This document shows positions 1 to 64,000 of a DNA stretch of 64,000 nt, one piece after another. The notes under the pieces were generated by a model. That model had not been told where the DNA came from and did not search any database. It worked only from the letters and a program-made list of their open reading frames with translations. How positions within the stretch are numbered: the stretch's first letter is position 1; each line of letters begins with the position of its first letter. Position numbers and translations under genes: made by a program. This DNA comes from Halobacteriales archaeon YIM A00013 (lineage in GTDB: Archaea > Halobacteriota > Halobacteria > Halobacteriales > Haloarculaceae), in NCBI GenBank assembly GCA_025041195.1, contig JAKCFM010000001.1, forward strand, positions 558,001-622,000, in the 5' to 3' direction.

Positions 1-2
1 TT

Positions 3-71
3 TCTACTATCGAAACAGAATTCGAAACCAATACAGGAGATTATTCTGCCCAGTACGACGGTTCTGGTTGA
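3..71 (+). CDS. possible C-terminal tail of a gene entering from the left
   Basis: The frame beginning at base 3 is open from the window edge to a TGA at 69-71 and gives a 22-residue tail rich in Glu, Thr, Asp and Gly (ending QYDGSG), a haloarchaeal-looking composition. The other two plus frames stay open for a similar distance but give less acidic sequences, so the assignment is weak. No function can be read from it. Confidence 0.25.
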   Translation, partial: STIETEFETNTGDYSAQYDGSG

Positions 72-152
72 TCACATAATCTTATGGAACTCCAACACAT
101 ACGAAAGTTTATAACGAAAGCGAAATGCACAGAGAGTAGGGAACGCCAGTCC

Positions 153-230
153 GCGCGATTGTGCGTGGCGGAAATCGCGCCAGGTGTTGAAGCCACCTGA
201 CGCTGGGGTTCCCATGGGTAGGTTACCCAT
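153..230. other. cluster of three back-to-back hairpins
   Basis: Three perfect inverted repeats lie end to end: GCGCGATT at 153-160 with AATCGCGC at 173-180, CAGGTG at 181-186 with CACCTG at 194-199, and ATGGGTA at 214-220 with TACCCAT at 224-230. They fill most of the gap between the left-edge tail and the small gene at 274. They could be a structured RNA, a leader, or a terminator region. The strand is not decided by the sequence. Confidence 0.35.
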
Positions 231-273
231 GAAAAGCAACGCACTGCGGTACTGTAATCCTGTCGTATCGTCA

Positions 274-366
274 ATGACTACCACGCGGTGTGCCCGCTGT
301 GGACAGCCGGTAGCTCGTCCGCGCGCACACGCAACTGGCTGTCCGTCGTGGAGGGTCGGCTCGTGA
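274..366 (+). CDS. 30-residue Cys-containing mini-protein
   Basis: An ATG at 274 opens a 30-codon frame with a CARC pair (C-x2-C) near the N-terminus and a third Cys with a His four residues before it, the look of a tiny zinc finger. Its TGA (364-366) overlaps the GTG start of the next gene at 363, so the two would be translationally coupled. A small zinc-finger peptide before a larger Cys protein is plausible in haloarchaea. It could also be the original N-terminus of the next gene split by a frame change, because both halves are Cys-rich. Confidence 0.45.
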   Translation: MTTTRCARCGQPVARPRAHATGCPSWRVGS

Positions 367-887
367 GTCTCCCACAGTTCAGCTTCCGAACGGTAGACGG
401 CCAGGTCAGCACACTTGATGGAATCGAGGATCGCGAGGAACTCTCTTCAGCTGAACTCCACCACGTGGTGGACATCGCCGAGAACTGTTGGTGTCGGCCC
501 TGTCAATCAACGGAGTGTAGACACAGCCGCCAGGTTGAGGAGGTGCTGGCTATTGCTGATCTGAGCGAGCGTTCGGGCGGTGGGGTTGATGAACTTCCGT
601 CGCTCGATCGGATTACTCGGTTTCGCTCGCAGGGCGAGACGATCTACACCGCCTGGTTCGAAAACGATGCCCGGCTTCGGGCGCATGAGCAACGGAGCGG
701 GGATGTTACGCTGTTGGCGTTCTCACCTGATCGTCCGGAGGATCCTGCACGGGCGCAGACGCAGGACGAGGCAGTGTCTGCCGCGAGCTGTTTGCTAGAG
801 GCTGTGGTTCCGTTCTGTGAGGCCCGATCGACCGATGAATTGCCTGTGATTCTCCAGTTGTTGGTCTCTCCAGCGCACTGCGAGTAA
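363..887 (+). CDS. Cys-rich hypothetical protein
   Basis: This is a 174-residue protein if started at the GTG at 363, which overlaps the stop of the preceding mini-gene. A longer frame opens at 288, but its extra residues fall over the mini-gene and look non-coding. A metal-binding-like stretch with spacing C-x-C-x2-C-x5-C-x-H lies around residues 43-55. The rest is mixed alpha/beta and acidic. I do not recognise the family. The last 28 codons and the 3' flank are duplicated downstream (1022-1161), and a decayed paralogue with the same RAHEQR motif sits at 6952-7071, so this belongs to a small local paralogous family. Confidence 0.65.
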   Translation: MSLPQFSFRTVDGQVSTLDGIEDREELSSAELHHVVDIAENCWCRPCQSTECRHSRQVEEVLAIADLSERSGGGVDELPSLDRITRFRSQGETIYTAWFENDARLRAHEQRSGDVTLLAFSPDRPEDPARAQTQDEAVSAASCLLEAVVPFCEARSTDELPVILQLLVSPAHCE

Positions 888-1161
888 CCCCCTCGGAGGA
901 ATCTTTTGAAACTGTATCTGTCCAGGATTACCCACCGCGAGCGAAGCTCGCGGCCTTTTTTCATCAACGTTTTTTCGACGAGTGGTTGCCGAAGGCAACC
1001 CGAGTCTAAAAAAGGTTGGGCAGTGGTTCCGTTCTGTGAAGCACGATCAATCGAGGAGTTGCCGTGATTCTCCAGTTGTTGGTCTCTCCAGCGCACTGCG
1101 AGTAACCCCCTCGGAGGAATTTTTCGAAAACACATGGGGCTAGAATCACCCACTGCGAGCG
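803..1161 (+). repeat. partial direct duplication of a gene 3' end
   Basis: Bases 803-945 (last 28 codons of the Cys-rich gene plus its 3' flank) recur at 1022-1161 with only scattered substitutions and small length changes. In the second copy the reading frame gains a TGA after about 15 codons, so it is a dead 3' fragment. The spacer between copies is the terminator-like repeat at 931-1020. The simplest reading is a tandem duplication of about 219 bases whose second copy has been trimmed. Apart from these copies, 888-1263 contains no gene that I can support. Confidence 0.8.
931..1020. terminator. bidirectional terminator-like repeat, copy A
   Basis: Downstream of the Cys-rich gene, CCGCGAGC-GAA-GCTCGCGG forms a perfect 8-bp stem followed by CC and six T, with a second T6 run after 967. 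A further GGTTGCC-GAA-GGCAACC stem is followed by A-runs that would read as T-runs on the other strand. The element is nearly identical to 2038-2126. Intrinsic termination at T-runs fits haloarchaea, and the double polarity suggests an element that ends transcription from both sides. Confidence 0.55.
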
Positions 1162-1263
1162 GGTTACGAAATAGACTCGCACCGGGTGGTTGGAATCTCT
1201 ACGTTCCGTCCATGGCGATAGCATCGGTGTACATCCGCTTCACCCCTCCAGGATGGTCCTGGG

Positions 1264-1707
1264 TTACTGTGGCTGTTCACATTTTTCTGGGGCAATCCAA
1301 TCAACAGTAAGCCGGAGTACGATACCAAGAAGAAACAGGATCGTCCCAACGATAACTGCATATCCTCCTCCAACAAGCACCGCTGCAGTCACGAGCTCTC
1401 TCCATGTGGGTTCGTTAAATAAGGCATACCCGAATTTATTTGAAATCATTGAAAATATGGGTGCAAAAACGAGAAGTATGCAGATAGCCAGTCCCTGATT
1501 TCGATATGCGTGATATAGTGATAGCCCGGAGAAAACCATGATAAGTGTCATAAATACCACTCCCGAATTCTTTGGTAGCGATATCAATATTTGCGAAAAA
1601 ATCGATAGGAAGAAGCCAAAAATCACGAGACTTCCCGCTATTAACGTGAATTTTCGAGTCACTGATAGATTTTCTCCGATTATTGCTTTCGTTATCGTCG
1701 ATTTCAT
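1264..1707 (-). CDS. small multi-pass membrane protein, AT-rich
   Basis: 147 residues with four predicted membrane helices (about residues 20-40, 48-66, 72-90 and 108-132) and a short charged C-terminal tail. I do not recognise a family. Its codons are far richer in A/T than the neighbouring genes, and its upstream region (1708-1800) is also AT-rich, which suggests recent acquisition. It lies between a duplicated gene fragment and another fragment (1856-1996), so the locus looks like an insertion-prone island. No partner gene is apparent. Confidence 0.6.
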   Translation of the reverse strand: MKSTITKAIIGENLSVTRKFTLIAGSLVIFGFFLSIFSQILISLPKNSGVVFMTLIMVFSGLSLYHAYRNQGLAICILLVFAPIFSMISNKFGYALFNEPTWRELVTAAVLVGGGYAVIVGTILFLLGIVLRLTVDWIAPEKCEQPQ

Positions 1708-1855
1708 AGAGATTGCGTAAGTGGTACCAGAATACGGACTTCCATAGGTATTAAAACACCTCTATTTATATTATTCTTATTTAATTTAATTGATTACTTG
1801 TCTAGCGCCTAACTCAAGCTACGACCGTGATCCTGATAGCTCCCGAATTGGTTGA

Positions 1856-1996
1856 GCCCCGTTTGTCGCGTGGCTATCCGAGTCGGCCCGGTGGGATCGC
1901 CTCGGAGGTGATCGAACAGAGGTCGTCCACACCGACCAAGGAAAAGCGGTGATTTTCGACGACTGGCTTGCTGGTTTCATTCGGGCACTCCACTAG
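1856..1996 (+). pseudogene. 46-codon C-terminal gene fragment without a start
   Basis: After a TGA at 1853-1855 a frame of 46 codons runs to TAG at 1994-1996. Its composition (Trp, Asp, Gly-rich, with a segment VVHTDQGKAVIFDDW) looks like genuine protein, yet it has no usable start and nothing coding upstream in frame. It is probably the remnant of a deleted gene. I cannot assign the family. The remainder of 1708-2037 shows only AT-rich sequence. Confidence 0.35.
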
Positions 1997-2037
1997 CCTC
2001 ACGACGGATTTTTAATAACCGTATATGACTACGATAA

Positions 2038-2126
2038 CCCACCGCGAGCGGAGCGAGCGGCCTTTTTTCATCAACGTTTTTTCGACGAGTGGTGAGCGAA
2101 GCGAACCCGAGTCGAAAAAAGGTTGG
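2038..2126. terminator. terminator-like repeat, copy B
   Basis: About 88 bases that match 931-1020 at roughly nine of every ten positions in my hand alignment. The T6 runs and the spacing are conserved, and the differences are concentrated in the hairpin segments. It abuts the stop codon of the permease gene on the minus strand (TAA at 2128-2130), where its A-runs give T-runs directly downstream of that gene, so it is well placed as the terminator of the ABC operon. Confidence 0.55.
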
Positions 2127-2127
2127 A

Positions 2128-2964
2128 TTACTGCTTCACCGCCCCAGCCGTCATCCCGGACGCAATGTGCTCTTCGAGCACCGCAAACAGCAGGAGAATC
2201 GGAAGGATCCCGAGTACCGACACCGTCAGCATCATCCGCCAGTCCGTCTGTAGCGCGCCAACCATCGAGAAGACGCCCCGGGGGATGTTGTACTTTGCAC
2301 TGTCGGTGAGAAACGTGAGAACGAACAACAGCCGATTCCAGGCGTACAAAAACGTGTACGTGACGCTGGCGACCAGCGCCGGCTTCGAGATCGGCAAGAC
2401 GATTTTGGTGAGAACCTGGCGCTGGGTTGCGCCATCAATCCGCGCTGCATCCTCCAACGCGACCGGAATCGTCTGAAAGTAGCCGTACAACATCCAGATG
2501 TTGAAGGGAAGCGTAAACGCCGCCGCCGGGATGATCACCGCCAGATACGAATTGAATAGGCCGAGCTCGGTGATGACGTCGAATAGCCCAACGATCAACA
2601 CCACCGGCGCAAACATCTGCACGACTAGCACCGAGAGCAGAAACGTCCGCTTGCCAACGAAATCGTTTCGGGCACAGGAGTAGGCCGCCGGGATTGCGAG
2701 CACGAGCGCCAACAGCACCGTCCCAACGGAGATGATGACACTGTTGAGAATCCAGAGAACGACATCTGTGGATCCCCACACCGCCTGATAGGCACCTATT
2801 GAGACGGCGTCCGGCGTCAGCGTCGCCGGTGTTCTGAACAGCTCCGCCTCTGACTTGAGCGTGCTCGAGAACATGACGTAAAACGGCAACAACACCACCC
2901 CGAGCAGCGCGATCAAGATTCCATACACCCGAACGGTCCGAAGGGAGTCCTGAATGGTAGTCAC
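2128..2964 (-). CDS. carbohydrate ABC transporter permease (MalG/UgpE type)
   Basis: 278 residues with six membrane helices. The cytoplasmic EAA loop is near residues 175-195 (ALEDAARIDGA followed by a conserved KIVLPI segment) and is the ATPase docking site of family-1 sugar importers. It forms the translocation pore with the permease encoded immediately upstream, whose last codons overlap its start by 4 bases. It is the last gene of a three-gene operon (binding protein, permease, permease). A terminator-like repeat lies straight after the stop. The exact sugar cannot be inferred. Confidence 0.9.
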   Translation of the reverse strand: MTTIQDSLRTVRVYGILIALLGVVLLPFYVMFSSTLKSEAELFRTPATLTPDAVSIGAYQAVWGSTDVVLWILNSVIISVGTVLLALVLAIPAAYSCARNDFVGKRTFLLSVLVVQMFAPVVLIVGLFDVITELGLFNSYLAVIIPAAAFTLPFNIWMLYGYFQTIPVALEDAARIDGATQRQVLTKIVLPISKPALVASVTYTFLYAWNRLLFVLTFLTDSAKYNIPRGVFSMVGALQTDWRMMLTVSVLGILPILLLFAVLEEHIASGMTAGAVKQ

Positions 2965-3872
2965 AGATCATCACCTGCGTAAACACGAATATACACCAGC
3001 GCAAACATCAGCAACACGAAAAAGCCAATGACGCTGTAGGCCGCACCACGTCCCATGGCGCCGTTTTCGAGCCCAACCTGGTAGATCTGGATGACCAACG
3101 TGGTGGTGGCGTTGAGTGGCCCGCCACGAGTCATCGTCCAGATGACATCGAAGCTAACGAACGTCCAGATCGTCGACAGCAACGTGGCAATGAAGAGAAC
3201 ACCCTTGAGCTGGGGCAGCGTGATATACCGGAACTGCTGATAGCGATCTGCGCCATCAATGGAGGCGGCCTCATACAGCTCGACCGGAATCGACTGGAGC
3301 CCGGCGAGAATGATGATCGCCATGAATGGCGTACCGATCCAGATGTCGGCGACGACCACGCCCAACAGCGCAGTGTCAGGATTTCCGAGGATCCCAACAC
3401 CCTGCTCAATGACTCCAAGCTGCAAAAGAGCTGCATTGAGCGCGCCGTACTGTGGATGCTCGATCCATCGGAACACAACGGCGGATATCGCATACGGAAT
3501 GCCCCAGGGGATGAGAAACGCGGTTCTGAAAAATTTCTGTCCACGAACGTCTGCGTTGAGAGCAACCGCGATCAACAGTCCTAATAGAGTTTTCCCCAGA
3601 ACGCCGGCCAGCACCCACTTGCCGGTCCGATAGAGTAGATCGTAAAACGCCTGATCCGTAAGAATTGCTTCGTAATGGGCCAGCCCCACGAACGTCTCCG
3701 TGGCAGCGCTCGCCTGGGACTGATAGAGCGACAGTCGAAACGTCTCGACAATCGGGTAGCCGACGACTGCCAGCAAAAATACCGCTGCGGGTGCGATCAA
3801 CAGATAGGCCCACCGGTGTTGATGGACGTATCTGAGTTTCTGAGAGCGAAATACGCGCTCCATCGGGATCAC
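2961..3872 (-). CDS. carbohydrate ABC transporter permease (MalF/UgpA type)
   Basis: 303 residues with six membrane helices and an EAA loop near residues 195-215 (LYEAASIDGADRYQQF), typical of MalF/UgpA-like subunits. The N-terminus carries a short basic cytoplasmic segment before the first helix. Its start overlaps the stop of the binding-protein gene by 4 bases and its own end overlaps the next permease by 4 bases, so translation of all three is coupled. Together with that permease it should form the membrane channel. Confidence 0.9.
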   Translation of the reverse strand: MIPMERVFRSQKLRYVHQHRWAYLLIAPAAVFLLAVVGYPIVETFRLSLYQSQASAATETFVGLAHYEAILTDQAFYDLLYRTGKWVLAGVLGKTLLGLLIAVALNADVRGQKFFRTAFLIPWGIPYAISAVVFRWIEHPQYGALNAALLQLGVIEQGVGILGNPDTALLGVVVADIWIGTPFMAIIILAGLQSIPVELYEAASIDGADRYQQFRYITLPQLKGVLFIATLLSTIWTFVSFDVIWTMTRGGPLNATTTLVIQIYQVGLENGAMGRGAAYSVIGFFVLLMFALVYIRVYAGDDL

Positions 3873-5155
3873 TCAGTGTTCATCATCGACGTGAGATCTT
3901 CCTGTGCTGCATCCAGGGCGGCCTGTGGCGATTGTTCGCCACCGACAGCCTGCTGAATCGCCAGCACCATCCGATCATTGAACTCGTTGAAATTTGGCAG
4001 CTTCGGCCGAGTGCGGGCGTACTGACCGGCCTCGATGAATGGACCCCACACCGGCGAATCCGCAAAGTGGTCTCGTTCACCCACGGATTGCATGACCGGC
4101 ATGAACCCCTTCTTGCTGGAGTATTCAAACCGCCGCTCTTCGTCGTAATAAAACCGGATTAGATCTTTTGCCAGATCCTTTGCCTCGCTCTGAGAGAAGA
4201 TCACCAGGCTGTCGACGGTGTTCAGACTGTATCGCCCCGCAGGCCCCTCTGGAACCTGCACAATGCCAAACTCAAACTCTGCATCATTCTCCTGAATATT
4301 GAGACCGGCGTAGGCGTGCGCGATCACCATTCCAAGCGAGCCACTCTCGAACAGCTCACGAATGTCCTGTCTGGTCGACGATAGCGGCGAGGGCTGTGTA
4401 ACTCCGTGTTTTTGATGGAGATCAGCGTAGAACGATAGCCCCGCGACCCCCTCCGGAGAGTTGACAACGGGAGCACCGTCATCGTCGACGAGATCTGCGC
4501 CGTGTGACCAGTGATAATGATAGTACTGTGATCCCGTCTCGATTGCGTCGGCTCCTGCCAGCCCCAGTGCGTGCGTGTCCGTTTCATTCGTGATCTGCGT
4601 TGCAGCTTCAAGCATCTCATCCCAGCTGTTGAGGGACGGATTCTCCGGGTCCAGTCCGGCGGCTTCGAACACATTCTTATTGTAGAACAGACATTTATTC
4701 GATGCCGCCCACGGAACGCCGTAGTACGAGCCCTCATACGTACATCCCTCAGCCATTCCCTCGTAGAACTTATCGTAGAACGACCCTTGCATCAGGTCAT
4801 CGAGCGGCTCAATAGCCTCTTTGCCCACGAGTTGTGGAATCCATCGAGCTGGCCACCGACCAACATCTGGTGCCTGATCGCCATCCACTCGGTTGTTCAC
4901 CGTCTGTTTTGCGTTGTCCCAAGTGACCGAGGTCAGCTCGAGACTGACACCGTGTTCGTCTTCAAATGCCGCCGTGGTCTCATCGAAAAATCCCTGGATG
5001 TTGTCGCCGACCCCCATGGTGAGCAGTTGGATATCTGCATCATCACCGTCAGAACCGACGAGATCACCCATACACCCGGCAATGAGCACTGCCCCGCCAC
5101 CGCCAATAGCCTGGAGCAAACGACGACGATCGAACCGATTGGTATCTGTAACCAT
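3869..5155 (-). CDS. extracellular solute-binding lipoprotein of a sugar ABC importer
   Basis: 428 residues from the ATG at 5155; an in-frame ATG seven codons upstream would put extra residues before the signal. The N-terminus has a twin-arginine motif (RRRLLQ) and a lipobox ending LIAGC, so it is a Tat-exported lipoprotein. The mature part has the pattern of family-1 sugar-binding proteins, including a Trp/Tyr-rich stretch (YYGVPWAASN) and a C-terminal ALDAAQEDL segment. It delivers substrate to the two permeases encoded downstream. No ATPase of the MalK/UgpC kind is encoded in the window, so one must be supplied from elsewhere. Confidence 0.9.
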   Translation of the reverse strand: MVTDTNRFDRRRLLQAIGGGGAVLIAGCMGDLVGSDGDDADIQLLTMGVGDNIQGFFDETTAAFEDEHGVSLELTSVTWDNAKQTVNNRVDGDQAPDVGRWPARWIPQLVGKEAIEPLDDLMQGSFYDKFYEGMAEGCTYEGSYYGVPWAASNKCLFYNKNVFEAAGLDPENPSLNSWDEMLEAATQITNETDTHALGLAGADAIETGSQYYHYHWSHGADLVDDDGAPVVNSPEGVAGLSFYADLHQKHGVTQPSPLSSTRQDIRELFESGSLGMVIAHAYAGLNIQENDAEFEFGIVQVPEGPAGRYSLNTVDSLVIFSQSEAKDLAKDLIRFYYDEERRFEYSSKKGFMPVMQSVGERDHFADSPVWGPFIEAGQYARTRPKLPNFNEFNDRMVLAIQQAVGGEQSPQAALDAAQEDLTSMMNTE

Positions 5156-5322
5156 CCTACAAACATATATGAGCAAACCTATTTCAAAATATTGTATTAG
5201 TACTTATCTATCTATGAATTGGTTTCCCCATGAATGACAATTGTGTCCACACGTGATCAGGGGGTGGGAGCGATATCGAAGGGTGTTCGAACGATGATTG
5301 AGTTGTACTGGGCGGTCTCAGA

Positions 5323-5955
5323 TCACGTGGGCAAAAATTCGATCGTCTCCTCGATGACGCGCTCGTAATCGCGCAAGAGGGAATGATTTTCATCGGGAAG
5401 CACCACGAGTTCGGCGTTCGTCAATCCCGCAGCGAGCCGGTCGGCGCTATCAACAGGAATGTTGTCGTCATCGCCCTGGAGAATGCGCGTTGGGATGTCA
5501 ACGTCGAATTCCTCGGGAGTCACAGCCGACAAGTGCTCCCACGCTTCATCGGGCACGTTCTCGGAGCCTTCCACGAGAACGGCGGGTGCCCACAGCACGA
5601 GTCGATCGACAGCTTCGGGGAGATGCTCCAGGGCAACCTTCCCACCAAGACTTTTTGCGACGACGGTGATCGTTGAGCAGCCTTGCTTAATCAGAAAATC
5701 GACGCTCGCGGCCAGTTCTCTTCGAAACTCTGCATCCGACTTGTGCTCTAGATCGCCGGGGAGCCACGTTTCGAATCGGGCGACGTAATTGCCATGCGTG
5801 GCTGCGGCCCTGGAAAATCTGAGGAAAACGTCACCGAACGGACCGTGGCCAGCCCCCGGAACGAGTAACACGCCACGATCTGATGGTTCTTCGGGCGTGT
5901 TCAACCGTCCAGGATACGCGTTGTCTCCGACTGTCAGGGTAACGTCTTTCGACAT
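5323..5955 (-). CDS. alpha/beta hydrolase (dienelactone hydrolase/KANL3-Tex30 type)
   Basis: 210 residues with an alpha/beta hydrolase fold. The likely nucleophile is the Ser of VAKSLGGK (residues near 100), the acid lies in the QGDDD stretch after strand 6, and the His is in DENHS near residue 190. An early PGAGHG segment fits the oxyanion region. It is a short, lidless, soluble member. It stands alone on the minus strand, about 170 bases upstream of the ABC operon, with no clear functional link. The substrate is unknown. Confidence 0.75.
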   Translation of the reverse strand: MSKDVTLTVGDNAYPGRLNTPEEPSDRGVLLVPGAGHGPFGDVFLRFSRAAATHGNYVARFETWLPGDLEHKSDAEFRRELAASVDFLIKQGCSTITVVAKSLGGKVALEHLPEAVDRLVLWAPAVLVEGSENVPDEAWEHLSAVTPEEFDVDIPTRILQGDDDNIPVDSADRLAAGLTNAELVVLPDENHSLLRDYERVIEETIEFLPT

Positions 5956-6027
5956 CGTTTGAAAATCTACAAAGCCACAGCTACAAAATACTTTCGGATA
6001 TCTTACATTTAGGGGCCCAAACAGATA

Positions 6028-6129
6028 ACGTTGTTGGCTAGCCGAGCAACGTGACTCTGTAATCGCCGTCCACGACGGGATGTCCCCCCTGGAATATCAC
6101 CACTACCGTGGGAACAAAGTTGCCCACGG
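6028..6129. other. hairpin-rich region upstream of vapBC
   Basis: Inside the 270-base gap 5956-6225 are three perfect hairpins: ACGTTG (6028-6033) with CAACGT (6047-6052), enclosing the palindrome GGCTAGCC; CCGTC-CAC-GACGG (6066-6078); and CCGTGGG (6106-6112) with CCCACGG (6123-6129). A TATA-like ATTTAG lies near 6007-6012, at a suitable distance to start a transcript at the first stem. It may be a small RNA or a structured leader. Nothing else is visible in this gap. Confidence 0.35.
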
Positions 6130-6225
6130 CGAACGAGGGTGTCCTCAAACGTCCGATCACCAGTCTAGAGTGGATTGCCTCCACATCGTAGAAACGTTTA
6201 CCCAGAAGAAACCACTACTACTGAT

Positions 6226-6501
6226 ATGGCAACATCGGTCAAGATGGACGACGATACCAAATCACGGCTTGAGCGCCTCCAGGCAGAGATCCGTCTGGAA
6301 ACCGGCAAGCGAGTAACGCAACAGGAGATTTTGGCTCGGCTCGTTGCCCGTGCGATTGCATCGAAAGCTGATCTGATTGATTCGTTTCGGGACAACCACG
6401 CTCCACTCGATAGCAATGCCCGCAAGCAGTTTCATTCGGGCATGATTTCATCGGGACGGACGACGACCGAAGACGACATTGATGACATTCTGTACGGATG
6501 A
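6226..6501 (+). CDS. vapB: VapB-type antitoxin
   Basis: 91 residues. The start at 6226 is chosen because a TTTAC-like promoter element lies about 27 bases upstream (6195-6200) and the family begins just before the DDDTKSRLERL helix. The N-terminal half looks like a ribbon-helix-helix DNA-binding domain, and the C-terminal acidic tail (DIDDILYG) would wrap the toxin. The stop overlaps the toxin start as ATGA (6498-6501), the classic antitoxin-toxin coupling. The pair probably represses its own promoter. Confidence 0.8.
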   Translation: MATSVKMDDDTKSRLERLQAEIRLETGKRVTQQEILARLVARAIASKADLIDSFRDNHAPLDSNARKQFHSGMISSGRTTTEDDIDDILYG

Positions 6502-6935
6502 GTGTCTTCGTCGATACTGGTGTGTTCTTTGCACACCACGATACGGATGCTGAACGTCACGATGAGGCTGTCAGCGCGTTAGAAGCGCTCATTGAGGGCG
6601 CGTATGGACAGCCGTATACGAACGATTACGTTCTCGATGAAACTGTCACACTCACACGGGCTCGAACGAACTCCTACTCGGCAGCAGATACCGTTGCTTG
6701 CCGGCTACTCGGTGAGGATTCGTTTCCGGAGCTGTTCGATCTCCTCGTCATCGAACCCGATGATATTCACCCAGTGCTACAGACGTTTCGACAGTTTTCC
6801 GATCATGACCTCAGTTTCACGGACGCGTCGATTATCCATCATTGCGAGAAACGAGATATCGACGCCGTGCTGAGCTTTGATTCTGATTTTGATGGACTCA
6901 TCGAACGCATCGATCCAGTTTCGAACACCTACTGA
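6498..6935 (+). CDS. vapC: VapC-type PIN-domain ribonuclease toxin
   Basis: 145 residues with the PIN-domain acidic residues in order: Asp6 in VFVDTG, the Glu of DYVLDETV (about residue 49), Asp in SFTDASII (about 108) and Asp in SFDSDFD (about 128). These bind Mg for RNA cleavage. It overlaps the upstream antitoxin gene by 4 bases. VapC toxins commonly cut tRNA or rRNA, but the target here is not predictable. All catalytic positions appear intact, so the toxin should be active. Confidence 0.85.
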   Translation: MSVFVDTGVFFAHHDTDAERHDEAVSALEALIEGAYGQPYTNDYVLDETVTLTRARTNSYSAADTVACRLLGEDSFPELFDLLVIEPDDIHPVLQTFRQFSDHDLSFTDASIIHHCEKRDIDAVLSFDSDFDGLIERIDPVSNTY

Positions 6936-6951
6936 GCGAGTCCTGCTCCCG

Positions 6952-7071
6952 TCACTCAATCGCATCAACACTGCGTGCATCGGGAACGATGTGCAGCGCA
7001 GAGCACACGAACAGCGGGATGGAGAGGTTGTTCTCGTTGACTGTCGCCCACCCGAACGGAAAAACGGTTGA
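6952..7071 (+). pseudogene. decayed paralogue of the Cys-rich gene at 363-887
   Basis: The frame ending at 7071 contains SLNRI and then NDVQRRAHEQRDGEVVL, which parallel SLDRI and NDARLRAHEQRSGDVTL in the gene at 363-887. The intervening segment is shortened and the C-terminal half is missing. No start codon fits. It lies between vapC and the UPF0179 gene. This is a degenerate copy, recognisable only by the shared motif and spacing. Confidence 0.5.
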
Positions 7072-7093
7072 ATGTAGAGCGCATACACCTGCT

Positions 7094-7534
7094 ATGGCCG
7101 TCACACTCATTGGAACCCGACTCGCCGAGGAGGGCCACGAATTCGTCTATCAGGGCGAGGCCCCCGCGTGTGAAGGCTGTCCATACCGGAACCAGTGTCT
7201 GAATCTCACCGAAGGGGTCCGATACGAGATCACCGCTGTCCGCGATTCGAGCACGCTCGACTGTGGTGTCCACGACGATGGTGTCACTGCCGTCGATGTC
7301 GAACCGACGACCGTCGAGGCAAACGTGCCATCGACGGGCGCATACGCCGGCTCGAACGCACAGCTCGAAGGGTCGTGTCCACACACCGACTGCCCAAGCC
7401 ATCCATACTGCGAACCAATGGGCGTGACGTTCGACGAATCCTACCAGATAACAGATGTGATCGGCGAGCCGCCACACGATTTCTGCATGCTTGACCGCAA
7501 TCTCACGCTGGTAGAACTGGATCCCGACGCCTGA
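7094..7534 (+). CDS. UPF0179 family protein
   Basis: 146 residues from the ATG at 7094; in-frame upstream codons fall in the pseudogene. It has the archaeal UPF0179 pattern: a CEGCPYRNQC cluster near residues 27-36, a middle Cys in TLDCGVHDDG, and a CPHTDCPSHPYC cluster near residue 100 followed by EPMGV. The conserved cysteines suggest a bound metal or Fe-S cluster, but the biochemical role is not established. It is convergent with the aspartoacylase-like gene, the two stops being adjacent. Confidence 0.85.
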   Translation: MAVTLIGTRLAEEGHEFVYQGEAPACEGCPYRNQCLNLTEGVRYEITAVRDSSTLDCGVHDDGVTAVDVEPTTVEANVPSTGAYAGSNAQLEGSCPHTDCPSHPYCEPMGVTFDESYQITDVIGEPPHDFCMLDRNLTLVELDPDA

Positions 7535-8323
7535 TCAGAGGGTGCCCGATCGATCGGCTGCGTAGCCCAGCTGGCGCTCATAGCCATGCGAGCTCATCAA
7601 CACGGGATAAAACGGCTCATCTGCCTGGCGCTGTTCGTCATCAATCGTCACGAACGGCGTCCCCGGCTCAACGCGTTCGAAATTCTCAACATGAACGGAG
7701 TAACTCGATTCAGGATCTTTCGGAATCTGACGGCGCAACTCGTACACCGGAATCGTTCCAGGATTTGGTAACGTCTCTACGCCATCTGCAATCGCACCGG
7801 TGGCGGTCAAAAACTCCTCAATCAATGTAACCGCGTTATCCGCCGCGGTGGGTGACCCCTGCATTCCACACTCAACCTCGATAACGTCCACGTAACCGAC
7901 GAGTGTGTTCTCAACGAAGCCACCTGTCTCAACGAGCACGTCGATCGATAGCTGCGGACAGATACGACGCGCGAGATGTCCGGTCTCATCGACGATCGCA
8001 AACGGCCGATTGTACGACTGCGTCGAATGCATCGATAATGTGGTGCAGTCGCTGATCTCAGCCAACAACTCGTGTGCAAGCCGCGTCTCATAGGCATCGG
8101 CCTCCGGGTCGCCAGGAAACTCGCGATTCAAATCGGTCTCCGTATACCGGACTCCTCGCGAGAGCGCTGGCTCGTTGGCGATGATGAACTTTACCGGCCG
8201 ATCCACCATCGGTGGATCGGCGAGCACTCGCTCTATCGCCTGCGCGCCACACGGCTCATCGCCGTGTATCGACCCAACGACCGCGAGGTCCGGCTCCCCC
8301 TCGCCCAACTGTTCTACGCGCAT
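7535..8323 (-). CDS. succinylglutamate desuccinylase/aspartoacylase-family hydrolase
   Basis: 262 residues from the ATG at 8323; an upstream in-frame ATG ten codons earlier is less typical. Zinc-peptidase (M14-like) motifs appear in order: HGDEPCG (zinc His and Glu), DLNREFPG (substrate Arg region), SMHST (third zinc ligand) and VECG with the catalytic Glu. It removes an acyl group from an amino acid or an amide-linked residue; the substrate is unknown. A second member of the same family is at 26631-27665. Confidence 0.85.
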   Translation of the reverse strand: MRVEQLGEGEPDLAVVGSIHGDEPCGAQAIERVLADPPMVDRPVKFIIANEPALSRGVRYTETDLNREFPGDPEADAYETRLAHELLAEISDCTTLSMHSTQSYNRPFAIVDETGHLARRICPQLSIDVLVETGGFVENTLVGYVDVIEVECGMQGSPTAADNAVTLIEEFLTATGAIADGVETLPNPGTIPVYELRRQIPKDPESSYSVHVENFERVEPGTPFVTIDDEQRQADEPFYPVLMSSHGYERQLGYAADRSGTL

Positions 8324-8451
8324 GTGTTGGTTTACCACGGACCCCCTAATCAATCATGCGGTTTGTTGTCGACCAACGCATATCCGATGATTGGAGTGTC
8401 TTCTGGGAGTTTAGGTCTTAATGTATCATAAATTTATCTATATCCGACGAG

Positions 8452-8931
8452 CTACTCGTCGTCGGCAAACGCGAAATCAGCCGGCCCTGGTTCGGGTTCA
8501 GTCCCGTCAAGCTCGATTCGTTGCTCAGCGAGAACAGCTGGGTCCTCCAGGGCTTGCGTGAGCGTGATCCGGACGCCATGAACGTCGACCCCGTAGTAAT
8601 CGGCTGGCGTGTCGGCGAGATACTGCAATGCGGTCGAGAACAGAGAACGCATCCCGGAATTGTCGTCGAAATCATGGTGTTTGTACGCGCCTGCGGCTAC
8701 CTGCACCATCCCGTGAAGGAACGCGCTCTCGGTTGACCCGCGACCGTAGTTGTACCATTCGTCCTCAAAACAGTCGTGTGACTCGTGAAAAGCACCGCCG
8801 TTGTAGAGTCTGATGCCGTGAACGACGGCCTTGCGGAGCGAGGGATGATTCCAGCCACCACGGTCAGCTGCCCAGCCGGAAGGCGACCCCTGCAATGGCG
8901 GTGCTACGTCAGCGTCAGTGTGGTCATCCAT
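8452..8931 (-). CDS. DUF309 family protein
   Basis: 159 residues carrying the DUF309 signature [15 protein letters not shown] near residues 45-60, followed by the helical [14 protein letters not shown] segment. The His/Glu-rich motif suggests a metal-binding helical bundle, but no reaction is known. It is followed (upstream on the minus strand) by the NikR-type gene only 3 bases away, so the two probably form an operon. The acidic C-terminus is ordinary for haloarchaea. Confidence 0.85.
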
Positions 8932-8934
8932 GGC

Positions 8935-9363
8935 CTACTTGGTTTCGAGCGTGGGATCGAATGCATCGACCGGGAACACGGAGTAATCGACCGAGAGGGT
9001 GTTCTGTGTGGCACGAATTTTCCCAACGAACGTGGAGATCGATTCGAGCGTCCCCTCAAGGACGAACAGCTCCATGCAGTGTTCATCGCCGACGTGGTTG
9101 TGAATGTTCGAGGCGACCAGATGCTCGTGTTCGTGGCGCAGCTGCATCATCCGCTGTTCAACGTCGCTGGTTTCGTAGTTGAACAGCACCGTAACGACAC
9201 CGAGCAGCTCTCGGTCCTCAAGTTGCTTATCGTCGAACTCACTGAGCAGATTCCGTGAGGCTTCGCGAACGATCTCACTGCGGCCGGTGTAGCCGTGCTC
9301 ATCTGCGAACGCATCGAGTCGTTCGAGCAGCGAGTCCGGCATAGAAACGCTAACGACGGTCAT
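8935..9363 (-). CDS. nikR: NikR-type ribbon-helix-helix regulator
   Basis: 142 residues. Residues 1-45 form a ribbon-helix-helix domain ([15 protein letters not shown], then GRSEIVREA). The C-terminal half has the NikR metal-binding pattern with clustered His: [24 protein letters not shown]. In the family, Ni(II) binding to this domain activates repression of nickel uptake genes. No nickel transporter is adjacent, so the targets lie elsewhere. The gene is probably co-transcribed with the DUF309 gene that follows it. Confidence 0.85.
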
Positions 9364-9431
9364 TATTCTCTAGTTTGGCGTGCGATTCTTAGACCTTCGT
9401 ATCTCTGAGCTGTGAGGTCTGGTTCGCAACG

Positions 9432-9437
9432 TTTTAG
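9432..9437 (+). promoter_or_regulatory. TATA-like box of tRNA-Leu
   Basis: TTTTAG centred about 30 bases before the mature tRNA 5' end, a usual position for a haloarchaeal TATA box. The same hexamer occurs before the mutS and AstE-like genes. Confidence 0.45.
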
Positions 9438-9464
9438 CCATCGCGGCGACGAAGGGTAATTCGT

Positions 9465-9548
9465 GCGAGGGTAGCCAAGTCTGGAAACGGCGGCGGACTC
9501 AAGATCCGCTCCTGTAGAGGTCCGCAGGTTCAAATCCTGCCCCTCGCA
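9465..9548 (+). tRNA. tRNA-Leu (anticodon CAA)
   Basis: The acceptor arm GCGAGGG (9465-9471) pairs with CCCTCGC (9541-9547), with discriminator A at 9548. The anticodon stem GCGGA/TCCGC encloses loop CTCAAGA, giving anticodon CAA at 9500-9502, which reads UUG. The long variable arm (CTCCTGTAGAGGT region) marks a class II tRNA, and the T arm is GCAGG-TTCAAAT-CCTGC. No CCA is encoded and there is no intron. Confidence 0.97.
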
Positions 9549-9653
9549 CTCACACCAACTGAGTGCAGCAAGAACGCTCACGGGAGCCAGTTCTTGCCCT
9601 CGCAACAATTCTTCCAGCGTAACACTGAGTAGTGATACCCGTGAGTCTCTACC

Positions 9654-10490
9654 ATGCAGCCAACGATCGCACGGCTCGATTGCTATCCTGTCAAATCTCT
9701 TGACGCGGTTGCCGTTGATGCGGCTCGGTTGAGTACGGGAGGCGGCCTCGAACACGACCGCGCGTGGGCGATCGTCACCCGTCCGGCTGGAGAGCCCCTT
9801 CCCGAGCATGATCCCGGAGCCGGTGGTGTGTATTGTAACGGCAAGCAGACGCCGGCCGTTCACCGACTGCGATCGACCGTGGATCTGTCGGCTCCATCCA
9901 TCGCAATCCGAGAGACGACTGCGACGAGCACCGAGCAGTTTTCACTTGACGACACCACGGCGCTGAACGCGTGGCTGAGCGACTTCTTCGAGCAGCCGGT
10001 GAGCGTCCGACGAACGGACGACGTGGGCTATTTCGACGACCAGTCGCTCTCTGGTCCAACAGTCATTTCGACGGCAACGCTGGAGACAGTGGCCTCGTGG
10101 TTCGACGATATCGATGTCGCGGAGATGCGCCGGCGATTCCGCGCGAACATCGAGATCGGTGGCGTAGCGCCCTTCTGGGAGGACCGACTGTTTGCAGATC
10201 ACGGCGCATACGTCGAGTTTCGCATCGGTGACGTGACGTTCGAAGGCCACAATCCGTGTCAGCGCTGTGTGGTCCCAACGCGCGACCCTGACACTGGCGA
10301 CCCGACGCCGGAATTCCGTGAAACGTTCATCAGGAATCGTAAACGAACGCTTCCCGAGTGGGTGGATAGCGACCGTTTCGATCACGCCTACCGGCTGATG
10401 GTCAACACTCGCGTGCCAGAATCAGAGTGGGGACAATCGGTTGCAGTGGGCGATCCGGTGGAAATCGTTGGAACGCATCCCACCGAGTGA
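9654..10490 (+). CDS. MOSC domain protein
   Basis: 278 residues with an N-terminal MOSC_N beta-barrel (YPVKSLD, then GLEHDRAW) and a C-terminal MOSC domain around residues 120-275. The conserved Cys pair CQRCVVPTRD near residue 203 contains the Cys expected to handle sulfur or molybdenum cofactor. Related proteins (mARC, YcbX) reduce N-hydroxylated compounds using molybdenum cofactor. Sulfite oxidase at 35192 also uses that cofactor, though it is not linked. The gene sits just after tRNA-Leu and 43 bases before the phosphatase. Confidence 0.85.
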   Translation: MQPTIARLDCYPVKSLDAVAVDAARLSTGGGLEHDRAWAIVTRPAGEPLPEHDPGAGGVYCNGKQTPAVHRLRSTVDLSAPSIAIRETTATSTEQFSLDDTTALNAWLSDFFEQPVSVRRTDDVGYFDDQSLSGPTVISTATLETVASWFDDIDVAEMRRRFRANIEIGGVAPFWEDRLFADHGAYVEFRIGDVTFEGHNPCQRCVVPTRDPDTGDPTPEFRETFIRNRKRTLPEWVDSDRFDHAYRLMVNTRVPESEWGQSVAVGDPVEIVGTHPTE

Positions 10491-10533
10491 ACCGCCGACG
10501 GAGCTTTGTCCGAACGGACCCACAGCCCTGCGT

Positions 10534-11328
10534 ATGGCAGATCGTACGCGACGAGTCGAAGTGGCCCTCCGTGTGGCCAAGGCAGGCGCAACTGTGGCGA
10601 TGGACTCCTACCGCGAGGAGATAGCCACCGAAACGAAGTCCGGACCGACAGATCTTGTCACCGAGATCGACCGCAACACCCAGGCCTGTATCGTCGAGCT
10701 GCTTGGCGAATCGTATCCTGACGAGCCAGTCGTCGGCGAAGAAGCTGACGCTCGCAAAACCGTCCCAGAAACCGGTGGAGCCTGGATCGTCGATCCGATC
10801 GATGGCACCAGCAACTACGTCCACGGAACGAGAACCTGGTGTGTCAGCGTCTGTAGCGTGATCGATGGCGAGTGTGTCGCAGCGGTCAATCACTTTCCGG
10901 CGCTGGGTGACACCTACGTCGCCGGGCCGGAAACGGTCACTCGCAACGACGAGCCCATCAGCGTGAGCGAGACGGCGTCGCTGGCCGGTGCAACGATCAC
11001 GCCAGCACTCTACGGCCACGACGGCCCATCGGACGACGCAGCCGCCTTAGCGACGATCGTCGAACAGTTCGGCGACGTGCGCTATGCGGGCTCGACACAG
11101 GCACATCTCTCACGTGTCGCCAGCGGGGCGATCGATGTGGCCGTCTCCAACGTGAACCACCATCCCTGGGACACTATCGCCGGCGCGTATCTTGTCGAGC
11201 AGGCTGGTGGGACGGTCACGGATCTGAACGGCACCCCCTGGGATCACACCGCGACCAGTCTCGTTGCGTCGAATGGTGTCCTCCACGAAAACGCGCTGGC
11301 TGTCGTCGACGAGGCCCTGGATCGATAA
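10534..11328 (+). CDS. inositol monophosphatase family phosphatase
   Basis: 264 residues from the ATG at 10534; upstream in-frame sequence overlaps the MOSC gene. The Mg-dependent phosphatase motifs are intact: GEEADA near residue 68, WIVDPIDGTSNY near 87-98 and WDTIAGAYLVEQAGG near 210. In archaea these enzymes act as fructose-1,6-bisphosphatase and/or inositol-1-phosphatase, and the sequence does not separate the two. The MOSC and phosphatase genes are close enough to share a transcript. Confidence 0.88.
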   Translation: MADRTRRVEVALRVAKAGATVAMDSYREEIATETKSGPTDLVTEIDRNTQACIVELLGESYPDEPVVGEEADARKTVPETGGAWIVDPIDGTSNYVHGTRTWCVSVCSVIDGECVAAVNHFPALGDTYVAGPETVTRNDEPISVSETASLAGATITPALYGHDGPSDDAAALATIVEQFGDVRYAGSTQAHLSRVASGAIDVAVSNVNHHPWDTIAGAYLVEQAGGTVTDLNGTPWDHTATSLVASNGVLHENALAVVDEALDR

Positions 11329-11397
11329 CGTGTCAGTAATTCCAACACTGCGGATCGGAACTGTAAACAAGCACCGCATCGGAAACAGGGCAACTGT

Positions 11398-12561
11398 ATG
11401 GATACGACCGAGGACACAGATTCGTCGTCGCGAACCGAGCGTCTGTGGGTCACGCTCGCGGTCGGCGGGCTGGCGGCGCTGATCGGCGGGACCATTGCGT
11501 TCCCGAAGGCGGTGTACGATCGATTTATCTGGAAATATTTCTGGGGTCCAGTGTACGCCGACGCACACAACGCAAGCTGTGCCGTGCGTCACGATGGCGG
11601 CGTCACACTGTTGGGAAATGAGGCATGTCTCACAGCAAGCGGCGCCGTCGCCGAACCGGGCTACACGGTGGTGTCCGAGATCGGCTACGCCGTCGTGTTG
11701 ATTTTTATGCTCGTTGGCGTGTTACTCCTACTCAGACGGCTGGCAATCGGCCGCGATCGGCGCCTCTTTTTCGGTCTGGTGCCGTTCATGTTCTTTGGCG
11801 GCGCGCTTCGCGTCGTCGAAGACGCGAACGACGCCGCGGTCAGTGTTGGCAGTGATCCCCTCCTCGACTATCCGCTCAACGTGTTGTTTATCAGTCCAAT
11901 CATCTACGGAGTGGTGTTTCTCATCACGCTCGCTTCAATCGGCGTCGGCCTGGGACTCGTCAGGGCTGGTCGCATTGAGCGTGAACGGTACCCAGTCATC
12001 GTTGGACTGCTTGGAACGCTCGCACTCGCGGTGTCGTTGCTGCTAACCGGTATCGAGGTGGCATCGATCCAGGAGCTGCGACGATCGATCGGCTTCTACC
12101 CACAACTGCCAGCGGTCGTCATTGGGCTCTCGATCGCGCTCTCGATCGCCATCTACTGGGGCCTCAATCAGTTCGCCCCATCGGTCAACGATGGCACGCG
12201 TCGGATCGGACTGGTGGTGATCTTCGGGCAGGCGCTCGATGGCGTCGCAAACGTCATCGCCGCCGACTGGCTGGGCGCACTCGGGCTTGGCTTTCTTGGC
12301 TACGAGCCGAAGCATCCGGTCAACGAGTTCATCATCTCCACTACCAGCCAGCTGGTACCGCCCTCAATCGTCACTGCCATCGGCGAATCCTGGCCGTTCT
12401 TGCTAGTCAAGCTCGTCGCCGCAGTTATCGTCATCTGGCTGTTCGACGACCGGATTTTCGATGACAGTCCTCGCTACGCACTCTTGTTGTTGATCGCAAT
12501 CACCGCAGTGGGGCTCGGTCCCGGCAGCCGCGATATGCTCCGGGCTACCTTTGGCATTTAG
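11398..12561 (+). CDS. DUF63 family membrane protein
   Basis: 387 residues with about nine membrane helices. The DUF63 hallmarks are the RFFED-like region here as [11 protein letters not shown] after helix 4 and the [15 protein letters not shown] motif near residue 283. It is an archaeal integral membrane family of unknown function. It begins 69 bases after the phosphatase gene. Its stop overlaps the stop of the YcaO gene on the opposite strand (TTAG, 12558-12561). Confidence 0.85.
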
Positions 12562-14252
12562 GGATATGGATGGTGCTCGCGCTCAAGTCGTGGATCGAAT
12601 CCAAGTGCGTCTGGAACCCTGCGGGCACGCTCGCCGAAATACGGCGAATTGATAAACAGCGGTTGGGCTGACGGAACGAGAACGCGAACGGCCTCGAACC
12701 CCAGCGTTCGGAGATCCACTGTCGTGAGACTGGTGGCGTATGCCGACAGATCCGCCGCGTGAAGCCGGTCGAGTAGGACCGCGACCGGCGGTGTTGTTTC
12801 CTCCGACGCAACGGTCGAGATCGGAATCGTCTGCTCGGGCGAGATGAATGCCGAAATCGTCCCTGGACGGCCGGCGAAATGTCCGATTCTGCCACCGGCA
12901 TCCGTGGCGCGTGATCGGCCCATCCGCCGCAGTTCGGTGAAATTCTGTATCGCTTCAGTTCCTGCCGAGACGGCCGCCCTGACCGGATCCAGATCAGCTG
13001 CCAGCCCGAGTGCAAACGCGGGCCACTCCTCATCAGATCGGTGGACCGCCACGGCCACAACTGGAATATCAACGTCCTGTGTCAACAGCGTCGCCGTCAC
13101 CGACAGGCCAGCGGCCTTCGCACGTCGTCGAAGCGTCGCAAACCGCTCGTCATCGATCGACAGGCCGAGCGGCTCGTAGCTTGAATACCACGCGATGATC
13201 GCGGCATCGCGTTCGATGATCTCCGTGAGCCCGGCGACAATCGCCTCGGTGTGATCGTTTCCAAGCCCAAGTCCGGTCGTGATCGTCGGACCGTCGCTGT
13301 CGTACGGAAAGAAGACGCGATCGGCCGGCAACGATACTGACTGGTTGGTCCCGAGCTCTGTTCCTGGCACCCATTCGATTGGGGCTGTGTCAGTGTGGTC
13401 GCCTGGAGTGACGAACGCCGACGGCACGACGGCGTTTGGCTGATCGGCTGGTCGCCCAGTTGCGAGTCCATCTCGATCGTACACGCCGGCACAGTAGCGC
13501 TCAAGCGATTCGCCGAGTGCCTTCATGAACGCCTCGTTCCAGTCAAGGGCCACGCCAGCTGCCTGTGTGCTTGCCTGCTGGCTGCTAAACCCAGTGGTCG
13601 ATCCGAGCTGGGCGAGATAATACGGGACTGGGAACGATTCCACTTCTCCAACCTCCGAGATGATTCCAAGCCGGGGATCGACAGCCTGCTCGGCCCGTTC
13701 GAGCGATTCGTCGAGCGATCGGTCGATGTGGTCGTCCGAAAGCACCCACCGCTCGTGATCAGTACACGAACAGCCAGGCACTGCCAACAGCCGTCGCGTT
13801 GCGTGTGGCTGCTCAAGCACGGTACCGAGCGGCGAGTCATCGCCATCGAGTAGCGCCATCGCCTGCGTACTGGCCAACGCGCCACCGAGATGCGCGGTCG
13901 GGGAATCGACCGACGGTGACTGCTCGATCGCGTCGTCTTCGAGCTGCGAATCGACGCGCCGGTGTAAGCAGTCGAAACACGGCGTTTCCGGCCCGAATCC
14001 TGTCACCGAAAATGCAACTGATTCAACCGCAATCCCTCCGATACCGCCGAGCTCAAGTGCTATCCACTCGCCCGTGAGTCGTTCGTTCGCGCGTTCGAAC
14101 CGGTCGTCGCCGACCGAACCGATGAGTACTGAAAGTGCTGGCGACTCAATGGACTCGACGGAGTCGTGACGAGTGACCGATTCGCCGGATTCAGAGAGTG
14201 ACTGCGCAACGCTGTCGGCTGCGACACCACTTCCGACGATACTGATTGTCAT
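12558..14252 (-). CDS. YcaO-domain protein with N-terminal ThiF-like domain (fused C-D cyclodehydratase type)
   Basis: 564 residues from the ATG at 14252. Residues 1-170 resemble the ThiF-like scaffold of azoline-forming enzymes, with a zinc-ligand pattern CFDC (near 100) and CSC (near 175). Residues 190-560 are a YcaO domain with ATP-binding acidic motifs ALGESLERY and [15 protein letters not shown]. The C-terminus ends HPYP, like the proline-rich tails of cyclodehydratase D proteins. Known relatives use ATP to convert Cys/Ser/Thr to azolines in peptides. No precursor peptide, dehydrogenase or exporter is visible nearby, so the substrate is open. Confidence 0.85.
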
Positions 14253-14355
14253 ACTGTAGGTCTCGAACCAGTGTCCCAAAGAAATGCGGATTCGGCGATC
14301 GAGGCCGGGTGAGTAATAGGCGTGCGAGTCACCCCACCGGCACTACGCTGTGTCG

Positions 14356-15168
14356 TTACGACGCAATCAGACTCTGGGCGACGTTCGCCAGGTCGTCAGA
14401 GCTGGTTTCCTGGAGTCGGTCGTCGCCGAGAACGAGGCGGAGCCGTGGGCGACCAACGTCAATCGGAACTTTCTCCGTGTCGACGAGGCCCATCTCCTCA
14501 AGTCGGGTTTTCGTGCGGGAGAACGTTGCCTTGCTGGCAATTCCAACGTCCTCGCCCCACTTGCTGATATCGTACAGCAACTCTTCGTTTTTCGCAGCGA
14601 CGAGCAGACTGATCGTCACTTCATCAAGACCATCGCCGTTGCCACGAGCGGTTTCGAGCGAGGTCAGCACGCCGTCGAAGTCGTCGGCAACGTCAGTTCC
14701 GATCTCATCGGAGAGCGTCGATCGAACCTGCGTGATCGGTGGCGTGCGGAGCTTGAACGGGGCTGCGTCCTCCCAGGCGGCCGCGTACTGGTCACGGGCT
14801 GCCGAAACGAACTCATCGTCGTCCGTAACGAGGCCGGCCACGTTCCCCCCAGCGGAAACGACTGCGGTGACGGCGTCGTCGGAAACGACGAGCGTGTTCG
14901 TCGGACCATCGTACGTCCGAAGCGCGAGCCGATCAGCGTCGATCATATCAGCCGCAGTAGAACCAACGATGAAATCATCGAGCACGTCCTTCAGCACTCG
15001 CTCGCCTGCAAGCAGTCGAACGGAGACGTCCTCTGCCGATTCAATTGCTGGAATTGTCACTTCCAATATCTCTCGTGACGGATTGATCAGATACAGTTCA
15101 CCCGAAGCCTCACCGAGGACGGCCTCAAGTAGTCCTTCGACACCGGTTTCTAGTATGTTCGAACGCAT
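14356..15168 (-). CDS. tbsP: TbsP-type transcriptional regulator
   Basis: 270 residues matching the haloarchaeal TbsP (DUF5821) family as I remember it: an N-terminal sensor half with LLAGERVLKDVLDDF, a middle LETARGNGDGLDEVTISLL and a C-terminal winged helix (YDISKWGEDVGIASKATFSR, KVPIDVGRPRLRL). Known family members work with TrmB on central carbon genes such as gapII. It lies 79 bases after the CHAT gene on the same strand and 104 bases before the YcaO gene. Whether it controls those neighbours is not known. Confidence 0.8.
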   Translation of the reverse strand: MRSNILETGVEGLLEAVLGEASGELYLINPSREILEVTIPAIESAEDVSVRLLAGERVLKDVLDDFIVGSTAADMIDADRLALRTYDGPTNTLVVSDDAVTAVVSAGGNVAGLVTDDDEFVSAARDQYAAAWEDAAPFKLRTPPITQVRSTLSDEIGTDVADDFDGVLTSLETARGNGDGLDEVTISLLVAAKNEELLYDISKWGEDVGIASKATFSRTKTRLEEMGLVDTEKVPIDVGRPRLRLVLGDDRLQETSSDDLANVAQSLIAS

Positions 15169-15247
15169 CGGTGATGAATATTTATATCCTCTTCCTATTT
15201 AATATCTGCGTTATCCAAAAACCGAAGACCGTTTCGGCCTGAAAAAA

Positions 15248-16897
15248 TTATTCATGGCTTGACAAAAACTGCCGGGCAAGGTCGTCGGCCCATTCGAGCG
15301 ATTCGTCGTAAATGACTGGACACTCAAGTGATTTGAGTACCCGTGGGATATCTGCTTCGGTTAGTTCCGTTGTCGCCTGTGTACCGGTCAGCCGCGGCCA
15401 GAGCTCGAACGGTGCAGTGTAGCACCCACCGGGATGTCTGTTGGCAGCGACGGAGTAGCTGAGTTTGTACGTGTTTCCTGTCTCTTTGAGGCGCGCGATT
15501 CCGACCGTCGAATCGCTGAGTGAGTAGGTTCCATCCCCGACGACCGCGTAATCGGTGCTCATAGTGATCTGACGGCGAGCGAGCTGCATCGCCCGCTCGA
15601 TACCAAAGCCAGAAACGAACAGGCGTGCGAACGTCGTGCCGACCTTGATGGCCGGATTGTTGAGCACCGTTCTGAGCGTGACGCCACCAGCGATTGCACC
15701 CTGTTCGACGAGTGCCTCCCCCTGATAATACGAACCGCAGGCGTTGAGAAAGAACGTTCTCGTGTTGATCGACCCGAGCGATTCGACGTCGAGTGATCCG
15801 TCGGGACACTGGAGTCCATCCTCTTCACAGTGACCGATGAAATGGACGAAATCGTTCGTCTGCTCGAATATTCCCGCTAGCTCGTTCACCGAGACGGATC
15901 GATAACGGGTCGTAACCTGATCATACTCGTCGTATAGTTTCGCGACGGCTTCGTACTCGCCGTCCATCATCGAATCGTTCAACACGACGGTGATGTCGAG
16001 TGGCTGTTCGACGGGCGGTGTACCCAGCCGGTTGCGATACGCACCAAGCGACGGTGTGAACGCGTCAGCAGGCACCTCGTCGGCAAGCCAGCCGTGAAGA
16101 TTTGCCGGCTGGAGCTTTGGTGAGACGATTTCGACCGTATCCACGTCACCCCGGTAGAAATCGTCGAGCGCGCGATCTAGCAGTTCACTCTGATCCAGTT
16201 CGTCTGCGTCTGGTGGATAGATCAGACTCAGATCGTCGAGCAAAAACGGCAGACACGGAATCATCTCCGCTGTCGGCGTCACATACGTCGAGAGATGCCA
16301 TGACGGCAGATGCGACATGATCGTCGCTTGCTTTACGCTCAGATACGCCCGGAGGCGTTCCGTCGGCGTTGCATCCCTCAGCTGTGTACCGTCGATGCCC
16401 ATCGTATCGAGATACGACTGCTCGTACGGGGGCTCCTCTCCTGGGACATCGCGAACAAGACAGTCCAGAAAGAAGATCCGGCGCAGCAATGCCGCCACTT
16501 CGTATTTCAGATCCGGCAGTTGTCCGAACGTTTTGCTCAGCCCTGGTGCGCTCAGACGCGGCGGGTCGTGACCAATCCTGACTGTTGCACCGAGATAGTA
16601 CGCCAGTGGTGCCACAACGAACAGTTCCGTGTATCGCGCGGGAACGTCAATGACAATCTCAGTCTGCGGAACAAGTTGTCGCACGCGCGTCGGAATGTGC
16701 GTATCGGCCCCAAACTCTACGAGGGGCGGGTGCGTACGGTAATCAGGATGCGATCGCTCCGGCCCAGTGCTGGACAGCCCCGCGGAGAGAACAGAGATGG
16801 CTGTTGCAGCGCCTTCGGGCGATTTTGGAACGGTGAACGTGGCCGGCGTCAACGGCTGCGTACCCGACTGGTTCCCTCCAAGGAGGCCCCGGCTCAT
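15248..16897 (-). CDS. stand-alone CHAT-domain caspase-like protease
   Basis: 549 residues from the ATG at 16897; longer in-frame codons upstream overlap the promoter and start of glyA. The C-terminal part carries a CHAT catalytic dyad: His356 in HFIGHCEEDG and Cys387 in LNACGSYYQG, followed by the usual GGVTLRT and AMQLARR segments. Residues 1-300 are alpha/beta without a family I can name. CHAT proteases are caspase relatives that in bacteria often act in signalling or defence with partner proteins. Here no repeat-containing partner is fused. Its same-strand downstream neighbour is tbsP. Confidence 0.8.
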   Translation of the reverse strand: MSRGLLGGNQSGTQPLTPATFTVPKSPEGAATAISVLSAGLSSTGPERSHPDYRTHPPLVEFGADTHIPTRVRQLVPQTEIVIDVPARYTELFVVAPLAYYLGATVRIGHDPPRLSAPGLSKTFGQLPDLKYEVAALLRRIFFLDCLVRDVPGEEPPYEQSYLDTMGIDGTQLRDATPTERLRAYLSVKQATIMSHLPSWHLSTYVTPTAEMIPCLPFLLDDLSLIYPPDADELDQSELLDRALDDFYRGDVDTVEIVSPKLQPANLHGWLADEVPADAFTPSLGAYRNRLGTPPVEQPLDITVVLNDSMMDGEYEAVAKLYDEYDQVTTRYRSVSVNELAGIFEQTNDFVHFIGHCEEDGLQCPDGSLDVESLGSINTRTFFLNACGSYYQGEALVEQGAIAGGVTLRTVLNNPAIKVGTTFARLFVSGFGIERAMQLARRQITMSTDYAVVGDGTYSLSDSTVGIARLKETGNTYKLSYSVAANRHPGGCYTAPFELWPRLTGTQATTELTEADIPRVLKSLECPVIYDESLEWADDLARQFLSSHE

Positions 16898-17025
16898 ACC
16901 AGTAACTGGTATTGTTAGAGAAATATATAGGTACCGACTCCGGAAGTATACTCGTACTACATGAGAATTAATTCTACATAAACATATGTCTGTCGTCACC
17001 GGCATCTGACGACCAGACGAGCAAC

Positions 17026-17031
17026 TTATAG
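17026..17031 (+). promoter_or_regulatory. TATA-like box of glyA
   Basis: TTATAG lies 24-29 bases before the ATG at 17055, which implies a leaderless or nearly leaderless transcript and supports that start. Confidence 0.55.
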
Positions 17032-17054
17032 TGACGCCAGCAACGATTTCGCAC

Positions 17055-18302
17055 ATGGAGTACGACACCGTCCGGGAGACGGACCCAGCGGTTGCCGACG
17101 CACTTGCGGGTGAACTCGAACGCCAACAGGAAACCCTGGCGATGATTGCCAGCGAAAACCACGTGAGTCCGGCCGTGCTCGAAGCACAGGGCAGCGTGCT
17201 CACAAACAAGTACGCAGAGGGTTATCCCGACGCGCGCTACTACGGTGGCTGTGAGTACGTTGATGATGTCGAACAGCTCGCAATTGACCGGGCAAAGGAG
17301 CTCTGGGGCGCTGAGTACGTCAACGTGCAGCCCCACAGCGGCTCGCAGGCCAACATGGGCGTCTACCTCGCGATGCTTGAGCCGGGCGATAAGATCCTCT
17401 CGCTCGATCTGACACACGGTGGCCATCTGAGCCATGGTCATCCGAAGAATTTCGCGGGACAGCTCTACACCGTGGAGCAGTACGAGGTCAACCCCGAGAC
17501 CGGTCGCATCGACTACGACGCACTGGCCGAACACGCTAGTGCGTTCGAACCGGACGTGATCGTCTCAGGCTACTCCGCGTATCCCCGGACGGTGGATTTC
17601 GAGCGGATTCAGGCGATCGCGAACGATGTCGGCTCGTATCATCTGGCAGATATTGCACACATTACTGGCCTCGTTGCCACGGGTGATCATCCATCGCCGG
17701 TTGGAATCGCTGATTTCGTCACCGGCTCGACGCACAAGACGATCCGTGCTGGCCGAGGCGGCATCATCATGTCGTCGGAAGAACACGGGGATGCGATCGA
17801 CAGCGCAGTCATCCCTGGGATGCAGGGCGGTCCGCTCATGCACAACATCGCGGGCAAGGCGGTCGGCTTCGGTGAGGCTCTCACGCCAGCATTCGAGGAG
17901 TACGCCGCGCAGGTCGTCGACAACGCAAACGCGCTTGCCGACCGCCTCCAGGAACATGGCCTCCATCTGGTGTCGGGTGGCACTGACACCCATCTCGTGC
18001 TTGTCGATCTTCGTGAATCACACCCCGACACGACCGGCAAAGACGTCGAAAAAGCGCTTGAGGAGGTGGGGATCGTGCTGAACGCAAACACCGTCCCCGG
18101 AGAAACGCGATCACCGTTCGTTGCCAGTGGTATTCGCGCCGGAACGCCCGCGCTCACCACCCGCGGATTCGAGGAACCAGCAATCGAGACGGTCGCGGAC
18201 TGTATCGCCAAGATCATCGATGCACCTGACGATGCTGCGGTGCACGCCGAGGTGGCCGACACGGTCGAAACGCTCTGTGCCGAACACCCACTCTACGAGT
18301 GA
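17055..18302 (+). CDS. glyA: serine hydroxymethyltransferase
   Basis: 415 residues from the ATG at 17055, supported by the TATA-like box. It interconverts serine and glycine while loading one-carbon units on a folate. Motifs: SENHVSPAVL near residue 34, YAEGYPDARYYGGC, HSGSQANMGVY, and the PLP-lysine in STHKTIRAGRGG near residue 228. Length is normal. It is followed 101 bases later by folD, so the two cytosolic enzymes form a folate one-carbon module, although each may have its own promoter. Confidence 0.97.
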   Translation: MEYDTVRETDPAVADALAGELERQQETLAMIASENHVSPAVLEAQGSVLTNKYAEGYPDARYYGGCEYVDDVEQLAIDRAKELWGAEYVNVQPHSGSQANMGVYLAMLEPGDKILSLDLTHGGHLSHGHPKNFAGQLYTVEQYEVNPETGRIDYDALAEHASAFEPDVIVSGYSAYPRTVDFERIQAIANDVGSYHLADIAHITGLVATGDHPSPVGIADFVTGSTHKTIRAGRGGIIMSSEEHGDAIDSAVIPGMQGGPLMHNIAGKAVGFGEALTPAFEEYAAQVVDNANALADRLQEHGLHLVSGGTDTHLVLVDLRESHPDTTGKDVEKALEEVGIVLNANTVPGETRSPFVASGIRAGTPALTTRGFEEPAIETVADCIAKIIDAPDDAAVHAEVADTVETLCAEHPLYE

Positions 18303-18403
18303 GTGCGGTGGTTATCCACGATTGTGCATAATTTAGTCCGAATTTCCCTCGGAATACGCATCCATTCGGGACATTGAAGTGTGATCGCGGTGGCGTCTCA
18401 ACT

Positions 18404-19297
18404 ATGACGCGAGTTCTCGATGGCAACGCAGTCGCCGCCACAATTCGTGATGGGCTCTCTACGAGCATCGAAACGCTTGGTGAGCAGGGTGTGACACCGG
18501 GGTTGGCGACGGTGTTGATGAGCGACGATCCGTCCAGCGAGACGTACGTTTCGATGAAACAGCGCGACTGTGAGGAGGTTGGCATCAACGGCATCCACGT
18601 CGAGATTGATGTGGATGTTCCTGCCGAGGAGCTGTTGTCGACGATTGCTGAGCTGAACACCGACCCGGCAGTGAACGGCATTCTCGTCCAGCTACCGCTG
18701 CCCGACCACGTTGACAAGCGTGCGGTGTTGCAGGCGATCGATCCGATGAAAGACGTTGATGGATTCCATCCCGAGAACGTTGGACTGCTCGTCGCCGGCG
18801 AGCCTCGCTATAAGCCGTGTACGCCCCACGGCGTGCAAAAGCTGCTCGACGCTGCCGATGTCGATCCTGATGGCGCCGACGCTGTCATCGTTGGACGATC
18901 GGATATCGTTGGCAAGCCCCTGGCGAATCTGTTGTTCCAGAAACAACAGGGTGGAAACGCGACCGTCACGGTCTGTCACTCGCATACGGACGATCTGGCT
19001 ACAAAAACGAGTGCGGCAGACATTGTTGTCGCCGCCGCCGGCGTGCCGAATCTGATCGACGAGACGATGCTCGCAGAGGGTGCGACGGTGATCGATGTTG
19101 GCGTCAACGCCGTTGATGCCGACACAGAAAAGGGCTATCGCCTCACTGGCGACGTTGATTTCGAGCGTGCAAAAACGGTTGCGGACGTGATCACGCCGGT
19201 TCCCGGCGGCGTCGGGCCGATGACGCGCGCGATGTTGCTCTACAACACGGTGAAAGCGGCCGGGCTCCAGCACGACATTTCAGTCGATCTCCCCTGA
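18404..19297 (+). CDS. folD: methylenetetrahydrofolate dehydrogenase/cyclohydrolase
   Basis: 297 residues from the ATG at 18404 (an upstream in-frame ATG would add ten poorly conserved residues). It oxidises methylene-tetrahydrofolate to methenyl and hydrolyses it to formyl-tetrahydrofolate. Catalytic Tyr and Lys are in TYVSMKQRD near residue 49, ILVQLPLPDH near 92 and PCTPHGV near 139, and the NADP Rossmann motif is VIVGRSDIVGKPLANLL. The GGVGPMTRAML ending is canonical. The product feeds purine synthesis and pairs with glyA upstream. Confidence 0.97.
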   Translation: MTRVLDGNAVAATIRDGLSTSIETLGEQGVTPGLATVLMSDDPSSETYVSMKQRDCEEVGINGIHVEIDVDVPAEELLSTIAELNTDPAVNGILVQLPLPDHVDKRAVLQAIDPMKDVDGFHPENVGLLVAGEPRYKPCTPHGVQKLLDAADVDPDGADAVIVGRSDIVGKPLANLLFQKQQGGNATVTVCHSHTDDLATKTSAADIVVAAAGVPNLIDETMLAEGATVIDVGVNAVDADTEKGYRLTGDVDFERAKTVADVITPVPGGVGPMTRAMLLYNTVKAAGLQHDISVDLP

Positions 19298-19298
19298 G

Positions 19299-19826
19299 AT
19301 GGACGCTCCACTGACGCGTTCTGCCATTGATAATCGATACGGCGAGGTGCCAGAAAATCACACCGAACGGACGCTCAATTCGGACACGTACGAGACGCTT
19401 CAGAACCGAATCGATAGGCCGTGGGGTGTGGGTGGCCTCGTCTGGACGCCTGCTGCAGTGGTGTTGATCCACGAGGACGACCAGTGGAAAGCTCCTGGCG
19501 GGCGCCTTGAACGCGGCGAAACCCCAGAGGAGGGGGCCCACCGAGAGATCCGCGAGGAAACCGGACTCTCCGTTCGAATCGACGGCCTGGCGGCAATCGA
19601 TCGACTGCGTCACACGAACGAGGCGACGAATGAGTCGTTCGATTTTTACTTTCTCATGTTCGACTGCACCCCAGCATCCGATTCACTCTCGACGTCGCCG
19701 GGGCTTGCCGACGAGGAGATCGAAGCGGTCGAGTTCCACGAAACACTCCCGGCCGAAACGTATCGCCGTGAGCTGCTATTCTCGTTGCTCTCGGATCGGT
19801 GGGACGCCAGCAGCGATTCGTCCTAG
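19299..19826 (+). CDS. Nudix hydrolase
   Basis: 175 residues, starting 1 base after the folD stop, so likely translationally linked. The Nudix box is complete: Gly-Gly-Arg at about residue 67, then ERGETPEEGAHREIREETGL with the REUxEE core that binds Mg. An N-terminal extension of about 45 residues precedes the fold. It cleaves a nucleoside diphosphate linked to another moiety; the substrate cannot be told from the box alone. A house-cleaning role alongside folate enzymes is only a guess. Confidence 0.9.
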   Translation: MDAPLTRSAIDNRYGEVPENHTERTLNSDTYETLQNRIDRPWGVGGLVWTPAAVVLIHEDDQWKAPGGRLERGETPEEGAHREIREETGLSVRIDGLAAIDRLRHTNEATNESFDFYFLMFDCTPASDSLSTSPGLADEEIEAVEFHETLPAETYRRELLFSLLSDRWDASSDSS

Positions 19827-19831
19827 GGGTA

Positions 19832-19843
19832 AGAAGGCTTACA
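19832..19843 (+). promoter_or_regulatory. promoter-like AGAAGGCTTACA element
   Basis: This 12-base element lies 32 bases before the membrane-protein start at 19864. An identical 12-mer lies 37 bases before the TatC gene (55756-55767). The position suits a BRE plus TATA-like box. One repeated 12-mer is expected by chance in a window this long, so shared regulation is not implied. Confidence 0.35.
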
Positions 19844-19863
19844 GGAGTTGACCAACGAGTAGC

Positions 19864-20964
19864 ATGTTAATGAATCTATCAGCTGAGAAGGATTCGTTCG
19901 GTTGGGTTCGATTGCGTCCACTCGGACTTGTTGGCGTGATCCTGGCTCTCTCGGCGGTGGGAAGGGTCGTTTTTGGCGTTGCGATATGGGGGATCTGGAC
20001 TCCCATCGCCGGCGTTAGCCAATCAACGATCGCTGCCCTCGCCCTCTCTGCTTGTGGGCTGATGGTGCTCTCGGTCGGGGCGATCTGTGCGCGACAGCAC
20101 TTGCCAGCGAGGGGCTCGCCCGAGGGCTGGCTGACGATCGTTGGCGTGGGGACGCTTTGTTGGGTGGTGGTCGTCTTCGGAGTTGGGGTGGCTGCGCTCC
20201 AATCGCTGCTGGCGGGTGACGTGCCTGCAACGTTGCTCCGTGTAATGCTCGTTTTCGTGTTTCCGGCTGTCATCGTGGCCTGGCAGCGTGGGTTCTCCCT
20301 CGGAACAGGAGTGTCACCCCTCGCCGAGAGGACCATCGCTGTCAGCATCGGTGGGGTTGCTCTCTGTGCTGGGCTGCTGTCAGTTATTGCCATACAGTTT
20401 ACAATGGGGGCGGAGATGACGATGATGGCCAGCATACCAGGCCGTACTCCGCTCTGGTACTGGTTGGGGGTCGAAGCCATCGTTGGACCGCTGTTCGTTG
20501 GCGTCGGTATGGCGGTGCTGTTCTGTGGTGCGCTCGAACAGCTGCTCAGTCGTGCGTACGGTCGAACGACTGCCATCGCCGGGATCACTGCGCTGGTGCC
20601 TGCCACAACGTTTGGCTCCATGCTACCGGGCGGATCGATCCTCGAAATTGCCTGTGCGGTCATCGTCTGCGTGCTGGCCATGGCACTTGAGCGTCGTGCC
20701 CAATTGGATAGTGAGCCTGCCCAGACTGTCTGGGCACTCGTAAGTGGGGCCGTCGTGTTGCTGGCCACGGTCGGCTTGCTCTTGCTCGATGTTGGTGTTC
20801 GGGCCGGTTCACTGCTCGGGCTGATTTCAGCTGTGGCGCTGGCCGTCGTTGCTGGTAGTGGAGCGATCGGCATCGACCGAACGGGGTCGGTCTGGGTCGG
20901 GGCTGTTCCGTTCTCTGTCTATCTCATCGTTACCGCGCTCGGTGTTCGCGTGCTGGGATGGTAG
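19864..20964 (+). CDS. multi-pass membrane protein of unknown function
   Basis: 366 residues with about ten hydrophobic helices and short loops. In the middle, GVEAIVGPLFVGVGMAVLFCGALEQ (in two adjoining stretches) recalls the Glu-containing helices of CPBP-type intramembrane proteases, but the diagnostic EExxxR motif is not convincing, so I leave it unassigned. A second in-frame ATG lies two codons after the first. It is preceded by a promoter-like element and stands alone. A small antisense frame overlaps its 3' end. Confidence 0.7.
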   Translation: MLMNLSAEKDSFGWVRLRPLGLVGVILALSAVGRVVFGVAIWGIWTPIAGVSQSTIAALALSACGLMVLSVGAICARQHLPARGSPEGWLTIVGVGTLCWVVVVFGVGVAALQSLLAGDVPATLLRVMLVFVFPAVIVAWQRGFSLGTGVSPLAERTIAVSIGGVALCAGLLSVIAIQFTMGAEMTMMASIPGRTPLWYWLGVEAIVGPLFVGVGMAVLFCGALEQLLSRAYGRTTAIAGITALVPATTFGSMLPGGSILEIACAVIVCVLAMALERRAQLDSEPAQTVWALVSGAVVLLATVGLLLLDVGVRAGSLLGLISAVALAVVAGSGAIGIDRTGSVWVGAVPFSVYLIVTALGVRVLGW

Positions 20965-21162
20965 GCGAAGATCTCGGAAGGCCCAGATTCCGACACAGAG
21001 CGCTCCCAACGGGATGAACCAGTAGCCCCCAATGAAAATGGCTATGAACGCCAGTTCCGAGAGTTTGCTCCGCGCTGGATTGGTGATCACCACTGAAACC
21101 ACAGCACAGAAACAGAACAGAATCCGCAACAGACGCAGCCGCCGTGCCGTAAAAAACGCCAT
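20827..21162 (-). CDS. possible small membrane protein
   Basis: From the ATG at 21162 there are about 111 residues: a basic N-terminus (ARRLRLLR), two hydrophobic helices (residues about 9-27 and 38-60) and an Asp/Arg/Ser-rich tail. The hydrophobic half lies in otherwise empty sequence (20965-21162), but the tail runs antisense through the end of the preceding gene, where any open frame is suspect. It may be a genuine small membrane protein, perhaps with an overlong apparent tail. Confidence 0.4.
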   Translation of the reverse strand: MAFFTARRLRLLRILFCFCAVVSVVITNPARSKLSELAFIAIFIGGYWFIPLGALCVGIWAFRDLRLPSQHANTERGNDEIDRERNSPDPDRPRSVDADRSTTSNDGQRHS

Positions 21163-21204
21163 ATATCTCGTTACCCCGTCCACAACCAAATAGCTACAGT
21201 CGGC

Positions 21205-21912
21205 TCACACCAGTTCGTCCAGTCGTTCGCGTGCGGTCGCAAGCCCATCAGATTCTTCTCTGACGTACGCACCAACCGACTGCACTGCATCAATCAGGGT
21301 CGCACCAACCACTGGCTCGACCGCCCCGTCGAGTGCTTCGATTCGGCTCCGGTGATCGTCGATTCGGGTGAGCAATCGTCCGATAGCCGGATCGGAACTA
21401 TCAGCAAGGGCGGTTCGAATCGCGGAGCGATACGCATCGACCGACGCAGCGTCGGCCAATCCTCGGGGCTGATGCATCGACGCGGGAACGTCGTCCGGAT
21501 CGGGGCGCTCACCGGTATCAACGCCGTTGAGCAACGCATAGCAGTAGCGACGCTCCGGCTCATCGAGAGTTGTCCGAAGCGTGGCTTCCCTGGCCACATA
21601 CTGGAGCTCGGTCGCCCCCAGATACGTCGTCGACAGCCGTTCGAGCGAGCCCGCGTTGATAAAGCCAGCGGTGGTCCGATACGATCGACAGGCTGTCGCC
21701 GCGATTGAGAGCCCGGCCGAAAGATCTTCCTCCTCGATGGCCTGGCGCGCTGGTGTGAGATCGAGTGTGGCCTGCCCCGCAGTGTGCTCCGTTCGTTCGT
21801 CGAGTCCACGACTGCGAACGCTCCCACAGGACGGGCAAGCGATCGATCCGGACTCGTAGTATGACCACTCGGTTCCGCAGTCGCGACACTCACGGTGGCC
21901 CCGGATTTTCAT
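21205..21912 (-). CDS. haloarchaeal zinc-ribbon protein
   Basis: 235 residues from the ATG at 21912. Two Cys pairs, CRDCGTEW (residues 8-13) and CPSCGS (about 24-29), form an N-terminal zinc ribbon with WSYYESGSI between them. The rest is a helical domain with repeated Leu and Ala, including an EATLRTTLDEPERRYCYALLNGV region split over two helices. I recognise it as a haloarchaea-wide conserved protein without known function. It is divergent from the gene at 21994, with 81 bases between them. Confidence 0.75.
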   Translation of the reverse strand: MKIRGHRECRDCGTEWSYYESGSIACPSCGSVRSRGLDERTEHTAGQATLDLTPARQAIEEEDLSAGLSIAATACRSYRTTAGFINAGSLERLSTTYLGATELQYVAREATLRTTLDEPERRYCYALLNGVDTGERPDPDDVPASMHQPRGLADAASVDAYRSAIRTALADSSDPAIGRLLTRIDDHRSRIEALDGAVEPVVGATLIDAVQSVGAYVREESDGLATARERLDELV

Positions 21913-21993
21913 GGTTGCTATTGCCCGCGCGGACAAAAAAGACGGTCGGCTCGTCCCCAACGATTTTGCTCGTCCACCACGAGAAACCAATTG

Positions 21994-22501
21994 ATGACAG
22001 TACCACCCCTGTTGTCGCCGACGGAGGATAGAGGAAGCCACGAGCGCGTGGCTGATCGAGAAATTCTGCGATAATCCACCAACCGTCGAACGGACGGAGG
22101 CGGGCGTCACCGTTGCGCTTGACGATCGCACCGCACAGCTCACACCCAGCGTGGCACGCACGTTGTACACCGCACTCGAACGGACGCTCTACCAGGAGGG
22201 CTCGTTCGTTCACACCGCGTTCGAACACCGACCCGACGGCTCGTATGTCGTCGAACGAAAGCGGGCCACCTCCAGTGGCCACCGGAAAGTGTTCGACTCG
22301 TTCGAGGCGCTCCAGCAGCTGTACGATGCGCAGGCGACGACGTTCACGGCAAGCGATCTCGACCGACCTGGTCTCACCAGCGGACGAACGCATCTGCTCG
22401 TTCGACATTTCGCAGAGCATCCGGCGTTTGACTGTACACTCTGCAGTCAACAGCCACTCACCGTGGAGAAACGAACGGAGGTGTGCACAGCAAACGACTG
22501 A
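21994..22501 (+). CDS. conserved haloarchaeal protein with an apparent +1 frameshift near its start
   Basis: The coding frame clearly runs from about 22001 to TGA at 22499-22501, with coherent sequence such as WLIEKFCDNPPTVER, ALERTLYQEGSF, HRPDGSYVVERKR and LLVRHFAEHPAFDC. Before 22151 (a GTG) this frame has no ATG, GTG or TTG. An ATG at 21994 opens the adjacent frame and both frames are open together from 21998 to about 22069, so a single-base frame change there would give a normal N-terminus. The cause could be sequence error, a true mutation, or a non-standard start. Function is unknown. Confidence 0.6.
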
Positions 22502-22719
22502 TCGGGTGCTATGGGCGCGTCCGGAACCCCACAGACTGGGCGTTCATGCTGGGCCCCGGAATCGAACAGCTTCGACCGGGACAAACAGGAGACGCAGTTG
22601 GTAGCGTAGCGGTGTGGGTATCATCTGTTCGACACCAGACGCTCCCAGCAGCACCGATTGGATCCAAAACACACCAGTGAGACCACAAGTTTTTGGCGAA
22701 TGCGGATCCTACACCGGGC

Positions 22720-22866
22720 ATGCGATCCGAAGCGGAGATTCGTGAGCAATACGAGTATCTCAAAGACGAACTCGACGACGAGGATATGCGACACGAAGGT
22801 GTTCGGCAAATGTTTACCTACTACCGTCGAGCACTGGGATGGGTACTCGAAGAAGAGCACATGTAG
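22720..22866 (+). CDS. 48-residue conserved-looking micro-protein
   Basis: The ATG at 22720 opens 48 codons ending TAG at 22866. The protein is highly charged and helical: EIREQYEYLKDELDD, then DMRHEG and MFTYYRRALGWVLEEEH. The balance of Glu, Asp, Tyr and Trp and the choice of G/C at third positions are those of a real haloarchaeal gene, and I believe similar small proteins occur in other haloarchaea. The 218 bases before it (22502-22719) contain nothing I can support. Confidence 0.65.
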   Translation: MRSEAEIREQYEYLKDELDDEDMRHEGVRQMFTYYRRALGWVLEEEHM

Positions 22867-22914
22867 GCGCCACACGTGCCGTCCTGGCACGCTCATGATC
22901 GCTAACCCGGTACA

Positions 22915-22920
22915 TTTATA
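22915..22920 (+). promoter_or_regulatory. TATA-like box before a candidate RNA
   Basis: TTTATA lies about 25-28 bases before the first strong hairpin of the region 22934-23040, the right spacing for a transcript starting near 22941-22946. Confidence 0.4.
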
Positions 22921-22933
22921 CCAATAAAGCCAC

Positions 22934-23040
22934 TTGGTTAGATTGACGCTTCGCTTGGAGGGCCGAAGCGTCAGCGGGGACCAATTCAGGGCGGCATGCC
23001 TTGCCGGGCGTTTTCATCCCGGCCGGGCTGCTTTCCTTTC
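22934..23040 (+). ncRNA. candidate structured small RNA, two hairpins
   Basis: Non-coding, G/C-rich and strongly foldable. Hairpin 1: TTGGT (22934-22938) with ACCAA (22980-22984), an internal loop, then GACGCTTCG (22945-22953) with CGAAGCGTC (22964-22972). Hairpin 2: GCGGC (22991-22995) with GCTGC (23027-23031), an internal loop, then GCCGGG (23003-23008) with CCCGGC (23018-23023). A T-rich stretch follows (23032-23041). Two stems with internal loops recall H/ACA guide RNAs, but I find no ACA box, so the class is open. The flanking genes converge on it. Confidence 0.5.
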
Positions 23041-23061
23041 TACTTCGAACAATCCAGCGAG

Positions 23062-23277
23062 CTACTGCTCAGTGTTCGTTTCGAGCTGCGTGGCGACTCG
23101 TTCTGAGGCGTCTGCGAGCCGATTGACCGCATTCAGCAGTTGGGTGAGCAGATACAACACGTACAAAAACAAGAGCGATAGCAAGCCTAACAGAACCTGT
23201 CCCATGATCACTGTCACACCTACAATGAGTACTGTGAGGAGTCCAAACAACGGTGGCTTCACAGAATTTCGAGCCAT
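23062..23277 (-). CDS. small two-helix membrane protein
   Basis: 71 residues: a hydrophobic hairpin (two adjacent membrane helices, about residues 10-48) followed by an amphipathic tail, AVNRLADASERVATQLE, that looks like a short coiled coil. No family assignment. It is convergent with the micro-protein and candidate RNA upstream. Composition and length are typical of small haloarchaeal membrane proteins. Confidence 0.6.
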   Translation of the reverse strand: MARNSVKPPLFGLLTVLIVGVTVIMGQVLLGLLSLLFLYVLYLLTQLLNAVNRLADASERVATQLETNTEQ

Positions 23278-23363
23278 AGCAGTGACTCGATAGGCGATCA
23301 GTTATTCTTACTGTTTTTCTGGATCATTCGAACTGCTGCGAATCGTTTGGGCCACGGCAACCG

Positions 23364-23369
23364 TTTATC
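23364..23369 (+). promoter_or_regulatory. TATA-like box of the BNR-repeat gene
   Basis: TTTATC lies 25-30 bases before the ATG at 23394, consistent with a leaderless transcript. Confidence 0.45.
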
Positions 23370-23393
23370 TTCCCACGCCACAACAGTGAACGT

Positions 23394-24341
23394 ATGCTCC
23401 TGATCGGCAGCGACGACGGGGTGTACACCCAGCTCGATGGGCACACCGAACAGACGCTAGATGCCGGTCGCGTCCACCGCCTTCGAACGTTTGATGGGGT
23501 AGCGGGCGCGTTCGCGGCCACCCAAAGTGGACTGTATCACACGGGAGATGGAACGGAGTGGCGAGAGCTCTGTGTCCCCCACGAACGAACGTTCGCTGTA
23601 GCAGTGGATCCGGACGCAAATGAACTGCTTGTGGGAACGAGTCCCGCACACATCTTTCGAACATCACTCTCGACGATCGACCCACCGTCACCGCCCACGT
23701 GGACTGAACTCGAAGGATTCCAACAGCTCCCCTCTCGCGATGACTGGTGTCTCCCGCGTCACGAGAATCGTTCCCACGTCAGGGAAATCCTCGCCGATCC
23801 CGCCGGAGAAAACTGGCTCGTTGCTGGCGTCGAAGTCGGCGGCATCCACTGTAGCACGGATGGTGGACGCTCGTGGGTCGAGCGATCGAACGGTGTGGAT
23901 CCCGACATCCACGAACTGACGGTTGCCGGGCCGGCCGAATACGTTGCTGCAACCGGTCACGGGCTCTACCGAACGCGTGATGCCGGACAAACGTGGAAGC
24001 GCCTCGATCAGAACGTCCGCCAGTCGTATTTCAGAAGCGTCTGTTCGATCGGCGACAACGTCTATGCCGCCGGCGCACTCTCGAACTCCTCGAACTGGGA
24101 CGATCCAGACGCCGACCCTGGACTGTTCGTTGCCACCAACGCCGGCTCACTCGATCCGCTCAGCATTCCCGCGGAAGACGAAATGGTGACGGGAATGACT
24201 GCCATTGGCGGTGAGCTGTACGTCGCAACCCACCACGGCCGAGTGTTCGCACACCAGGGCTCCTGGAACGACGTTGGCGAGTTTCCCGTTCGCGGCCCAC
24301 TGACCGGCCGTTACACGCCCGTTACCGCGCTTGAGGGCTGA
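23394..24341 (+). CDS. BNR/sialidase-type beta-propeller protein
   Basis: 315 residues with repeated propeller units. The Asp-box motifs STDGGRSW (near residue 162) and TRDAGQTW (near 203) are of the BNR/sialidase kind, and weaker blades start GSDDGVY and ATQSGLYHT. There is no signal peptide or membrane helix, so it is probably cytosolic. Related proteins (YCF48/photosystem assembly or sialidase-like folds) bind partners rather than act as enzymes. No substrate can be proposed. It is convergent with the amphi-Trp gene, 5 bases apart. Confidence 0.75.
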   Translation: MLLIGSDDGVYTQLDGHTEQTLDAGRVHRLRTFDGVAGAFAATQSGLYHTGDGTEWRELCVPHERTFAVAVDPDANELLVGTSPAHIFRTSLSTIDPPSPPTWTELEGFQQLPSRDDWCLPRHENRSHVREILADPAGENWLVAGVEVGGIHCSTDGGRSWVERSNGVDPDIHELTVAGPAEYVAATGHGLYRTRDAGQTWKRLDQNVRQSYFRSVCSIGDNVYAAGALSNSSNWDDPDADPGLFVATNAGSLDPLSIPAEDEMVTGMTAIGGELYVATHHGRVFAHQGSWNDVGEFPVRGPLTGRYTPVTALEG

Positions 24342-24346
24342 ACCGA

Positions 24347-24613
24347 TCACTCGACCTGAAACGCGCCACCGGTCTCTCCATCCGACCACTCGATCTCAAA
24401 CTCGACGCTCATCTCGACCTCGTCACCCTCCGTCTCGCGCTCGACTTTTACCTCAAATTCTGCTGTCTCGGGCACTGTCAGCGTGATCTCTTCCGATCCG
24501 TCAGTAAGCGTGAACGACTCATCAGCCGCTAACTTGTCAACGACAGATTGTAGGTGATCTGCGATTGCTGTGCGGGACTGTTGGCGCTCAACCTCGAACA
24601 ACGTTTCTTCCAT
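24347..24613 (-). CDS. amphi-Trp domain protein
   Basis: 88 residues with an N-terminal helix rich in Ala, Leu and Glu (TAIADHLQSVVDKLA) and a C-terminal beta half ending EFEIEWSDGE, the conserved Trp region of amphi-Trp proteins. These small acidic proteins are common in haloarchaea and have no demonstrated role. About 210 bases follow to the PadR gene; they contain only AT-rich promoter-like sequence. Confidence 0.7.
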   Translation of the reverse strand: MEETLFEVERQQSRTAIADHLQSVVDKLAADESFTLTDGSEEITLTVPETAEFEVKVERETEGDEVEMSVEFEIEWSDGETGGAFQVE

Positions 24614-24822
24614 GCCATGTTATCATTCCACCCGGCAATAAATTAGTCGTCTCGCTAGAACAGACAAAACAAGCGACATGTTTAATACTACCTGTTTTCT
24701 AACACTCGCTATCGTTTTGAGCGTCGAATCGAACGGTTGGGAAACACTCCCACCCGGAAACGGTTGTTAACCGATCGACACGCTTATGGCACCCAATAGG
24801 TAATATCCGTAAGTATACAGTC

Positions 24823-25110
24823 ATGCACGATTTGACCGGTTTTCAACGGGATCTGCTGTATGTCATCGCGGGGAGCGATGAACCACACGGGCTCGCGATC
24901 AAAGAGGAGCTCGAAGAGTATTACGAAAAAGAGATTCACCACGGGCGCTTGTACCCGAATCTCGACACGTTGGTCGAGAAGGGGCTGGTAGAAAAGGGCC
25001 AGCGCGATCGTCGGACGAACTTCTATACGGTTACACGGCGGGGGAACCGTGAGATCGACGCGCGCAACGAGTGGGAAGCGCAGTATATCGACCTCGAAGT
25101 CACGGCATAG
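24823..25110 (+). CDS. PadR-family transcriptional regulator
   Basis: 95 residues forming a PadR winged helix: FQRDLLYVIAGSDEPHGLAI at the start, then IHHGRLYPNLDTLVEKGLVEK, the recognition helix and wing, and a TVTRRGNREI tail. It lacks the C-terminal dimerisation helix of larger PadR proteins, as usual in haloarchaea. It stands alone and is convergent with the RimK fusion gene, so the target is unknown. Confidence 0.88.
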   Translation: MHDLTGFQRDLLYVIAGSDEPHGLAIKEELEEYYEKEIHHGRLYPNLDTLVEKGLVEKGQRDRRTNFYTVTRRGNREIDARNEWEAQYIDLEVTA

Positions 25111-25153
25111 ACCACTCAGGGGGGTCGTTCGAGGACCGACACACCCACAGGGC

Positions 25154-26527
25154 TCATTCTTCGGCCTCGTCCTCTGCGGATGGGGCGTTGGTATCGCCGT
25201 CAGCCCGACGGCGGACGTTCACCTGATAATGTTTGAGGATATCGCGACCGAGCAACAGCGGATAATCCATGTGGCTTCTGTCTTCGACGCTGGCGGTGAC
25301 GGTGTGCTGGCGGCCGCCAATCCCAATCACTAGATCGACGACGGGTCGTACCGTTCCCCCTTTCACCGAGCCGGATTTCACACGTGTTTTTGCTTTGATT
25401 GGGCCAGCGCCGATCTCTGCGGCGAGCGAGGTGTCGATCGACGATCGGGTGGCACCGGTGTCAGATTTCGCCAGCGTGGTGGTTGAGCCGCTCGTTCCGC
25501 TGACGACAACCTCTTCGATGTAGCCGATGATCGATGCGGTCTCAGACCGCGATCGGTACCGAGCCGGCATACACGATGGCGTCGAGTCATCGAGCGTGCC
25601 AGAGAGTTCATGGACGCGTTCGGAGTCAATGGCGGTGCCGGCACGTTCGAGTGCGAGCTGTGCAATATACGGCGCAGGCGACCGGCCAGTGGCCGCAAAC
25701 AGCCCCTTGAAGCCAGCAGTCGGATTGACCTCAAGGACGTACCATCGATCGCCGTCGCCAACGAGATCCACGCCAGCGTAGTCGAGATCCATCACCTCAG
25801 CTGTGTACAGCGCGATCTTTGCGGCGGGTTCCGGAAGGGTGGTGGTTTCGTCTTCGACCGTTCCACCGAGCGCGACGTTCGTCCGCCAGTCGCCATCGGG
25901 TGCATACCGGCGCATCGTGCCGACAATATGCCCATCGACGATGTAGATGCGGAGATCGCTGTGTCGAGGCGCATCAGTCTCGATCAGCGACTGTAAGAAC
26001 GCCTGACGATTCCCAACACGGGGATTCACCGGATCTGTGAGATCGATCTTCCACGTGCCACCGCCGTGCGTTCCGATCGCGGTTTTGTACACGCCAATCG
26101 CTCCGAACCGCTCGCGGTCGTCGTTGAGCCGTTCGTTCGACAGCGCGAGTAACGCATCGGGAACGGGGCTGTCCCAGGCTGTCAGCTTCGTCGCCGTTGC
26201 AAACTTATGGACGGCCGTCAACACCGCCGCAGGCTGGTTCAACATCGGCCGAATCTCCGCAAGCGTCTGGGCCAATCCAAGCTCTTCGATCGGTGCTTCA
26301 CTGTTCGACAACAGCAGTCGGTTGACGATCACGTCCACTGCCGGCTCCAGTTCTATCGATCCCTCCGCAACGGCGATCATCGTGTTTTCTGCACGGAGCC
26401 ACACCGGCTCATGGCCGAGTGCCTCGATCGCATTCAGAATCGATTTCGTCTCTTTGCTGTTGTGTAATGCGAGTACGCCGACGCGGACGACGTCAGTATC
26501 ACCCCCGGAATTCATTCCTGGTATCAT
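25154..26527 (-). CDS. RimK-type ATP-grasp ligase fused to a RimB/retropepsin-like domain
   Basis: 457 residues from the ATG at 26527; 26515 is an alternative. Residues 1-300 are a RimK-like ATP-grasp: AIGTHGGGTWKI loop, RIYIVDGHIVGTMRR, and the Mg site VDLVGDGDRWYVLEVNPTAGF. Residues 310-457 are a retropepsin-like domain of the putative zinc protease (RimB) family with the aspartyl signature SDTGATRSSID and a later LLLGRDIL. RimK enzymes add amino acids to carboxyl groups of proteins or cofactors; the partner domain may remove or trim them. It is divergent from an AstE-like gene. Confidence 0.85.
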   Translation of the reverse strand: MIPGMNSGGDTDVVRVGVLALHNSKETKSILNAIEALGHEPVWLRAENTMIAVAEGSIELEPAVDVIVNRLLLSNSEAPIEELGLAQTLAEIRPMLNQPAAVLTAVHKFATATKLTAWDSPVPDALLALSNERLNDDRERFGAIGVYKTAIGTHGGGTWKIDLTDPVNPRVGNRQAFLQSLIETDAPRHSDLRIYIVDGHIVGTMRRYAPDGDWRTNVALGGTVEDETTTLPEPAAKIALYTAEVMDLDYAGVDLVGDGDRWYVLEVNPTAGFKGLFAATGRSPAPYIAQLALERAGTAIDSERVHELSGTLDDSTPSCMPARYRSRSETASIIGYIEEVVVSGTSGSTTTLAKSDTGATRSSIDTSLAAEIGAGPIKAKTRVKSGSVKGGTVRPVVDLVIGIGGRQHTVTASVEDRSHMDYPLLLGRDILKHYQVNVRRRADGDTNAPSAEDEAEE

Positions 26528-26600
26528 TAATGTATTTTTGAGTGAAAATACTGCCGGTTGGTAATATATCACTACCCTATTGGGTTATACTACTGTTAGA

Positions 26601-26606
26601 TTTTAG
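26601..26606 (+). promoter_or_regulatory. TATA-like box of the AstE-like gene
   Basis: TTTTAG lies 25-30 bases before the ATG at 26631 and decides that start over a GTG four codons earlier. Confidence 0.45.
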
Positions 26607-26630
26607 TACCAATTCAATGTGGTAGATTGT

Positions 26631-27665
26631 ATGGGCACGAGCGGAGCAACGTTCACGTTTCAGGGTGGTGCGGTTGCGCCGGGTGAGTCGAAGAATTTCC
26701 GCTATACGGTCAGCGAAACGTATCTCGGTGATGCGGTCAGGATTCCGGTGACGATCATCAACGGGAAGAAACCGGGGCCGTCGGTGTTTTTGAGCGCCGC
26801 TGCACACGGTGATGAGCTCAACGGGGTTGAGGTGGTCCGCGAGATCGCCCAGACGGGACTCTCAGGGGGTGATCTCACCGACATTAGTGGAACGCTCGTC
26901 TGTCTGCCGGTGTTGAACGTTCCGGCGTTTATCGCCCAGCAGCGCTATCTACCGATCTATGACCGGGATCTCAACCGATCGTTTCCCGGGAGTGAAAGCT
27001 CGACGAGCTCGAAACGAATGGCACACCGGATCTTCACCAACTTCATCGCGCCGTGTGATCTGGGCGTCGATTTTCACACGTCGACACGAGGGCGAACAAA
27101 CGTGGTTCACGTGCGCGCGGACATGACCGACGAGGCAGTTGCCAGACTCGCACACGCGTTTGCCACGAACGTAATCATTTCGAGTGATGGGCCAACGGGT
27201 TCTCTCCGTCGCGAAGCATCCGACGCAGGAACGCCGACGATCACGGTCGAGATGGGCAAAGCCCACCGGTTTCAGCGTCCGCTCATCGATCGCGCGCTCG
27301 AAGGAGTTGAAAGCGTGTTCGCCGAGTTCGAAATCACTGACGCCGAGCAGGTTCGCTGGCCGGGTTGGCGAACGGTGATCGCAACGAGCGAGGACAAAAC
27401 GTGGCTTCGCGCCGACGCTGGCGGTCTCGTCGATATGCATTTCGAACAGGGCGCACTCGTCCACGAGGGCGATGTCATCTGTACGATCACGGATCCGTTT
27501 CTCGTCGACACAGAATCGGTTACCGCGCCGTTCACCGGCCTGCTCGTTGGCGTCCTCGAAAATCCGCTGGTCTATCCTGGCAATCCGATCTGTCATCTGG
27601 TGAAACTCACCGATCGGACGAAACGGGCCGTCCAGCTCGATCAAGACGCCGTTGATCGTTCGTGA
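26631..27665 (+). CDS. AstE-like succinylglutamate desuccinylase/aspartoacylase family protein
   Basis: 344 residues from the ATG at 26631. Zinc-hydrolase motifs: AAHGDELNG (His and Glu ligands, near residue 60), DLNRSFPGS near 110, DFHTSTRGR (third ligand, near 140) and TVEMG (catalytic Glu, near 207). A C-terminal beta domain (GLVDMHFEQGALVHEGD) resembles a biotinyl/lipoyl-like barrel. It hydrolyses an amide between an acid and an amino group. It is transcribed divergently from the RimK-retropepsin fusion, a pairing also known from bacterial peptide-ligase clusters. Confidence 0.87.
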   Translation: MGTSGATFTFQGGAVAPGESKNFRYTVSETYLGDAVRIPVTIINGKKPGPSVFLSAAAHGDELNGVEVVREIAQTGLSGGDLTDISGTLVCLPVLNVPAFIAQQRYLPIYDRDLNRSFPGSESSTSSKRMAHRIFTNFIAPCDLGVDFHTSTRGRTNVVHVRADMTDEAVARLAHAFATNVIISSDGPTGSLRREASDAGTPTITVEMGKAHRFQRPLIDRALEGVESVFAEFEITDAEQVRWPGWRTVIATSEDKTWLRADAGGLVDMHFEQGALVHEGDVICTITDPFLVDTESVTAPFTGLLVGVLENPLVYPGNPICHLVKLTDRTKRAVQLDQDAVDRS

Positions 27666-27743
27666 ACCCGCACGACTGCGGCCCCGAGGAGAACGGCCCC
27701 CAAAACGCCACGTCCCGTCCACATCGACAGACGATGACAGCAA

Positions 27744-28178
27744 TCAGCGGGTGGTGGTTCGAGCCCCAACGGTTCGGAGCTCCTGGATGTCGTTAGAGAT
27801 GCGCTTGGAATTTCGGATCCCTCCAAGAACGACTGGACCGGTATGCCCGCTCACGGCGAACTCGACGTATCCTGCACCCAGAAGGCGACTCCCGTGTTTC
27901 GTGCTGGTGATGTGCGTAATCGGATATTCGTTCACGTCCGTGGTCCGCCAGGTCGACTTTTTGACGATCACGCGATCTGACGTCACGACGTACCGGGTTC
28001 GCTGTCGGGCACGCCAGGGAAAATACAGTAGCACGAGCCCAAACCCAACCGTGACCACCCCAATGATCCCGATGAAAACGATCGATTTCAGCCAGTTCAG
28101 CCAGCTGGGTTTCTGATTGTGCAAGATTTCTTCATCGTCGTGCAACGCCATGCCAGCAACTGTCCGCTGAATATCCAT
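27744..28178 (-). CDS. PH-domain (bPH2-type) membrane protein
   Basis: 144 residues: a short N-terminal HDDEEILHNQKPSW segment typical of YdbS/bPH2 proteins, two closely spaced membrane helices (about residues 30-52), then a bacterial PH domain with TRYVVTSDRVIVKKS and YPITHITSTKHG. Probably a membrane-anchored cytoplasmic PH domain of unknown ligand. The start was taken at 28178; a Met at residue 10 is an alternative. It is convergent with the AstE-like gene. Confidence 0.75.
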   Translation of the reverse strand: MDIQRTVAGMALHDDEEILHNQKPSWLNWLKSIVFIGIIGVVTVGFGLVLLYFPWRARQRTRYVVTSDRVIVKKSTWRTTDVNEYPITHITSTKHGSRLLGAGYVEFAVSGHTGPVVLGGIRNSKRISNDIQELRTVGARTTTR

Positions 28179-28343
28179 CTACTATCAATCATACAGTTGT
28201 TTTGTTATGTGTTTCGACCCAATCGAAAACTGTCTGAAACTGACGCTCCGTTCAATTGTGATATCGCCAAACAGAATTTTATTTCAACAATCCATTGTTT
28301 CTGATTAAACCGGATTCTGCGGCGTCTGCAGTTCACAAACTAC

Positions 28344-28349
28344 TATATT
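28344..28349 (+). promoter_or_regulatory. TATA box of the sdh operon
   Basis: TATATT lies 26-31 bases before the ATG of sdhC at 28375, implying leaderless transcription of the operon. Confidence 0.6.
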
Positions 28350-28374
28350 GGGGGGTTCAAAGCCGTTAGTACAC

Positions 28375-28764
28375 ATGAGTCAGTCGTACGATCGCGGCCA
28401 CATAGAGAGCTTCGGGCGCTGGACGGAGTTCTCCGCTGGAATGTGGGCCTGGGTGCTCCACAAGTTCACCGGCTGGGTCCTCATCGGCTATCTGTTCACG
28501 CATATCGCCGTTCTCAGCACCGCCATTCAGGGCGAAACGATGTACAATGGAACGCTCCAGGGACTGGAGTCGCTGTTGATCGTCCGGTTTATGGAGGTTG
28601 GACTGCTCGCAGTGGCGGTCTTTCACATCCTTAACGGCCTTCGCCTGTTGTTTGTCGATCTCGGGCTTGGGCTGGACGCACAGGACAAAAGTTTCTACGC
28701 CTCGTTGGTCGTGACAGGGGCGATTGCGATCGGATCAATTCCGACGTTCCTGGGGGGATTCTGA
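28375..28764 (+). CDS. sdhC: succinate dehydrogenase cytochrome b subunit
   Basis: 129 residues from the ATG at 28375. Three membrane helices; the first contains [12 protein letters not shown] with a conserved His, followed by FTHIAV, and [10 protein letters not shown] lies in helix 2. These His residues can ligate heme b. It anchors the SdhAB catalytic dimer to the membrane and passes electrons to menaquinone. It is the first gene of sdhCDBA; sdhD starts 1 base after its stop. Confidence 0.93.
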
Positions 28765-28765
28765 G

Positions 28766-29137
28766 ATGGCCGAACACTACTCGTCGTTCTCTAGCGAGGA
28801 CACGCGGTGGCTGCTCCAGCGCGTGACGGCAGTCTTTCTCGTTGGCGTGCTGGCGTTTCACTTCATGCTGTTGCATTTTGTCCACCACGCAGCAGAGATC
28901 ACGCTTGCAGGGACAACCGCGCGAATGCAACAGCCGGGCTACTTCGTGACGATGGTCCTGTTTCTGATTGCGGCGACGTTCCACGGCGTCAACGGCGTCT
29001 ACAACGCACTCGTCAATCAGGGAATTTCGGGCACGCCTCGCACAGTTATCAAATACGGCCTCACGATCGCGAGCGTCCTGTTGATCGCACAGGGAATCCG
29101 CGTTGCGTGGGTAATGACTGGCGGCAATCTCATCTGA
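28766..29137 (+). CDS. sdhD: succinate dehydrogenase membrane anchor subunit
   Basis: 123 residues with three membrane helices. WLLQRVTAVFLVGVLAFHF begins helix 1, LLHFVHH follows, and ATFHGVNGVYNAL marks helix 2; the His residues fit heme/quinone-site roles. It is the second anchor subunit of complex II. The gene sits between sdhC (1-base gap) and sdhB (3-base gap), so the four genes are one transcript. Confidence 0.93.
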   Translation: MAEHYSSFSSEDTRWLLQRVTAVFLVGVLAFHFMLLHFVHHAAEITLAGTTARMQQPGYFVTMVLFLIAATFHGVNGVYNALVNQGISGTPRTVIKYGLTIASVLLIAQGIRVAWVMTGGNLI

Positions 29138-29140
29138 ACC

Positions 29141-30028
29141 ATGAGCACGAACGTACCAGACACCGACACCGAGAACCACGCAGACACCGACACCGAGAAC
29201 CACGCAGACACCGACGCCCAGCCGGCACCGCAACAGCGCCGTCTGGCGAAAAAACGCGAACGGCGCGAGCACGCGCCACAATCGGAGACGAACGGCGACA
29301 CCGACCAGCAAACGGTCGAGCTGAAGGTGTTCCGCTACGATCCCGAGGTTGAAGGAAAGCGCGAGCCACGGTTCGATGACTTTCACGTACCGTTCACGAA
29401 AGGGATGACCGTGCTCGATGCGCTGATTTACGCGCGCGACACGTTCGACTCCTCGCTCACGTTCCGCCACTCCTGCCGACAGGCAATCTGTGGCTCCGAT
29501 GCGCTGTTCATCAACGGCGCGCAGCGACTGGGGTGTCAGACGCAGCTGTCGGATCTTGAGTGGCCGGTCCGCATCGAACCACTCCCACACCAGGAGGTCG
29601 TCAAGGATCTCGTGGTCGATATGGAGCACTTTTACGAGCAGATGGACGCGGTCGATCCGTACTTCAAAGACGAAGACGTTCCCGACGGCCTCGAAGAACA
29701 GCGCCAGGACCGTGAAAACCGGGAGAAAATCAAGATGTCCACCCGGTGTATCTGGTGTGGCGCGTGTATGTCCTCGTGTAACATCGCCGCCGGCGGCAAC
29801 TATCTCGGGCCAGCGGCGATCAACAAGGCCTACCGGTTTGTGATGGATGAGCGCGAAGACGGCGACGTCACACAGGAACGCCTCGAAACGATTGAGGCCG
29901 AAGAAGGCGTCTGGCGCTGTCAGACGCAGTTCTCCTGTACGGACGTCTGTCCGAAGGACATTCCACTCACTGAGCATATTCAGGAGCTCAAACGCGAAGC
30001 CGTGAAGAACAATCTCAAATTCTGGTAA
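29141..30028 (+). CDS. sdhB: succinate dehydrogenase iron-sulfur subunit
   Basis: 295 residues. Three cluster motifs are complete: SCRQAICGSD with a later GC for [2Fe-2S] (near residues 112-130), CIWCGACMSSC for [4Fe-4S] (near 204-214) and CTDVCPKDIP for [3Fe-4S] (near 267). It conducts electrons from the flavin of SdhA to the quinone. The N-terminal 60 residues are an acidic/basic extension not needed by the fold, opening with a tandem repeat of the octapeptide DTDTENHA. Confidence 0.96.
   Translation: MSTNVPDTDTENHADTDTENHADTDAQPAPQQRRLAKKRERREHAPQSETNGDTDQQTVELKVFRYDPEVEGKREPRFDDFHVPFTKGMTVLDALIYARDTFDSSLTFRHSCRQAICGSDALFINGAQRLGCQTQLSDLEWPVRIEPLPHQEVVKDLVVDMEHFYEQMDAVDPYFKDEDVPDGLEEQRQDRENREKIKMSTRCIWCGACMSSCNIAAGGNYLGPAAINKAYRFVMDEREDGDVTQERLETIEAEEGVWRCQTQFSCTDVCPKDIPLTEHIQELKREAVKNNLKFW
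29159..29206 (+). repeat. 24-base tandem repeat inside sdhB
   Basis: Two exact 24-base copies (29159-29182 and 29183-29206) encode DTDTENHA twice, followed by a partial third copy (DTDA). This is a slippage-prone acidic N-terminal extension. Confidence 0.9.
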
Positions 30029-30030
30029 CA

Positions 30031-31863
30031 ATGACACTGTATGAACACGACGTGATCGTCGTCGGTGCTGGCGGTGCGGGTCTCAGAGCAGCCATCGCAG
30101 CCCACGAGTCTGGGGCTGACGTGGCGATGGTGACGAAGCTCCATCCGGTGCGGAGTCACACTGGGGCAGCAGAGGGTGGCATCAACGCCGCGCTCAAAGA
30201 TGGCGACGACTGGCACGATCACGCCTACGACACGATGAAGGGGTCGGACTATCTCGGCGACGCCCCCGCCGTTGAGACGCTCTGTAAGGACAGTCCACAG
30301 GAGACGATGCAGCTCGAACACTGGGGAATGGCGTTCTCTCGCGAGGAGGACGGCCGCGTCTCCCAGCGTCCATTTGGTGGCCTGTCGTTCCCACGAACGA
30401 CGTATGCGGGCGCCGAAACGGGCCATCACCTGTTGCACACGATGTACGAGCAGGTGGTCAAACGTGGCATTCAGGTGTACGACGAGCAGTACGTGATGGA
30501 GCTTGCGGTCACCGACGAGCCCGAGCCCGAAGCCCGTACCTGTTATGGCTGTATCGGCTATGACATCAAAACCGGCGAGCTCAATGGGTTCATCGCGAGC
30601 GGTGGCGTGGTGCTCGCCACTGGCGGTCCGGGACAGATGTATGCACACACGACGAACGCGGTGGCACAGACCGGCGACGGGCAGGCAATGGCCTACCGGG
30701 CGGGCGTGCCACTCCAGGACATGGAGTTCGTCCAGTTCCACCCAACGACGCTGCCATCGACCGGCGTGTTGATCAGCGAGGGTGTCCGTGGTGAAGGCGG
30801 AATCCTCTATAATAGCGAGGGCGAGCGGTTCATGTTCGAATACGGCTACGCGAACAATGATGGCGAGCTGGCGAGCCGTGACGTTGTCGCCCGCGCGGAG
30901 GTGACCGAGGCCAACGCCGGTCGTGGCTTCGAGGACGACGCTGTCCATCTCGACATGCGACATCTCGGTGAAGAGCGCATCACCGACCGACTGGAGAACA
31001 TCATCCATCTCGCCACCGACTTCGAGGGCGTCAACCCGCTCGAAGAGCCGATGCCAGTCAAACCCGGTCAGCATTACGAGATGGGTGGCATTGAGACCGA
31101 TGAGAACGGCGAGACGTGTATCTCCGGGCTGTACGCTGCCGGCGAGTGCGCCTGTGTGAGCGTCCACGGCGCAAACCGACTGGGTGGCAACGCACTCCCC
31201 GAACTGATCGTCTTTGGGGCCCGCGCTGGTCGGCATGCCGCCGGCGAAGACACTGGCACTCCCCAGATCGAAACCGGGCCCTCCGCCCGCATCGAAGACG
31301 GCGACGTCGAACCGCCGGTCGAACTCGGCGCCGTCAAATCGACATCGACAGTCGCCGATGGAGGCACCAAGGACGATTCGCCGCGGTCGGTCGTCAATGC
31401 GACGCTCGAAGCGGAACGCGAGCGCGTCGACCGGCTCATGGAGACCGACGGAATCAACCACGCCGATGTGCGCTCGGATCTCCAGGAGACCATGACGGCG
31501 AACGTCAACGTCTTCCGCAATGAGGACGGCCTGAAACAGGCGCTGCGCGACATTCGAGACTGTCGCGAGCGGTATCAGTCGGTCGGTGTGAGCGACCCAT
31601 CCCGGACGTACAACACTGATCTCATCCAGACGATTGAGACGCGCAACCTCATCGATCAGGCAGAAGTGCTCACACTTGGTGCGCTTGCACGGACGGAGTT
31701 CCGCGGTGCCCACTGGCGACAGGGCTATCAGGAACGCGACGACGAGGAGTGGCTCAAACACACAATGGTCGCCTGGAACAATGGCGATCCGGATCTCTAC
31801 TACACCGACGTGTTGCTCGAAGGCGAGGACAAGCGCTACGAACCGAAGATTCGTTCGTACTGA
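30031..31863 (+). CDS. sdhA: succinate dehydrogenase flavoprotein subunit
   Basis: 610 residues. N-terminal FAD-binding GAGGAGLRAAIAA; the covalent-FAD His is in RSHTGAAEGGINAAL near residue 46. Active-site segments VQFHPTTLPSTGVLISEGVRGEGG (in two parts, near residue 240), then HYEMGGIETD and GANRLGGNAL, are intact. It oxidises succinate to fumarate in the TCA cycle. It is the last gene of the operon, 2 bases after sdhB. The linker after residue 400 is somewhat long and acidic. Confidence 0.97.
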   Translation: MTLYEHDVIVVGAGGAGLRAAIAAHESGADVAMVTKLHPVRSHTGAAEGGINAALKDGDDWHDHAYDTMKGSDYLGDAPAVETLCKDSPQETMQLEHWGMAFSREEDGRVSQRPFGGLSFPRTTYAGAETGHHLLHTMYEQVVKRGIQVYDEQYVMELAVTDEPEPEARTCYGCIGYDIKTGELNGFIASGGVVLATGGPGQMYAHTTNAVAQTGDGQAMAYRAGVPLQDMEFVQFHPTTLPSTGVLISEGVRGEGGILYNSEGERFMFEYGYANNDGELASRDVVARAEVTEANAGRGFEDDAVHLDMRHLGEERITDRLENIIHLATDFEGVNPLEEPMPVKPGQHYEMGGIETDENGETCISGLYAAGECACVSVHGANRLGGNALPELIVFGARAGRHAAGEDTGTPQIETGPSARIEDGDVEPPVELGAVKSTSTVADGGTKDDSPRSVVNATLEAERERVDRLMETDGINHADVRSDLQETMTANVNVFRNEDGLKQALRDIRDCRERYQSVGVSDPSRTYNTDLIQTIETRNLIDQAEVLTLGALARTEFRGAHWRQGYQERDDEEWLKHTMVAWNNGDPDLYYTDVLLEGEDKRYEPKIRSY

Positions 31864-31908
31864 ACGCAGAACAGCAGGCATTTCCCGGCGGCCCGCGGCC
31901 ATTCTCGT

Positions 31909-33090
31909 ATGCAGGCTATCGTCCTCGCAGCAGGAGAAGGAACGCGAATGCGACCGCTGACTCATTCTACCCCCAAGCCGATGCTGCCGGTCGGCGATCG
32001 ACCACTCGTTGCACACACAGCGAGTGGTGCGATCGAAGCCGGCGCAGATGAGCTCGTGTTCGTCGTCGGCTATGAGGCCGACACGGTGCGATCGTACTTC
32101 GGCGATCGCTATCAGGGCGTGCCGGTCAGCTATGCAGTGCAGGACGAACAGCTTGGCACTGCTCACGCGGTCCGCTGTGCGCGTGAATTCATCGACGGTC
32201 CGTTTGTGGTGCTCAACGGCGACGATCTGTACGACCAGGCGAGTCTCAATGAGCTGTTCGACGGTGGCCCCGCCATCGGATCGATCGAAGTGGACAATCC
32301 GTCGAACTACGGCGTCCTGTCGTTGAACGGCGAGACCGTCACGGAAGTGATCGAAAAGCCGGCCGAACCCCCGAGCAATCTGGTCAACGCCGGCGCATAC
32401 AAGTTCCCGGCCACAGCGCGCGACGAACTCGACGTGGAGATGAGCGAACGAGGCGAGTACGAACTCACGGACGTGCTCGATGCCGTCATTGACACGCACG
32501 ACATCAGGGCGGTCGTTCTCGATCGCTGGCTCGGCGTTGGCCGACCCTGGGAACTGCTCGCGGCAAACGAGTGGAAACTCGGCGACTGTAGCCGCCAGAT
32601 CGATGGGGAGGTCCACGACAGCGCCGAGCTCCGTGGACCGGTCGTCGTTGCAGAGGGTGCAACGATCGATGCCGGCACCGTTATCGAGGGACCGGTACGG
32701 ATCGAGTCCGGCGCAGAGGTGGGTCCAAACGCTTACATTCGAGGAGCAACCCGCGTTGGGAGCGACTGTCATATCGGCAACGGTGCGGAGGTGAAAAACA
32801 GCGTGCTAATGGCGGGCGCAAACGTCCCTCACCTCTCGTATGTGGGCGATAGCCTGCTGGGACCAGCTGTCAATCTCGGTGCTGGCACGCAGGTTGCAAA
32901 TCTCCGCCACGACGATGCGGACATCGAACAGACCGTCAAGGGCGAGCGCGTTTCCACCGGTCGGCGCAAATACGGTATCGTCGCGGGCGACGGCGCAAAA
33001 ACCGGCGTCAACACGTCGCTTGCACCTGGTGTCGTGCTCAGTGCGGGTGCAACGACGCTTCCCGGCGAGCAAGTGCTGCGCGATCGGTGA
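31909..33090 (+). CDS. bifunctional sugar-1-phosphate nucleotidylyltransferase/acetyltransferase (GlmU-like)
   Basis: 393 residues. The N-terminal half is a nucleotidyltransferase with LAAGEGTRMRPLT at residues 6-18, PKPMLPV, and LNGDDLYD for Mg binding. The C-terminal half is a left-handed beta-helix of hexapeptide repeats (GPVVVAEGATIDAGTVIEG in two stretches), the acetyltransferase part. Archaeal homologues make UDP-N-acetylglucosamine or activate sugars for glycan and S-layer glycosylation. It lies 45 bases after sdhA, possibly on its own promoter. Confidence 0.9.
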   Translation: MQAIVLAAGEGTRMRPLTHSTPKPMLPVGDRPLVAHTASGAIEAGADELVFVVGYEADTVRSYFGDRYQGVPVSYAVQDEQLGTAHAVRCAREFIDGPFVVLNGDDLYDQASLNELFDGGPAIGSIEVDNPSNYGVLSLNGETVTEVIEKPAEPPSNLVNAGAYKFPATARDELDVEMSERGEYELTDVLDAVIDTHDIRAVVLDRWLGVGRPWELLAANEWKLGDCSRQIDGEVHDSAELRGPVVVAEGATIDAGTVIEGPVRIESGAEVGPNAYIRGATRVGSDCHIGNGAEVKNSVLMAGANVPHLSYVGDSLLGPAVNLGAGTQVANLRHDDADIEQTVKGERVSTGRRKYGIVAGDGAKTGVNTSLAPGVVLSAGATTLPGEQVLRDR

Positions 33091-33218
33091 GCTGGTTAAA
33101 CGGTTTCGAACAGCAGGATTCCTGCCAGCAGGACGACGTTCAAGTGGCCACCGTCCGTCGATCGATCGATGGAGTTTCGATCAGTACGAAATTTCGAATT
33201 GATGGCACGGTGGAAGCG

Positions 33219-33404
33219 ATGACGGTTGATCCGACGTCAGAGCTGGCCGAGAACGTCACTGAGACGCCCCACTGTGGGAGCTGTGAGACACCAGTTGGCT
33301 ACGATCCGGACCACCGGGTGGTGACGTGGGTCGAGGCAGATACCGTCCACACCGAGCATTTTTGCACGCCGACGTGTCGCCAGGAATTTCTCCAGTCCGG
33401 ATAA
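33219..33404 (+). CDS. small zinc-finger protein
   Basis: 61 residues from the ATG at 33219. Cys pattern CGSCETPVG (residues 19-22) and FCTPTCRQEF near the C-terminus with a His (TEHF) just before, as in MYM/TRASH-like treble-clef fingers. It resembles small haloarchaeal zinc proteins of unknown function. It lies between the GlmU-like gene and the VOC gene. Confidence 0.7.
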   Translation: MTVDPTSELAENVTETPHCGSCETPVGYDPDHRVVTWVEADTVHTEHFCTPTCRQEFLQSG

Positions 33405-33455
33405 CCCTGCCCCCCCAATGAACAACGTCACAACCGTCCAGCCCGTAGCGTAACC

Positions 33456-34103
33456 ATGACCGATGATACTGCTGGCCCACCAGTCACAGCTACCCTTCCG
33501 GACAGCCCAATTCACACGACGGGCGTGGACCATATCACACTGATCGGCTCGAACGAAGCCGACACGATCGCGTTCTACCGCGATCTACTCGGAATGTCGC
33601 TCGTGCTTCGCCAGCCAAATCTCGACGCCCCGTCGGTCACCCACCTGTTTTTCGATACCGGTGATGGACGGCTGCTGTCGTTTTTCGTCAACGAGGACCG
33701 TTCCTCACAACAGTCACCACAACGACCGGGGGTTGGTGCCGTCCACCATCTGGCGTTCAAACTCGACCCAGATCGGTTCAGTTCCGTAATGGACGCGCTG
33801 GAGCGGGCAGACCACCCGTACAACGAGTTCGACAGAGGCGTGTTCCACTCGCTATACACGCACGACCATAACGGACTGGTGATCGAACTCTCCGTCGATC
33901 AGTTCGACTTTCCCGAGGAAAAGCGCGGTGTGGTGCTCGCAAAAGCCCAGCAGTTGCGGATCGAAGACGGTGCCGAGTACGCCACAGCTGAGCACCTGCG
34001 CGCGGCACTCGAAGCACTCGACATTCCCGTCGAACCGTACGATCTTCCCGACGCCCCGACCGGTGCCGGTGTCGATTCCGATACCGTCTCAGGAGACGGG
34101 TGA
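33456..34103 (+). CDS. VOC-family (glyoxalase/dioxygenase) protein
   Basis: 215 residues. Two beta-alpha-beta-beta-beta units: the first opens GVDHITLIG (metal His) with FYRDLLGMSLV, the second VGAVHHLAFKL (second His) and ends NGLVIELSV (metal Glu). The C-terminal 70 residues form an extra helical and acidic tail. VOC enzymes catalyse many metal-dependent reactions, and the motifs do not choose between a glyoxalase and a dioxygenase. Its 3' end overlaps the convergent zinc-protein gene by 15 bases. Confidence 0.85.
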   Translation: MTDDTAGPPVTATLPDSPIHTTGVDHITLIGSNEADTIAFYRDLLGMSLVLRQPNLDAPSVTHLFFDTGDGRLLSFFVNEDRSSQQSPQRPGVGAVHHLAFKLDPDRFSSVMDALERADHPYNEFDRGVFHSLYTHDHNGLVIELSVDQFDFPEEKRGVVLAKAQQLRIEDGAEYATAEHLRAALEALDIPVEPYDLPDAPTGAGVDSDTVSGDG

Positions 34104-34442
34104 TCGCCGTCGCGGTGCTCGCCACATCTCGCGACTGTTTTTCTGCGCCGGCAGCTGGACGTCACGTCGCTGAATGAAATCCACGACGACCATCCAGTCG
34201 TGACACGTGGCACAGAGTGTCGGACGGCGTGGCTGTGATTCGATCCGCGATTGTGGTCGACAGTTCTCCTCTTTTACTAGTTCGTTACAGCTGGGACAGT
34301 ACAGCAGTCCACAGCTGCTCCGAGTGACGATCGACCAGCGAACGGCCGAAATCGAACACTCGATTGGCTCTCCCTCCCGTGGCGTGATCAACAGTTGCAC
34401 CGTCTGTGGCTCGGATTCGCTGTGTATTTCGTTCGATTTCAT
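34089..34442 (-). CDS. Cys-rich haloarchaeal protein
   Basis: 117 residues from the ATG at 34442. Two Cys pairs, CPSC (near 48) and CATC (near 77) with HDW after, suggest a zinc ribbon. The N-terminal beta segment (VQLLITPREGEPIEC) and the basic C-terminal tail (REMWRAPRRRS) suggest nucleic-acid or protein contact. No family recognised. The upstream region 34443-34719 is AT-rich and holds nothing further that I can support apart from the halocyanin promoter. Confidence 0.6.
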   Translation of the reverse strand: MKSNEIHSESEPQTVQLLITPREGEPIECSISAVRWSIVTRSSCGLLYCPSCNELVKEENCRPQSRIESQPRRPTLCATCHDWMVVVDFIQRRDVQLPAQKNSREMWRAPRRRSPVS

Positions 34443-34687
34443 AGTAGATCGCTCAACTCCCACGTCGATTGTTGCCCCCCGCTTGTGGCAGACCCCTACC
34501 AGGAATATCGCAGTGACATTCCGCAGAGCCGTATTCATTAGGCTATCGTAGAGGTAAATAATATTTGCCATGGTGAATAATCCTTCGACTTATTTCATTA
34601 TGGAATGGCAATATTTTCATCTATCCTGTGTAGTAACATAGCTGTATTATCCAATACTCTGGATGGTTCGACGACGAATCGCCACGG

Positions 34688-34693
34688 TATAGT
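34688..34693 (+). promoter_or_regulatory. TATA-like box of halocyanin gene
   Basis: TATAGT lies 27-32 bases before the ATG at 34720, implying a leaderless transcript. Confidence 0.5.
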
Positions 34694-34719
34694 GCGCTAG
34701 CCACCTACCGTTTGTACCC

Positions 34720-35136
34720 ATGACGACACGCCGATCCGTGTTGCGACAGATGGCCACAGTGAGTACGGGCGCCCTTCTGGCTGGTTGTTTCGGAGAATCG
34801 AACGGCACTGACCGTGAGACCAACGAAGTTCTCTCGGGGCCCAATGGAGATTTCGTCTTCGAGCCGGAGACGATCGAGATTTCGACCGGCGACACCGTCA
34901 CCTGGACGTTCGAGAGCACTGGTCACAACGTGGGGGCAAAGCCAGAGGATAGCGACCGCGTCAAACTTCCTTCAGGAGCCGACCCTTTCGCGAGCTATGC
35001 GGGAAACAAGGTGTATCAGACGGTCGAAAAAGGTGATACCTACGAGCACACGTTCGAAACGCCCGGCGAGTACGTCTACGTCTGTGTCCCACATGTGGTC
35101 TCCGGAATGGTTGGCACAGTAATTGTTTCCGACTAA
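34720..35136 (+). CDS. halocyanin-type blue copper lipoprotein
   Basis: 138 residues. Twin-arginine signal (TTRRSVLRQM) and lipobox LLAGC. The plastocyanin-like domain has all four copper ligands: His69 (GHNVG), Cys122, His125 and Met130 in the YVCVPHVVSGMVG loop. It is a membrane-anchored, outward-facing one-electron carrier. The sulfite oxidase gene starts 55 bases downstream, so it is a likely electron acceptor for that enzyme. Confidence 0.93.
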   Translation: MTTRRSVLRQMATVSTGALLAGCFGESNGTDRETNEVLSGPNGDFVFEPETIEISTGDTVTWTFESTGHNVGAKPEDSDRVKLPSGADPFASYAGNKVYQTVEKGDTYEHTFETPGEYVYVCVPHVVSGMVGTVIVSD

Positions 35137-35145
35137 CAATAATAC

Positions 35146-35154
35146 GATATAAAA
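35146..35154 (+). promoter_or_regulatory. TATA-like box before the sulfite oxidase gene
   Basis: GATATAAAA lies 38-46 bases before the ATG at 35192, so the oxidase may have its own promoter with a short leader in addition to read-through from halocyanin. Confidence 0.4.
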
Positions 35155-35191
35155 TTGGAAGTAGGTGGTACACGTTGGTCTGGGCGAACAG

Positions 35192-36610
35192 ATGTCCCAG
35201 TCAAACGAACCATCCGATGGGTCTGTGAGCACCGGTGAGAACGGAGACGATTCGGCAGTGATCGACCGCCGGCGGTATCTCACTCTGTTGGGAGCGACCA
35301 CAACAGCCCTGGCTGGCTGTTCGTCGATCCCCGATCCCGACGGCACTCCGACAGCGACTCCAGGCGAGGAAAACGAGTATCACGCCTACACGCGGTCGGT
35401 GCTCGAAAACAAATATCCTGGTGTCGAACTGTTTTCAACGTCGCCGCCGAACGGGCAGACTCGCGATCGGTCGTCGTATCTGCCGTTCGAGACGCCCGTG
35501 GACGCAGCGTACATCCGCAGCCACTACGACTCGCCGAAGTTGCAAGAATCTGAGCACACGATTTCGGTCGAGGGCACCATCGAATCGCCGACGCAGTTCT
35601 CGATGGAGGAGTTGCGCTCTGGGTTTTCGACGACGGAGGTGGCCCACACGATGCAGTGTGCCGGCAACGGACGACGGTATTTCGATCCGAGCGTGGGTGG
35701 TAATCAGTGGTCGTTCGGTGCGGTGAGCACGGCCGTCTATCGTGGCACGCCGGTCAGCGAACTGCTTGAACGAGTGGGTATCGACGGCGATACGGACGGC
35801 TACGTTGCCGTCATGGGTGCAGACGCGCCCGAGGGAGAGCCAGTGTACACCCGGTCCATTCCGATCGCAAAGCTTCATAAGGACTGTGTACTGGCATACG
35901 AGCGCAACGGCGCAGTGCTCACCGCCGAACACGGCTTCCCGGTGCGGCTGGTGGTTCCGGGCTGGTACGGCTGCAACAGCGTGAAATGGGTCGTTCGAAT
36001 GGTCGTGATGGACGAGATGATTCACGATGATGCTACAGCACAGGTTGACGACCCCGAGCGGTACACACACTGGCAGCAGTCGTCGTATCGATTGCTCGGA
36101 GCGCAGGAGACGGAGCCTCGCCAGCACGAGTCGATTGACACGTACGACACCCACGCACAGATGGAGTCGGACGCGATTGCGCACCCGTACTGTTATGAGA
36201 TGCTCGTCAAATCGCTGATTGCAAAACCAGGGAATGGCGCCACGATCGATCGGGGGGATGGCCCGCACACGATCCGAGGTGTCGCCTGGGGTGGTGAGAA
36301 CGAACTTGAAGGGGTTGCACTCTCAACCGACGGCGGCGACAGCTTCGAATCGGCGACGTTCGTGGGCGACCATCGCGGGCCAGCGGCCTGGCGATCGTTC
36401 GAGTACGAATGGGAGCCAACTGTGGGCGAGCACACGCTCGTCTCACGAGCAACTGATCGAGCGGGTCGTAGCCAGCCAGCGACCATCGGGGGCCCCGACG
36501 ACACAGAGCAATCAATTACTGACGGTCAGTACCCGTGGAATCTGAAGGGATACGGCGCAAACGCCTACATGCCCGAAGCGATCACCGTCACTGTTACTGA
36601 CGAGCAGTAA
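35192..36610 (+). CDS. sulfite oxidase-family molybdopterin lipoprotein
   Basis: 472 residues from the ATG at 35192. Twin-arginine motif (IDRRRYLTLLG) and lipobox ALAGC. The molybdenum-ligand Cys is Cys156 in MQCAGNGRR; YERNGAVLTAEHGFPVRLVVPG (in adjoining pieces) and GCNSVKWV complete the Moco domain, and a C-terminal immunoglobulin-like dimerisation domain has VALSTDGGDSFESA. It has no heme domain. Sulfite is the likely substrate, but related enzymes act on other sulfur or nitrogen oxyanions. It lies next to halocyanin. Confidence 0.9.
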   Translation: MSQSNEPSDGSVSTGENGDDSAVIDRRRYLTLLGATTTALAGCSSIPDPDGTPTATPGEENEYHAYTRSVLENKYPGVELFSTSPPNGQTRDRSSYLPFETPVDAAYIRSHYDSPKLQESEHTISVEGTIESPTQFSMEELRSGFSTTEVAHTMQCAGNGRRYFDPSVGGNQWSFGAVSTAVYRGTPVSELLERVGIDGDTDGYVAVMGADAPEGEPVYTRSIPIAKLHKDCVLAYERNGAVLTAEHGFPVRLVVPGWYGCNSVKWVVRMVVMDEMIHDDATAQVDDPERYTHWQQSSYRLLGAQETEPRQHESIDTYDTHAQMESDAIAHPYCYEMLVKSLIAKPGNGATIDRGDGPHTIRGVAWGGENELEGVALSTDGGDSFESATFVGDHRGPAAWRSFEYEWEPTVGEHTLVSRATDRAGRSQPATIGGPDDTEQSITDGQYPWNLKGYGANAYMPEAITVTVTDEQ

Positions 36611-36635
36611 CCACACTGACTCCACACCCAACGCC

Positions 36636-37463
36636 ATGACACACGCAGACACGGTTCGACACGAGACGGTTGCCGACGATCGGATAGCAGTGATCCAGCT
36701 CGCAGCTCCCGATCGAAACAACGTACTGGACATGGAGATGATTCAGGCGCTTGGAGCCACTATCACCGCCGCCGACCGCGACGATGCGATTCAGGGAATC
36801 GTCCTCACAGCTGACGGAGAGCGATTCTGTGCCGGTGCAGATCTGGAGTATCTCACGTCGATTTCGTTCGAAGAGGGCCTCAGATTCATGACGGCATATT
36901 TCGAGACGCTAGATCTGTTGCGTCAGACAGGCAAACCCGTCGTCGCCGGGGTACACGGCATCTGTGCGGCGGGAGGAACGGAGCTCATCTCGGCCTGTGA
37001 TCTGATCGTCGCCGACGAGACAGCCCGGTTTACCCAGCCGGAGGTCGGTGTTGGTGCAACCGCAGCCGGTGGCGGGGTCCAGCTGCTGCCGTTGATCGTT
37101 GGCGAGAAACGTGCGAAAGATCTGCTATTGACCGGTCGCACGCTCGATGCGTCCGAAGCAAAGGCGTTTGGCTTGATCAACCGCGTTGTCCCCGATGGGG
37201 AGGCCGCAGAACGGGCGATCGAGCTCGTCGAGATGATCGTTGAAAACCACAGCCCGCAGGCGTATCGCTCGATCAAAGCCATTCTCAAGCCGTGGACCAA
37301 CTTCGGGTTGCTCGGCCAGGAGATGGCTCGCGAACTCACTGCGGCGGTGTGGGACTCTCCGGAGTTTCGCGATCGCTCGAACGCGTTTCTCGCTGATGAA
37401 CCGTTCGACGAACGCTCGTTTTCGGGGGTCAGACCGCCCGAGAATCCGTCCGAGAAAGACTGA
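36636..37463 (+). CDS. enoyl-CoA hydratase/isomerase family protein
   Basis: 275 residues with a crotonase fold. The oxyanion-hole segments ERFCAGADLEYL (near residue 66) and GICAAGGTELISACD (near 110) are present, followed by the PEVGVGATAAGGGVQLLP helix region. The usual catalytic Glu pair cannot be fixed by eye, so hydratase versus isomerase is open. It acts in fatty-acid or amino-acid breakdown in the cytosol. It starts 25 bases after sulfite oxidase and its 3' end overlaps the convergent lipoprotein gene by 35 bases. Confidence 0.88.
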   Translation: MTHADTVRHETVADDRIAVIQLAAPDRNNVLDMEMIQALGATITAADRDDAIQGIVLTADGERFCAGADLEYLTSISFEEGLRFMTAYFETLDLLRQTGKPVVAGVHGICAAGGTELISACDLIVADETARFTQPEVGVGATAAGGGVQLLPLIVGEKRAKDLLLTGRTLDASEAKAFGLINRVVPDGEAAERAIELVEMIVENHSPQAYRSIKAILKPWTNFGLLGQEMARELTAAVWDSPEFRDRSNAFLADEPFDERSFSGVRPPENPSEKD

Positions 37464-38127
37464 GACTGGTTCTGAGTTCGCGCATTTCGTCCAGTCGGGC
37501 ATCGGTCACCAGTGACTCTGTGATGCCGACTGCGACCGCATACAGGACGGTTCCGTCTTTTACGAGCAAGATCGTATCGTACAGTGACTGATCATTCCCC
37601 GTGAGCGTGGCTCGAAGCTCCATCGCTGGGAGCCCGTCTCCAAACGTCGTTCGTTCGCGTTCGCCGATCTCGATCGACCAGCCGGCGTTTTCAACCCGTG
37701 AGCGATAGCCGTACAACACGCCGTCGGCGAGCGTCTCGATCGAGGCCGACTCGTTGACGTCCGGCGTGACGAGAACCATCTCCCGGCCGGTGGTTCCGGT
37801 GAACAGCACCGCGTCGGCACTGTCGCTCGAACGGCGCCAGTCCTGTGGATAGTCGACGGAGTAGCCGTACGTTGGACTGGTGTAGGTCGATCGATCGCTG
37901 AGAGTACTGCCGTCGCCACTGTCCGTCCCGGATCGCGCCGTTGGAGTGGGGGACATCGTTTCGCCCATGGTAGTCGGCGTCGGAGAGTGTGGAGACTGTG
38001 TTTCTGTTTCAGTCTCGGTAGTCCCCTGGGATTGTGACCCCCAGACGCCGTCTTTCACGACTGAAAGACAGCCGGTGGTCGTACCGAGGAGGCAAGCGGA
38101 GCCAAAGAGCAGCTGTCGCCGTTTCAT
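37429..38127 (-). CDS. exported lipoprotein with PsbP-like domain
   Basis: 232 residues from the ATG at 38127. Signal with KRRQLLFGSACLL and lipobox ending TTTGC. A Thr/Ser/Glu-rich linker (residues 30-70) leads to a PsbP/PsbQ-like fold beginning YGYSVDYPQDWRR and including a GDGLPAMELRATL strand pair. Such proteins are surface anchored and of unknown role in haloarchaea. The gene overlaps the crotonase gene by 35 bases at the 3' ends. Confidence 0.75.
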   Translation of the reverse strand: MKRRQLLFGSACLLGTTTGCLSVVKDGVWGSQSQGTTETETETQSPHSPTPTTMGETMSPTPTARSGTDSGDGSTLSDRSTYTSPTYGYSVDYPQDWRRSSDSADAVLFTGTTGREMVLVTPDVNESASIETLADGVLYGYRSRVENAGWSIEIGERERTTFGDGLPAMELRATLTGNDQSLYDTILLVKDGTVLYAVAVGITESLVTDARLDEMRELRTSLSLSRTDSRAV

Positions 38128-38251
38128 CACTGTACTGTTGGATACCATCTCATATCAGGATGGTCCTCTCAGCTGTGTCTGACCGTTATTCGGGGTTGGA
38201 GCCAACAACAACACGTAAGACCCTCCATCGGTAACGTCCGGATATCAAACC

Positions 38252-38917
38252 ATGGCCACGGACGTCAAGCCGACGCGGAAAAATCTCATGGCGATCGAGG
38301 ACCGAATCGAACTCTCCGAGCGGGGGCACGACACGCTCGAACAGAAACGTGACGGACTCATTATGGAGTTCATGGACATCCTGGATCAGGCCCAGGACGT
38401 TCGCTCCGATCTGAGTGGCGTCTACGACGACGCCCAGCGGAAGATCAACATGGCACGCGCGATGGACGGCGACATCGCCGTTCGGGGTGCTGCTGCCGCA
38501 CTCAAAGAACATCCGGAGATCGTCACGCAGTCGAAAAACATCATGGGTGTCGTCGTTCCCGAGATCGAATCCACCAAGGTGAAAAAGTCACTTGATGAGC
38601 GTGGATACGGTGTCGTCGGGACGAGCGCCAGAATCGACGAGGCGGCAGGAGCATATGAGGATCTGATCGAACAGATCATTCTCGCAGCCGAAGTCGAAAC
38701 TGCCATGAAGAAAATGCTTGAGGAGATCGAAACGACCAAACGCCGTGTCAACGCCCTTGAGTTCAAACTGCTCCCCGATCTCTACGAGGGCCAGGAGTAT
38801 ATCGAGCAAAAACTCGAAGAACAAGAGCGTGAGGAGATCTTCCGACTCAAAAAGATCAAGAACAAAAAGGAAGAAGAAGAGGAAGACGACGCTGTAGCCG
38901 CGGAATCGGCCGCCTGA
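38252..38917 (+). CDS. atpD: A-type ATP synthase subunit D
   Basis: 221 residues: long antiparallel coiled coil typical of the central-stalk D subunit, with [12 protein letters not shown] at the start, [11 protein letters not shown], and [11 protein letters not shown] before a Glu-rich tail. It forms the rotor shaft in the A3B3 head. No other ATP synthase gene is in the window, although subunit D is commonly encoded with A and B. The DUF6276 gene follows, as I recall for haloarchaeal atp loci. Confidence 0.95.
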
Positions 38918-38962
38918 ATCCGGAGTAGAACGCCTTTTTGCCCTCGCACCCAGATCGGTGCC

Positions 38963-39373
38963 ATGCGCTGTTCGAACTGCGACTCTACTGTGGTTTCGTT
39001 TATGCTCGATGACTCACTTCGTACGCACGCCCCGACCGATGCGAATGCAATTGGGCTCTGTCCGCGCTGTCTCACGCTCCAGGAACTCGACGACCCCACG
39101 AGTGTGCCGGATGCGCCGTCATTCGATCGCATTTCCGCGTCGTTTCCAGACGGAAAAACGGCAGCCCCAACAGCCCTGTTGCTCGGGTTGCTCGATTCGC
39201 TCGCACTCAACCGATCATCGATCGAAGCCCTGATCGAACGAATCGAATCCCATGGAGCCGATCCGTTGTTGTTGCTTGATCGGCTGGCAAACCAGGGAAG
39301 CGTCGACCCTCGCTGGGACGTCAATCGGCGTCAACACCAGCTCGAACAGCTGCTCGAACGACAGGATTTTTAA
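38963..39373 (+). CDS. DUF6276 family zinc-ribbon protein
   Basis: 136 residues. An N-terminal zinc ribbon (CSNC at residues 3-6 and CPRC near 34-37) precedes a helical domain with ALLLGLLDSLALNRSSIEALI. It resembles the haloarchaeal DUF6276 proteins often found after atpD, which is also its place here (45 bases after). Function unknown; a link with ATP synthase is suggested only by position. Confidence 0.75.
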   Translation: MRCSNCDSTVVSFMLDDSLRTHAPTDANAIGLCPRCLTLQELDDPTSVPDAPSFDRISASFPDGKTAAPTALLLGLLDSLALNRSSIEALIERIESHGADPLLLLDRLANQGSVDPRWDVNRRQHQLEQLLERQDF

Positions 39374-39397
39374 CTGAAGACGGGACCAGCCCGTGCT

Positions 39398-40342
39398 GTG
39401 CTGGATCGAACGCTCCTCTGGTGTCAGCTTCTGGTTAGTGGCTGTTTCGTCATTGCGGGGTGGTACGATCACCGGAGTCGTCGGATTCCCGACTGGCTCT
39501 GGTATTTCGCACTCGTTCCCGCCATCGCCGCCTTCACGCTCGCGTGTGTGGGTGGTGACCAGTCCCTTTTTCGGCGATCTCAGTTCGTTCAGGGCATGAT
39601 CTCGGTCAGTCTCGGATCGATGCTTGGCTACTGTTACTGGCGACTCGGGCTGTTCGGCGGTGCAGACGCCAAAGCGATTGCCGTGCTCTCGATTGCCTTT
39701 CCGATGCCCCCGGTAGCGCTTCATCACGCACTCTCCGTCCAGCCGGTCGTCGATCGTCCGTTCGTCATTACGGTCGTTCTCAACGCGCTGTTGCTCTCGA
39801 CGTGCTATCCGCTCGCCCTGTTCGCGGTGAACTGTTGGCACCGACGGATTAGCTCTGCGATGGTCGTCGGCAAACCCTATGCGATTGGCACTGTCAGCGA
39901 TCGCCACGGCGAACTACTCTCGATCACGGACGGGTGGCTCCCACGACCAGGCGTCGATCTGGATGCACTCAAGTGGTATCTCGACTACTGGGAGCTTGAT
40001 CTGGAGACGCTCAGAAACGCCCCCAACGAGCACGCCCCGTCCGTTCCCGGCGATCGATGGGGTGCGCAAACGGCTGCCGGAGCCGGTGAGGGTTCGCTGT
40101 ATGGAACCAGCCCGGAGGAACTCCGTCACGCGCTCGATCGGGTCACTGATGGACGCGACAGCGTCTGGATTACGCCAGGTATCCCATTCGTCTCCGTTCT
40201 CGCCATTGGTCTGACTGTGACAGTTGTCTGGGGTGATCTGCTCACGCTACTCGGTGGAATAGAAGTGGAACTAATTCCGTCACATCAGCTCGATTTCCAG
40301 TTTCGGGCAGTTGTGCGAAGGTTCTTATTCGGAGATGCATAA
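39398..40342 (+). CDS. pibD: prepilin/pre-archaellin peptidase (A24 family)
   Basis: 314 residues from the GTG at 39398. Membrane aspartyl peptidase: the first catalytic Asp is in YDHRSRRIPDW (near residue 24) and the second in GGADAKA (near residue 88), within about six helices. It cleaves class III signal peptides of pilins and archaellins at the inner face of the membrane. A cytoplasmic domain of about 100 residues follows the fourth helix, as in haloarchaeal PibD. The stop is 10 bases before the MCM start. Confidence 0.87.
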   Translation: MLDRTLLWCQLLVSGCFVIAGWYDHRSRRIPDWLWYFALVPAIAAFTLACVGGDQSLFRRSQFVQGMISVSLGSMLGYCYWRLGLFGGADAKAIAVLSIAFPMPPVALHHALSVQPVVDRPFVITVVLNALLLSTCYPLALFAVNCWHRRISSAMVVGKPYAIGTVSDRHGELLSITDGWLPRPGVDLDALKWYLDYWELDLETLRNAPNEHAPSVPGDRWGAQTAAGAGEGSLYGTSPEELRHALDRVTDGRDSVWITPGIPFVSVLAIGLTVTVVWGDLLTLLGGIEVELIPSHQLDFQFRAVVRRFLFGDA

Positions 40343-40352
40343 CCAGGAGTCG

Positions 40353-43300
40353 ATGGCCCCCGCGGAGGACACCGAAATTATCGATCGCTTCGAGGAGTTC
40401 TACCGCACATACTACCGTAACGAAATCGGCGAACTCGCACGAAAGTATCCGAACGAGCAGCGGTCGCTCTACGTCTCATGGGACGATCTCTATCGGTTTG
40501 ATCAATCACTCGCCGGCGACGTTCGCACGCAGCCCGAACAGTATCGAGAGTATGCAGAGGAAGCACTCCGCCTCTACGATCTGCCGGTCGATGTGAGTCT
40601 CGGGCAGGCCCATGTTCGTATCTACGACCTTCCGGAGACGACCGGCATTCGTGATATCAGATCACACCACCACGGCCAACTGGTGAGCGTCCGTGGCATC
40701 ATTCGGAAGGCAACGAACGTCAGGCCCAAAATTCAGAATGCGGCGTTCGAATGTCAGCGATGTGGCATGCTCACTCGCATCCCACAGACTGGTGGGAGTT
40801 TTCACCAGCCCCACGAATGTCAGGGATGTGAACGACAGGGTCCGTTTCGGATCAACTTCGATCAGTCCGAGTTTGTCGACGCCCAGAAGCTCCGCGTTCA
40901 GGAGAGTCCGGAGGGACTTCGTGGTGCTGAGCGACCCCAGAGCATCGACATCAACATTGAGGACGATATCACCGGTGAGGTGACTGCGGGCGACACCGTC
41001 CAGGTTACCGGCGTGTTACATCTCGACCAGCAAGAATCCCATGGCGAGAAATCGACGATGTTCGACATCTACATGGACGGTGTCACCGTCGAGATCGAGG
41101 ACGACCGCTTTGAGGACATGACCATCAGCGAAGAGGAGAAAAAGGAAATCATCTCGCTGTCCGATCAGCCAGACATTTACGATCGGATGGTCGACTCGAT
41201 GGCGCCCTCGATCTATGGCTACGATATGGAGAAGCTGGCGATCATCCTGCAGCTGTTTTCTGGAGTGACCAAGCATCTTCCTGATGGGGTGCGCATTCGC
41301 GGCGACATGCACATTCTCCTGATCGGTGATCCGGGTACTGGTAAATGTGTTACGGGAGACACAACAGTGACGATGGCCGACGGCTCTACCAGCGAGATTG
41401 GGGAACTCGTCGAATCACATCTGGATTCGCCGCGGCCCATCGACGACGGCGTCTATCAGCCGGTTGATTTTTCCGTCCGTTCGATGACGCTGTCAGGGTC
41501 GCTCACCACCCAACGGGTAACAAAGGTGTATAAGCGAACCGCCCCCGAGCAGCTGTATAAAATCAGTACGGACGATGGTCGGACGGTGACAGTTACGCCG
41601 TCACATCCGTTGTTCGTCCCGGGTGACGACGGATTCGAGCCGGTCACGGCCAGGGAGCTCTCGGCTGAGACACCCATTGCTGTGTCCCCCCCTCCCGCCA
41701 GACCGGACGGCGGTGCCGTCGTTGCGCAGTCCCCCCATGCGCAGGCGGTTACGACCGCGACAATCAACACGATAGCGCAGGTCGATCCACCAACGCCATG
41801 GGTGTACGACCTGGAGGTGGCCGACACGCACAGTTATCTCACCAACGGTATCGTCTCTCACAACTCACAGCTGCTGCAGTACGTTAGAAACATTGCGCCG
41901 CGGTCGGTGTACACCTCCGGCAAAGGTTCCTCGGCCGCCGGTATTACGGCTGCAGCAGTCAGAGATGATTTCAGTGAAGGCCAGCAGTGGTCGCTAGAGG
42001 CAGGCGCGCTCGTGCTCGCAGATCAGGGCGTTGCGGCGGTCGACGAGCTCGATAAAATGCGGTGTGTAACCGGAGAGTCTCTCGTTCGGACGACTGGGGG
42101 CCCACAACCGATCGAGGAAATTGCAAAGCAGTTCAGTCACACTGGAACAATCGAACGTCACGAAAACGGTGAAACCATCCGTGGCGGTGAGTGTACGGTC
42201 TGGACGAAAACCGACGACGATCGGCTCGTTCGCCGTCCAGTGACTGCAGTCCATCGCTACGGGGCACCCGAGCGTCTCCATCGAATTACGCTCGAAACGG
42301 GGGACTCGATCGTCACGACGGCTGATCATCCGTTTTTCGTCCGCCAGGGTGCGCGCCAGATTGAACGGGGGGCTGGTTCGCTGACGGTCGGCGATCAGAT
42401 CGCCGTCCCGTCCAGTGGCGGTTCGATCGAGACCGACGGCGGCCAAGTGCTCGACCCACAGCCCAGTACGGACACGGGGTCTGCAGATGTGGTTTATCGC
42501 CGGGTGCACGCCACTGAAACGGTGACCGACCATGGATTCGATTCGGTGTATGATCTGACCGTGGCCGGAACCCACACGTTTGTGGCCAACGGGATGATCG
42601 TTCACAACTCCGAAGACCGATCGGCGATGCATGAGGCACTCGAACAACAGGAGATCAGCGTGAGCAAAGCAGGGATCAACGCAACCCTCAAATCGCGCTG
42701 TTCACTCCTGGGCGCTGCCAATCCGAAGTACGGCCGGTTTAACGAGTATGAAGGCATCGCCGGCCAGATCGAACTTGAGCCGGCACTCATCTCAAGATTC
42801 GACATCATCTTTACAGTGACTGATAAGCCAGATCCTGAAGAGGACAAACAGCTCGCCGAACACATCCTCAACACGAACTATGCCGGTGAGCTCAACACGC
42901 ACCGAACCGAGACGCAGACCTCCAACGTCACGGCCGCCGAGGTCGAGAACGTGACCGAGGATGTCGAGCCAGCGATTAATGCTGAACTCTTGCGCAAATA
43001 CGTCGCCTATGCCAGGCGAAGCTGTTTCCCGATGATGACGGAAAAGGCAAAGGAGACGATCGAGGAGTTCTACGTTGATCTTCGCTCGCAGGGAACCGAT
43101 AGCGATGCGCCGGTACCGGTTACGGCCCGGAAACTGGAGGCACTGGTGCGGCTGGCAGAGGCCTCCGCAAGGGTGCGTCTCTCAGATACGGTCGAAACCG
43201 AGGATGTCGACCGGGTGCTTGAAGTCGTCACTCACTCGCTCGAAGACATTGGAATGGACCCCGAAACGGGTGAATTCGACGCTGACGTGATCGAAACCGG

Positions 43301-43514
43301 ACGGTCTAAGAGTCAACGTGATCGCATTCGGAATCTCAAAGGCGTCATTGCCGAGGTCGAAGAGGAGTATGAGGTTGGTGCCCCGCTCGATAAGATTCTT
43401 GAACGCGTCGAAACCGCCGGCATGGACCGATCGAAAGCGGAGTACGAACTCGAAAAGCTCAGACGCCAGGGTGACGTCTACGAACCCCAACCCGACACAT
43501 TCAGAACGGTATAA
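40353..43514 (+). CDS. mcm: replicative minichromosome maintenance helicase with two inteins
   Basis: 1053 codons from the ATG at 40353; two earlier in-frame Met codons overlap pibD. Without its inteins (residues 332-504 and 571-752) the protein is 698 residues, normal for haloarchaeal MCM. It has an N-terminal OB domain with zinc cysteines (CQRCG, CQGCE), Walker A GDPGTGK-SQ split by intein 1, Walker B DELDKMR interrupted after Arg by intein 2, and a C-terminal winged helix. It unwinds DNA at replication forks as a hexamer. The pre-protein is inactive until both inteins splice. Confidence 0.97.
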   Translation: MAPAEDTEIIDRFEEFYRTYYRNEIGELARKYPNEQRSLYVSWDDLYRFDQSLAGDVRTQPEQYREYAEEALRLYDLPVDVSLGQAHVRIYDLPETTGIRDIRSHHHGQLVSVRGIIRKATNVRPKIQNAAFECQRCGMLTRIPQTGGSFHQPHECQGCERQGPFRINFDQSEFVDAQKLRVQESPEGLRGAERPQSIDINIEDDITGEVTAGDTVQVTGVLHLDQQESHGEKSTMFDIYMDGVTVEIEDDRFEDMTISEEEKKEIISLSDQPDIYDRMVDSMAPSIYGYDMEKLAIILQLFSGVTKHLPDGVRIRGDMHILLIGDPGTGKCVTGDTTVTMADGSTSEIGELVESHLDSPRPIDDGVYQPVDFSVRSMTLSGSLTTQRVTKVYKRTAPEQLYKISTDDGRTVTVTPSHPLFVPGDDGFEPVTARELSAETPIAVSPPPARPDGGAVVAQSPHAQAVTTATINTIAQVDPPTPWVYDLEVADTHSYLTNGIVSHNSQLLQYVRNIAPRSVYTSGKGSSAAGITAAAVRDDFSEGQQWSLEAGALVLADQGVAAVDELDKMRCVTGESLVRTTGGPQPIEEIAKQFSHTGTIERHENGETIRGGECTVWTKTDDDRLVRRPVTAVHRYGAPERLHRITLETGDSIVTTADHPFFVRQGARQIERGAGSLTVGDQIAVPSSGGSIETDGGQVLDPQPSTDTGSADVVYRRVHATETVTDHGFDSVYDLTVAGTHTFVANGMIVHNSEDRSAMHEALEQQEISVSKAGINATLKSRCSLLGAANPKYGRFNEYEGIAGQIELEPALISRFDIIFTVTDKPDPEEDKQLAEHILNTNYAGELNTHRTETQTSNVTAAEVENVTEDVEPAINAELLRKYVAYARRSCFPMMTEKAKETIEEFYVDLRSQGTDSDAPVPVTARKLEALVRLAEASARVRLSDTVETEDVDRVLEVVTHSLEDIGMDPETGEFDADVIETGRSKSQRDRIRNLKGVIAEVEEEYEVGAPLDKILERVETAGMDRSKAEYELEKLRRQGDVYEPQPDTFRTV
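41346..41864 (+). other. mini-intein 1 in the MCM Walker A motif
   Basis: 173 residues inserted exactly between GDPGTGK and SQLLQ. First residue Cys (block A CVTGDTTVTMADG), block B TPSHPLFV with the TxxH splice motif, block F VYDLEVADTHSYLTNG, and the final HN followed by Ser as +1 extein residue. The linker is too short for a LAGLIDADG homing endonuclease and no such motif is seen, so it can splice but probably cannot home. Confidence 0.95.
42063..42608 (+). other. mini-intein 2 in the MCM Walker B motif
   Basis: 182 residues inserted after DELDKMR and before SEDRSAM. Block A CVTGESLVRT, block B TADHPFFV, block F VYDLTVAGTHTFVANG and terminal HN with Ser as +1 residue. No homing endonuclease domain. 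Its splice blocks resemble intein 1 but the linkers differ, so the two were probably acquired separately or diverged long ago. Confidence 0.95.
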
Positions 43515-43792
43515 TGGACCGGATTTCAGCCCTCAGAAACGTCGAAGATGCCCTCCAGGACTTCGAAGACGGTGAGATTGACCTCCTGACCATGGACGTT
43601 CGAATCAGATCTGTGATCCGAACGTACGCAACGAATTTTGGCACATACACGGCGTACAGGGCCACAGCGCCGCCAGCGATCGAGGATATTATTGTGGCTG
43701 CTGCGACCCCCGAACGAGCAAAGGCCCGGATGGTATCGCTGGCTGACGCCGATGTCCAGCAATCCGATATCGAACTCGCCGAAACAAATTGA
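43514..43792 (+). CDS. conserved haloarchaeal protein downstream of mcm
   Basis: 92 residues; ATG at 43514 overlaps the MCM stop by 1 base, so translation is coupled. The N-terminus is helical (VEDALQDFEDGEIDLLTMDVRI in pieces); it contains RTYATNFGTYTAYRA. I recall the same small gene beside mcm in other haloarchaea but know no function. The intergenic 43793-43869 is AT-rich. Confidence 0.7.
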   Translation: MDRISALRNVEDALQDFEDGEIDLLTMDVRIRSVIRTYATNFGTYTAYRATAPPAIEDIIVAAATPERAKARMVSLADADVQQSDIELAETN

Positions 43793-43869
43793 TAACGTTC
43801 CCATCAGCGATTTATTTTATATATTTTACAGACAATATTATATAATATGTCGGTAGGATATGTATCTAT

Positions 43870-44208
43870 ATGCTCCTGCTGGTGACCTACTCTCGGTCGG
43901 CTCGTCAGAGTCTCAGGAACGTGCGTCGATCGCACGAAGATGTAATCGTTCGGTGGTTTGGTCGTGCGGCACTGTTTGACTCGACCGAGTTCGGAGCGTT
44001 TCAGTGTCTTCGACTTCGGTCGAAACATCCAGAGACGGTGCAGATTGAGCGCACCGAACCGTTAAACGAGTCCACAGTGGTTTCTTCCGCGGTTCGTCGG
44101 GCTGTAACAGCCTACGGCAATCGAGCGCATCCAGCCACACCGTATCGCGCGTTCGCCACTGGAACCGAGCATCCATCGGTCGAGGAGATGGCCAACCAGC
44201 CGCTGTGA
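43870..44208 (+). CDS. conserved haloarchaeal protein, unknown function
   Basis: 112 residues, beginning LLLVTYSRSARQSLRNVRR, with RWFGRAALF in the middle and a C-terminal AVTAYGNRAHP. Small alpha/beta protein, basic for a haloarchaeon. Its TGA overlaps the GTG start of the next gene (44205), so they are coupled. It sits in a block of three haloarchaea-specific genes between mcm and a TFB. Confidence 0.65.
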   Translation: MLLLVTYSRSARQSLRNVRRSHEDVIVRWFGRAALFDSTEFGAFQCLRLRSKHPETVQIERTEPLNESTVVSSAVRRAVTAYGNRAHPATPYRAFATGTEHPSVEEMANQPL

Positions 44209-45017
44209 GGGTGCGGGTTGGTTCGTCGGTCTGGTTGGGCACGGCGATCGATCTCCGAGCTGCTGCGCTATCAGTTTCTGGACAACAGGTGGCAGCGGCG
44301 GTCTCCAACGCGGAGCCAGTTGGAGGCGTCTCTGTTCGCTGTCCCCGTCCGGATGCGTTTGGCCAGGAACTCCTCCATATCCACGCCGACCGTTCGATAT
44401 CGAAATCTCGGATACTCCCGCTTGCAGCGAGATCTCGTGGGCTGTGTCCACCACAGGATGAACGGCGCCGCAAGATAGAGCGAAAGTTGCGAACGGAGCC
44501 GCCAAATGCCATCGAAACTGCCCCACTTCGTGAACGGATCGCGACGCTTGGAGACGAAATCACTCGACTCCAGGAGCGAGTGATGCGAATGCAAGGAGCG
44601 CTAGCCGCACTTCGCACGGAGGATGGTGACGGCGAACAACAGGTTCGATCTACGCTTGCTGAGACCGTTCGGCGGCTGAGTGAGCTCGAAACGGAGCGTG
44701 ATGCCGTCAGACAACAACTCGACGACGCACGGAAGATGAATCGACGGCGACGGGACGAACACGACGAACGGCTGCGACTTGAAGATCACGCTGCGAATCT
44801 GCGACGTGCGGCGAACGAATGGCTCACCGCACGGGTGTCGGGAGCGTATGCTAGTGCCCTGCGCACCGCGCCGGAAGGAACGTCTCGAACGGTTCGAAGG
44901 GCACTCGCGCTCATTCGGGTGGGAACGATACCCTCTCCTGTCGTTCTTGAAACGGACGCCTTCGATTCGTCCACCGCGGCGAGAAACTGGTTGGACACAC
45001 CGGTCATTCAGCTCTGA
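44205..45017 (+). CDS. haloarchaeal coiled-coil protein, unknown function
   Basis: 270 residues from the GTG at 44205. A CPPQDERRRKIERKL segment near residue 80 is followed by a long coiled coil (about residues 100-195) with heptad-like ALAALRTEDGDGEQQ and TVRRLSELETERDAV stretches, then a helical C-terminal domain. It overlaps the preceding gene by 4 bases and the convergent TFB gene by 10 bases. The local layout suggests a DNA-related role with MCM, but nothing in the sequence proves it. Confidence 0.65.
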   Translation: MRVRVGSSVWLGTAIDLRAAALSVSGQQVAAAVSNAEPVGGVSVRCPRPDAFGQELLHIHADRSISKSRILPLAARSRGLCPPQDERRRKIERKLRTEPPNAIETAPLRERIATLGDEITRLQERVMRMQGALAALRTEDGDGEQQVRSTLAETVRRLSELETERDAVRQQLDDARKMNRRRRDEHDERLRLEDHAANLRRAANEWLTARVSGAYASALRTAPEGTSRTVRRALALIRVGTIPSPVVLETDAFDSSTAARNWLDTPVIQL

Positions 45018-45883
45018 TGCTGTAGCTCCTGGAGGTCGTAGTAGTTTGCCCGGATGGTAACGGTCGAAACGCCTCCCACGGCCGCAGCCTGGTCCTGCGT
45101 GATCCGCTCATGTGTGCCACGTGCCACGACATACAGGCTGGCCACGGCAACGCCGCTTGGATTGCGTCCACAGAGCTCGCCGCTCTCGACTGCCGTCGCA
45201 AGGAGTGCACTGGCACGGGACTCGATCGTCGTGGAGAGATCTAGCTCTGTGGCGTATCGCGGAAGATACTCACGTGGATCGATCGGACCCGTCTGAAGCC
45301 CAAGCTCGCGGTTGAGTGCCGTGTATGCTGCTTTGAGCTCATCTTCGGTGGCTCTGGCGGCATTAAGAATCTCATCGAGCGTCCGTGAGATCTCCGTCGT
45401 TCGGCAGGTGGCGTACAGACACGCCGCCGCAAACCCCTCCAGCGTTCGACCGCGTATCATCCGCGCAGATTGTGCCGATTCGAACAACACACACGCACGA
45501 TCCCTGATGTCTTTTGGAAGCCCCAGCGCGCCCGTCAGCCGTCGGATTTCGGTGAATGCATACACTTGATTTCGCTGAGCTTTCGAAGAAAATTTCGACC
45601 GACTGTGTTCACGACGCAGTCGCGCGAACCGTCGGCGCTTACGACCGGTGAGACGCAACGAGTAGCCAATCTCCGTCGAAAGGCCCCGATCGTGACGTGA
45701 GCGCGTCAATGGGGCACCCGTTCGAACGGCTTCGGAGTTGTCTCTGAATGAGCGCCATTCGGGCCCGCGATCGATCCGATCCTCACCGATGACCAAACCA
45801 CACTGTTCGCAAACATGTTCGATACCATCTTCTCGAACACGACTCTCACACTCCGGACAGGTGGTGACGCCTGTTGTTGCCAT
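45008..45883 (-). CDS. tfb: transcription initiation factor B
   Basis: 291 residues from the ATG at 45883. N-terminal zinc ribbon (CPEC at residues 9-12, CEQC near 25-28), B-finger region with GPEWRSF, and two cyclin-like repeats (about 105-190 and 200-285). It recruits RNA polymerase to TATA-bound TBP. Haloarchaea carry several TFBs; this one is at the short end. Its promoter region contains a 9-bp inverted repeat (45960-45982). Confidence 0.93.
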   Translation of the reverse strand: MATTGVTTCPECESRVREDGIEHVCEQCGLVIGEDRIDRGPEWRSFRDNSEAVRTGAPLTRSRHDRGLSTEIGYSLRLTGRKRRRFARLRREHSRSKFSSKAQRNQVYAFTEIRRLTGALGLPKDIRDRACVLFESAQSARMIRGRTLEGFAAACLYATCRTTEISRTLDEILNAARATEDELKAAYTALNRELGLQTGPIDPREYLPRYATELDLSTTIESRASALLATAVESGELCGRNPSGVAVASLYVVARGTHERITQDQAAAVGGVSTVTIRANYYDLQELQHQS

Positions 45884-45959
45884 CACATATGAAAGTACGT
45901 CGCAATCGGTAATGAACGATGACTGATTGAGAAGCAATTTCGACGCGAATACACGCGTT

Positions 45960-45982
45960 AACCTACCGGTTATCGGTAGGTT
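45960..45982. promoter_or_regulatory. 9-bp perfect inverted repeat in a divergent promoter
   Basis: AACCTACCG (45960-45968) and CGGTAGGTT (45974-45982) are perfectly complementary with a 5-base spacer. It lies 77 bases before the TFB start and 73 bases before the gene at 46056, so it is placed to bind a dimeric regulator acting on either or both genes. It could also fold as a hairpin in RNA. Confidence 0.5.
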
Positions 45983-46055
45983 CCGTCGTGTTCCCCCTCA
46001 ACCGGGTCGTAATATACAGCCAAAATATAAGTAGAAATAATGCAATTTATTAGCT

Positions 46056-46574
46056 GTGGGCCTCTCCGAAATTGCGTCAGGAATTACCGTCACAACAGAA
46101 CAGAGGACACGGTCGGTCGCCACCGTTGATGTAACTAATTCATCATTATATGAACGGATATCGCCGTTTGATGCGTCACTCCCGTGCTCGGTCTCCGCCG
46201 CTGTTACGCTGGTGGAAACGTACGCAGCAGGTAACAGTGTTGGTGACAGCTCGCGCGAGGCTGGGCTGGTTCCGATTCGTGGAGCAAAAACCCTGCATCT
46301 TCTTGGTGAACCGATCACGGTGGTGTCACCGACGGAGCGACGGGTGGTCGAATCCTGGATCAACGCTGAAATTCTCCGGACGGAAGCGATCGCACTGATC
46401 GATGCAACACCAGCGGAGTTTTCGCTCGCCGTTTTTATCGCAACTCACGACCCGCTTCCTGGGATACGGGAGGCGCTCGAACCAGTGTTGACTCCAAAAA
46501 CGGTGACCGACGCTACAGTGACAAAACGTGATTCGCTCGCCGAAACGATGAGTGGACCGACCGATCTACCGTGA
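46056..46574 (+). CDS. haloarchaeal protein of unknown function beside tfb
   Basis: 172 residues from the GTG at 46056. Mixed alpha/beta sequence with VSAAVTLVETYAAGN, a RGAKTLHLLGEPITVV strand region and a helical C-terminus. No motif recognised and no Cys pair or membrane helix. It is divergent from tfb across a shared promoter region and convergent with the MinD-like gene. Confidence 0.65.
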   Translation: MGLSEIASGITVTTEQRTRSVATVDVTNSSLYERISPFDASLPCSVSAAVTLVETYAAGNSVGDSSREAGLVPIRGAKTLHLLGEPITVVSPTERRVVESWINAEILRTEAIALIDATPAEFSLAVFIATHDPLPGIREALEPVLTPKTVTDATVTKRDSLAETMSGPTDLP

Positions 46575-46597
46575 CCGGCTGCGTCCATTGACGACAC

Positions 46598-47260
46598 CTA
46601 CAGTTCGAGGGAAAACAGCTCTCGGGCAAGCGTGGCGATTTCGGTCGTATACTGGCTCGTCTCAGTTTCTGTCGTTGGTGTCTCTGCCGGATCAGTCTCT
46701 GAAGGGATTCCGACACACAATCTATCAGCCGTGTGATCGCCAGTTACAACGATACGCGGCTCGGTGACGCCGAGGTCGGCCAGCCGCTCGATCATTCGGA
46801 GCCGACTGGCAGGTCGACCCGCAGGTGTCAGGATGAGGGTTTGCTCTGCCGTCGTCACCGCAGCGATCGCCTGGTTAGCCCCAACTGGTGGACAGTCAAT
46901 GAGCACAACATCGCTCTCGTTGGTCGCCGATTCGATAAGCGTACCAAACTGGCGGGCGTTGGCGGGCGCTTTCGCCCGCGCGAGTCGATCAAACGGACCA
47001 AATGCAGGACAGACCGATAGCGATCCAGTTGCCGTTTCGATCTCGATGAGCCCCTCTCGGAGAGTGGCGTCACCACTGGCCACTGCCATCATGTCCGGCA
47101 CAATCGATCCCGGAACGTGATCGGCGAGCCCCTGCGTGGTGTATGCACCGTCCAAAATAATAACCGACAGCCCTGCTTGGGTGAGCGTTGCGCCCAGTTC
47201 GAGGGTGGTTCGCGTCGTTCCTACGCCACCGGCAGCACCAACCAGGGCAAGCGAGTCCAT
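46598..47260 (-). CDS. MinD/ParA-like ATPase with degenerate Walker A
   Basis: 220 residues from the ATG at 47260. ParA/MinD fold: deviant P-loop GAAGGVGTTRTT (residues 8-19), switch regions ILDGAYTTQGLADHVPG, VVLIDCPPVGAN and LTPAG. Both the signature Lys and the P-loop Lys of the normal KGGxGKT motif are replaced, so ATP hydrolysis may be lost or altered. I recall this pattern from other haloarchaeal family members. It is divergent from mutS. Confidence 0.8.
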   Translation of the reverse strand: MDSLALVGAAGGVGTTRTTLELGATLTQAGLSVIILDGAYTTQGLADHVPGSIVPDMMAVASGDATLREGLIEIETATGSLSVCPAFGPFDRLARAKAPANARQFGTLIESATNESDVVLIDCPPVGANQAIAAVTTAEQTLILTPAGRPASRLRMIERLADLGVTEPRIVVTGDHTADRLCVGIPSETDPAETPTTETETSQYTTEIATLARELFSLEL

Positions 47261-47362
47261 AGACCTGTCCTGGTCTCGAAACGGTACAAAAACGTTTGTG
47301 TCTCTGATCCGGTGAAATCTCAACCCATAGCGTTTTAGCGGATGGCGCGCCACCGGACGCGT

Positions 47363-49993
47363 ATGACTGCGGAGGGAATCGTCGGTGAGTATCTCGCCCT
47401 GAAACGGGAGACCGACGCTGATCTGCTGGCAATGCAGATGGGAGACTTCTACGAATTCTTTCACGAGGATGCCCAGACGGTAGGCAGAGAGCTCGATCTG
47501 AAGGTGTCACAACGATCGAGTGGTGGCAAATCGTATGACATGGCCGGTGTCCCCGTCGATGATCTGACGCCGTATCTTCGCGCGCTGGTCGAACGCGGCT
47601 ATCGGGTTGCAGTGGCCGAACAGTACGAAACCGACGGAGGCCACGCACGATCGATCGAGCGCGTGGTGACGCCGGGAACCTTGTTACAACCAACGACGGA
47701 CCAAGCCCAGTATCTCGCCACAATCACCTGTGACGAGTCCGATTCTTCCACCCGGTACGGGCTGGCGTTTCTCGACAGCACAACGGGGCAGTTCCACGTC
47801 ACCGCGGTGACGGGAGAAGATGCCGTTCTCACGGAGCTGTATCGGTTTACACCCCGGGAGATTCTTCCGGGCCCCACCGTTCGGACGGCAGACGCCCTGT
47901 TATCGCGCATCAACGAGCGCATCGAAACCAACGTGACCCTGTTTGACACCGAAGCGTTCGCTGATGGACGTGCTACGCATGCCGTTCGCGAGCAGTTCGG
48001 CGAGATCGAGTCGACCGTCGAGCTCGACGCAGCCTGTGCCATCCGGGCGGCGGGAGCAGCGCTGGTTTATGTCGACGAAACTGGCACGGCCGTTCTTGGG
48101 GCGATAACCCGCCTTCGATCGTACGCGGCCGACGATCACGTTTCGATGGACGAGACGACCCAACGGAACCTCGAACTCGTCGAGACGATGACTGGCTCCG
48201 GTCGGTCGGTCGCGGAGACGATCGATCACACCGTGACCAGTGCTGGCGGCCGGCTGTTGCGTGCCTGGCTGACGAGACCACGACAGTCACGGGGCGAGAT
48301 TGAACGCCGACAGGCTGCCATTACGGCGCTCTGTGAGTCCGCGCTCGTTCGTGAAGAGCTTCGAGAGACGCTTGCGGTTGTGTCAGATTTAGAGCGGATC
48401 GCCAGCCGAGCCGTCTCTGAGTCGATCAATCCGCATGGATTGGTTCGAACGCGTCGCACGCTCGAAACGTTGCCAACGATCGTTGAACGTGTTCAATCGA
48501 CCGAACGTCTCGCAGAATCGCCGCTCGGCGCGCTTATAGACCACTTGCAGACCCCGGCGCTCGAATCAGTACGCGAGACACTCACCGCGGGGCTGACAGA
48601 GGATCCTCCCAAAACGATTACGCAGGGCGGTGTTATTCGCCAGGGTTTCAATGACGAGCTCGACGAGCTATGTGAAGAGCTCAGTCAGGCAACCGAGTGG
48701 ATTGATGGCCTTGCCGAGCGTGAGCAAGCGCGCCACGACATCAGTCGGCTCTCGGTCGATCGGAACAAAACCGACGGCTACTACATCCAGGTCGGAAAGT
48801 CTGAGCGTGATAGCGTCCCCGACGAGTATGAGGGGATTAAAACGCTCAAAAACGCAGAGCGCTACGAGACTGACGCGCTTCGAGAGCACGAACGGACGAT
48901 TCTCAGGCTCGAAGAACGACGCGGGGAGCTCGAAGCCAAACTGTTCGAATCGCTTCGAGCGGCCGTCGCTGACAGCGCGGGTGTGCTCCAGATGGCGGGT
49001 AAAACCCTGGCGGAGATCGATCTGCTCGCCAGCCTGGCACAGCACGCCGTTCGTAACGACTGGGTCAACCCCACGATCACCGAACCGGGGCCGATCGACA
49101 TCGAGGCTGGGCGTCATCCAGTGGTTGAAAACGAGACCGATTTCGTTCCCAACGATCTGTCGATGACCGAAGACTGGCGATTCCTGGTCGTGACAGGACC
49201 GAACATGAGCGGCAAGTCGACGTATATGCGCCAGACAGCACTGATCGTCTTGCTGGCACAGATCGGCAGCTACGTCCCAGCACGATCGGCGACGATCGGC
49301 CTGGTTGATGGGATTTTTACCAGGGTGGGAGCACTGGACGAGCTTGCACAGGGTCGCTCAACGTTCATGGTGGAAATGCAAGAGCTCTCGAACATTCTCC
49401 ACTCGGCAACGAACGAGTCGCTCGTCATTCTCGATGAGGTCGGGCGAGGAACCGCAACGTACGATGGAATTTCTATTGCCTGGGCGACGACGGAGTATTT
49501 ACACAACGAGATCCGTGCGAAAACGCTGTTTGCAACCCACTATCACGAACTCACCGAACTCGCCGATCGGCTCCCCGGCGTTCACAACGTTCACATGGCT
49601 GCTGATGAACATGATGGAGATGTAACGTTTCTGTGGACGATCGAAGACGGCCCCGCCGATCGGTCCTACGGCGTCCACGTTGCCGAGCTCGCAAGCGTTC
49701 CCGAACCAGTCGTGGATCGCTCTCGCGGAGTACTTGAGCGACTCCGCGCCGATAAGGCGATCGACGTTCGTGGTGCACAGAACGGTGACGGTGACACACA
49801 ACAGGTCGTGTTCGATCTCGGTTCTGGACAGTTCAAACGCGATGCCGTCGACGACGACCCGGCTGAAAACGGACACGATCCAACGGTTGAGACCGTCGTC
49901 TCTGAGCTCGAATCGGTTGATCTCGAATCACAGTCACCAATCGATCTCCTCGCGGACGTACAGCGGTGGCAGAACCAGCTCGTCGATCGATAA
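47363..49993 (+). CDS. mutS: DNA mismatch repair protein MutS
   Basis: 876 residues from the ATG at 47363 (a TTTTAG box sits near 47333, about 30 bases upstream). The mismatch-recognition motif GDFYEFFHEDA is near residue 28, followed by connector, lever and clamp domains, with the ATPase Walker A GPNMSGKST near residue 612 and DEVGRGTATYDG nearby. It binds mispairs and recruits MutL. mutL lies 1.4 kb downstream with one minus-strand gene between them. Confidence 0.97.
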   Translation: MTAEGIVGEYLALKRETDADLLAMQMGDFYEFFHEDAQTVGRELDLKVSQRSSGGKSYDMAGVPVDDLTPYLRALVERGYRVAVAEQYETDGGHARSIERVVTPGTLLQPTTDQAQYLATITCDESDSSTRYGLAFLDSTTGQFHVTAVTGEDAVLTELYRFTPREILPGPTVRTADALLSRINERIETNVTLFDTEAFADGRATHAVREQFGEIESTVELDAACAIRAAGAALVYVDETGTAVLGAITRLRSYAADDHVSMDETTQRNLELVETMTGSGRSVAETIDHTVTSAGGRLLRAWLTRPRQSRGEIERRQAAITALCESALVREELRETLAVVSDLERIASRAVSESINPHGLVRTRRTLETLPTIVERVQSTERLAESPLGALIDHLQTPALESVRETLTAGLTEDPPKTITQGGVIRQGFNDELDELCEELSQATEWIDGLAEREQARHDISRLSVDRNKTDGYYIQVGKSERDSVPDEYEGIKTLKNAERYETDALREHERTILRLEERRGELEAKLFESLRAAVADSAGVLQMAGKTLAEIDLLASLAQHAVRNDWVNPTITEPGPIDIEAGRHPVVENETDFVPNDLSMTEDWRFLVVTGPNMSGKSTYMRQTALIVLLAQIGSYVPARSATIGLVDGIFTRVGALDELAQGRSTFMVEMQELSNILHSATNESLVILDEVGRGTATYDGISIAWATTEYLHNEIRAKTLFATHYHELTELADRLPGVHNVHMAADEHDGDVTFLWTIEDGPADRSYGVHVAELASVPEPVVDRSRGVLERLRADKAIDVRGAQNGDGDTQQVVFDLGSGQFKRDAVDDDPAENGHDPTVETVVSELESVDLESQSPIDLLADVQRWQNQLVDR

Positions 49994-49998
49994 GCCGA

Positions 49999-51183
49999 TC
50001 AGTGCTCTCCAGTGACGATCTGCGCAACAGCCGACCGGTCGAACAGCTGCTCGCCGTCAGGAATCGTCGGATACGGCTCACCATCCGTGTAGGATGGCCA
50101 CGCCCCAAACTGGTCAGGATATAACTGTTTGGCTGTCATTTCCAGCTGGAAGAGATTCATGATCGGCCCCTGATAGCGCATTCCCTGCGCGTACACCCGG
50201 TCGTTCTGGACGGCCTGTAGGTTCTTACCAACGGGATGTGACGCGAGCGTGGCTTTCGTCTCTTTGGTCGAGTAGTTTGGCGTCATTCCCCAGAGATGGA
50301 GAATGACATCGGGATCTGCTTCTGCCATCGCTTCGTAGCCGACGGTCCCCCACAGTCCGCTCTCCCATTCCGTGTCTGCAAACGCATCGATTGCTGCAAG
50401 CGGTCGCGTATCGGCGAGCCAGTAGCCGGGTTTGTTCAGGTGGTAGGTGAAGAAGTTTCCGTCACCGAGTGTGGCTCGAACTGCCGTCGGTCGCTCCGCT
50501 TTCGGCGGGAGCCCGTCTTCGATCGTTGAAATGAGCCCATCGTACACCGTCTTCAGTGCGGTAAATCGGTCGTGTCTTCCCACAAGCTGTGAGACGGCTT
50601 CGAACAGCTCCCAGAGCGTGTAATACTGGTAGTCATCGCCGTACTCTGCTGGTGGTGTGGCGTGCGTTCCGCTGTAGAAATTACCGAAAAACGGCCCAAC
50701 AGTCTCGGTGAGCTCGGAGATATCGGATTCTGACCAGCCCTTCTGGGTGGAGAGCCACGCCGGATCGACGAAGTGAACGTCGCTATCGAGTTCTAGCAGT
50801 TGCTCTTTTGCGACTCCTTCTGTCAGTGGATTCGTGAGCGATTCCCACTCGAACGCGACACCATCGAGCTGTGAGTAGAAATGATTCATCGTCGTCCCAG
50901 ACATCTCTGGGACGTACACCGAATTTACCGTGTCACCAAGACCAAGCGCAACGGCCATATCGGCGTACTGCGGATAGATCGTGAAGATACTCTCAGGAAC
51001 TTCAGATAATGACACCTCGCCAACTGGCGACAGCGTTGACGACAGCGAAGCCGACGACGTTGCCGTTGTATCGTTACCCGATCCGTCCCCACCTGATTGA
51101 TTCAAACAGCCCGCTATCGATGCGCTCACGAGAACGCCTGTCCCTTTGAGAACGTTTCGGCGTGTCGGAAACTCCCCCTTCAT
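49999..51183 (-). CDS. ABC transporter binding lipoprotein (iron/cobalamin-type)
   Basis: 394 residues. Twin-arginine signal (PTRRNVLKGTG) and lipobox SIAGC. The pattern is that of BtuF/FepB class III binding proteins: PQYADMAVALGLGD early, DVILHLWGM and NDRVYAQGMRYQG late. It binds a metal chelate such as heme, siderophore or cobalamin outside the cell. No permease or ATPase is adjacent. It separates mutS from mutL and faces mutL across a 179-base divergent promoter region. Confidence 0.87.
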   Translation of the reverse strand: MKGEFPTRRNVLKGTGVLVSASIAGCLNQSGGDGSGNDTTATSSASLSSTLSPVGEVSLSEVPESIFTIYPQYADMAVALGLGDTVNSVYVPEMSGTTMNHFYSQLDGVAFEWESLTNPLTEGVAKEQLLELDSDVHFVDPAWLSTQKGWSESDISELTETVGPFFGNFYSGTHATPPAEYGDDYQYYTLWELFEAVSQLVGRHDRFTALKTVYDGLISTIEDGLPPKAERPTAVRATLGDGNFFTYHLNKPGYWLADTRPLAAIDAFADTEWESGLWGTVGYEAMAEADPDVILHLWGMTPNYSTKETKATLASHPVGKNLQAVQNDRVYAQGMRYQGPIMNLFQLEMTAKQLYPDQFGAWPSYTDGEPYPTIPDGEQLFDRSAVAQIVTGEH

Positions 51184-51362
51184 ATCCAGAACGGAGCATC
51201 GGGAGAAGTAAAGTCCTCTGAATTTTTGGCGAACCTAAACGTTTGGTGGAGTCTCTCACTAGCCGTGGTGAGAACACTGGATTGATTGCTCTCAGGGTGT
51301 TGCAACGGAGTAATGAGTGGATTCGATCTGCGGAGTGAGTCATTCGACAGGGGGACTGCGCA

Positions 51363-53339
51363 ATGACAGATCCAATTGTCGCACTTGACGAGAAGACCGT
51401 CGATCGGATTGCTGCCGGAGAGGTGGTCGAGCGGCCCGCGTCGGTTGTCAAGGAACTCCTTGAGAACAGCCTTGATGCAGACAGCTCTCGGATCACGGTA
51501 GCAGTTGAGGAGGGCGGGACGGAGACAATTCGCGTCAGCGATGACGGCGTCGGTATGGACCGAGAGAACCTTCGCCGGGCGGGCGAAAAGCACACGACGA
51601 GCAAGATTTCGGGGCTCGAAGATCTGGCGGGAGGACTCCAGAGCCTGGGGTTTCGAGGCGAGGCACTCCACGCGATTGGAGCGGTCGCTCGCGTTACAAT
51701 CACGAGTAAACCACGCGGCGGGAGCCGGGGGGCGACACTGACCATCAACGGCGGCGAGCACGCCGCACTCGAATCGGCCGGCTGTCCGGAGGGAACAACC
51801 GTGGAAATCTCCGATCTGTTTTACAACGTTCCCGCACGTCGAAAATATCTCAAACAGGAGGCAACCGAGTTCGATCACATTCAACGGATCGTCACGGGGT
51901 ACGCACTCGCCAACCCAGCTGTTGCGATCACGCTCGAACACAACGGTCGTGAGCAATTCACGACGAGTGGTCGTGGCGACCTTCGGTCGGCGGTCCTTGC
52001 AGTGTACGGCCGTGACGTTGCGAGCGCAATGCTTCCAGTTGATGGGACGGCCGAAAGCCTTCCAGCTGGGCCGCTTGATTCGGTTTCTGGACTGGTGAGC
52101 CACCCCGAAACGTCCCGTGCGAGCCGTTCGTACTGCCTTGCGTTTGTCAACGGACGATATATCACCGCCCAATCCGTTCGGGAGGCGATTATTGATGCGT
52201 ACGGCACACAGCTGGCGTCCGATAGGTATCCGTTCGCGGTCATCTCCGTCGCTGTCGATCCAGCCACCGTTGACGTGAACGTCCATCCAAGAAAACTGGC
52301 TGTGCGGTTTACCGACGAATCAGCCGTTCAAACACAGGTGTCGTCGGCCATCGAATCGGCGTTGCTCGAAGCGGGTGTGCTCAGAACACGCGCTCCTCGG
52401 GGGCGATCAGCTCCTGAGCAGGCGACGATCGATCCACAGCCAACCCCAGCACCTGCGCAGGATACCGAGGAGTCTCAATCGACCGCTTCGAGCGAGGCGT
52501 CATCTACGACGTCCGGATCGAGCCCAGACACTCCTTCGACAAACGCCAGTACAGCAACCGAGCAGGAGGGCGCTTCGAGCACGCACTCTGGTCGGATACG
52601 AGCCCCGACGACACAGCTCGAACTCGACACCAACCAGCAGACGGCAGACAGTACGGCGACCGAATCTGTAGACGACGATCCAGTGGGATCTTCTCCACAA
52701 TCCGACACCGTTGCGCCACCACCAAGCTCGTTCGATCCGACACAGCTGCCATCGATGGAGATCCTCGGTCAACTGAACGATACCTACGTCGTGGGCGCGA
52801 CGGAGGAGGGAATGGTGCTCATCGACCAGCACGCAGCCGACGAACGGATCAACTATGAGCGTCTCCAGGACGAATTTTCCGGTGAGACGGCGGTCCAGAC
52901 GCTCGCTGAACCAGTCACCGTCGAGCTGACGGCCCGTGAAGCCTCCCTGTTCGAGCAGTACCGTGAGGCGCTCGCACAGGTGGGCTTTCACACCGACGGC
53001 GTGGACGATCGAACGGTCGTCGTCACCTCCGTCCCGGCACTGGTCGCTGAATCGGGCGGTCCCGAACTCGTTCGGGAGGTCCTCGGAGAGTTTGCGACCG
53101 AACGGACGTCCACGACCGTCGAGACGATCGTCGATGCGTTGCTCGCAGACCTGGCCTGCTATCCATCGATCACGGCGAACGAATCGCTCACGGATGGGAA
53201 CATCCTGGAACTACTCTCTGCGCTCGACGCGTGTGATAACCCCTACGTCTGTCCACACGGCCGGCCGGCGCTGATCGAAATTGATGAATACGAAATCGAA
53301 ACCCGGTTCGAGCGGGATTACCCCGGCCATCAGGGCTGA
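51363..53339 (+). CDS. mutL: DNA mismatch repair protein MutL
   Basis: 658 residues. GHL ATPase N-terminus: GEVVERPASVVKELLENSLDA region near residue 20, DDGVGM and GFRGEAL. A Ser/Thr-rich linker (about 340-455) leads to the dimerisation domain. The endonuclease motif DQHA-x2-E-x4-E begins at residue 488 and CPHGRP lies near the C-terminus, so this MutL should nick DNA itself. It acts with MutS encoded upstream. Confidence 0.97.
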   Translation: MTDPIVALDEKTVDRIAAGEVVERPASVVKELLENSLDADSSRITVAVEEGGTETIRVSDDGVGMDRENLRRAGEKHTTSKISGLEDLAGGLQSLGFRGEALHAIGAVARVTITSKPRGGSRGATLTINGGEHAALESAGCPEGTTVEISDLFYNVPARRKYLKQEATEFDHIQRIVTGYALANPAVAITLEHNGREQFTTSGRGDLRSAVLAVYGRDVASAMLPVDGTAESLPAGPLDSVSGLVSHPETSRASRSYCLAFVNGRYITAQSVREAIIDAYGTQLASDRYPFAVISVAVDPATVDVNVHPRKLAVRFTDESAVQTQVSSAIESALLEAGVLRTRAPRGRSAPEQATIDPQPTPAPAQDTEESQSTASSEASSTTSGSSPDTPSTNASTATEQEGASSTHSGRIRAPTTQLELDTNQQTADSTATESVDDDPVGSSPQSDTVAPPPSSFDPTQLPSMEILGQLNDTYVVGATEEGMVLIDQHAADERINYERLQDEFSGETAVQTLAEPVTVELTAREASLFEQYREALAQVGFHTDGVDDRTVVVTSVPALVAESGGPELVREVLGEFATERTSTTVETIVDALLADLACYPSITANESLTDGNILELLSALDACDNPYVCPHGRPALIEIDEYEIETRFERDYPGHQG

Positions 53340-53345
53340 TCGTCG

Positions 53346-54104
53346 CTACGAGATCGAGTAGCCACCATCAACCCGAACCGCATTACCAGTCATATACGAC
53401 GACTCCTCGCTGATAAGAAATCGAATCACTGACGACACTTCCGACGCTTCACCGAGTCTGCCGAGCGGATAGAGCTGTTCGTGGATTTCTCGTGCGCGCT
53501 CGGGATCCTCACTCTCATCGAAGTACTCAGCACCAACGCCAGTGTCGATGAACCCCGGACAGATCGCATTGACCCGAACGCCGGCGCGTCCCGCTTCGGC
53601 AGCAACGGCGCGCGTAAAGCTCACCACTGCGCCTTTCGAAAGGGAGTACACCGCCTGTTTTGGGAGCCCAACGATTGCAGCCAACGACGACACGTTGACG
53701 ATCGACCCCGAGCCCTGGGCTTTCATGACCGGCAGTGCCGCCCGCGTTCCGTTCCACACGCCCCTGATGTTGACGTCCATCACCCGATCTCGGTCGGAAA
53801 GCGGGACCTCCTCGGTAACAGCCGCGTCGTGACCGATTCCCGCATTGTTGACGATCGCATCGAGGCCGTATTCGTCAGCAGTCGCCGAGACGAGATCCGA
53901 AAACTGGTCCGGATCCGTCACATCGAGCGCGTGGGAAACGGCGTCGTAGCCATCTCCAGTGAGGTCATCGGCAACCGACTGTGCTGCGTCGCCGTCGATG
54001 TCAGTTACAATGACGCGGGCGCCAGCGTCGGCACACATTCTGGCCGTTTCACTGCCGATTCCGCCACCGCCACCGGTGAGAAAGACTGTTTTATTCTCCA
54101 ACAT
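53346..54104 (-). CDS. short-chain dehydrogenase/reductase
   Basis: 252 residues from the ATG at 54104. Rossmann motif TGGGGGIGSETA at residues 8-19, acidic DIDGDA after strand 2 suggesting NAD rather than NADP, NNAG near 88, catalytic Ser region VNVSSLAA, YSLSKG (Tyr-x3-Lys) near 155, and PGFIDTG. It oxidises an alcohol or reduces a ketone; the substrate is unknown. It is convergent with mutL (6 bases apart). Confidence 0.9.
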   Translation of the reverse strand: MLENKTVFLTGGGGGIGSETARMCADAGARVIVTDIDGDAAQSVADDLTGDGYDAVSHALDVTDPDQFSDLVSATADEYGLDAIVNNAGIGHDAAVTEEVPLSDRDRVMDVNIRGVWNGTRAALPVMKAQGSGSIVNVSSLAAIVGLPKQAVYSLSKGAVVSFTRAVAAEAGRAGVRVNAICPGFIDTGVGAEYFDESEDPERAREIHEQLYPLGRLGEASEVSSVIRFLISEESSYMTGNAVRVDGGYSIS

Positions 54105-54169
54105 CTGTGACCATGTAGAAGGATGGTCGGTTCGTGCAAAACCGTTCGGGTGACCGTCCCACAGTGGTT

Positions 54170-55534
54170 TCACTCTGCCGGATCGTTCGAAGTAGTGTCA
54201 GTTGCCGATCCGTCTGTGTCGTCAATTTCAGTCGCCACGACGGTTGAGATTCTCGTCCCATCGATTTCATCGACGGTCAGGACAAAATTTTCAACCGTGA
54301 CTTGATCTGCCTGTTCTGGGGCCCGACCCAGTCTGTCGAGGACGAGTCCGCCGGTCGTCTCGAACGTTTCGCTCTCGAATTCCGTTTCGAGCGTTTCGTT
54401 GAGCTGCTGGATGGGAACACGTCCGTCGATGATGTACGCTCCATCGGAACGCTGCTTGATGGACGGTTCAGTTTCATCGGTGTCGAACTCGTCGCGAATA
54501 TCCCCAACGATTCGTTCGATGATATCCTCAACCGTGACGATCCCTTCAAACGAGCCCCATTCATCGAAGACGACCGCCATCTGGATCTCACGATCCTGGA
54601 GGTCAGAGAGCAGTTCATCGATAGGCCGGTTCTCAGGAACTGTTAACACGTCACGTGCGAGCGATGCGGCGGTGATCGTCGAGGGATCATTTCGCATTGA
54701 TGCCCGGAGCATGTCTTCGATGTGCACGGATCCAAGGACGGATTCGCCGTCGGCGTCAGCCAGTACGGGATAGCTAGTGTGGTTGTGATCCGCCGTAACA
54801 CGCAACAGCGTATCGAGTGACATCGAGCCCACCACGGTGTCTACATCTGGTCGGGGCACCATAATCTCGCGAGCGAGCGTATCGTTCAGTTCGAAGACGC
54901 CCTCGATCATTGCCTCTTCATCGGGTTCAAGCAGGCCCTGTCGACGTGATTGTGAGACCAACGCGCGGATGTCCTCTTCTGTGTGGGTCGTTTCGGTTTC
55001 GGATGCCGGTGGATAACCAAGCATTCGTGTGAAAGCGTTTGCAGTGCCGTTGAAGAAGATCACGCCCGGCATGAATAGATAGTAAAAAACCCGCATTGGC
55101 GGGGCGACAAAAAGGGCAATCCGCTCTGCGTCCTGGATCGAGAACGTCTTAGGGGCCAGTTCTCCGAACGTAACGTGGAGAAAGGTGATGATGCTAAAGC
55201 CGATCGCCTGCGCAATCAAATGTGATGTGCCGGTTGGAACTCCCTGATCGAGGATTGGACTGAGCAGATCCGCAACCGCCGGTTCACCCAGCCAGCCGAG
55301 GCCAAGCGATGCGATCGTGATACCCAACTGACAAACTGCAAGATATCCATCAAGATTGTTGATGGCCTCCATGACGGTGTTTGCGCCGGTTGTTCCCGCT
55401 TCGACACGGGCTCGAATCCGGTTTGGCCGGACGCGAACGAACGCAAATTCGGCAGCGACAAACAGGGCGTTAAGACAGACGAGGACGAGTGCGAAGAGTA
55501 ACCGTAGCGCAGAGACGAGCACTGGCTCGGCCAT
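54170..55534 (-). CDS. CNNM/CorC-HlyC-type transporter with CBS pair
   Basis: 454 residues. N-terminal DUF21/CNNM transmembrane domain of four helices (residues about 5-175), then a CBS pair (about 210-330) with REIMVPRPDVDTV and DEWGSFEGIVTVEDIIE, and a C-terminal CorC_HlyC domain. Such proteins export Mg or other divalent cations and sense nucleotides through the CBS pair. It is upstream of the SDR on the same strand; the gap of 258 bases before the TatC gene holds only promoter-like sequence. Confidence 0.9.
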   Translation of the reverse strand: MAEPVLVSALRLLFALVLVCLNALFVAAEFAFVRVRPNRIRARVEAGTTGANTVMEAINNLDGYLAVCQLGITIASLGLGWLGEPAVADLLSPILDQGVPTGTSHLIAQAIGFSIITFLHVTFGELAPKTFSIQDAERIALFVAPPMRVFYYLFMPGVIFFNGTANAFTRMLGYPPASETETTHTEEDIRALVSQSRRQGLLEPDEEAMIEGVFELNDTLAREIMVPRPDVDTVVGSMSLDTLLRVTADHNHTSYPVLADADGESVLGSVHIEDMLRASMRNDPSTITAASLARDVLTVPENRPIDELLSDLQDREIQMAVVFDEWGSFEGIVTVEDIIERIVGDIRDEFDTDETEPSIKQRSDGAYIIDGRVPIQQLNETLETEFESETFETTGGLVLDRLGRAPEQADQVTVENFVLTVDEIDGTRISTVVATEIDDTDGSATDTTSNDPAE

Positions 55535-55755
55535 CGTTACGTGCGGGTCGAGATTGGTCGGGATAGTTGACGGCCAGCGCAGTGAGCAGGAGTGAATAGA
55601 GTGAGTGCAGAATGCATTGAACGTTCATTCAAACGTCGCCGTTGCATCCCAATGAAGCTACCGAGAGCCATCATTCTGATGTTGTGATTGACAGAACGGT
55701 TTGTGGCTTGTCAGTCGTTTTCCGTACGAAGGTTTCGCTGGGGTGTCAGTAGGTG

Positions 55756-55767
55756 AGAAGGCTTACA
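55756..55767 (+). promoter_or_regulatory. promoter-like AGAAGGCTTACA element of tatC
   Basis: The 12-mer shared with 19832-19843 lies 37 bases before the tatC start, in BRE/TATA position. Weak evidence on its own. Confidence 0.35.
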
Positions 55768-55792
55768 ATCGAGGGGGTACGATTGTACCGTA

Positions 55793-57859
55793 ATGGGTGG
55801 AGAGGACGGTCGGAGATCCCGCGATAGATCCACGGAACGGTCCGATTCGTGGGGGAAGCGATCCGATGAAGATGAGTCGGATCCGGAACGATTTGTATTT
55901 TCACCGGACTCCGAAGAGGATTCGGAGAACGGTTTTTTCGATGAGCCAGAGTCGGATCAACAGCGGTCGCGACCATCCTCCTCTAGTATCCAACCGGATG
56001 CGGATACACGTGGATTCGATGTCCCCGAGGACCCGTCAACATCGGCTCCTTCGAACGATTTTTCGAACGAATTCGAACCCGCTTCGTCGTCGCCCGACAG
56101 ATCGGCTACAGACCGATCGCGGTCGAGAACGTCGGAGTGGTCATCAGATGGCTCACGTGATGATTCTCGGCCCTCTGGATCGATAACTGATCGGGGGACC
56201 GATCGCTCAAACACCTCACCGAGCGATAGCGGTGGATTCGGAAGGAGTGCAGACCGAAGCGAGGATCGCTCAAACACTTCCCCAAGCGATAGCGGTGGAT
56301 TCGGAAGGAGTGCAGACCGAAGCGAGGATCGCTCAAACACTTCCCCAAGCGATAGCGGTGGATTCGGAAGGAGTCCAGACCGAACTGAGGATCGCTCAAA
56401 CACTTCCCCAAGCGATAGCGGAGGATTCGGGAGGAGTCCAGACCGAAGCGAGGATCGCTCAAGCGCTTCACCGAATGATAGCGGTGGATTCGGGAGGAGC
56501 CCAGACCGAACTGAGGATCGCTCAAGCGCTTCACCGAGCGATAGCGGAGGATTCGGAAGGAGTGCAGACCGAAGCGAGGATCGCTCAAGCGCTTCACCAA
56601 GCGATAGCGGAGGATTCGGAAGGAGTGCAGACCGAACTGAGGATCGTTCGAGTTCACACCAGAGTAAGGATCGTACGAGCCCGTCAGACGAGGAAGATGG
56701 CTTCAGCATCGACGACATGAGCCCAACTTCCTCAGGCTCGTCGGACGCTGGATCCAACACTGACTGGGGAAGTGAAGACAGAACCACCGATCCATCGGAC
56801 TCGGAGTGGGTCGCAGACGAAGATTCCGGTCGAGAGTCGGCATCGGCGTCTGATTCATCAGATTCCGATGAGTTCGATCGACCGGAGCCTGTCAGTGATG
56901 TTCCCTGGAAACAACGGGGAACCCGCTCGTCAAACAGCGACGATGACGACCCTGCGGAGGAACCTCCCTCCGAGTCTGCGTCGTCGTCAACGGCGAGTTC
57001 ACCCACGCCAACGCCGAATTCGACAGGGAACGACGAATCAGCGCTTTCGGAGGATCCGCGGCTGGAAGACGACGATATCGGCCCCGCACCGCCTATTGCA
57101 GACGACGATGAGGACTCGCTGGTACTGAGTGGTCCAACAGAAGATCAGGAAATGCCGCTGAGTGCCCACATCGAGGAGATGGTCCGACGGCTGCTCATCG
57201 TCGTCGTTGTGATGGCCCTCGTCAGTGCAGCCACGTTCCCGTACGCGAACGGCCTCATCAACTTCATCTGGGACTCCATCCTTGCGGCAGGAACGAGCGA
57301 CCAGGTCAAACCGCGCGTGTTCCATCCGCTGTCGCTCGTGATGGCACGGCTGAAGGTCGCAACGCTTGCAGGGCTCGTGATCGCCCTGCCAGTGTTCGTT
57401 TACGAGACGTATCTGTTCATGCGTCCGGGACTCTACCCGCGTGAGCGGCGCTACTACATCGCCGCAATTCCGACCAGCCTCGTGCTCGCCTCGGCTGGAG
57501 TGGCATTCGCGTTCTATCTCGTCCTGCCACTGCTGTTCATCTACTTCCTGAACTACACGGAACAAACTGCCCAGATCGCATTTGGACTTCAGGAGACGTT
57601 CGGGCTGATGTTGCTGTTGATGGGCTTTTTCGCGATCATCTTCCAGATTCCGCTGTTCATCATGCTCGCCGTCATGATGGGCGTGACGAGCCGGACGTGG
57701 CTCACGGACCGTCGTCTCTACTTCTGGGGTGCCTTCCTCGGGATCGCCTTCATCACCAACCCCGATCCGACCGGAATGGTTCCGATCATCGTGGCGCTCT
57801 CGATGGTGGTGTTGTTCGAGAGCACGCTGCTCTTGCTCAAGTGGACCGAGCGAGACTGA
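55793..57859 (+). CDS. tatC: TatC translocase subunit with a very long disordered N-terminus
   Basis: 688 residues. Residues 454-688 are a TatC domain with six helices: SAHIEEMVRRL at its start, FHPLSLVMARLK, FVYETYLFMRPGLYPRERRY and FITNPDPTG are family hallmarks. The first 453 residues are Ser/Asp/Glu-rich and probably disordered, with seven 21-residue repeats at 137-283. TatC receives folded twin-arginine substrates; five such lipoproteins are encoded in this window. An internal ATG at 57152 would give a bare TatC, so an alternative start is possible. Confidence 0.92.
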   Translation: MGGEDGRRSRDRSTERSDSWGKRSDEDESDPERFVFSPDSEEDSENGFFDEPESDQQRSRPSSSSIQPDADTRGFDVPEDPSTSAPSNDFSNEFEPASSSPDRSATDRSRSRTSEWSSDGSRDDSRPSGSITDRGTDRSNTSPSDSGGFGRSADRSEDRSNTSPSDSGGFGRSADRSEDRSNTSPSDSGGFGRSPDRTEDRSNTSPSDSGGFGRSPDRSEDRSSASPNDSGGFGRSPDRTEDRSSASPSDSGGFGRSADRSEDRSSASPSDSGGFGRSADRTEDRSSSHQSKDRTSPSDEEDGFSIDDMSPTSSGSSDAGSNTDWGSEDRTTDPSDSEWVADEDSGRESASASDSSDSDEFDRPEPVSDVPWKQRGTRSSNSDDDDPAEEPPSESASSSTASSPTPTPNSTGNDESALSEDPRLEDDDIGPAPPIADDDEDSLVLSGPTEDQEMPLSAHIEEMVRRLLIVVVVMALVSAATFPYANGLINFIWDSILAAGTSDQVKPRVFHPLSLVMARLKVATLAGLVIALPVFVYETYLFMRPGLYPRERRYYIAAIPTSLVLASAGVAFAFYLVLPLLFIYFLNYTEQTAQIAFGLQETFGLMLLLMGFFAIIFQIPLFIMLAVMMGVTSRTWLTDRRLYFWGAFLGIAFITNPDPTGMVPIIVALSMVVLFESTLLLLKWTERD
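56201..56641 (+). repeat. seven 63-base tandem repeats inside tatC
   Basis: Seven in-frame units of 63 bases encode variants of the 21-residue unit that starts DRSNTSPSDSGGFGRS and ends with ADRSE, PDRSE, ADRTE or PDRTE. Units 1-4 have NTS, units 5-7 have SAS, so two sub-families are blocked together, suggesting stepwise expansion. The unit length keeps the frame. It is a protein-coding minisatellite and not a CRISPR array, because there are no spacers. Confidence 0.95.
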
Positions 57860-57907
57860 TCGGACAGTCGAAATACAGTTGGACCATCGGCTCCGCTAGT
57901 CCGATCA

Positions 57908-58525
57908 ATGGCGACCGTCCTTTTGCTCAGACACGGCCGAACGGCATGGAACGCGAATCGTCGACTTCAGGGATGGGCTCCCGTGCAACTCGACGACTGT
58001 GGCAGAGAACAGGCACAGAATGCGGGTGTATTTCTCGCATCAACAGACACGTACGCTGTCGATCGGATCGTCCACTCTGATCTTGCCCGAACACAAGAGA
58101 CGACAGCGCTCATCACCGACTCACTCGATGTTCCCACTCGCGCTGATAGCGCGTTTCGAGAGCGAGACATGGGTGTCTACCAGGGGCTCTCCTACGACGA
58201 TGTGGACGAACGGTTTCCAGCGTTCGCGCTCGGTAGCTCCGGTGTGGACGCGGCTGAACGAACGCCCGAAAGCGGCGAGAGCTACCGAGCGCTCCAATCG
58301 AGAGTGAATGCGGGGTGGAACGATCTCCTGGCGTCGCTCGATCCAGAAGAGTGTGTGCTCCTCGTCAGCCACGGCGGCCCGATCAAAACGATTCTGGGCG
58401 AGATTCAGTCCCAGTCTCTGGAGACCGCCCTCGTTGATCGCTCACCACGAAACTGTGCACTCTGTGAAATCGCGGTCGAATCCGAACCTGCGATCGTGCA
58501 ACGAGACGTGCGGCCCTGGGAGTGA
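57908..58525 (+). CDS. histidine phosphatase (phosphoglycerate mutase-like)
   Basis: 205 residues. Catalytic LLRHGRT at residues 6-12 (His9 nucleophile), second His in LVSHGGP near residue 155, and the FRERDMGVYQGL acid region near 85-96. Branch-1 phosphatases include phosphoglycerate mutase, adenosylcobalamin phosphatase (CobC) and sugar phosphatases; the sequence does not decide. It follows tatC by 48 bases and is convergent with the S66 peptidase. Confidence 0.88.
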   Translation: MATVLLLRHGRTAWNANRRLQGWAPVQLDDCGREQAQNAGVFLASTDTYAVDRIVHSDLARTQETTALITDSLDVPTRADSAFRERDMGVYQGLSYDDVDERFPAFALGSSGVDAAERTPESGESYRALQSRVNAGWNDLLASLDPEECVLLVSHGGPIKTILGEIQSQSLETALVDRSPRNCALCEIAVESEPAIVQRDVRPWE

Positions 58526-58532
58526 TCGACGA

Positions 58533-59591
58533 TCAGGACGGCGATTCGACGGTGATCGTCTCCGCTATCGCATCGATCGTCACTGGCGCACCGATGGGGA
58601 GCGGTGCAACCGGTGTGGTGTGGCCCCAATCCAATCCACAGACCACCGGAGCTGACGGGTTGTACCGCTTGACTTCTTCAATGATCGCGGTGCGGACCTG
58701 TCGGCGATACGCTCGTTGCTGGGCGGCTGGGGGCTGTTCGAGAAAGCTCTGGCCTCGAATTCGCCCAACGATCACGCCACCAAATTGCTCTAAGAGGCCA
58801 CGCTCGCCTATCGAGAGCAACGTCGCCCTGACGGTCGTGGGCGAGGGGAGGTCCTCGGCGGTTTCGAGCGCCAGTATGGCACCATCGACCGTCTCTGGTT
58901 CAGGAACGCAACGATCTGCAGCAAGCCGCCATTTGACGATCGATTGATTGCCGCCCCAGAGCGGGCCAGACACGCGCTCAGTTGCGCCTGCCCACTGCCA
59001 GCCGTCGTTCGAACGGTAGGTGGGAGCCGTTTCAAGGGCGGCGGGATCCTCCCAGTCGGACGGCTCGTCTGTCCATTCCGTACTGGGCGCTATCGTCCCA
59101 AGCGAGGAGTCAAAAATAGCCCGACGACAGTATCGTTCGGTGTACGCCGGCAGTGCACCGGGCACGGCGATCTCATTGAGCAGCTGTCCGCCGTTGAACG
59201 AGATCACACCAGCCGCAAACAGCTCAAGCGAGAGATTCGTGTTGTCGCTCATCCCGAAAAACCGGGTCGGGTTGGCAGCCAACAGCTCATGATCGAGATG
59301 CGCACAGATACGGAGCTGGTCCCACCCGCCGATAGTTGCGAAGACAGCGCTAATATCCGGATCGCTGAATGCAGCGTGGATATCTGCTGCGCGTGCGCGT
59401 GGATTCCGTGAGAGGAACTCGGTTCCCTGGCGTGCGGTCGGGAAGACAACCGGCTCCAGCGAAAAGACGGTTTTGAGGCGCTCAAGCGCCAGTTCGAACA
59501 CGTGTGGATGTTCGTGTGCGCCACCGCTCGACGGAGCTACAACGGCAACTCGATCGCCGGGCGCTACCGCTGGCGGAAGCTGCATTTCCAT
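58533..59591 (-). CDS. S66-family LD-carboxypeptidase/MccF-like serine peptidase
   Basis: 352 residues. The S66 triad is recognisable: Ser in FGMSDNTN (near residue 117), Glu in ALETAED (near 244) and His in DWGHTTP (near 323). Bacterial relatives trim peptidoglycan (LdcA) or cleave microcin C-type acyl-adenylates (MccF). As archaea lack murein, an MccF-like detoxifying role is the more natural guess. It is co-directional with the CsaA-like gene upstream, 53 bases away. Confidence 0.87.
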   Translation of the reverse strand: MEMQLPPAVAPGDRVAVVAPSSGGAHEHPHVFELALERLKTVFSLEPVVFPTARQGTEFLSRNPRARAADIHAAFSDPDISAVFATIGGWDQLRICAHLDHELLAANPTRFFGMSDNTNLSLELFAAGVISFNGGQLLNEIAVPGALPAYTERYCRRAIFDSSLGTIAPSTEWTDEPSDWEDPAALETAPTYRSNDGWQWAGATERVSGPLWGGNQSIVKWRLAADRCVPEPETVDGAILALETAEDLPSPTTVRATLLSIGERGLLEQFGGVIVGRIRGQSFLEQPPAAQQRAYRRQVRTAIIEEVKRYNPSAPVVCGLDWGHTTPVAPLPIGAPVTIDAIAETITVESPS

Positions 59592-59644
59592 GCCTTCTTC
59601 TGAGAACGGTGACTGGAAATATTTTCGTGAGATGTGTTATCGGT

Positions 59645-59968
59645 TCAGAACAACGTTGCACCGGCTGCGACGGAACTGTCCGGTCTGAGGAGAATCACCG
59701 CGCCGTCATCATCGGGGACGCCAACGGTCAACGCCTCAGAAGTGAACCCAGCGATCGTCATGGGGTCGAGATTGGTGGCACACAACAGCTGTGTCCCGAC
59801 CAGTGATGGCGGGTCGTACCGATGACCGAGCTGGGCAGCCGACTGGACGGTTTCGTCACCGATATCGATCCAGAGTTTCATCATCGCTTCCTTGTTCGTC
59901 TCCGGAAACGGCTCAGCTCGCGTCACGTCTCCGACTTGCAATCGAACGTCGAACGGAGATTCCACCAT
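59645..59968 (-). CDS. CsaA-like tRNA-binding OB-fold protein
   Basis: 107 residues from the ATG at 59968. OB-fold with VRLQVGDVTRAEPFPE at the start, KLWIDIGDE in the middle and LVGTQLLCATNLDP, the pattern of CsaA/EMAP-II-like tRNA-binding domains. The IAGFTSEALTVG segment is the usual end. It binds tRNA or acts as a small chaperone in bacteria. It lies between LarE and the S66 peptidase on the same strand. Confidence 0.8.
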   Translation of the reverse strand: MVESPFDVRLQVGDVTRAEPFPETNKEAMMKLWIDIGDETVQSAAQLGHRYDPPSLVGTQLLCATNLDPMTIAGFTSEALTVGVPDDDGAVILLRPDSSVAAGATLF

Positions 59969-60016
59969 TACTGCGAAGGAAGCTGCAGGCTCGCACAAAG
60001 CCGTTCCGGTATTGAG

Positions 60017-60877
60017 TCACTCACCAGTGGGATACTCGGCGTCGAAGACGTTTTCGACGACCGGTTCGCTGTCTGTAGCTGGACTGACGCTGCCGGTTTG
60101 ATAGCCCCCGAGATCGAGCGTCACGTGCTCGAAACCGAGCTCGGTGAGCTTCTCGCGTGCAGCCGCGACGAACGACGGATCGAGTGCGGTTTCGAGTTCA
60201 ACACGGCCGACCTCGATGCGAGCCAGTCCATCGTGATCTCGAACGCGAAACTGCTCGAATCCCCAGTTACGAACGAACGATTCCGCGCGTTCAATCCGTG
60301 AAAGCCTGGATTCGGTCACTTCGATGCCAGTGGGAATTCGCGAGGAAAGACACGCCATTGCGGGTTTATCTGCAACCGAGAGGTCATACGACTCGGCAAT
60401 CGATCGCACGTCGGCCTTGTCGATGTCGTGCTCAAGCAGCGGTGAGTACACCTCAAGCTCGGCTACCGCACGCAGTCCCGGTCGGTGGCCCTCGCCGGGA
60501 TCGGAGGCGTTTGTGCCGTCACAGACCGTCTCAATGTCCAGCTCACGAGCGGTTTCATACATTTTCGAGAGCCGCATCGTCCGGCAGTGATAACACCGTT
60601 CGCCGTCGTTTTCGACGAACGCTGGATTGTCGAGCTCGGAGAACTCGACGATCTCGTGGCGAATACCGATCTCCTCGGCGACAGCGATCGCGTCTGCGAG
60701 CTCTTCGCGAGGAAGCGTCTCGCTCTTTGCGGTGCACGCCACCGCCCTGTCTCCGAGCGCATCGTGAGCAAGCGCAGCGACGACGCTCGAATCCACGCCG
60801 CCAGAGAAGGCAACGAGCACGCTGTCCCGACTCGCGAGCGACTCGCGAGCCGCGGCGACTGTTTCCGCAGAGTGCAT
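60017..60877 (-). CDS. larE: LarE-type ATP-dependent sulfur transferase
   Basis: 286 residues. PP-loop SGGVDSS near residue 25; RCYHCRT near 95 and PAMACLSSRIPTG near 175, the latter with the sulfur-donor Cys seen in sacrificial LarE enzymes. LarE adds sulfur to the nickel-pincer nucleotide cofactor of lactate racemase-type enzymes. LarB, LarC and LarA are not in the window, and a NikR gene (8935) hints at nickel use elsewhere in the genome. Some homologues have other sulfur-transfer roles. Confidence 0.85.
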   Translation of the reverse strand: MHSAETVAAARESLASRDSVLVAFSGGVDSSVVAALAHDALGDRAVACTAKSETLPREELADAIAVAEEIGIRHEIVEFSELDNPAFVENDGERCYHCRTMRLSKMYETARELDIETVCDGTNASDPGEGHRPGLRAVAELEVYSPLLEHDIDKADVRSIAESYDLSVADKPAMACLSSRIPTGIEVTESRLSRIERAESFVRNWGFEQFRVRDHDGLARIEVGRVELETALDPSFVAAAREKLTELGFEHVTLDLGGYQTGSVSPATDSEPVVENVFDAEYPTGE

Positions 60878-60974
60878 AGTTTGCCAACGGGTTCACGCTC
60901 AAAAAGACCGTTGCCATCGACGGTACGGTCGGCGAGCGGTGCAGTTTTCCCTTTCGCTGACGAGAACCCTATCA

Positions 60975-62987
60975 ATGGAACTGGAGTCCGTTCCGGGGAT
61001 TGGCGAGCGAACTGCCGAACAGCTCGCAACGCTTGATGATCCTGAGCGAGCACTCCGAACCGGTGACGTGCTGACAATCGCTTCAGCGCCAGCAATTTCG
61101 GAGGGACGAGCGGCCCGTCTGGCACGGAACGCGATTCGACAGCAACACAATGACACCGAACCCTGCCTTCGCACCGAACGGGCAGAGTCGCTGTACGATA
61201 GCGCGCTCGAACTCCTCCAGGAGGGCGCTGTGACCGACCATGCCACCAGGCGTCTCGAAACCTTCTATCCAAGCTGTTCTCACACACGAATCGAGGAGGT
61301 GCGAACGTACGTAACCCGGGCGATCGAGCGCAACCTGGATCCGGCCGTCCGATCAGCCCTCGAATCCGTCGCACCGCTCTCACAGCCGGTCGATGTGACG
61401 GTCAGAGATCGCTGTCTGGCGACGGCTTCGCCAGAAACTCACGCCAGGGCCAGTGATGCCGTTCCCGAGCTCTCGATCGAACGCGTCGAAGACACCCGTG
61501 AGCTTTCCGATCTGGCCAGGGGCTATTCGACGGTGATCGCGCTCGATGAGTCATTTGCTGGATTGGATCTCCCTGATGGCGTGCGTGTCGAGCCAGCTGC
61601 CCTCGAACAAATTCACACCATCGTCCCCGAGCGATTGCTGGTGCTGTTTGGTTCGAATCAGGAGCGCATCCGCGCGGCGATGGCCGTTCACGAGCGTGCT
61701 GGTCTCGATCGACCCTGTTCGTTCGAGAAACTCAGGGCAACGCTTGACAGACTCGATGCGGAGGGCTCGATCGTCGGGGACGACCGGCTCACTGAGCTCA
61801 CTGTCGCACTAGACGATCTAGAGGTGGTCGTCGCTCGGGCGGAGACAGTAGCCAACGAACGGCTTCGTGGCGTAATGGAAGACCGCGATGTGACGATCGA
61901 GGGGGCGGATCTGCTCTCACTTGCCGAACAAGGGGCGCGCGTTGAGCGCCTGCTCGAACGGGAACTGAACGATGCGTTCGAGGAGGCGATCGAACTGGCC
62001 CGATCAATTCTCCGCGAGCACGTCCCGCTTGAGACGCTCACTGACCAGATCGATCGGGTGTTTCCGGACGATCCTACGTTCCCCGTCACACGCAATGAGC
62101 GAGCGCTCTCCCAGCTCACAACCGAACTACGCGCCGCCAAAGTCCAGCACGCAGCCGAGCAAAAAGCAGAGCTAGCGGCCACGCTCCAGTCGTTCGTCGA
62201 GCCGGTCGAGCGGATGATCGAACGGGCACTCGACCTCGATGTCGAGCTTGCGATCGCCAGATTTCACCATCGATACGACTGCACGATGCCAGAGATCGTA
62301 TACGATGGCGATGGTGACGGTGGCGTTTCGATCGAAGCGGGTCGATCGCCACTTCTCGATCTGCCGTACGAATCCGTTGAACCGGTCTCATATTCGGTGC
62401 GTGGCACCGCAATCCTCTCTGGAGTAAACAGCGGTGGGAAAACGTCGCTCCTTGATCTCGTTGGGCTCGTCGTGATCCTGGCACAGATGGGGCTCCCAGT
62501 CCCCGCCCGCTCGGCACGCATCGAGCTGTTTGATGCGATCTACTACCAGGAAAAGAGCCAGGGAACGCTCGATGCGGGCGCATTCGAGGCGACACTCCGC
62601 TCGTTTGGCGAACTGCTCGACGATGCTGGCACGCAGCTGGTGCTGGTTGATGAGCTCGAGAGCATCACCGAACCGGGAGCGAGTGCAACCATCATCGCAG
62701 GAATCCTCGATGCCCTGAATGAGCGGGCAGCCACCGGCGTGTTTGTCTCGCATCTCGCCGCCGAGATACGAACCGCAAGCGAAGGATCCGTTCAGATCGA
62801 TGGTATTCAAGCCAGAGGACTCGTCGATGGCGAACTCGAAGTCGATCGAACGCCGATCAAAGACACGATCGCTCGCTCGACACCCGAGCTCATCGTCGAG
62901 AAGCTCGCAACCGATGAGCGTGCGCCGTCAAAGTCGTTTTACACGTCATTACTGAGCGCTTTCGACGATAACGCTACCCCCGAGTGA
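60975..62987 (+). CDS. MutS-family ATPase with N-terminal HhH domain (MutS2/MutS5-like)
   Basis: 670 residues from the ATG at 60975. The N-terminus starts with a helix-hairpin-helix (SVPGIGERTAEQLATL), then long coiled segments and a MutS ATPase: Walker A SGVNSGGKTSLL near residue 485 and Walker B VLVDELESITEPGAS near 556. There is no mismatch-recognition domain with the Phe-x-Glu motif and no C-terminal Smr nuclease domain. It probably acts on recombination structures or stalled ribosomes, as other MutS2/5-type proteins do. Divergent from larE. Confidence 0.85.
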   Translation: MELESVPGIGERTAEQLATLDDPERALRTGDVLTIASAPAISEGRAARLARNAIRQQHNDTEPCLRTERAESLYDSALELLQEGAVTDHATRRLETFYPSCSHTRIEEVRTYVTRAIERNLDPAVRSALESVAPLSQPVDVTVRDRCLATASPETHARASDAVPELSIERVEDTRELSDLARGYSTVIALDESFAGLDLPDGVRVEPAALEQIHTIVPERLLVLFGSNQERIRAAMAVHERAGLDRPCSFEKLRATLDRLDAEGSIVGDDRLTELTVALDDLEVVVARAETVANERLRGVMEDRDVTIEGADLLSLAEQGARVERLLERELNDAFEEAIELARSILREHVPLETLTDQIDRVFPDDPTFPVTRNERALSQLTTELRAAKVQHAAEQKAELAATLQSFVEPVERMIERALDLDVELAIARFHHRYDCTMPEIVYDGDGDGGVSIEAGRSPLLDLPYESVEPVSYSVRGTAILSGVNSGGKTSLLDLVGLVVILAQMGLPVPARSARIELFDAIYYQEKSQGTLDAGAFEATLRSFGELLDDAGTQLVLVDELESITEPGASATIIAGILDALNERAATGVFVSHLAAEIRTASEGSVQIDGIQARGLVDGELEVDRTPIKDTIARSTPELIVEKLATDERAPSKSFYTSLLSAFDDNATPE

Positions 62988-63049
62988 ACTGTCCGGCGAG
63001 TCGGAACTGGCGATTATGTGGCCACCGAGTGTAGTGTTTTGATGACGCA

Positions 63050-64000
63050 ATGGAACGAGAAACGTGGGTGTCACGCGATGGCTTCATTCTGGCGGCGATC
63101 GGAAGCGCCGTTGGGCTGGGAAACATCTGGCGCTTTCCCTGGCTGACGGCGGACAACGGCGGGAGCGCCTTTCTGGTTGCGTATCTCGTGGCCATGTTCG
63201 TCGTTGGCATCCCGGGATTGATGGTCTCGTTCGTGATCGGTCGGCGTTCGAAGCGTAATCCAGTTGGTGCGTTTCGAACGCTCGCCGGGGGGCCACACTG
63301 GAACCTTCTCGGCGGGCTCTGTCTGGTGACGTCGCTCGTGTTACTGTCGTTTTACACGGTCGTTGGGGGCTGGGTAGTCCGGTACGTGCTCGAATCGATA
63401 ACTGGCGGCTACTTCCACGATCCAGCGGGCCATTTTTCGGCGATCGCCTTTGGTGGTCCGGCGTTTTTCTTCCAGCTCGTCTTCTTATTTATCACTGGTG
63501 CGATCGTCACTGTCGGCGTCCAGCGCGGGATCGAATCGACGACGCGGCTGTTGACACCGGCGATCGTCGTGATCTTTGGGAGCCTCGCAATCTGGACCTG
63601 GTTCCGTGCACCAACGAGTTCAGGATACGACTTCTATCTCGGATTCGATGGCGCGTACCTCACCCAGAACTACCTCTCGGTGATTGGAGCCGCATCAGGA
63701 CAGGCGCTGTTTTCGCTCTCAATTGGCAGCGGAACGATGATCACCTACGCGTCGTATCTTGGCGAGGATCGGTCGTTGCTCGCGGATGGATCGATCATCG
63801 CAGTCGTCAACCTCGGAATCGGACTGCTCGCCGGGCTCGTCGTCTTTCCGTTGTTGTTCACCGTCGTCGGAGAGCCAACTGGTGGCGGTCCCGGTGCGTT
63901 GTTCGTCAGCCTTGCTGGCGCGTTCGGAACCTTACCAGGGGGCAGAATCATCGGCGTTGCGTTCTATCTCACCGTTTTCTTTGCGGCGCTATCGAGTGCA
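63050..64000 (+). CDS. sodium-dependent neurotransmitter-type symporter (NSS/SNF), truncated by window end
   Basis: Open from the ATG at 63050 to the window end (317 codons, no stop). Helix 1 has the NSS signature GSAVGLGNIWRFPW (residues 17-30) that forms the Na and substrate sites. At least seven helices are seen, including FTVVGG-like and GAASGQALFSLSIGSG unwound regions typical of helix 6. It imports an amino acid or related solute with Na, fitting the salt-rich habitat. The start follows the MutS-like gene by 62 bases. Confidence 0.92.
   Translation, partial: MERETWVSRDGFILAAIGSAVGLGNIWRFPWLTADNGGSAFLVAYLVAMFVVGIPGLMVSFVIGRRSKRNPVGAFRTLAGGPHWNLLGGLCLVTSLVLLSFYTVVGGWVVRYVLESITGGYFHDPAGHFSAIAFGGPAFFFQLVFLFITGAIVTVGVQRGIESTTRLLTPAIVVIFGSLAIWTWFRAPTSSGYDFYLGFDGAYLTQNYLSVIGAASGQALFSLSIGSGTMITYASYLGEDRSLLADGSIIAVVNLGIGLLAGLVVFPLLFTVVGEPTGGGPGALFVSLAGAFGTLPGGRIIGVAFYLTVFFAALSSA

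Follow-up and report, generated by a model that had tools for sequence, protein, structure and literature searches.

The segment at positions 22934-23040 of the window, a stretch of 64,000 nt from the genome of Halobacteriales archaeon YIM A00013, raises the question of whether a gap between convergent genes encodes a structured RNA, to which class such an RNA would belong and what it would do. A sequence-only reading had described a candidate new RNA, perhaps of an unnamed class, with a TATA-like box, two hairpins each composed of a lower stem, an internal loop and an upper stem, and a T-rich end, and had compared its design with that of H/ACA guides.

Architecture of the element

The gap in which the candidate had been placed was confirmed, the element being flanked by a plus-strand gene (a 57-aa ORF ending at 22866) and a minus-strand ORF (23062-23277). 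Judged from its sequence, the segment 22940-23040 of the plus strand is a stand-alone RNA gene of approximately 97-100 nt, the transcription of which is predicted in the source organism. Its parts follow one another in the order TATA box, 5' hairpin, single-stranded linker, variable hairpin 2 and T-rich end, and are given here with two neighbouring genes; counts refer to the 178 sites at which the element was compared.

22693-22866, plus strand: 57-aa ORF, small protein gene (conserved part 48 aa), upstream of the RNA and beside 104 of the 178 sites
22915-22920, plus strand: TATA box TTTATA, its first T placed 29 nt upstream of the T in TGACGC
22940-22945, plus strand: predicted transcription start region, deduced from the TATA spacing
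22944-22973, plus strand: near-invariant hairpin 1 with stem (T)GACGCTTCG / CGAAGCGTC(A) and loop CTTGGAGGGC
22974-22982, plus strand: single-stranded linker GCGGGGACC, identical in 176 of the 178 sites
22983-22987, plus strand: AATTC, kept in PadR-linked copies and variable in paralogs
22988-23037, plus strand: terminator-like hairpin 2, of variable sequence and backed by compensatory changes
23029-23042, plus strand: T-rich 3' end, with 59-66% T directly past hairpin 2 against a background of 10-17%
24823-25110, plus strand: PadR-family winged-helix regulator (PF03551, E=1.6e-16), the ancestral downstream neighbour

The TATA-like box, the 9-bp GACGCTTCG/CGAAGCGTC stem, the 6-bp GCCGGG/CCCGGC stem and the T-rich end were all recovered as previously described. 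The segment folds at -52.2 kcal/mol, a minimum free energy matched by 2 of 200 dinucleotide-shuffled sequences (z = -3.3). The TATA box is positioned at -29 or -28 relative to hairpin 1 in 161 of the 178 sites, with its TTTA 94-98% conserved, and a weak TTCAGG consensus directly precedes the hairpin. The two marks of a stand-alone archaeal intergenic sRNA, a TATA box at a fixed distance and a T-rich end, are thus both present at the level of sequence. Single-nucleotide differences in RNA length, together with the free divergence of hairpin 2, mean that no reading frame is kept, as expected of a non-coding RNA.

Conservation and distribution

The core of the element, [T/C]GACGCTTCG-(CTTGG/CTTTGG/TCTGG)AGGG-CCGAAGCGTCA-GCGGGGACC, was nearly invariant over the 178 sites, which come from many genera, and the first 39 nt of the RNA were almost unchanged in nearly all haloarchaea examined. 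Conservation in relatives, on which the sequence-only reading had made its candidate depend, was far above chance: when 59 genomes from the window's order were searched with a BLAST-type program, 54 gave a match, and R1, a covariance model built on the 53-nt core and scanned against 393 genomes drawn from the phylum, matched 80 of them with E ~1e-15 or better, all 80 belonging to that order. Among the genomes listed, 80 of 81 haloarchaeal ones carry the element, G044 being the sole exception, and the R1 scan found it in none of the 312 other genomes of the phylum. Two further small families of the order were without it, some of those assemblies being incomplete.

None of the families in Rfam 15 matched the element at the gathering score or even at E=10; the sole nearby match at E<=10 was an 8-bit chance match lying off the element, and the same search on six relatives gave no match at the element. 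No paper came up when the full-text literature was searched for the sequence. A viral or plasmid origin was considered and rejected, there being no viral or phage match and two partial plasmid matches. The latter are partial core copies on large Haloarcula and Halorubrum plasmids (NZ_CP142029.1, NC_012030.1), where no feature is annotated.

A 39-nt core that is almost invariant across an order and kept in diverged paralogs points to a strongly constrained function. The published sRNAs of H. volcanii are mostly unconserved, 22 of 27 having no homologue (PMC3956466).

Contrasting behaviour of the two hairpins

Compensatory changes in the two stems had been named as what would support the candidate. 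They were found in hairpin 2, where double changes kept pairing in 84 cases and broke it in 16, the corresponding counts for slid controls being 23 and 45, whereas hairpin 1 never covaried. One-sided changes in hairpin 2 gave G.U in 91 cases and A.C in 41, an excess which indicates that the RNA is read from the plus strand; all these counts come from pairwise comparison of same-length relatives and represent sequence pairs, not independent events. Although free to diverge in sequence, hairpin 2 folds much better than its shuffled versions: among 151 distinct sequences, 98% had a z under -2 when compared with mononucleotide shuffles. No single internal loop was kept across its homologues. The description as an unnamed class of structured RNA was supported, in that an element without an Rfam family is near-universal in haloarchaea and has a covarying hairpin.

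Hairpin 1 occurs over the 178 sites in essentially three loop variants, its variation being almost confined to the first bases of the loop and to loop length (1-2 nt). Its stem is near-invariant, so that the lack of covariation there is evidence neither for nor against pairing. The proposed two-hairpin layout stood as regards both upper stems, but in hairpin 1 the lower stem is not kept by homologues. In this genome it is formed by TTGGTT (22934-22939) with GACCAA; over 143 distinct rows, the homologous positions were paired at 2.99 of 6, compared with 3.02 in dealt-out controls. As transcription likely starts downstream of these bases, hairpin 1 would have no guide-type internal loop. A pseudoknot between loop and linker (UUGG/CCAA), noticed by eye, was rejected, as it is not kept in paralogs with ACCTA.

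Copies and neighbouring genes

Genomes carry one to four copies, and most carry one; one large family has mostly two and in some cases four, and Haloferax has exactly two in 15 of 15 genomes. Paralogs share the 39-nt module, the promoter and the terminator hairpin, and little beyond these. One degenerate second copy (L068; G033:C1:611431-611482) has a shortened loop and an altered linker (GAGGGAC) and is apparently devoid of hairpin 2.

The ancestral site adjoins a gene for a PadR-type winged-helix protein related to RosR. This protein aligns to hsRosR of the PDB (E=2e-24) as a relative, RosR orthology not being implied. The PadR gene was found near 103 of the 178 sites, nearly always downstream and on the same strand; elsewhere it begins 245-830 nt downstream of the RNA, whereas in the window about 1.9 kb and three ORFs lie between them. 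These ORFs (23062-24613) are a 71-aa membrane-type ORF (minus strand), an HVO_0234-like beta-propeller ORF (plus strand) and an 88-aa ORF (minus strand). A PadR gene is missing from the vicinity of many paralogs, for example the Haloferax one next to a transducer gene. Among five RNA-less genomes, the homologue of the PadR protein was distant in three (47-52% identity) and absent from two, both incomplete; most of the RNA-bearing genomes checked, a small sample, had a homologue of at least 77% identity.

The 57-aa small protein encoded upstream is conserved in many haloarchaea and had no match in Pfam. It was rejected as an obligate partner of the RNA, since one genome has the protein but not the RNA and several have the RNA but not the protein; its gene is a neighbour inherited independently. 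Further upstream, a leuA-Halobacteria RNA (RF03001; 51.6 bits, above the gathering score) was found at 22017-22069 on the plus strand, directly 5' of a DUF7528 gene and not of leuA. From 22031 onwards the frame of the DUF7528 gene is open, and its first ATG, GTG or TTG occurs only at 22151.

Proposed function and alternative explanations

We cautiously favour the view that the element represents a family of stand-alone, trans-acting haloarchaeal sRNAs in which a conserved partner binds the 39-nt module in a sequence-specific manner, hairpin 2 serving as terminator and stabiliser. Transcription would start from the RNA's own TATA promoter and end at the T-rich tract behind the stable hairpin 2, which, needed for termination and stability, would be free to vary. 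The functional part would be the 39-nt 5' module, i.e. a hairpin with a UGGAGGG loop followed by the single-stranded GCGGGGACC, and its partner may be a regulatory RNA-binding protein, the ribosome or another RNP, for which the RNA is proposed to act as scaffold or decoy. What is invariant in the hairpin 1 stem is the sequence itself and not just the pairing, an indication of sequence-specific recognition; this is favoured because both stem arms are invariant, the loop is flexible in length and the paralogs have only the 39-nt module in common. Alternatively, the invariance could result from pairing, either to a conserved mRNA or to an RNA outside those sampled. By analogy, and only tentatively, the element might be a haloarchaeal housekeeping RNA, hyperconserved in the manner of a ribosomal or polymerase cofactor, which would bind and control some universal machine, be it the ribosome, RNA polymerase or a globally acting RNA-binding regulator.

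That the RNA regulates by base pairing, the loop UGGAGGG and/or the linker GCGGGGACC being seeds for target mRNAs or a stable RNA, is possible but rather doubtful. Both invariant segments are predicted to be largely unpaired in the conserved structure, and pairing is the usual mode of the archaeal intergenic sRNAs studied so far (M. mazei sRNA162, PMC3510493); seeds, however, need no invariant stem. The longest Watson-Crick complementarity was 9 nt to the genome's rRNA operon and 7 nt to 24 sampled tRNAs, both within the range of shuffled cores, and the start of the PadR mRNA paired no better than shuffled targets, so that pairing with any of these was rejected as being at chance level. The same rRNA and tRNA results speak against an H/ACA pseudouridylation guide, the comparison drawn by the sequence-only reading and by now a highly improbable one, even though tandem hairpins within about 100 nt would suit such a guide and one is expected in haloarchaea. 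The entire 5' hairpin is invariant and not the guide bases alone; by eye, neither a conserved ANA at the expected spacing nor a GA-rich k-turn in hairpin 1 was seen; and the H/ACA-like design was not upheld, with the lower stem unconserved, hairpin 1 varying in its loop only and the internal loop of hairpin 2 not kept. It is the missing conserved pocket for which the guide was rejected.

The frequent downstream position of the PadR gene on the same strand would also suit a cis-acting leader or attenuator of that regulator gene, but the distance to its start places it past the RNA's own terminator-like end, other ORFs intervene in the window, and many paralogs are without a PadR gene in their vicinity, which leaves this explanation unlikely. 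Neither is it at all probable that selection acts on the DNA, as it would on an inverted-repeat operator over the transcription start for a dimeric protein such as the PadR-type regulator. Hairpin 1 does form a perfect inverted repeat where transcription is predicted to start, often with a PadR gene in the vicinity, and the three RNA-less genomes with any match to this PadR protein have only the distant ones. A spacer varying by 1-2 bp would nevertheless rotate the half-sites, which a DNA-binding dimer could hardly tolerate and an RNA loop could; moreover, linker and loop are invariant as well, and hairpin 2 covaries with a G.U bias on one strand. Since the R1 model is in place and the candidate copies of H. 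volcanii can be deleted jointly, the question of what the element does is directly testable.

Relation to known RNAs

The second Haloferax copy (L146) is preceded by genes for an E1-alpha, an Lrp-like, a TrkA-like, a 78-aa Lrp-like and a coxG-like protein and followed by a transducer gene, the names having been assigned by eye. In H. volcanii, the transducer gene is presumably HVO_2214. HVO_2209 is oadhA4 (PMC8305020), HVO_2212 encodes 78 aa (PMC12850539), and the sRNA hts10 (HVO_2213s) is an intergenic, forward-strand RNA of 161 nt conserved in 18 haloarchaeal genomes (PMC3956466). The Haloferax copy between the coxG-like and transducer genes agrees with the hts10 locus in gene order and strand, and because its order matches that from HVO_2209 to HVO_2213s, it is very probably hts10, an identity that is based on gene order and not on sequence. 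The element has no Rfam family but is not entirely new, as one of its Haloferax copies has very probably already been sequenced and deleted. hts10 was found by sequencing, and its deletion caused mild phenotypes, with a longer lag on acetate (PMC3956466); this fits redundancy between two copies, but also a minor role.

Like the element, hts10 is intergenic, lies on the forward strand and has the gene order HVO_2209 (oadhA4) ... HVO_2212 ... HVO_2213s seen in L146; it was published at 161 nt, without a described structure, family, paralogs or mechanism, whereas the element measures about 97-100 nt. The rancRNA_s194 of H. volcanii (PMC6104027) is also an intergenic haloarchaeal sRNA, of 97 nt, and is ribosome-associated, but its reads terminate in runs of C, which are absent from the core of the element. 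Identity of the two was rejected, as s194 is reportedly conserved in no other haloarchaeon (PMC3956466 Table 5) and the element is near-universal. The leuA-Halobacteria RNA, with a member about 0.9 kb upstream in the window, is another small structured RNA specific to haloarchaea, yet unrelated in sequence and structure and giving no match. Archaeal H/ACA guide sRNAs share with the element the small size and tandem hairpins; the element differs in its invariant 5' stem and in having no conserved pseudouridylation pocket and no visible ACA box or k-turn. As for the housekeeping role suggested above, its analogues would be the bacterial 6S and CsrB RNAs, which are unrelated in sequence and comparable in what they do.
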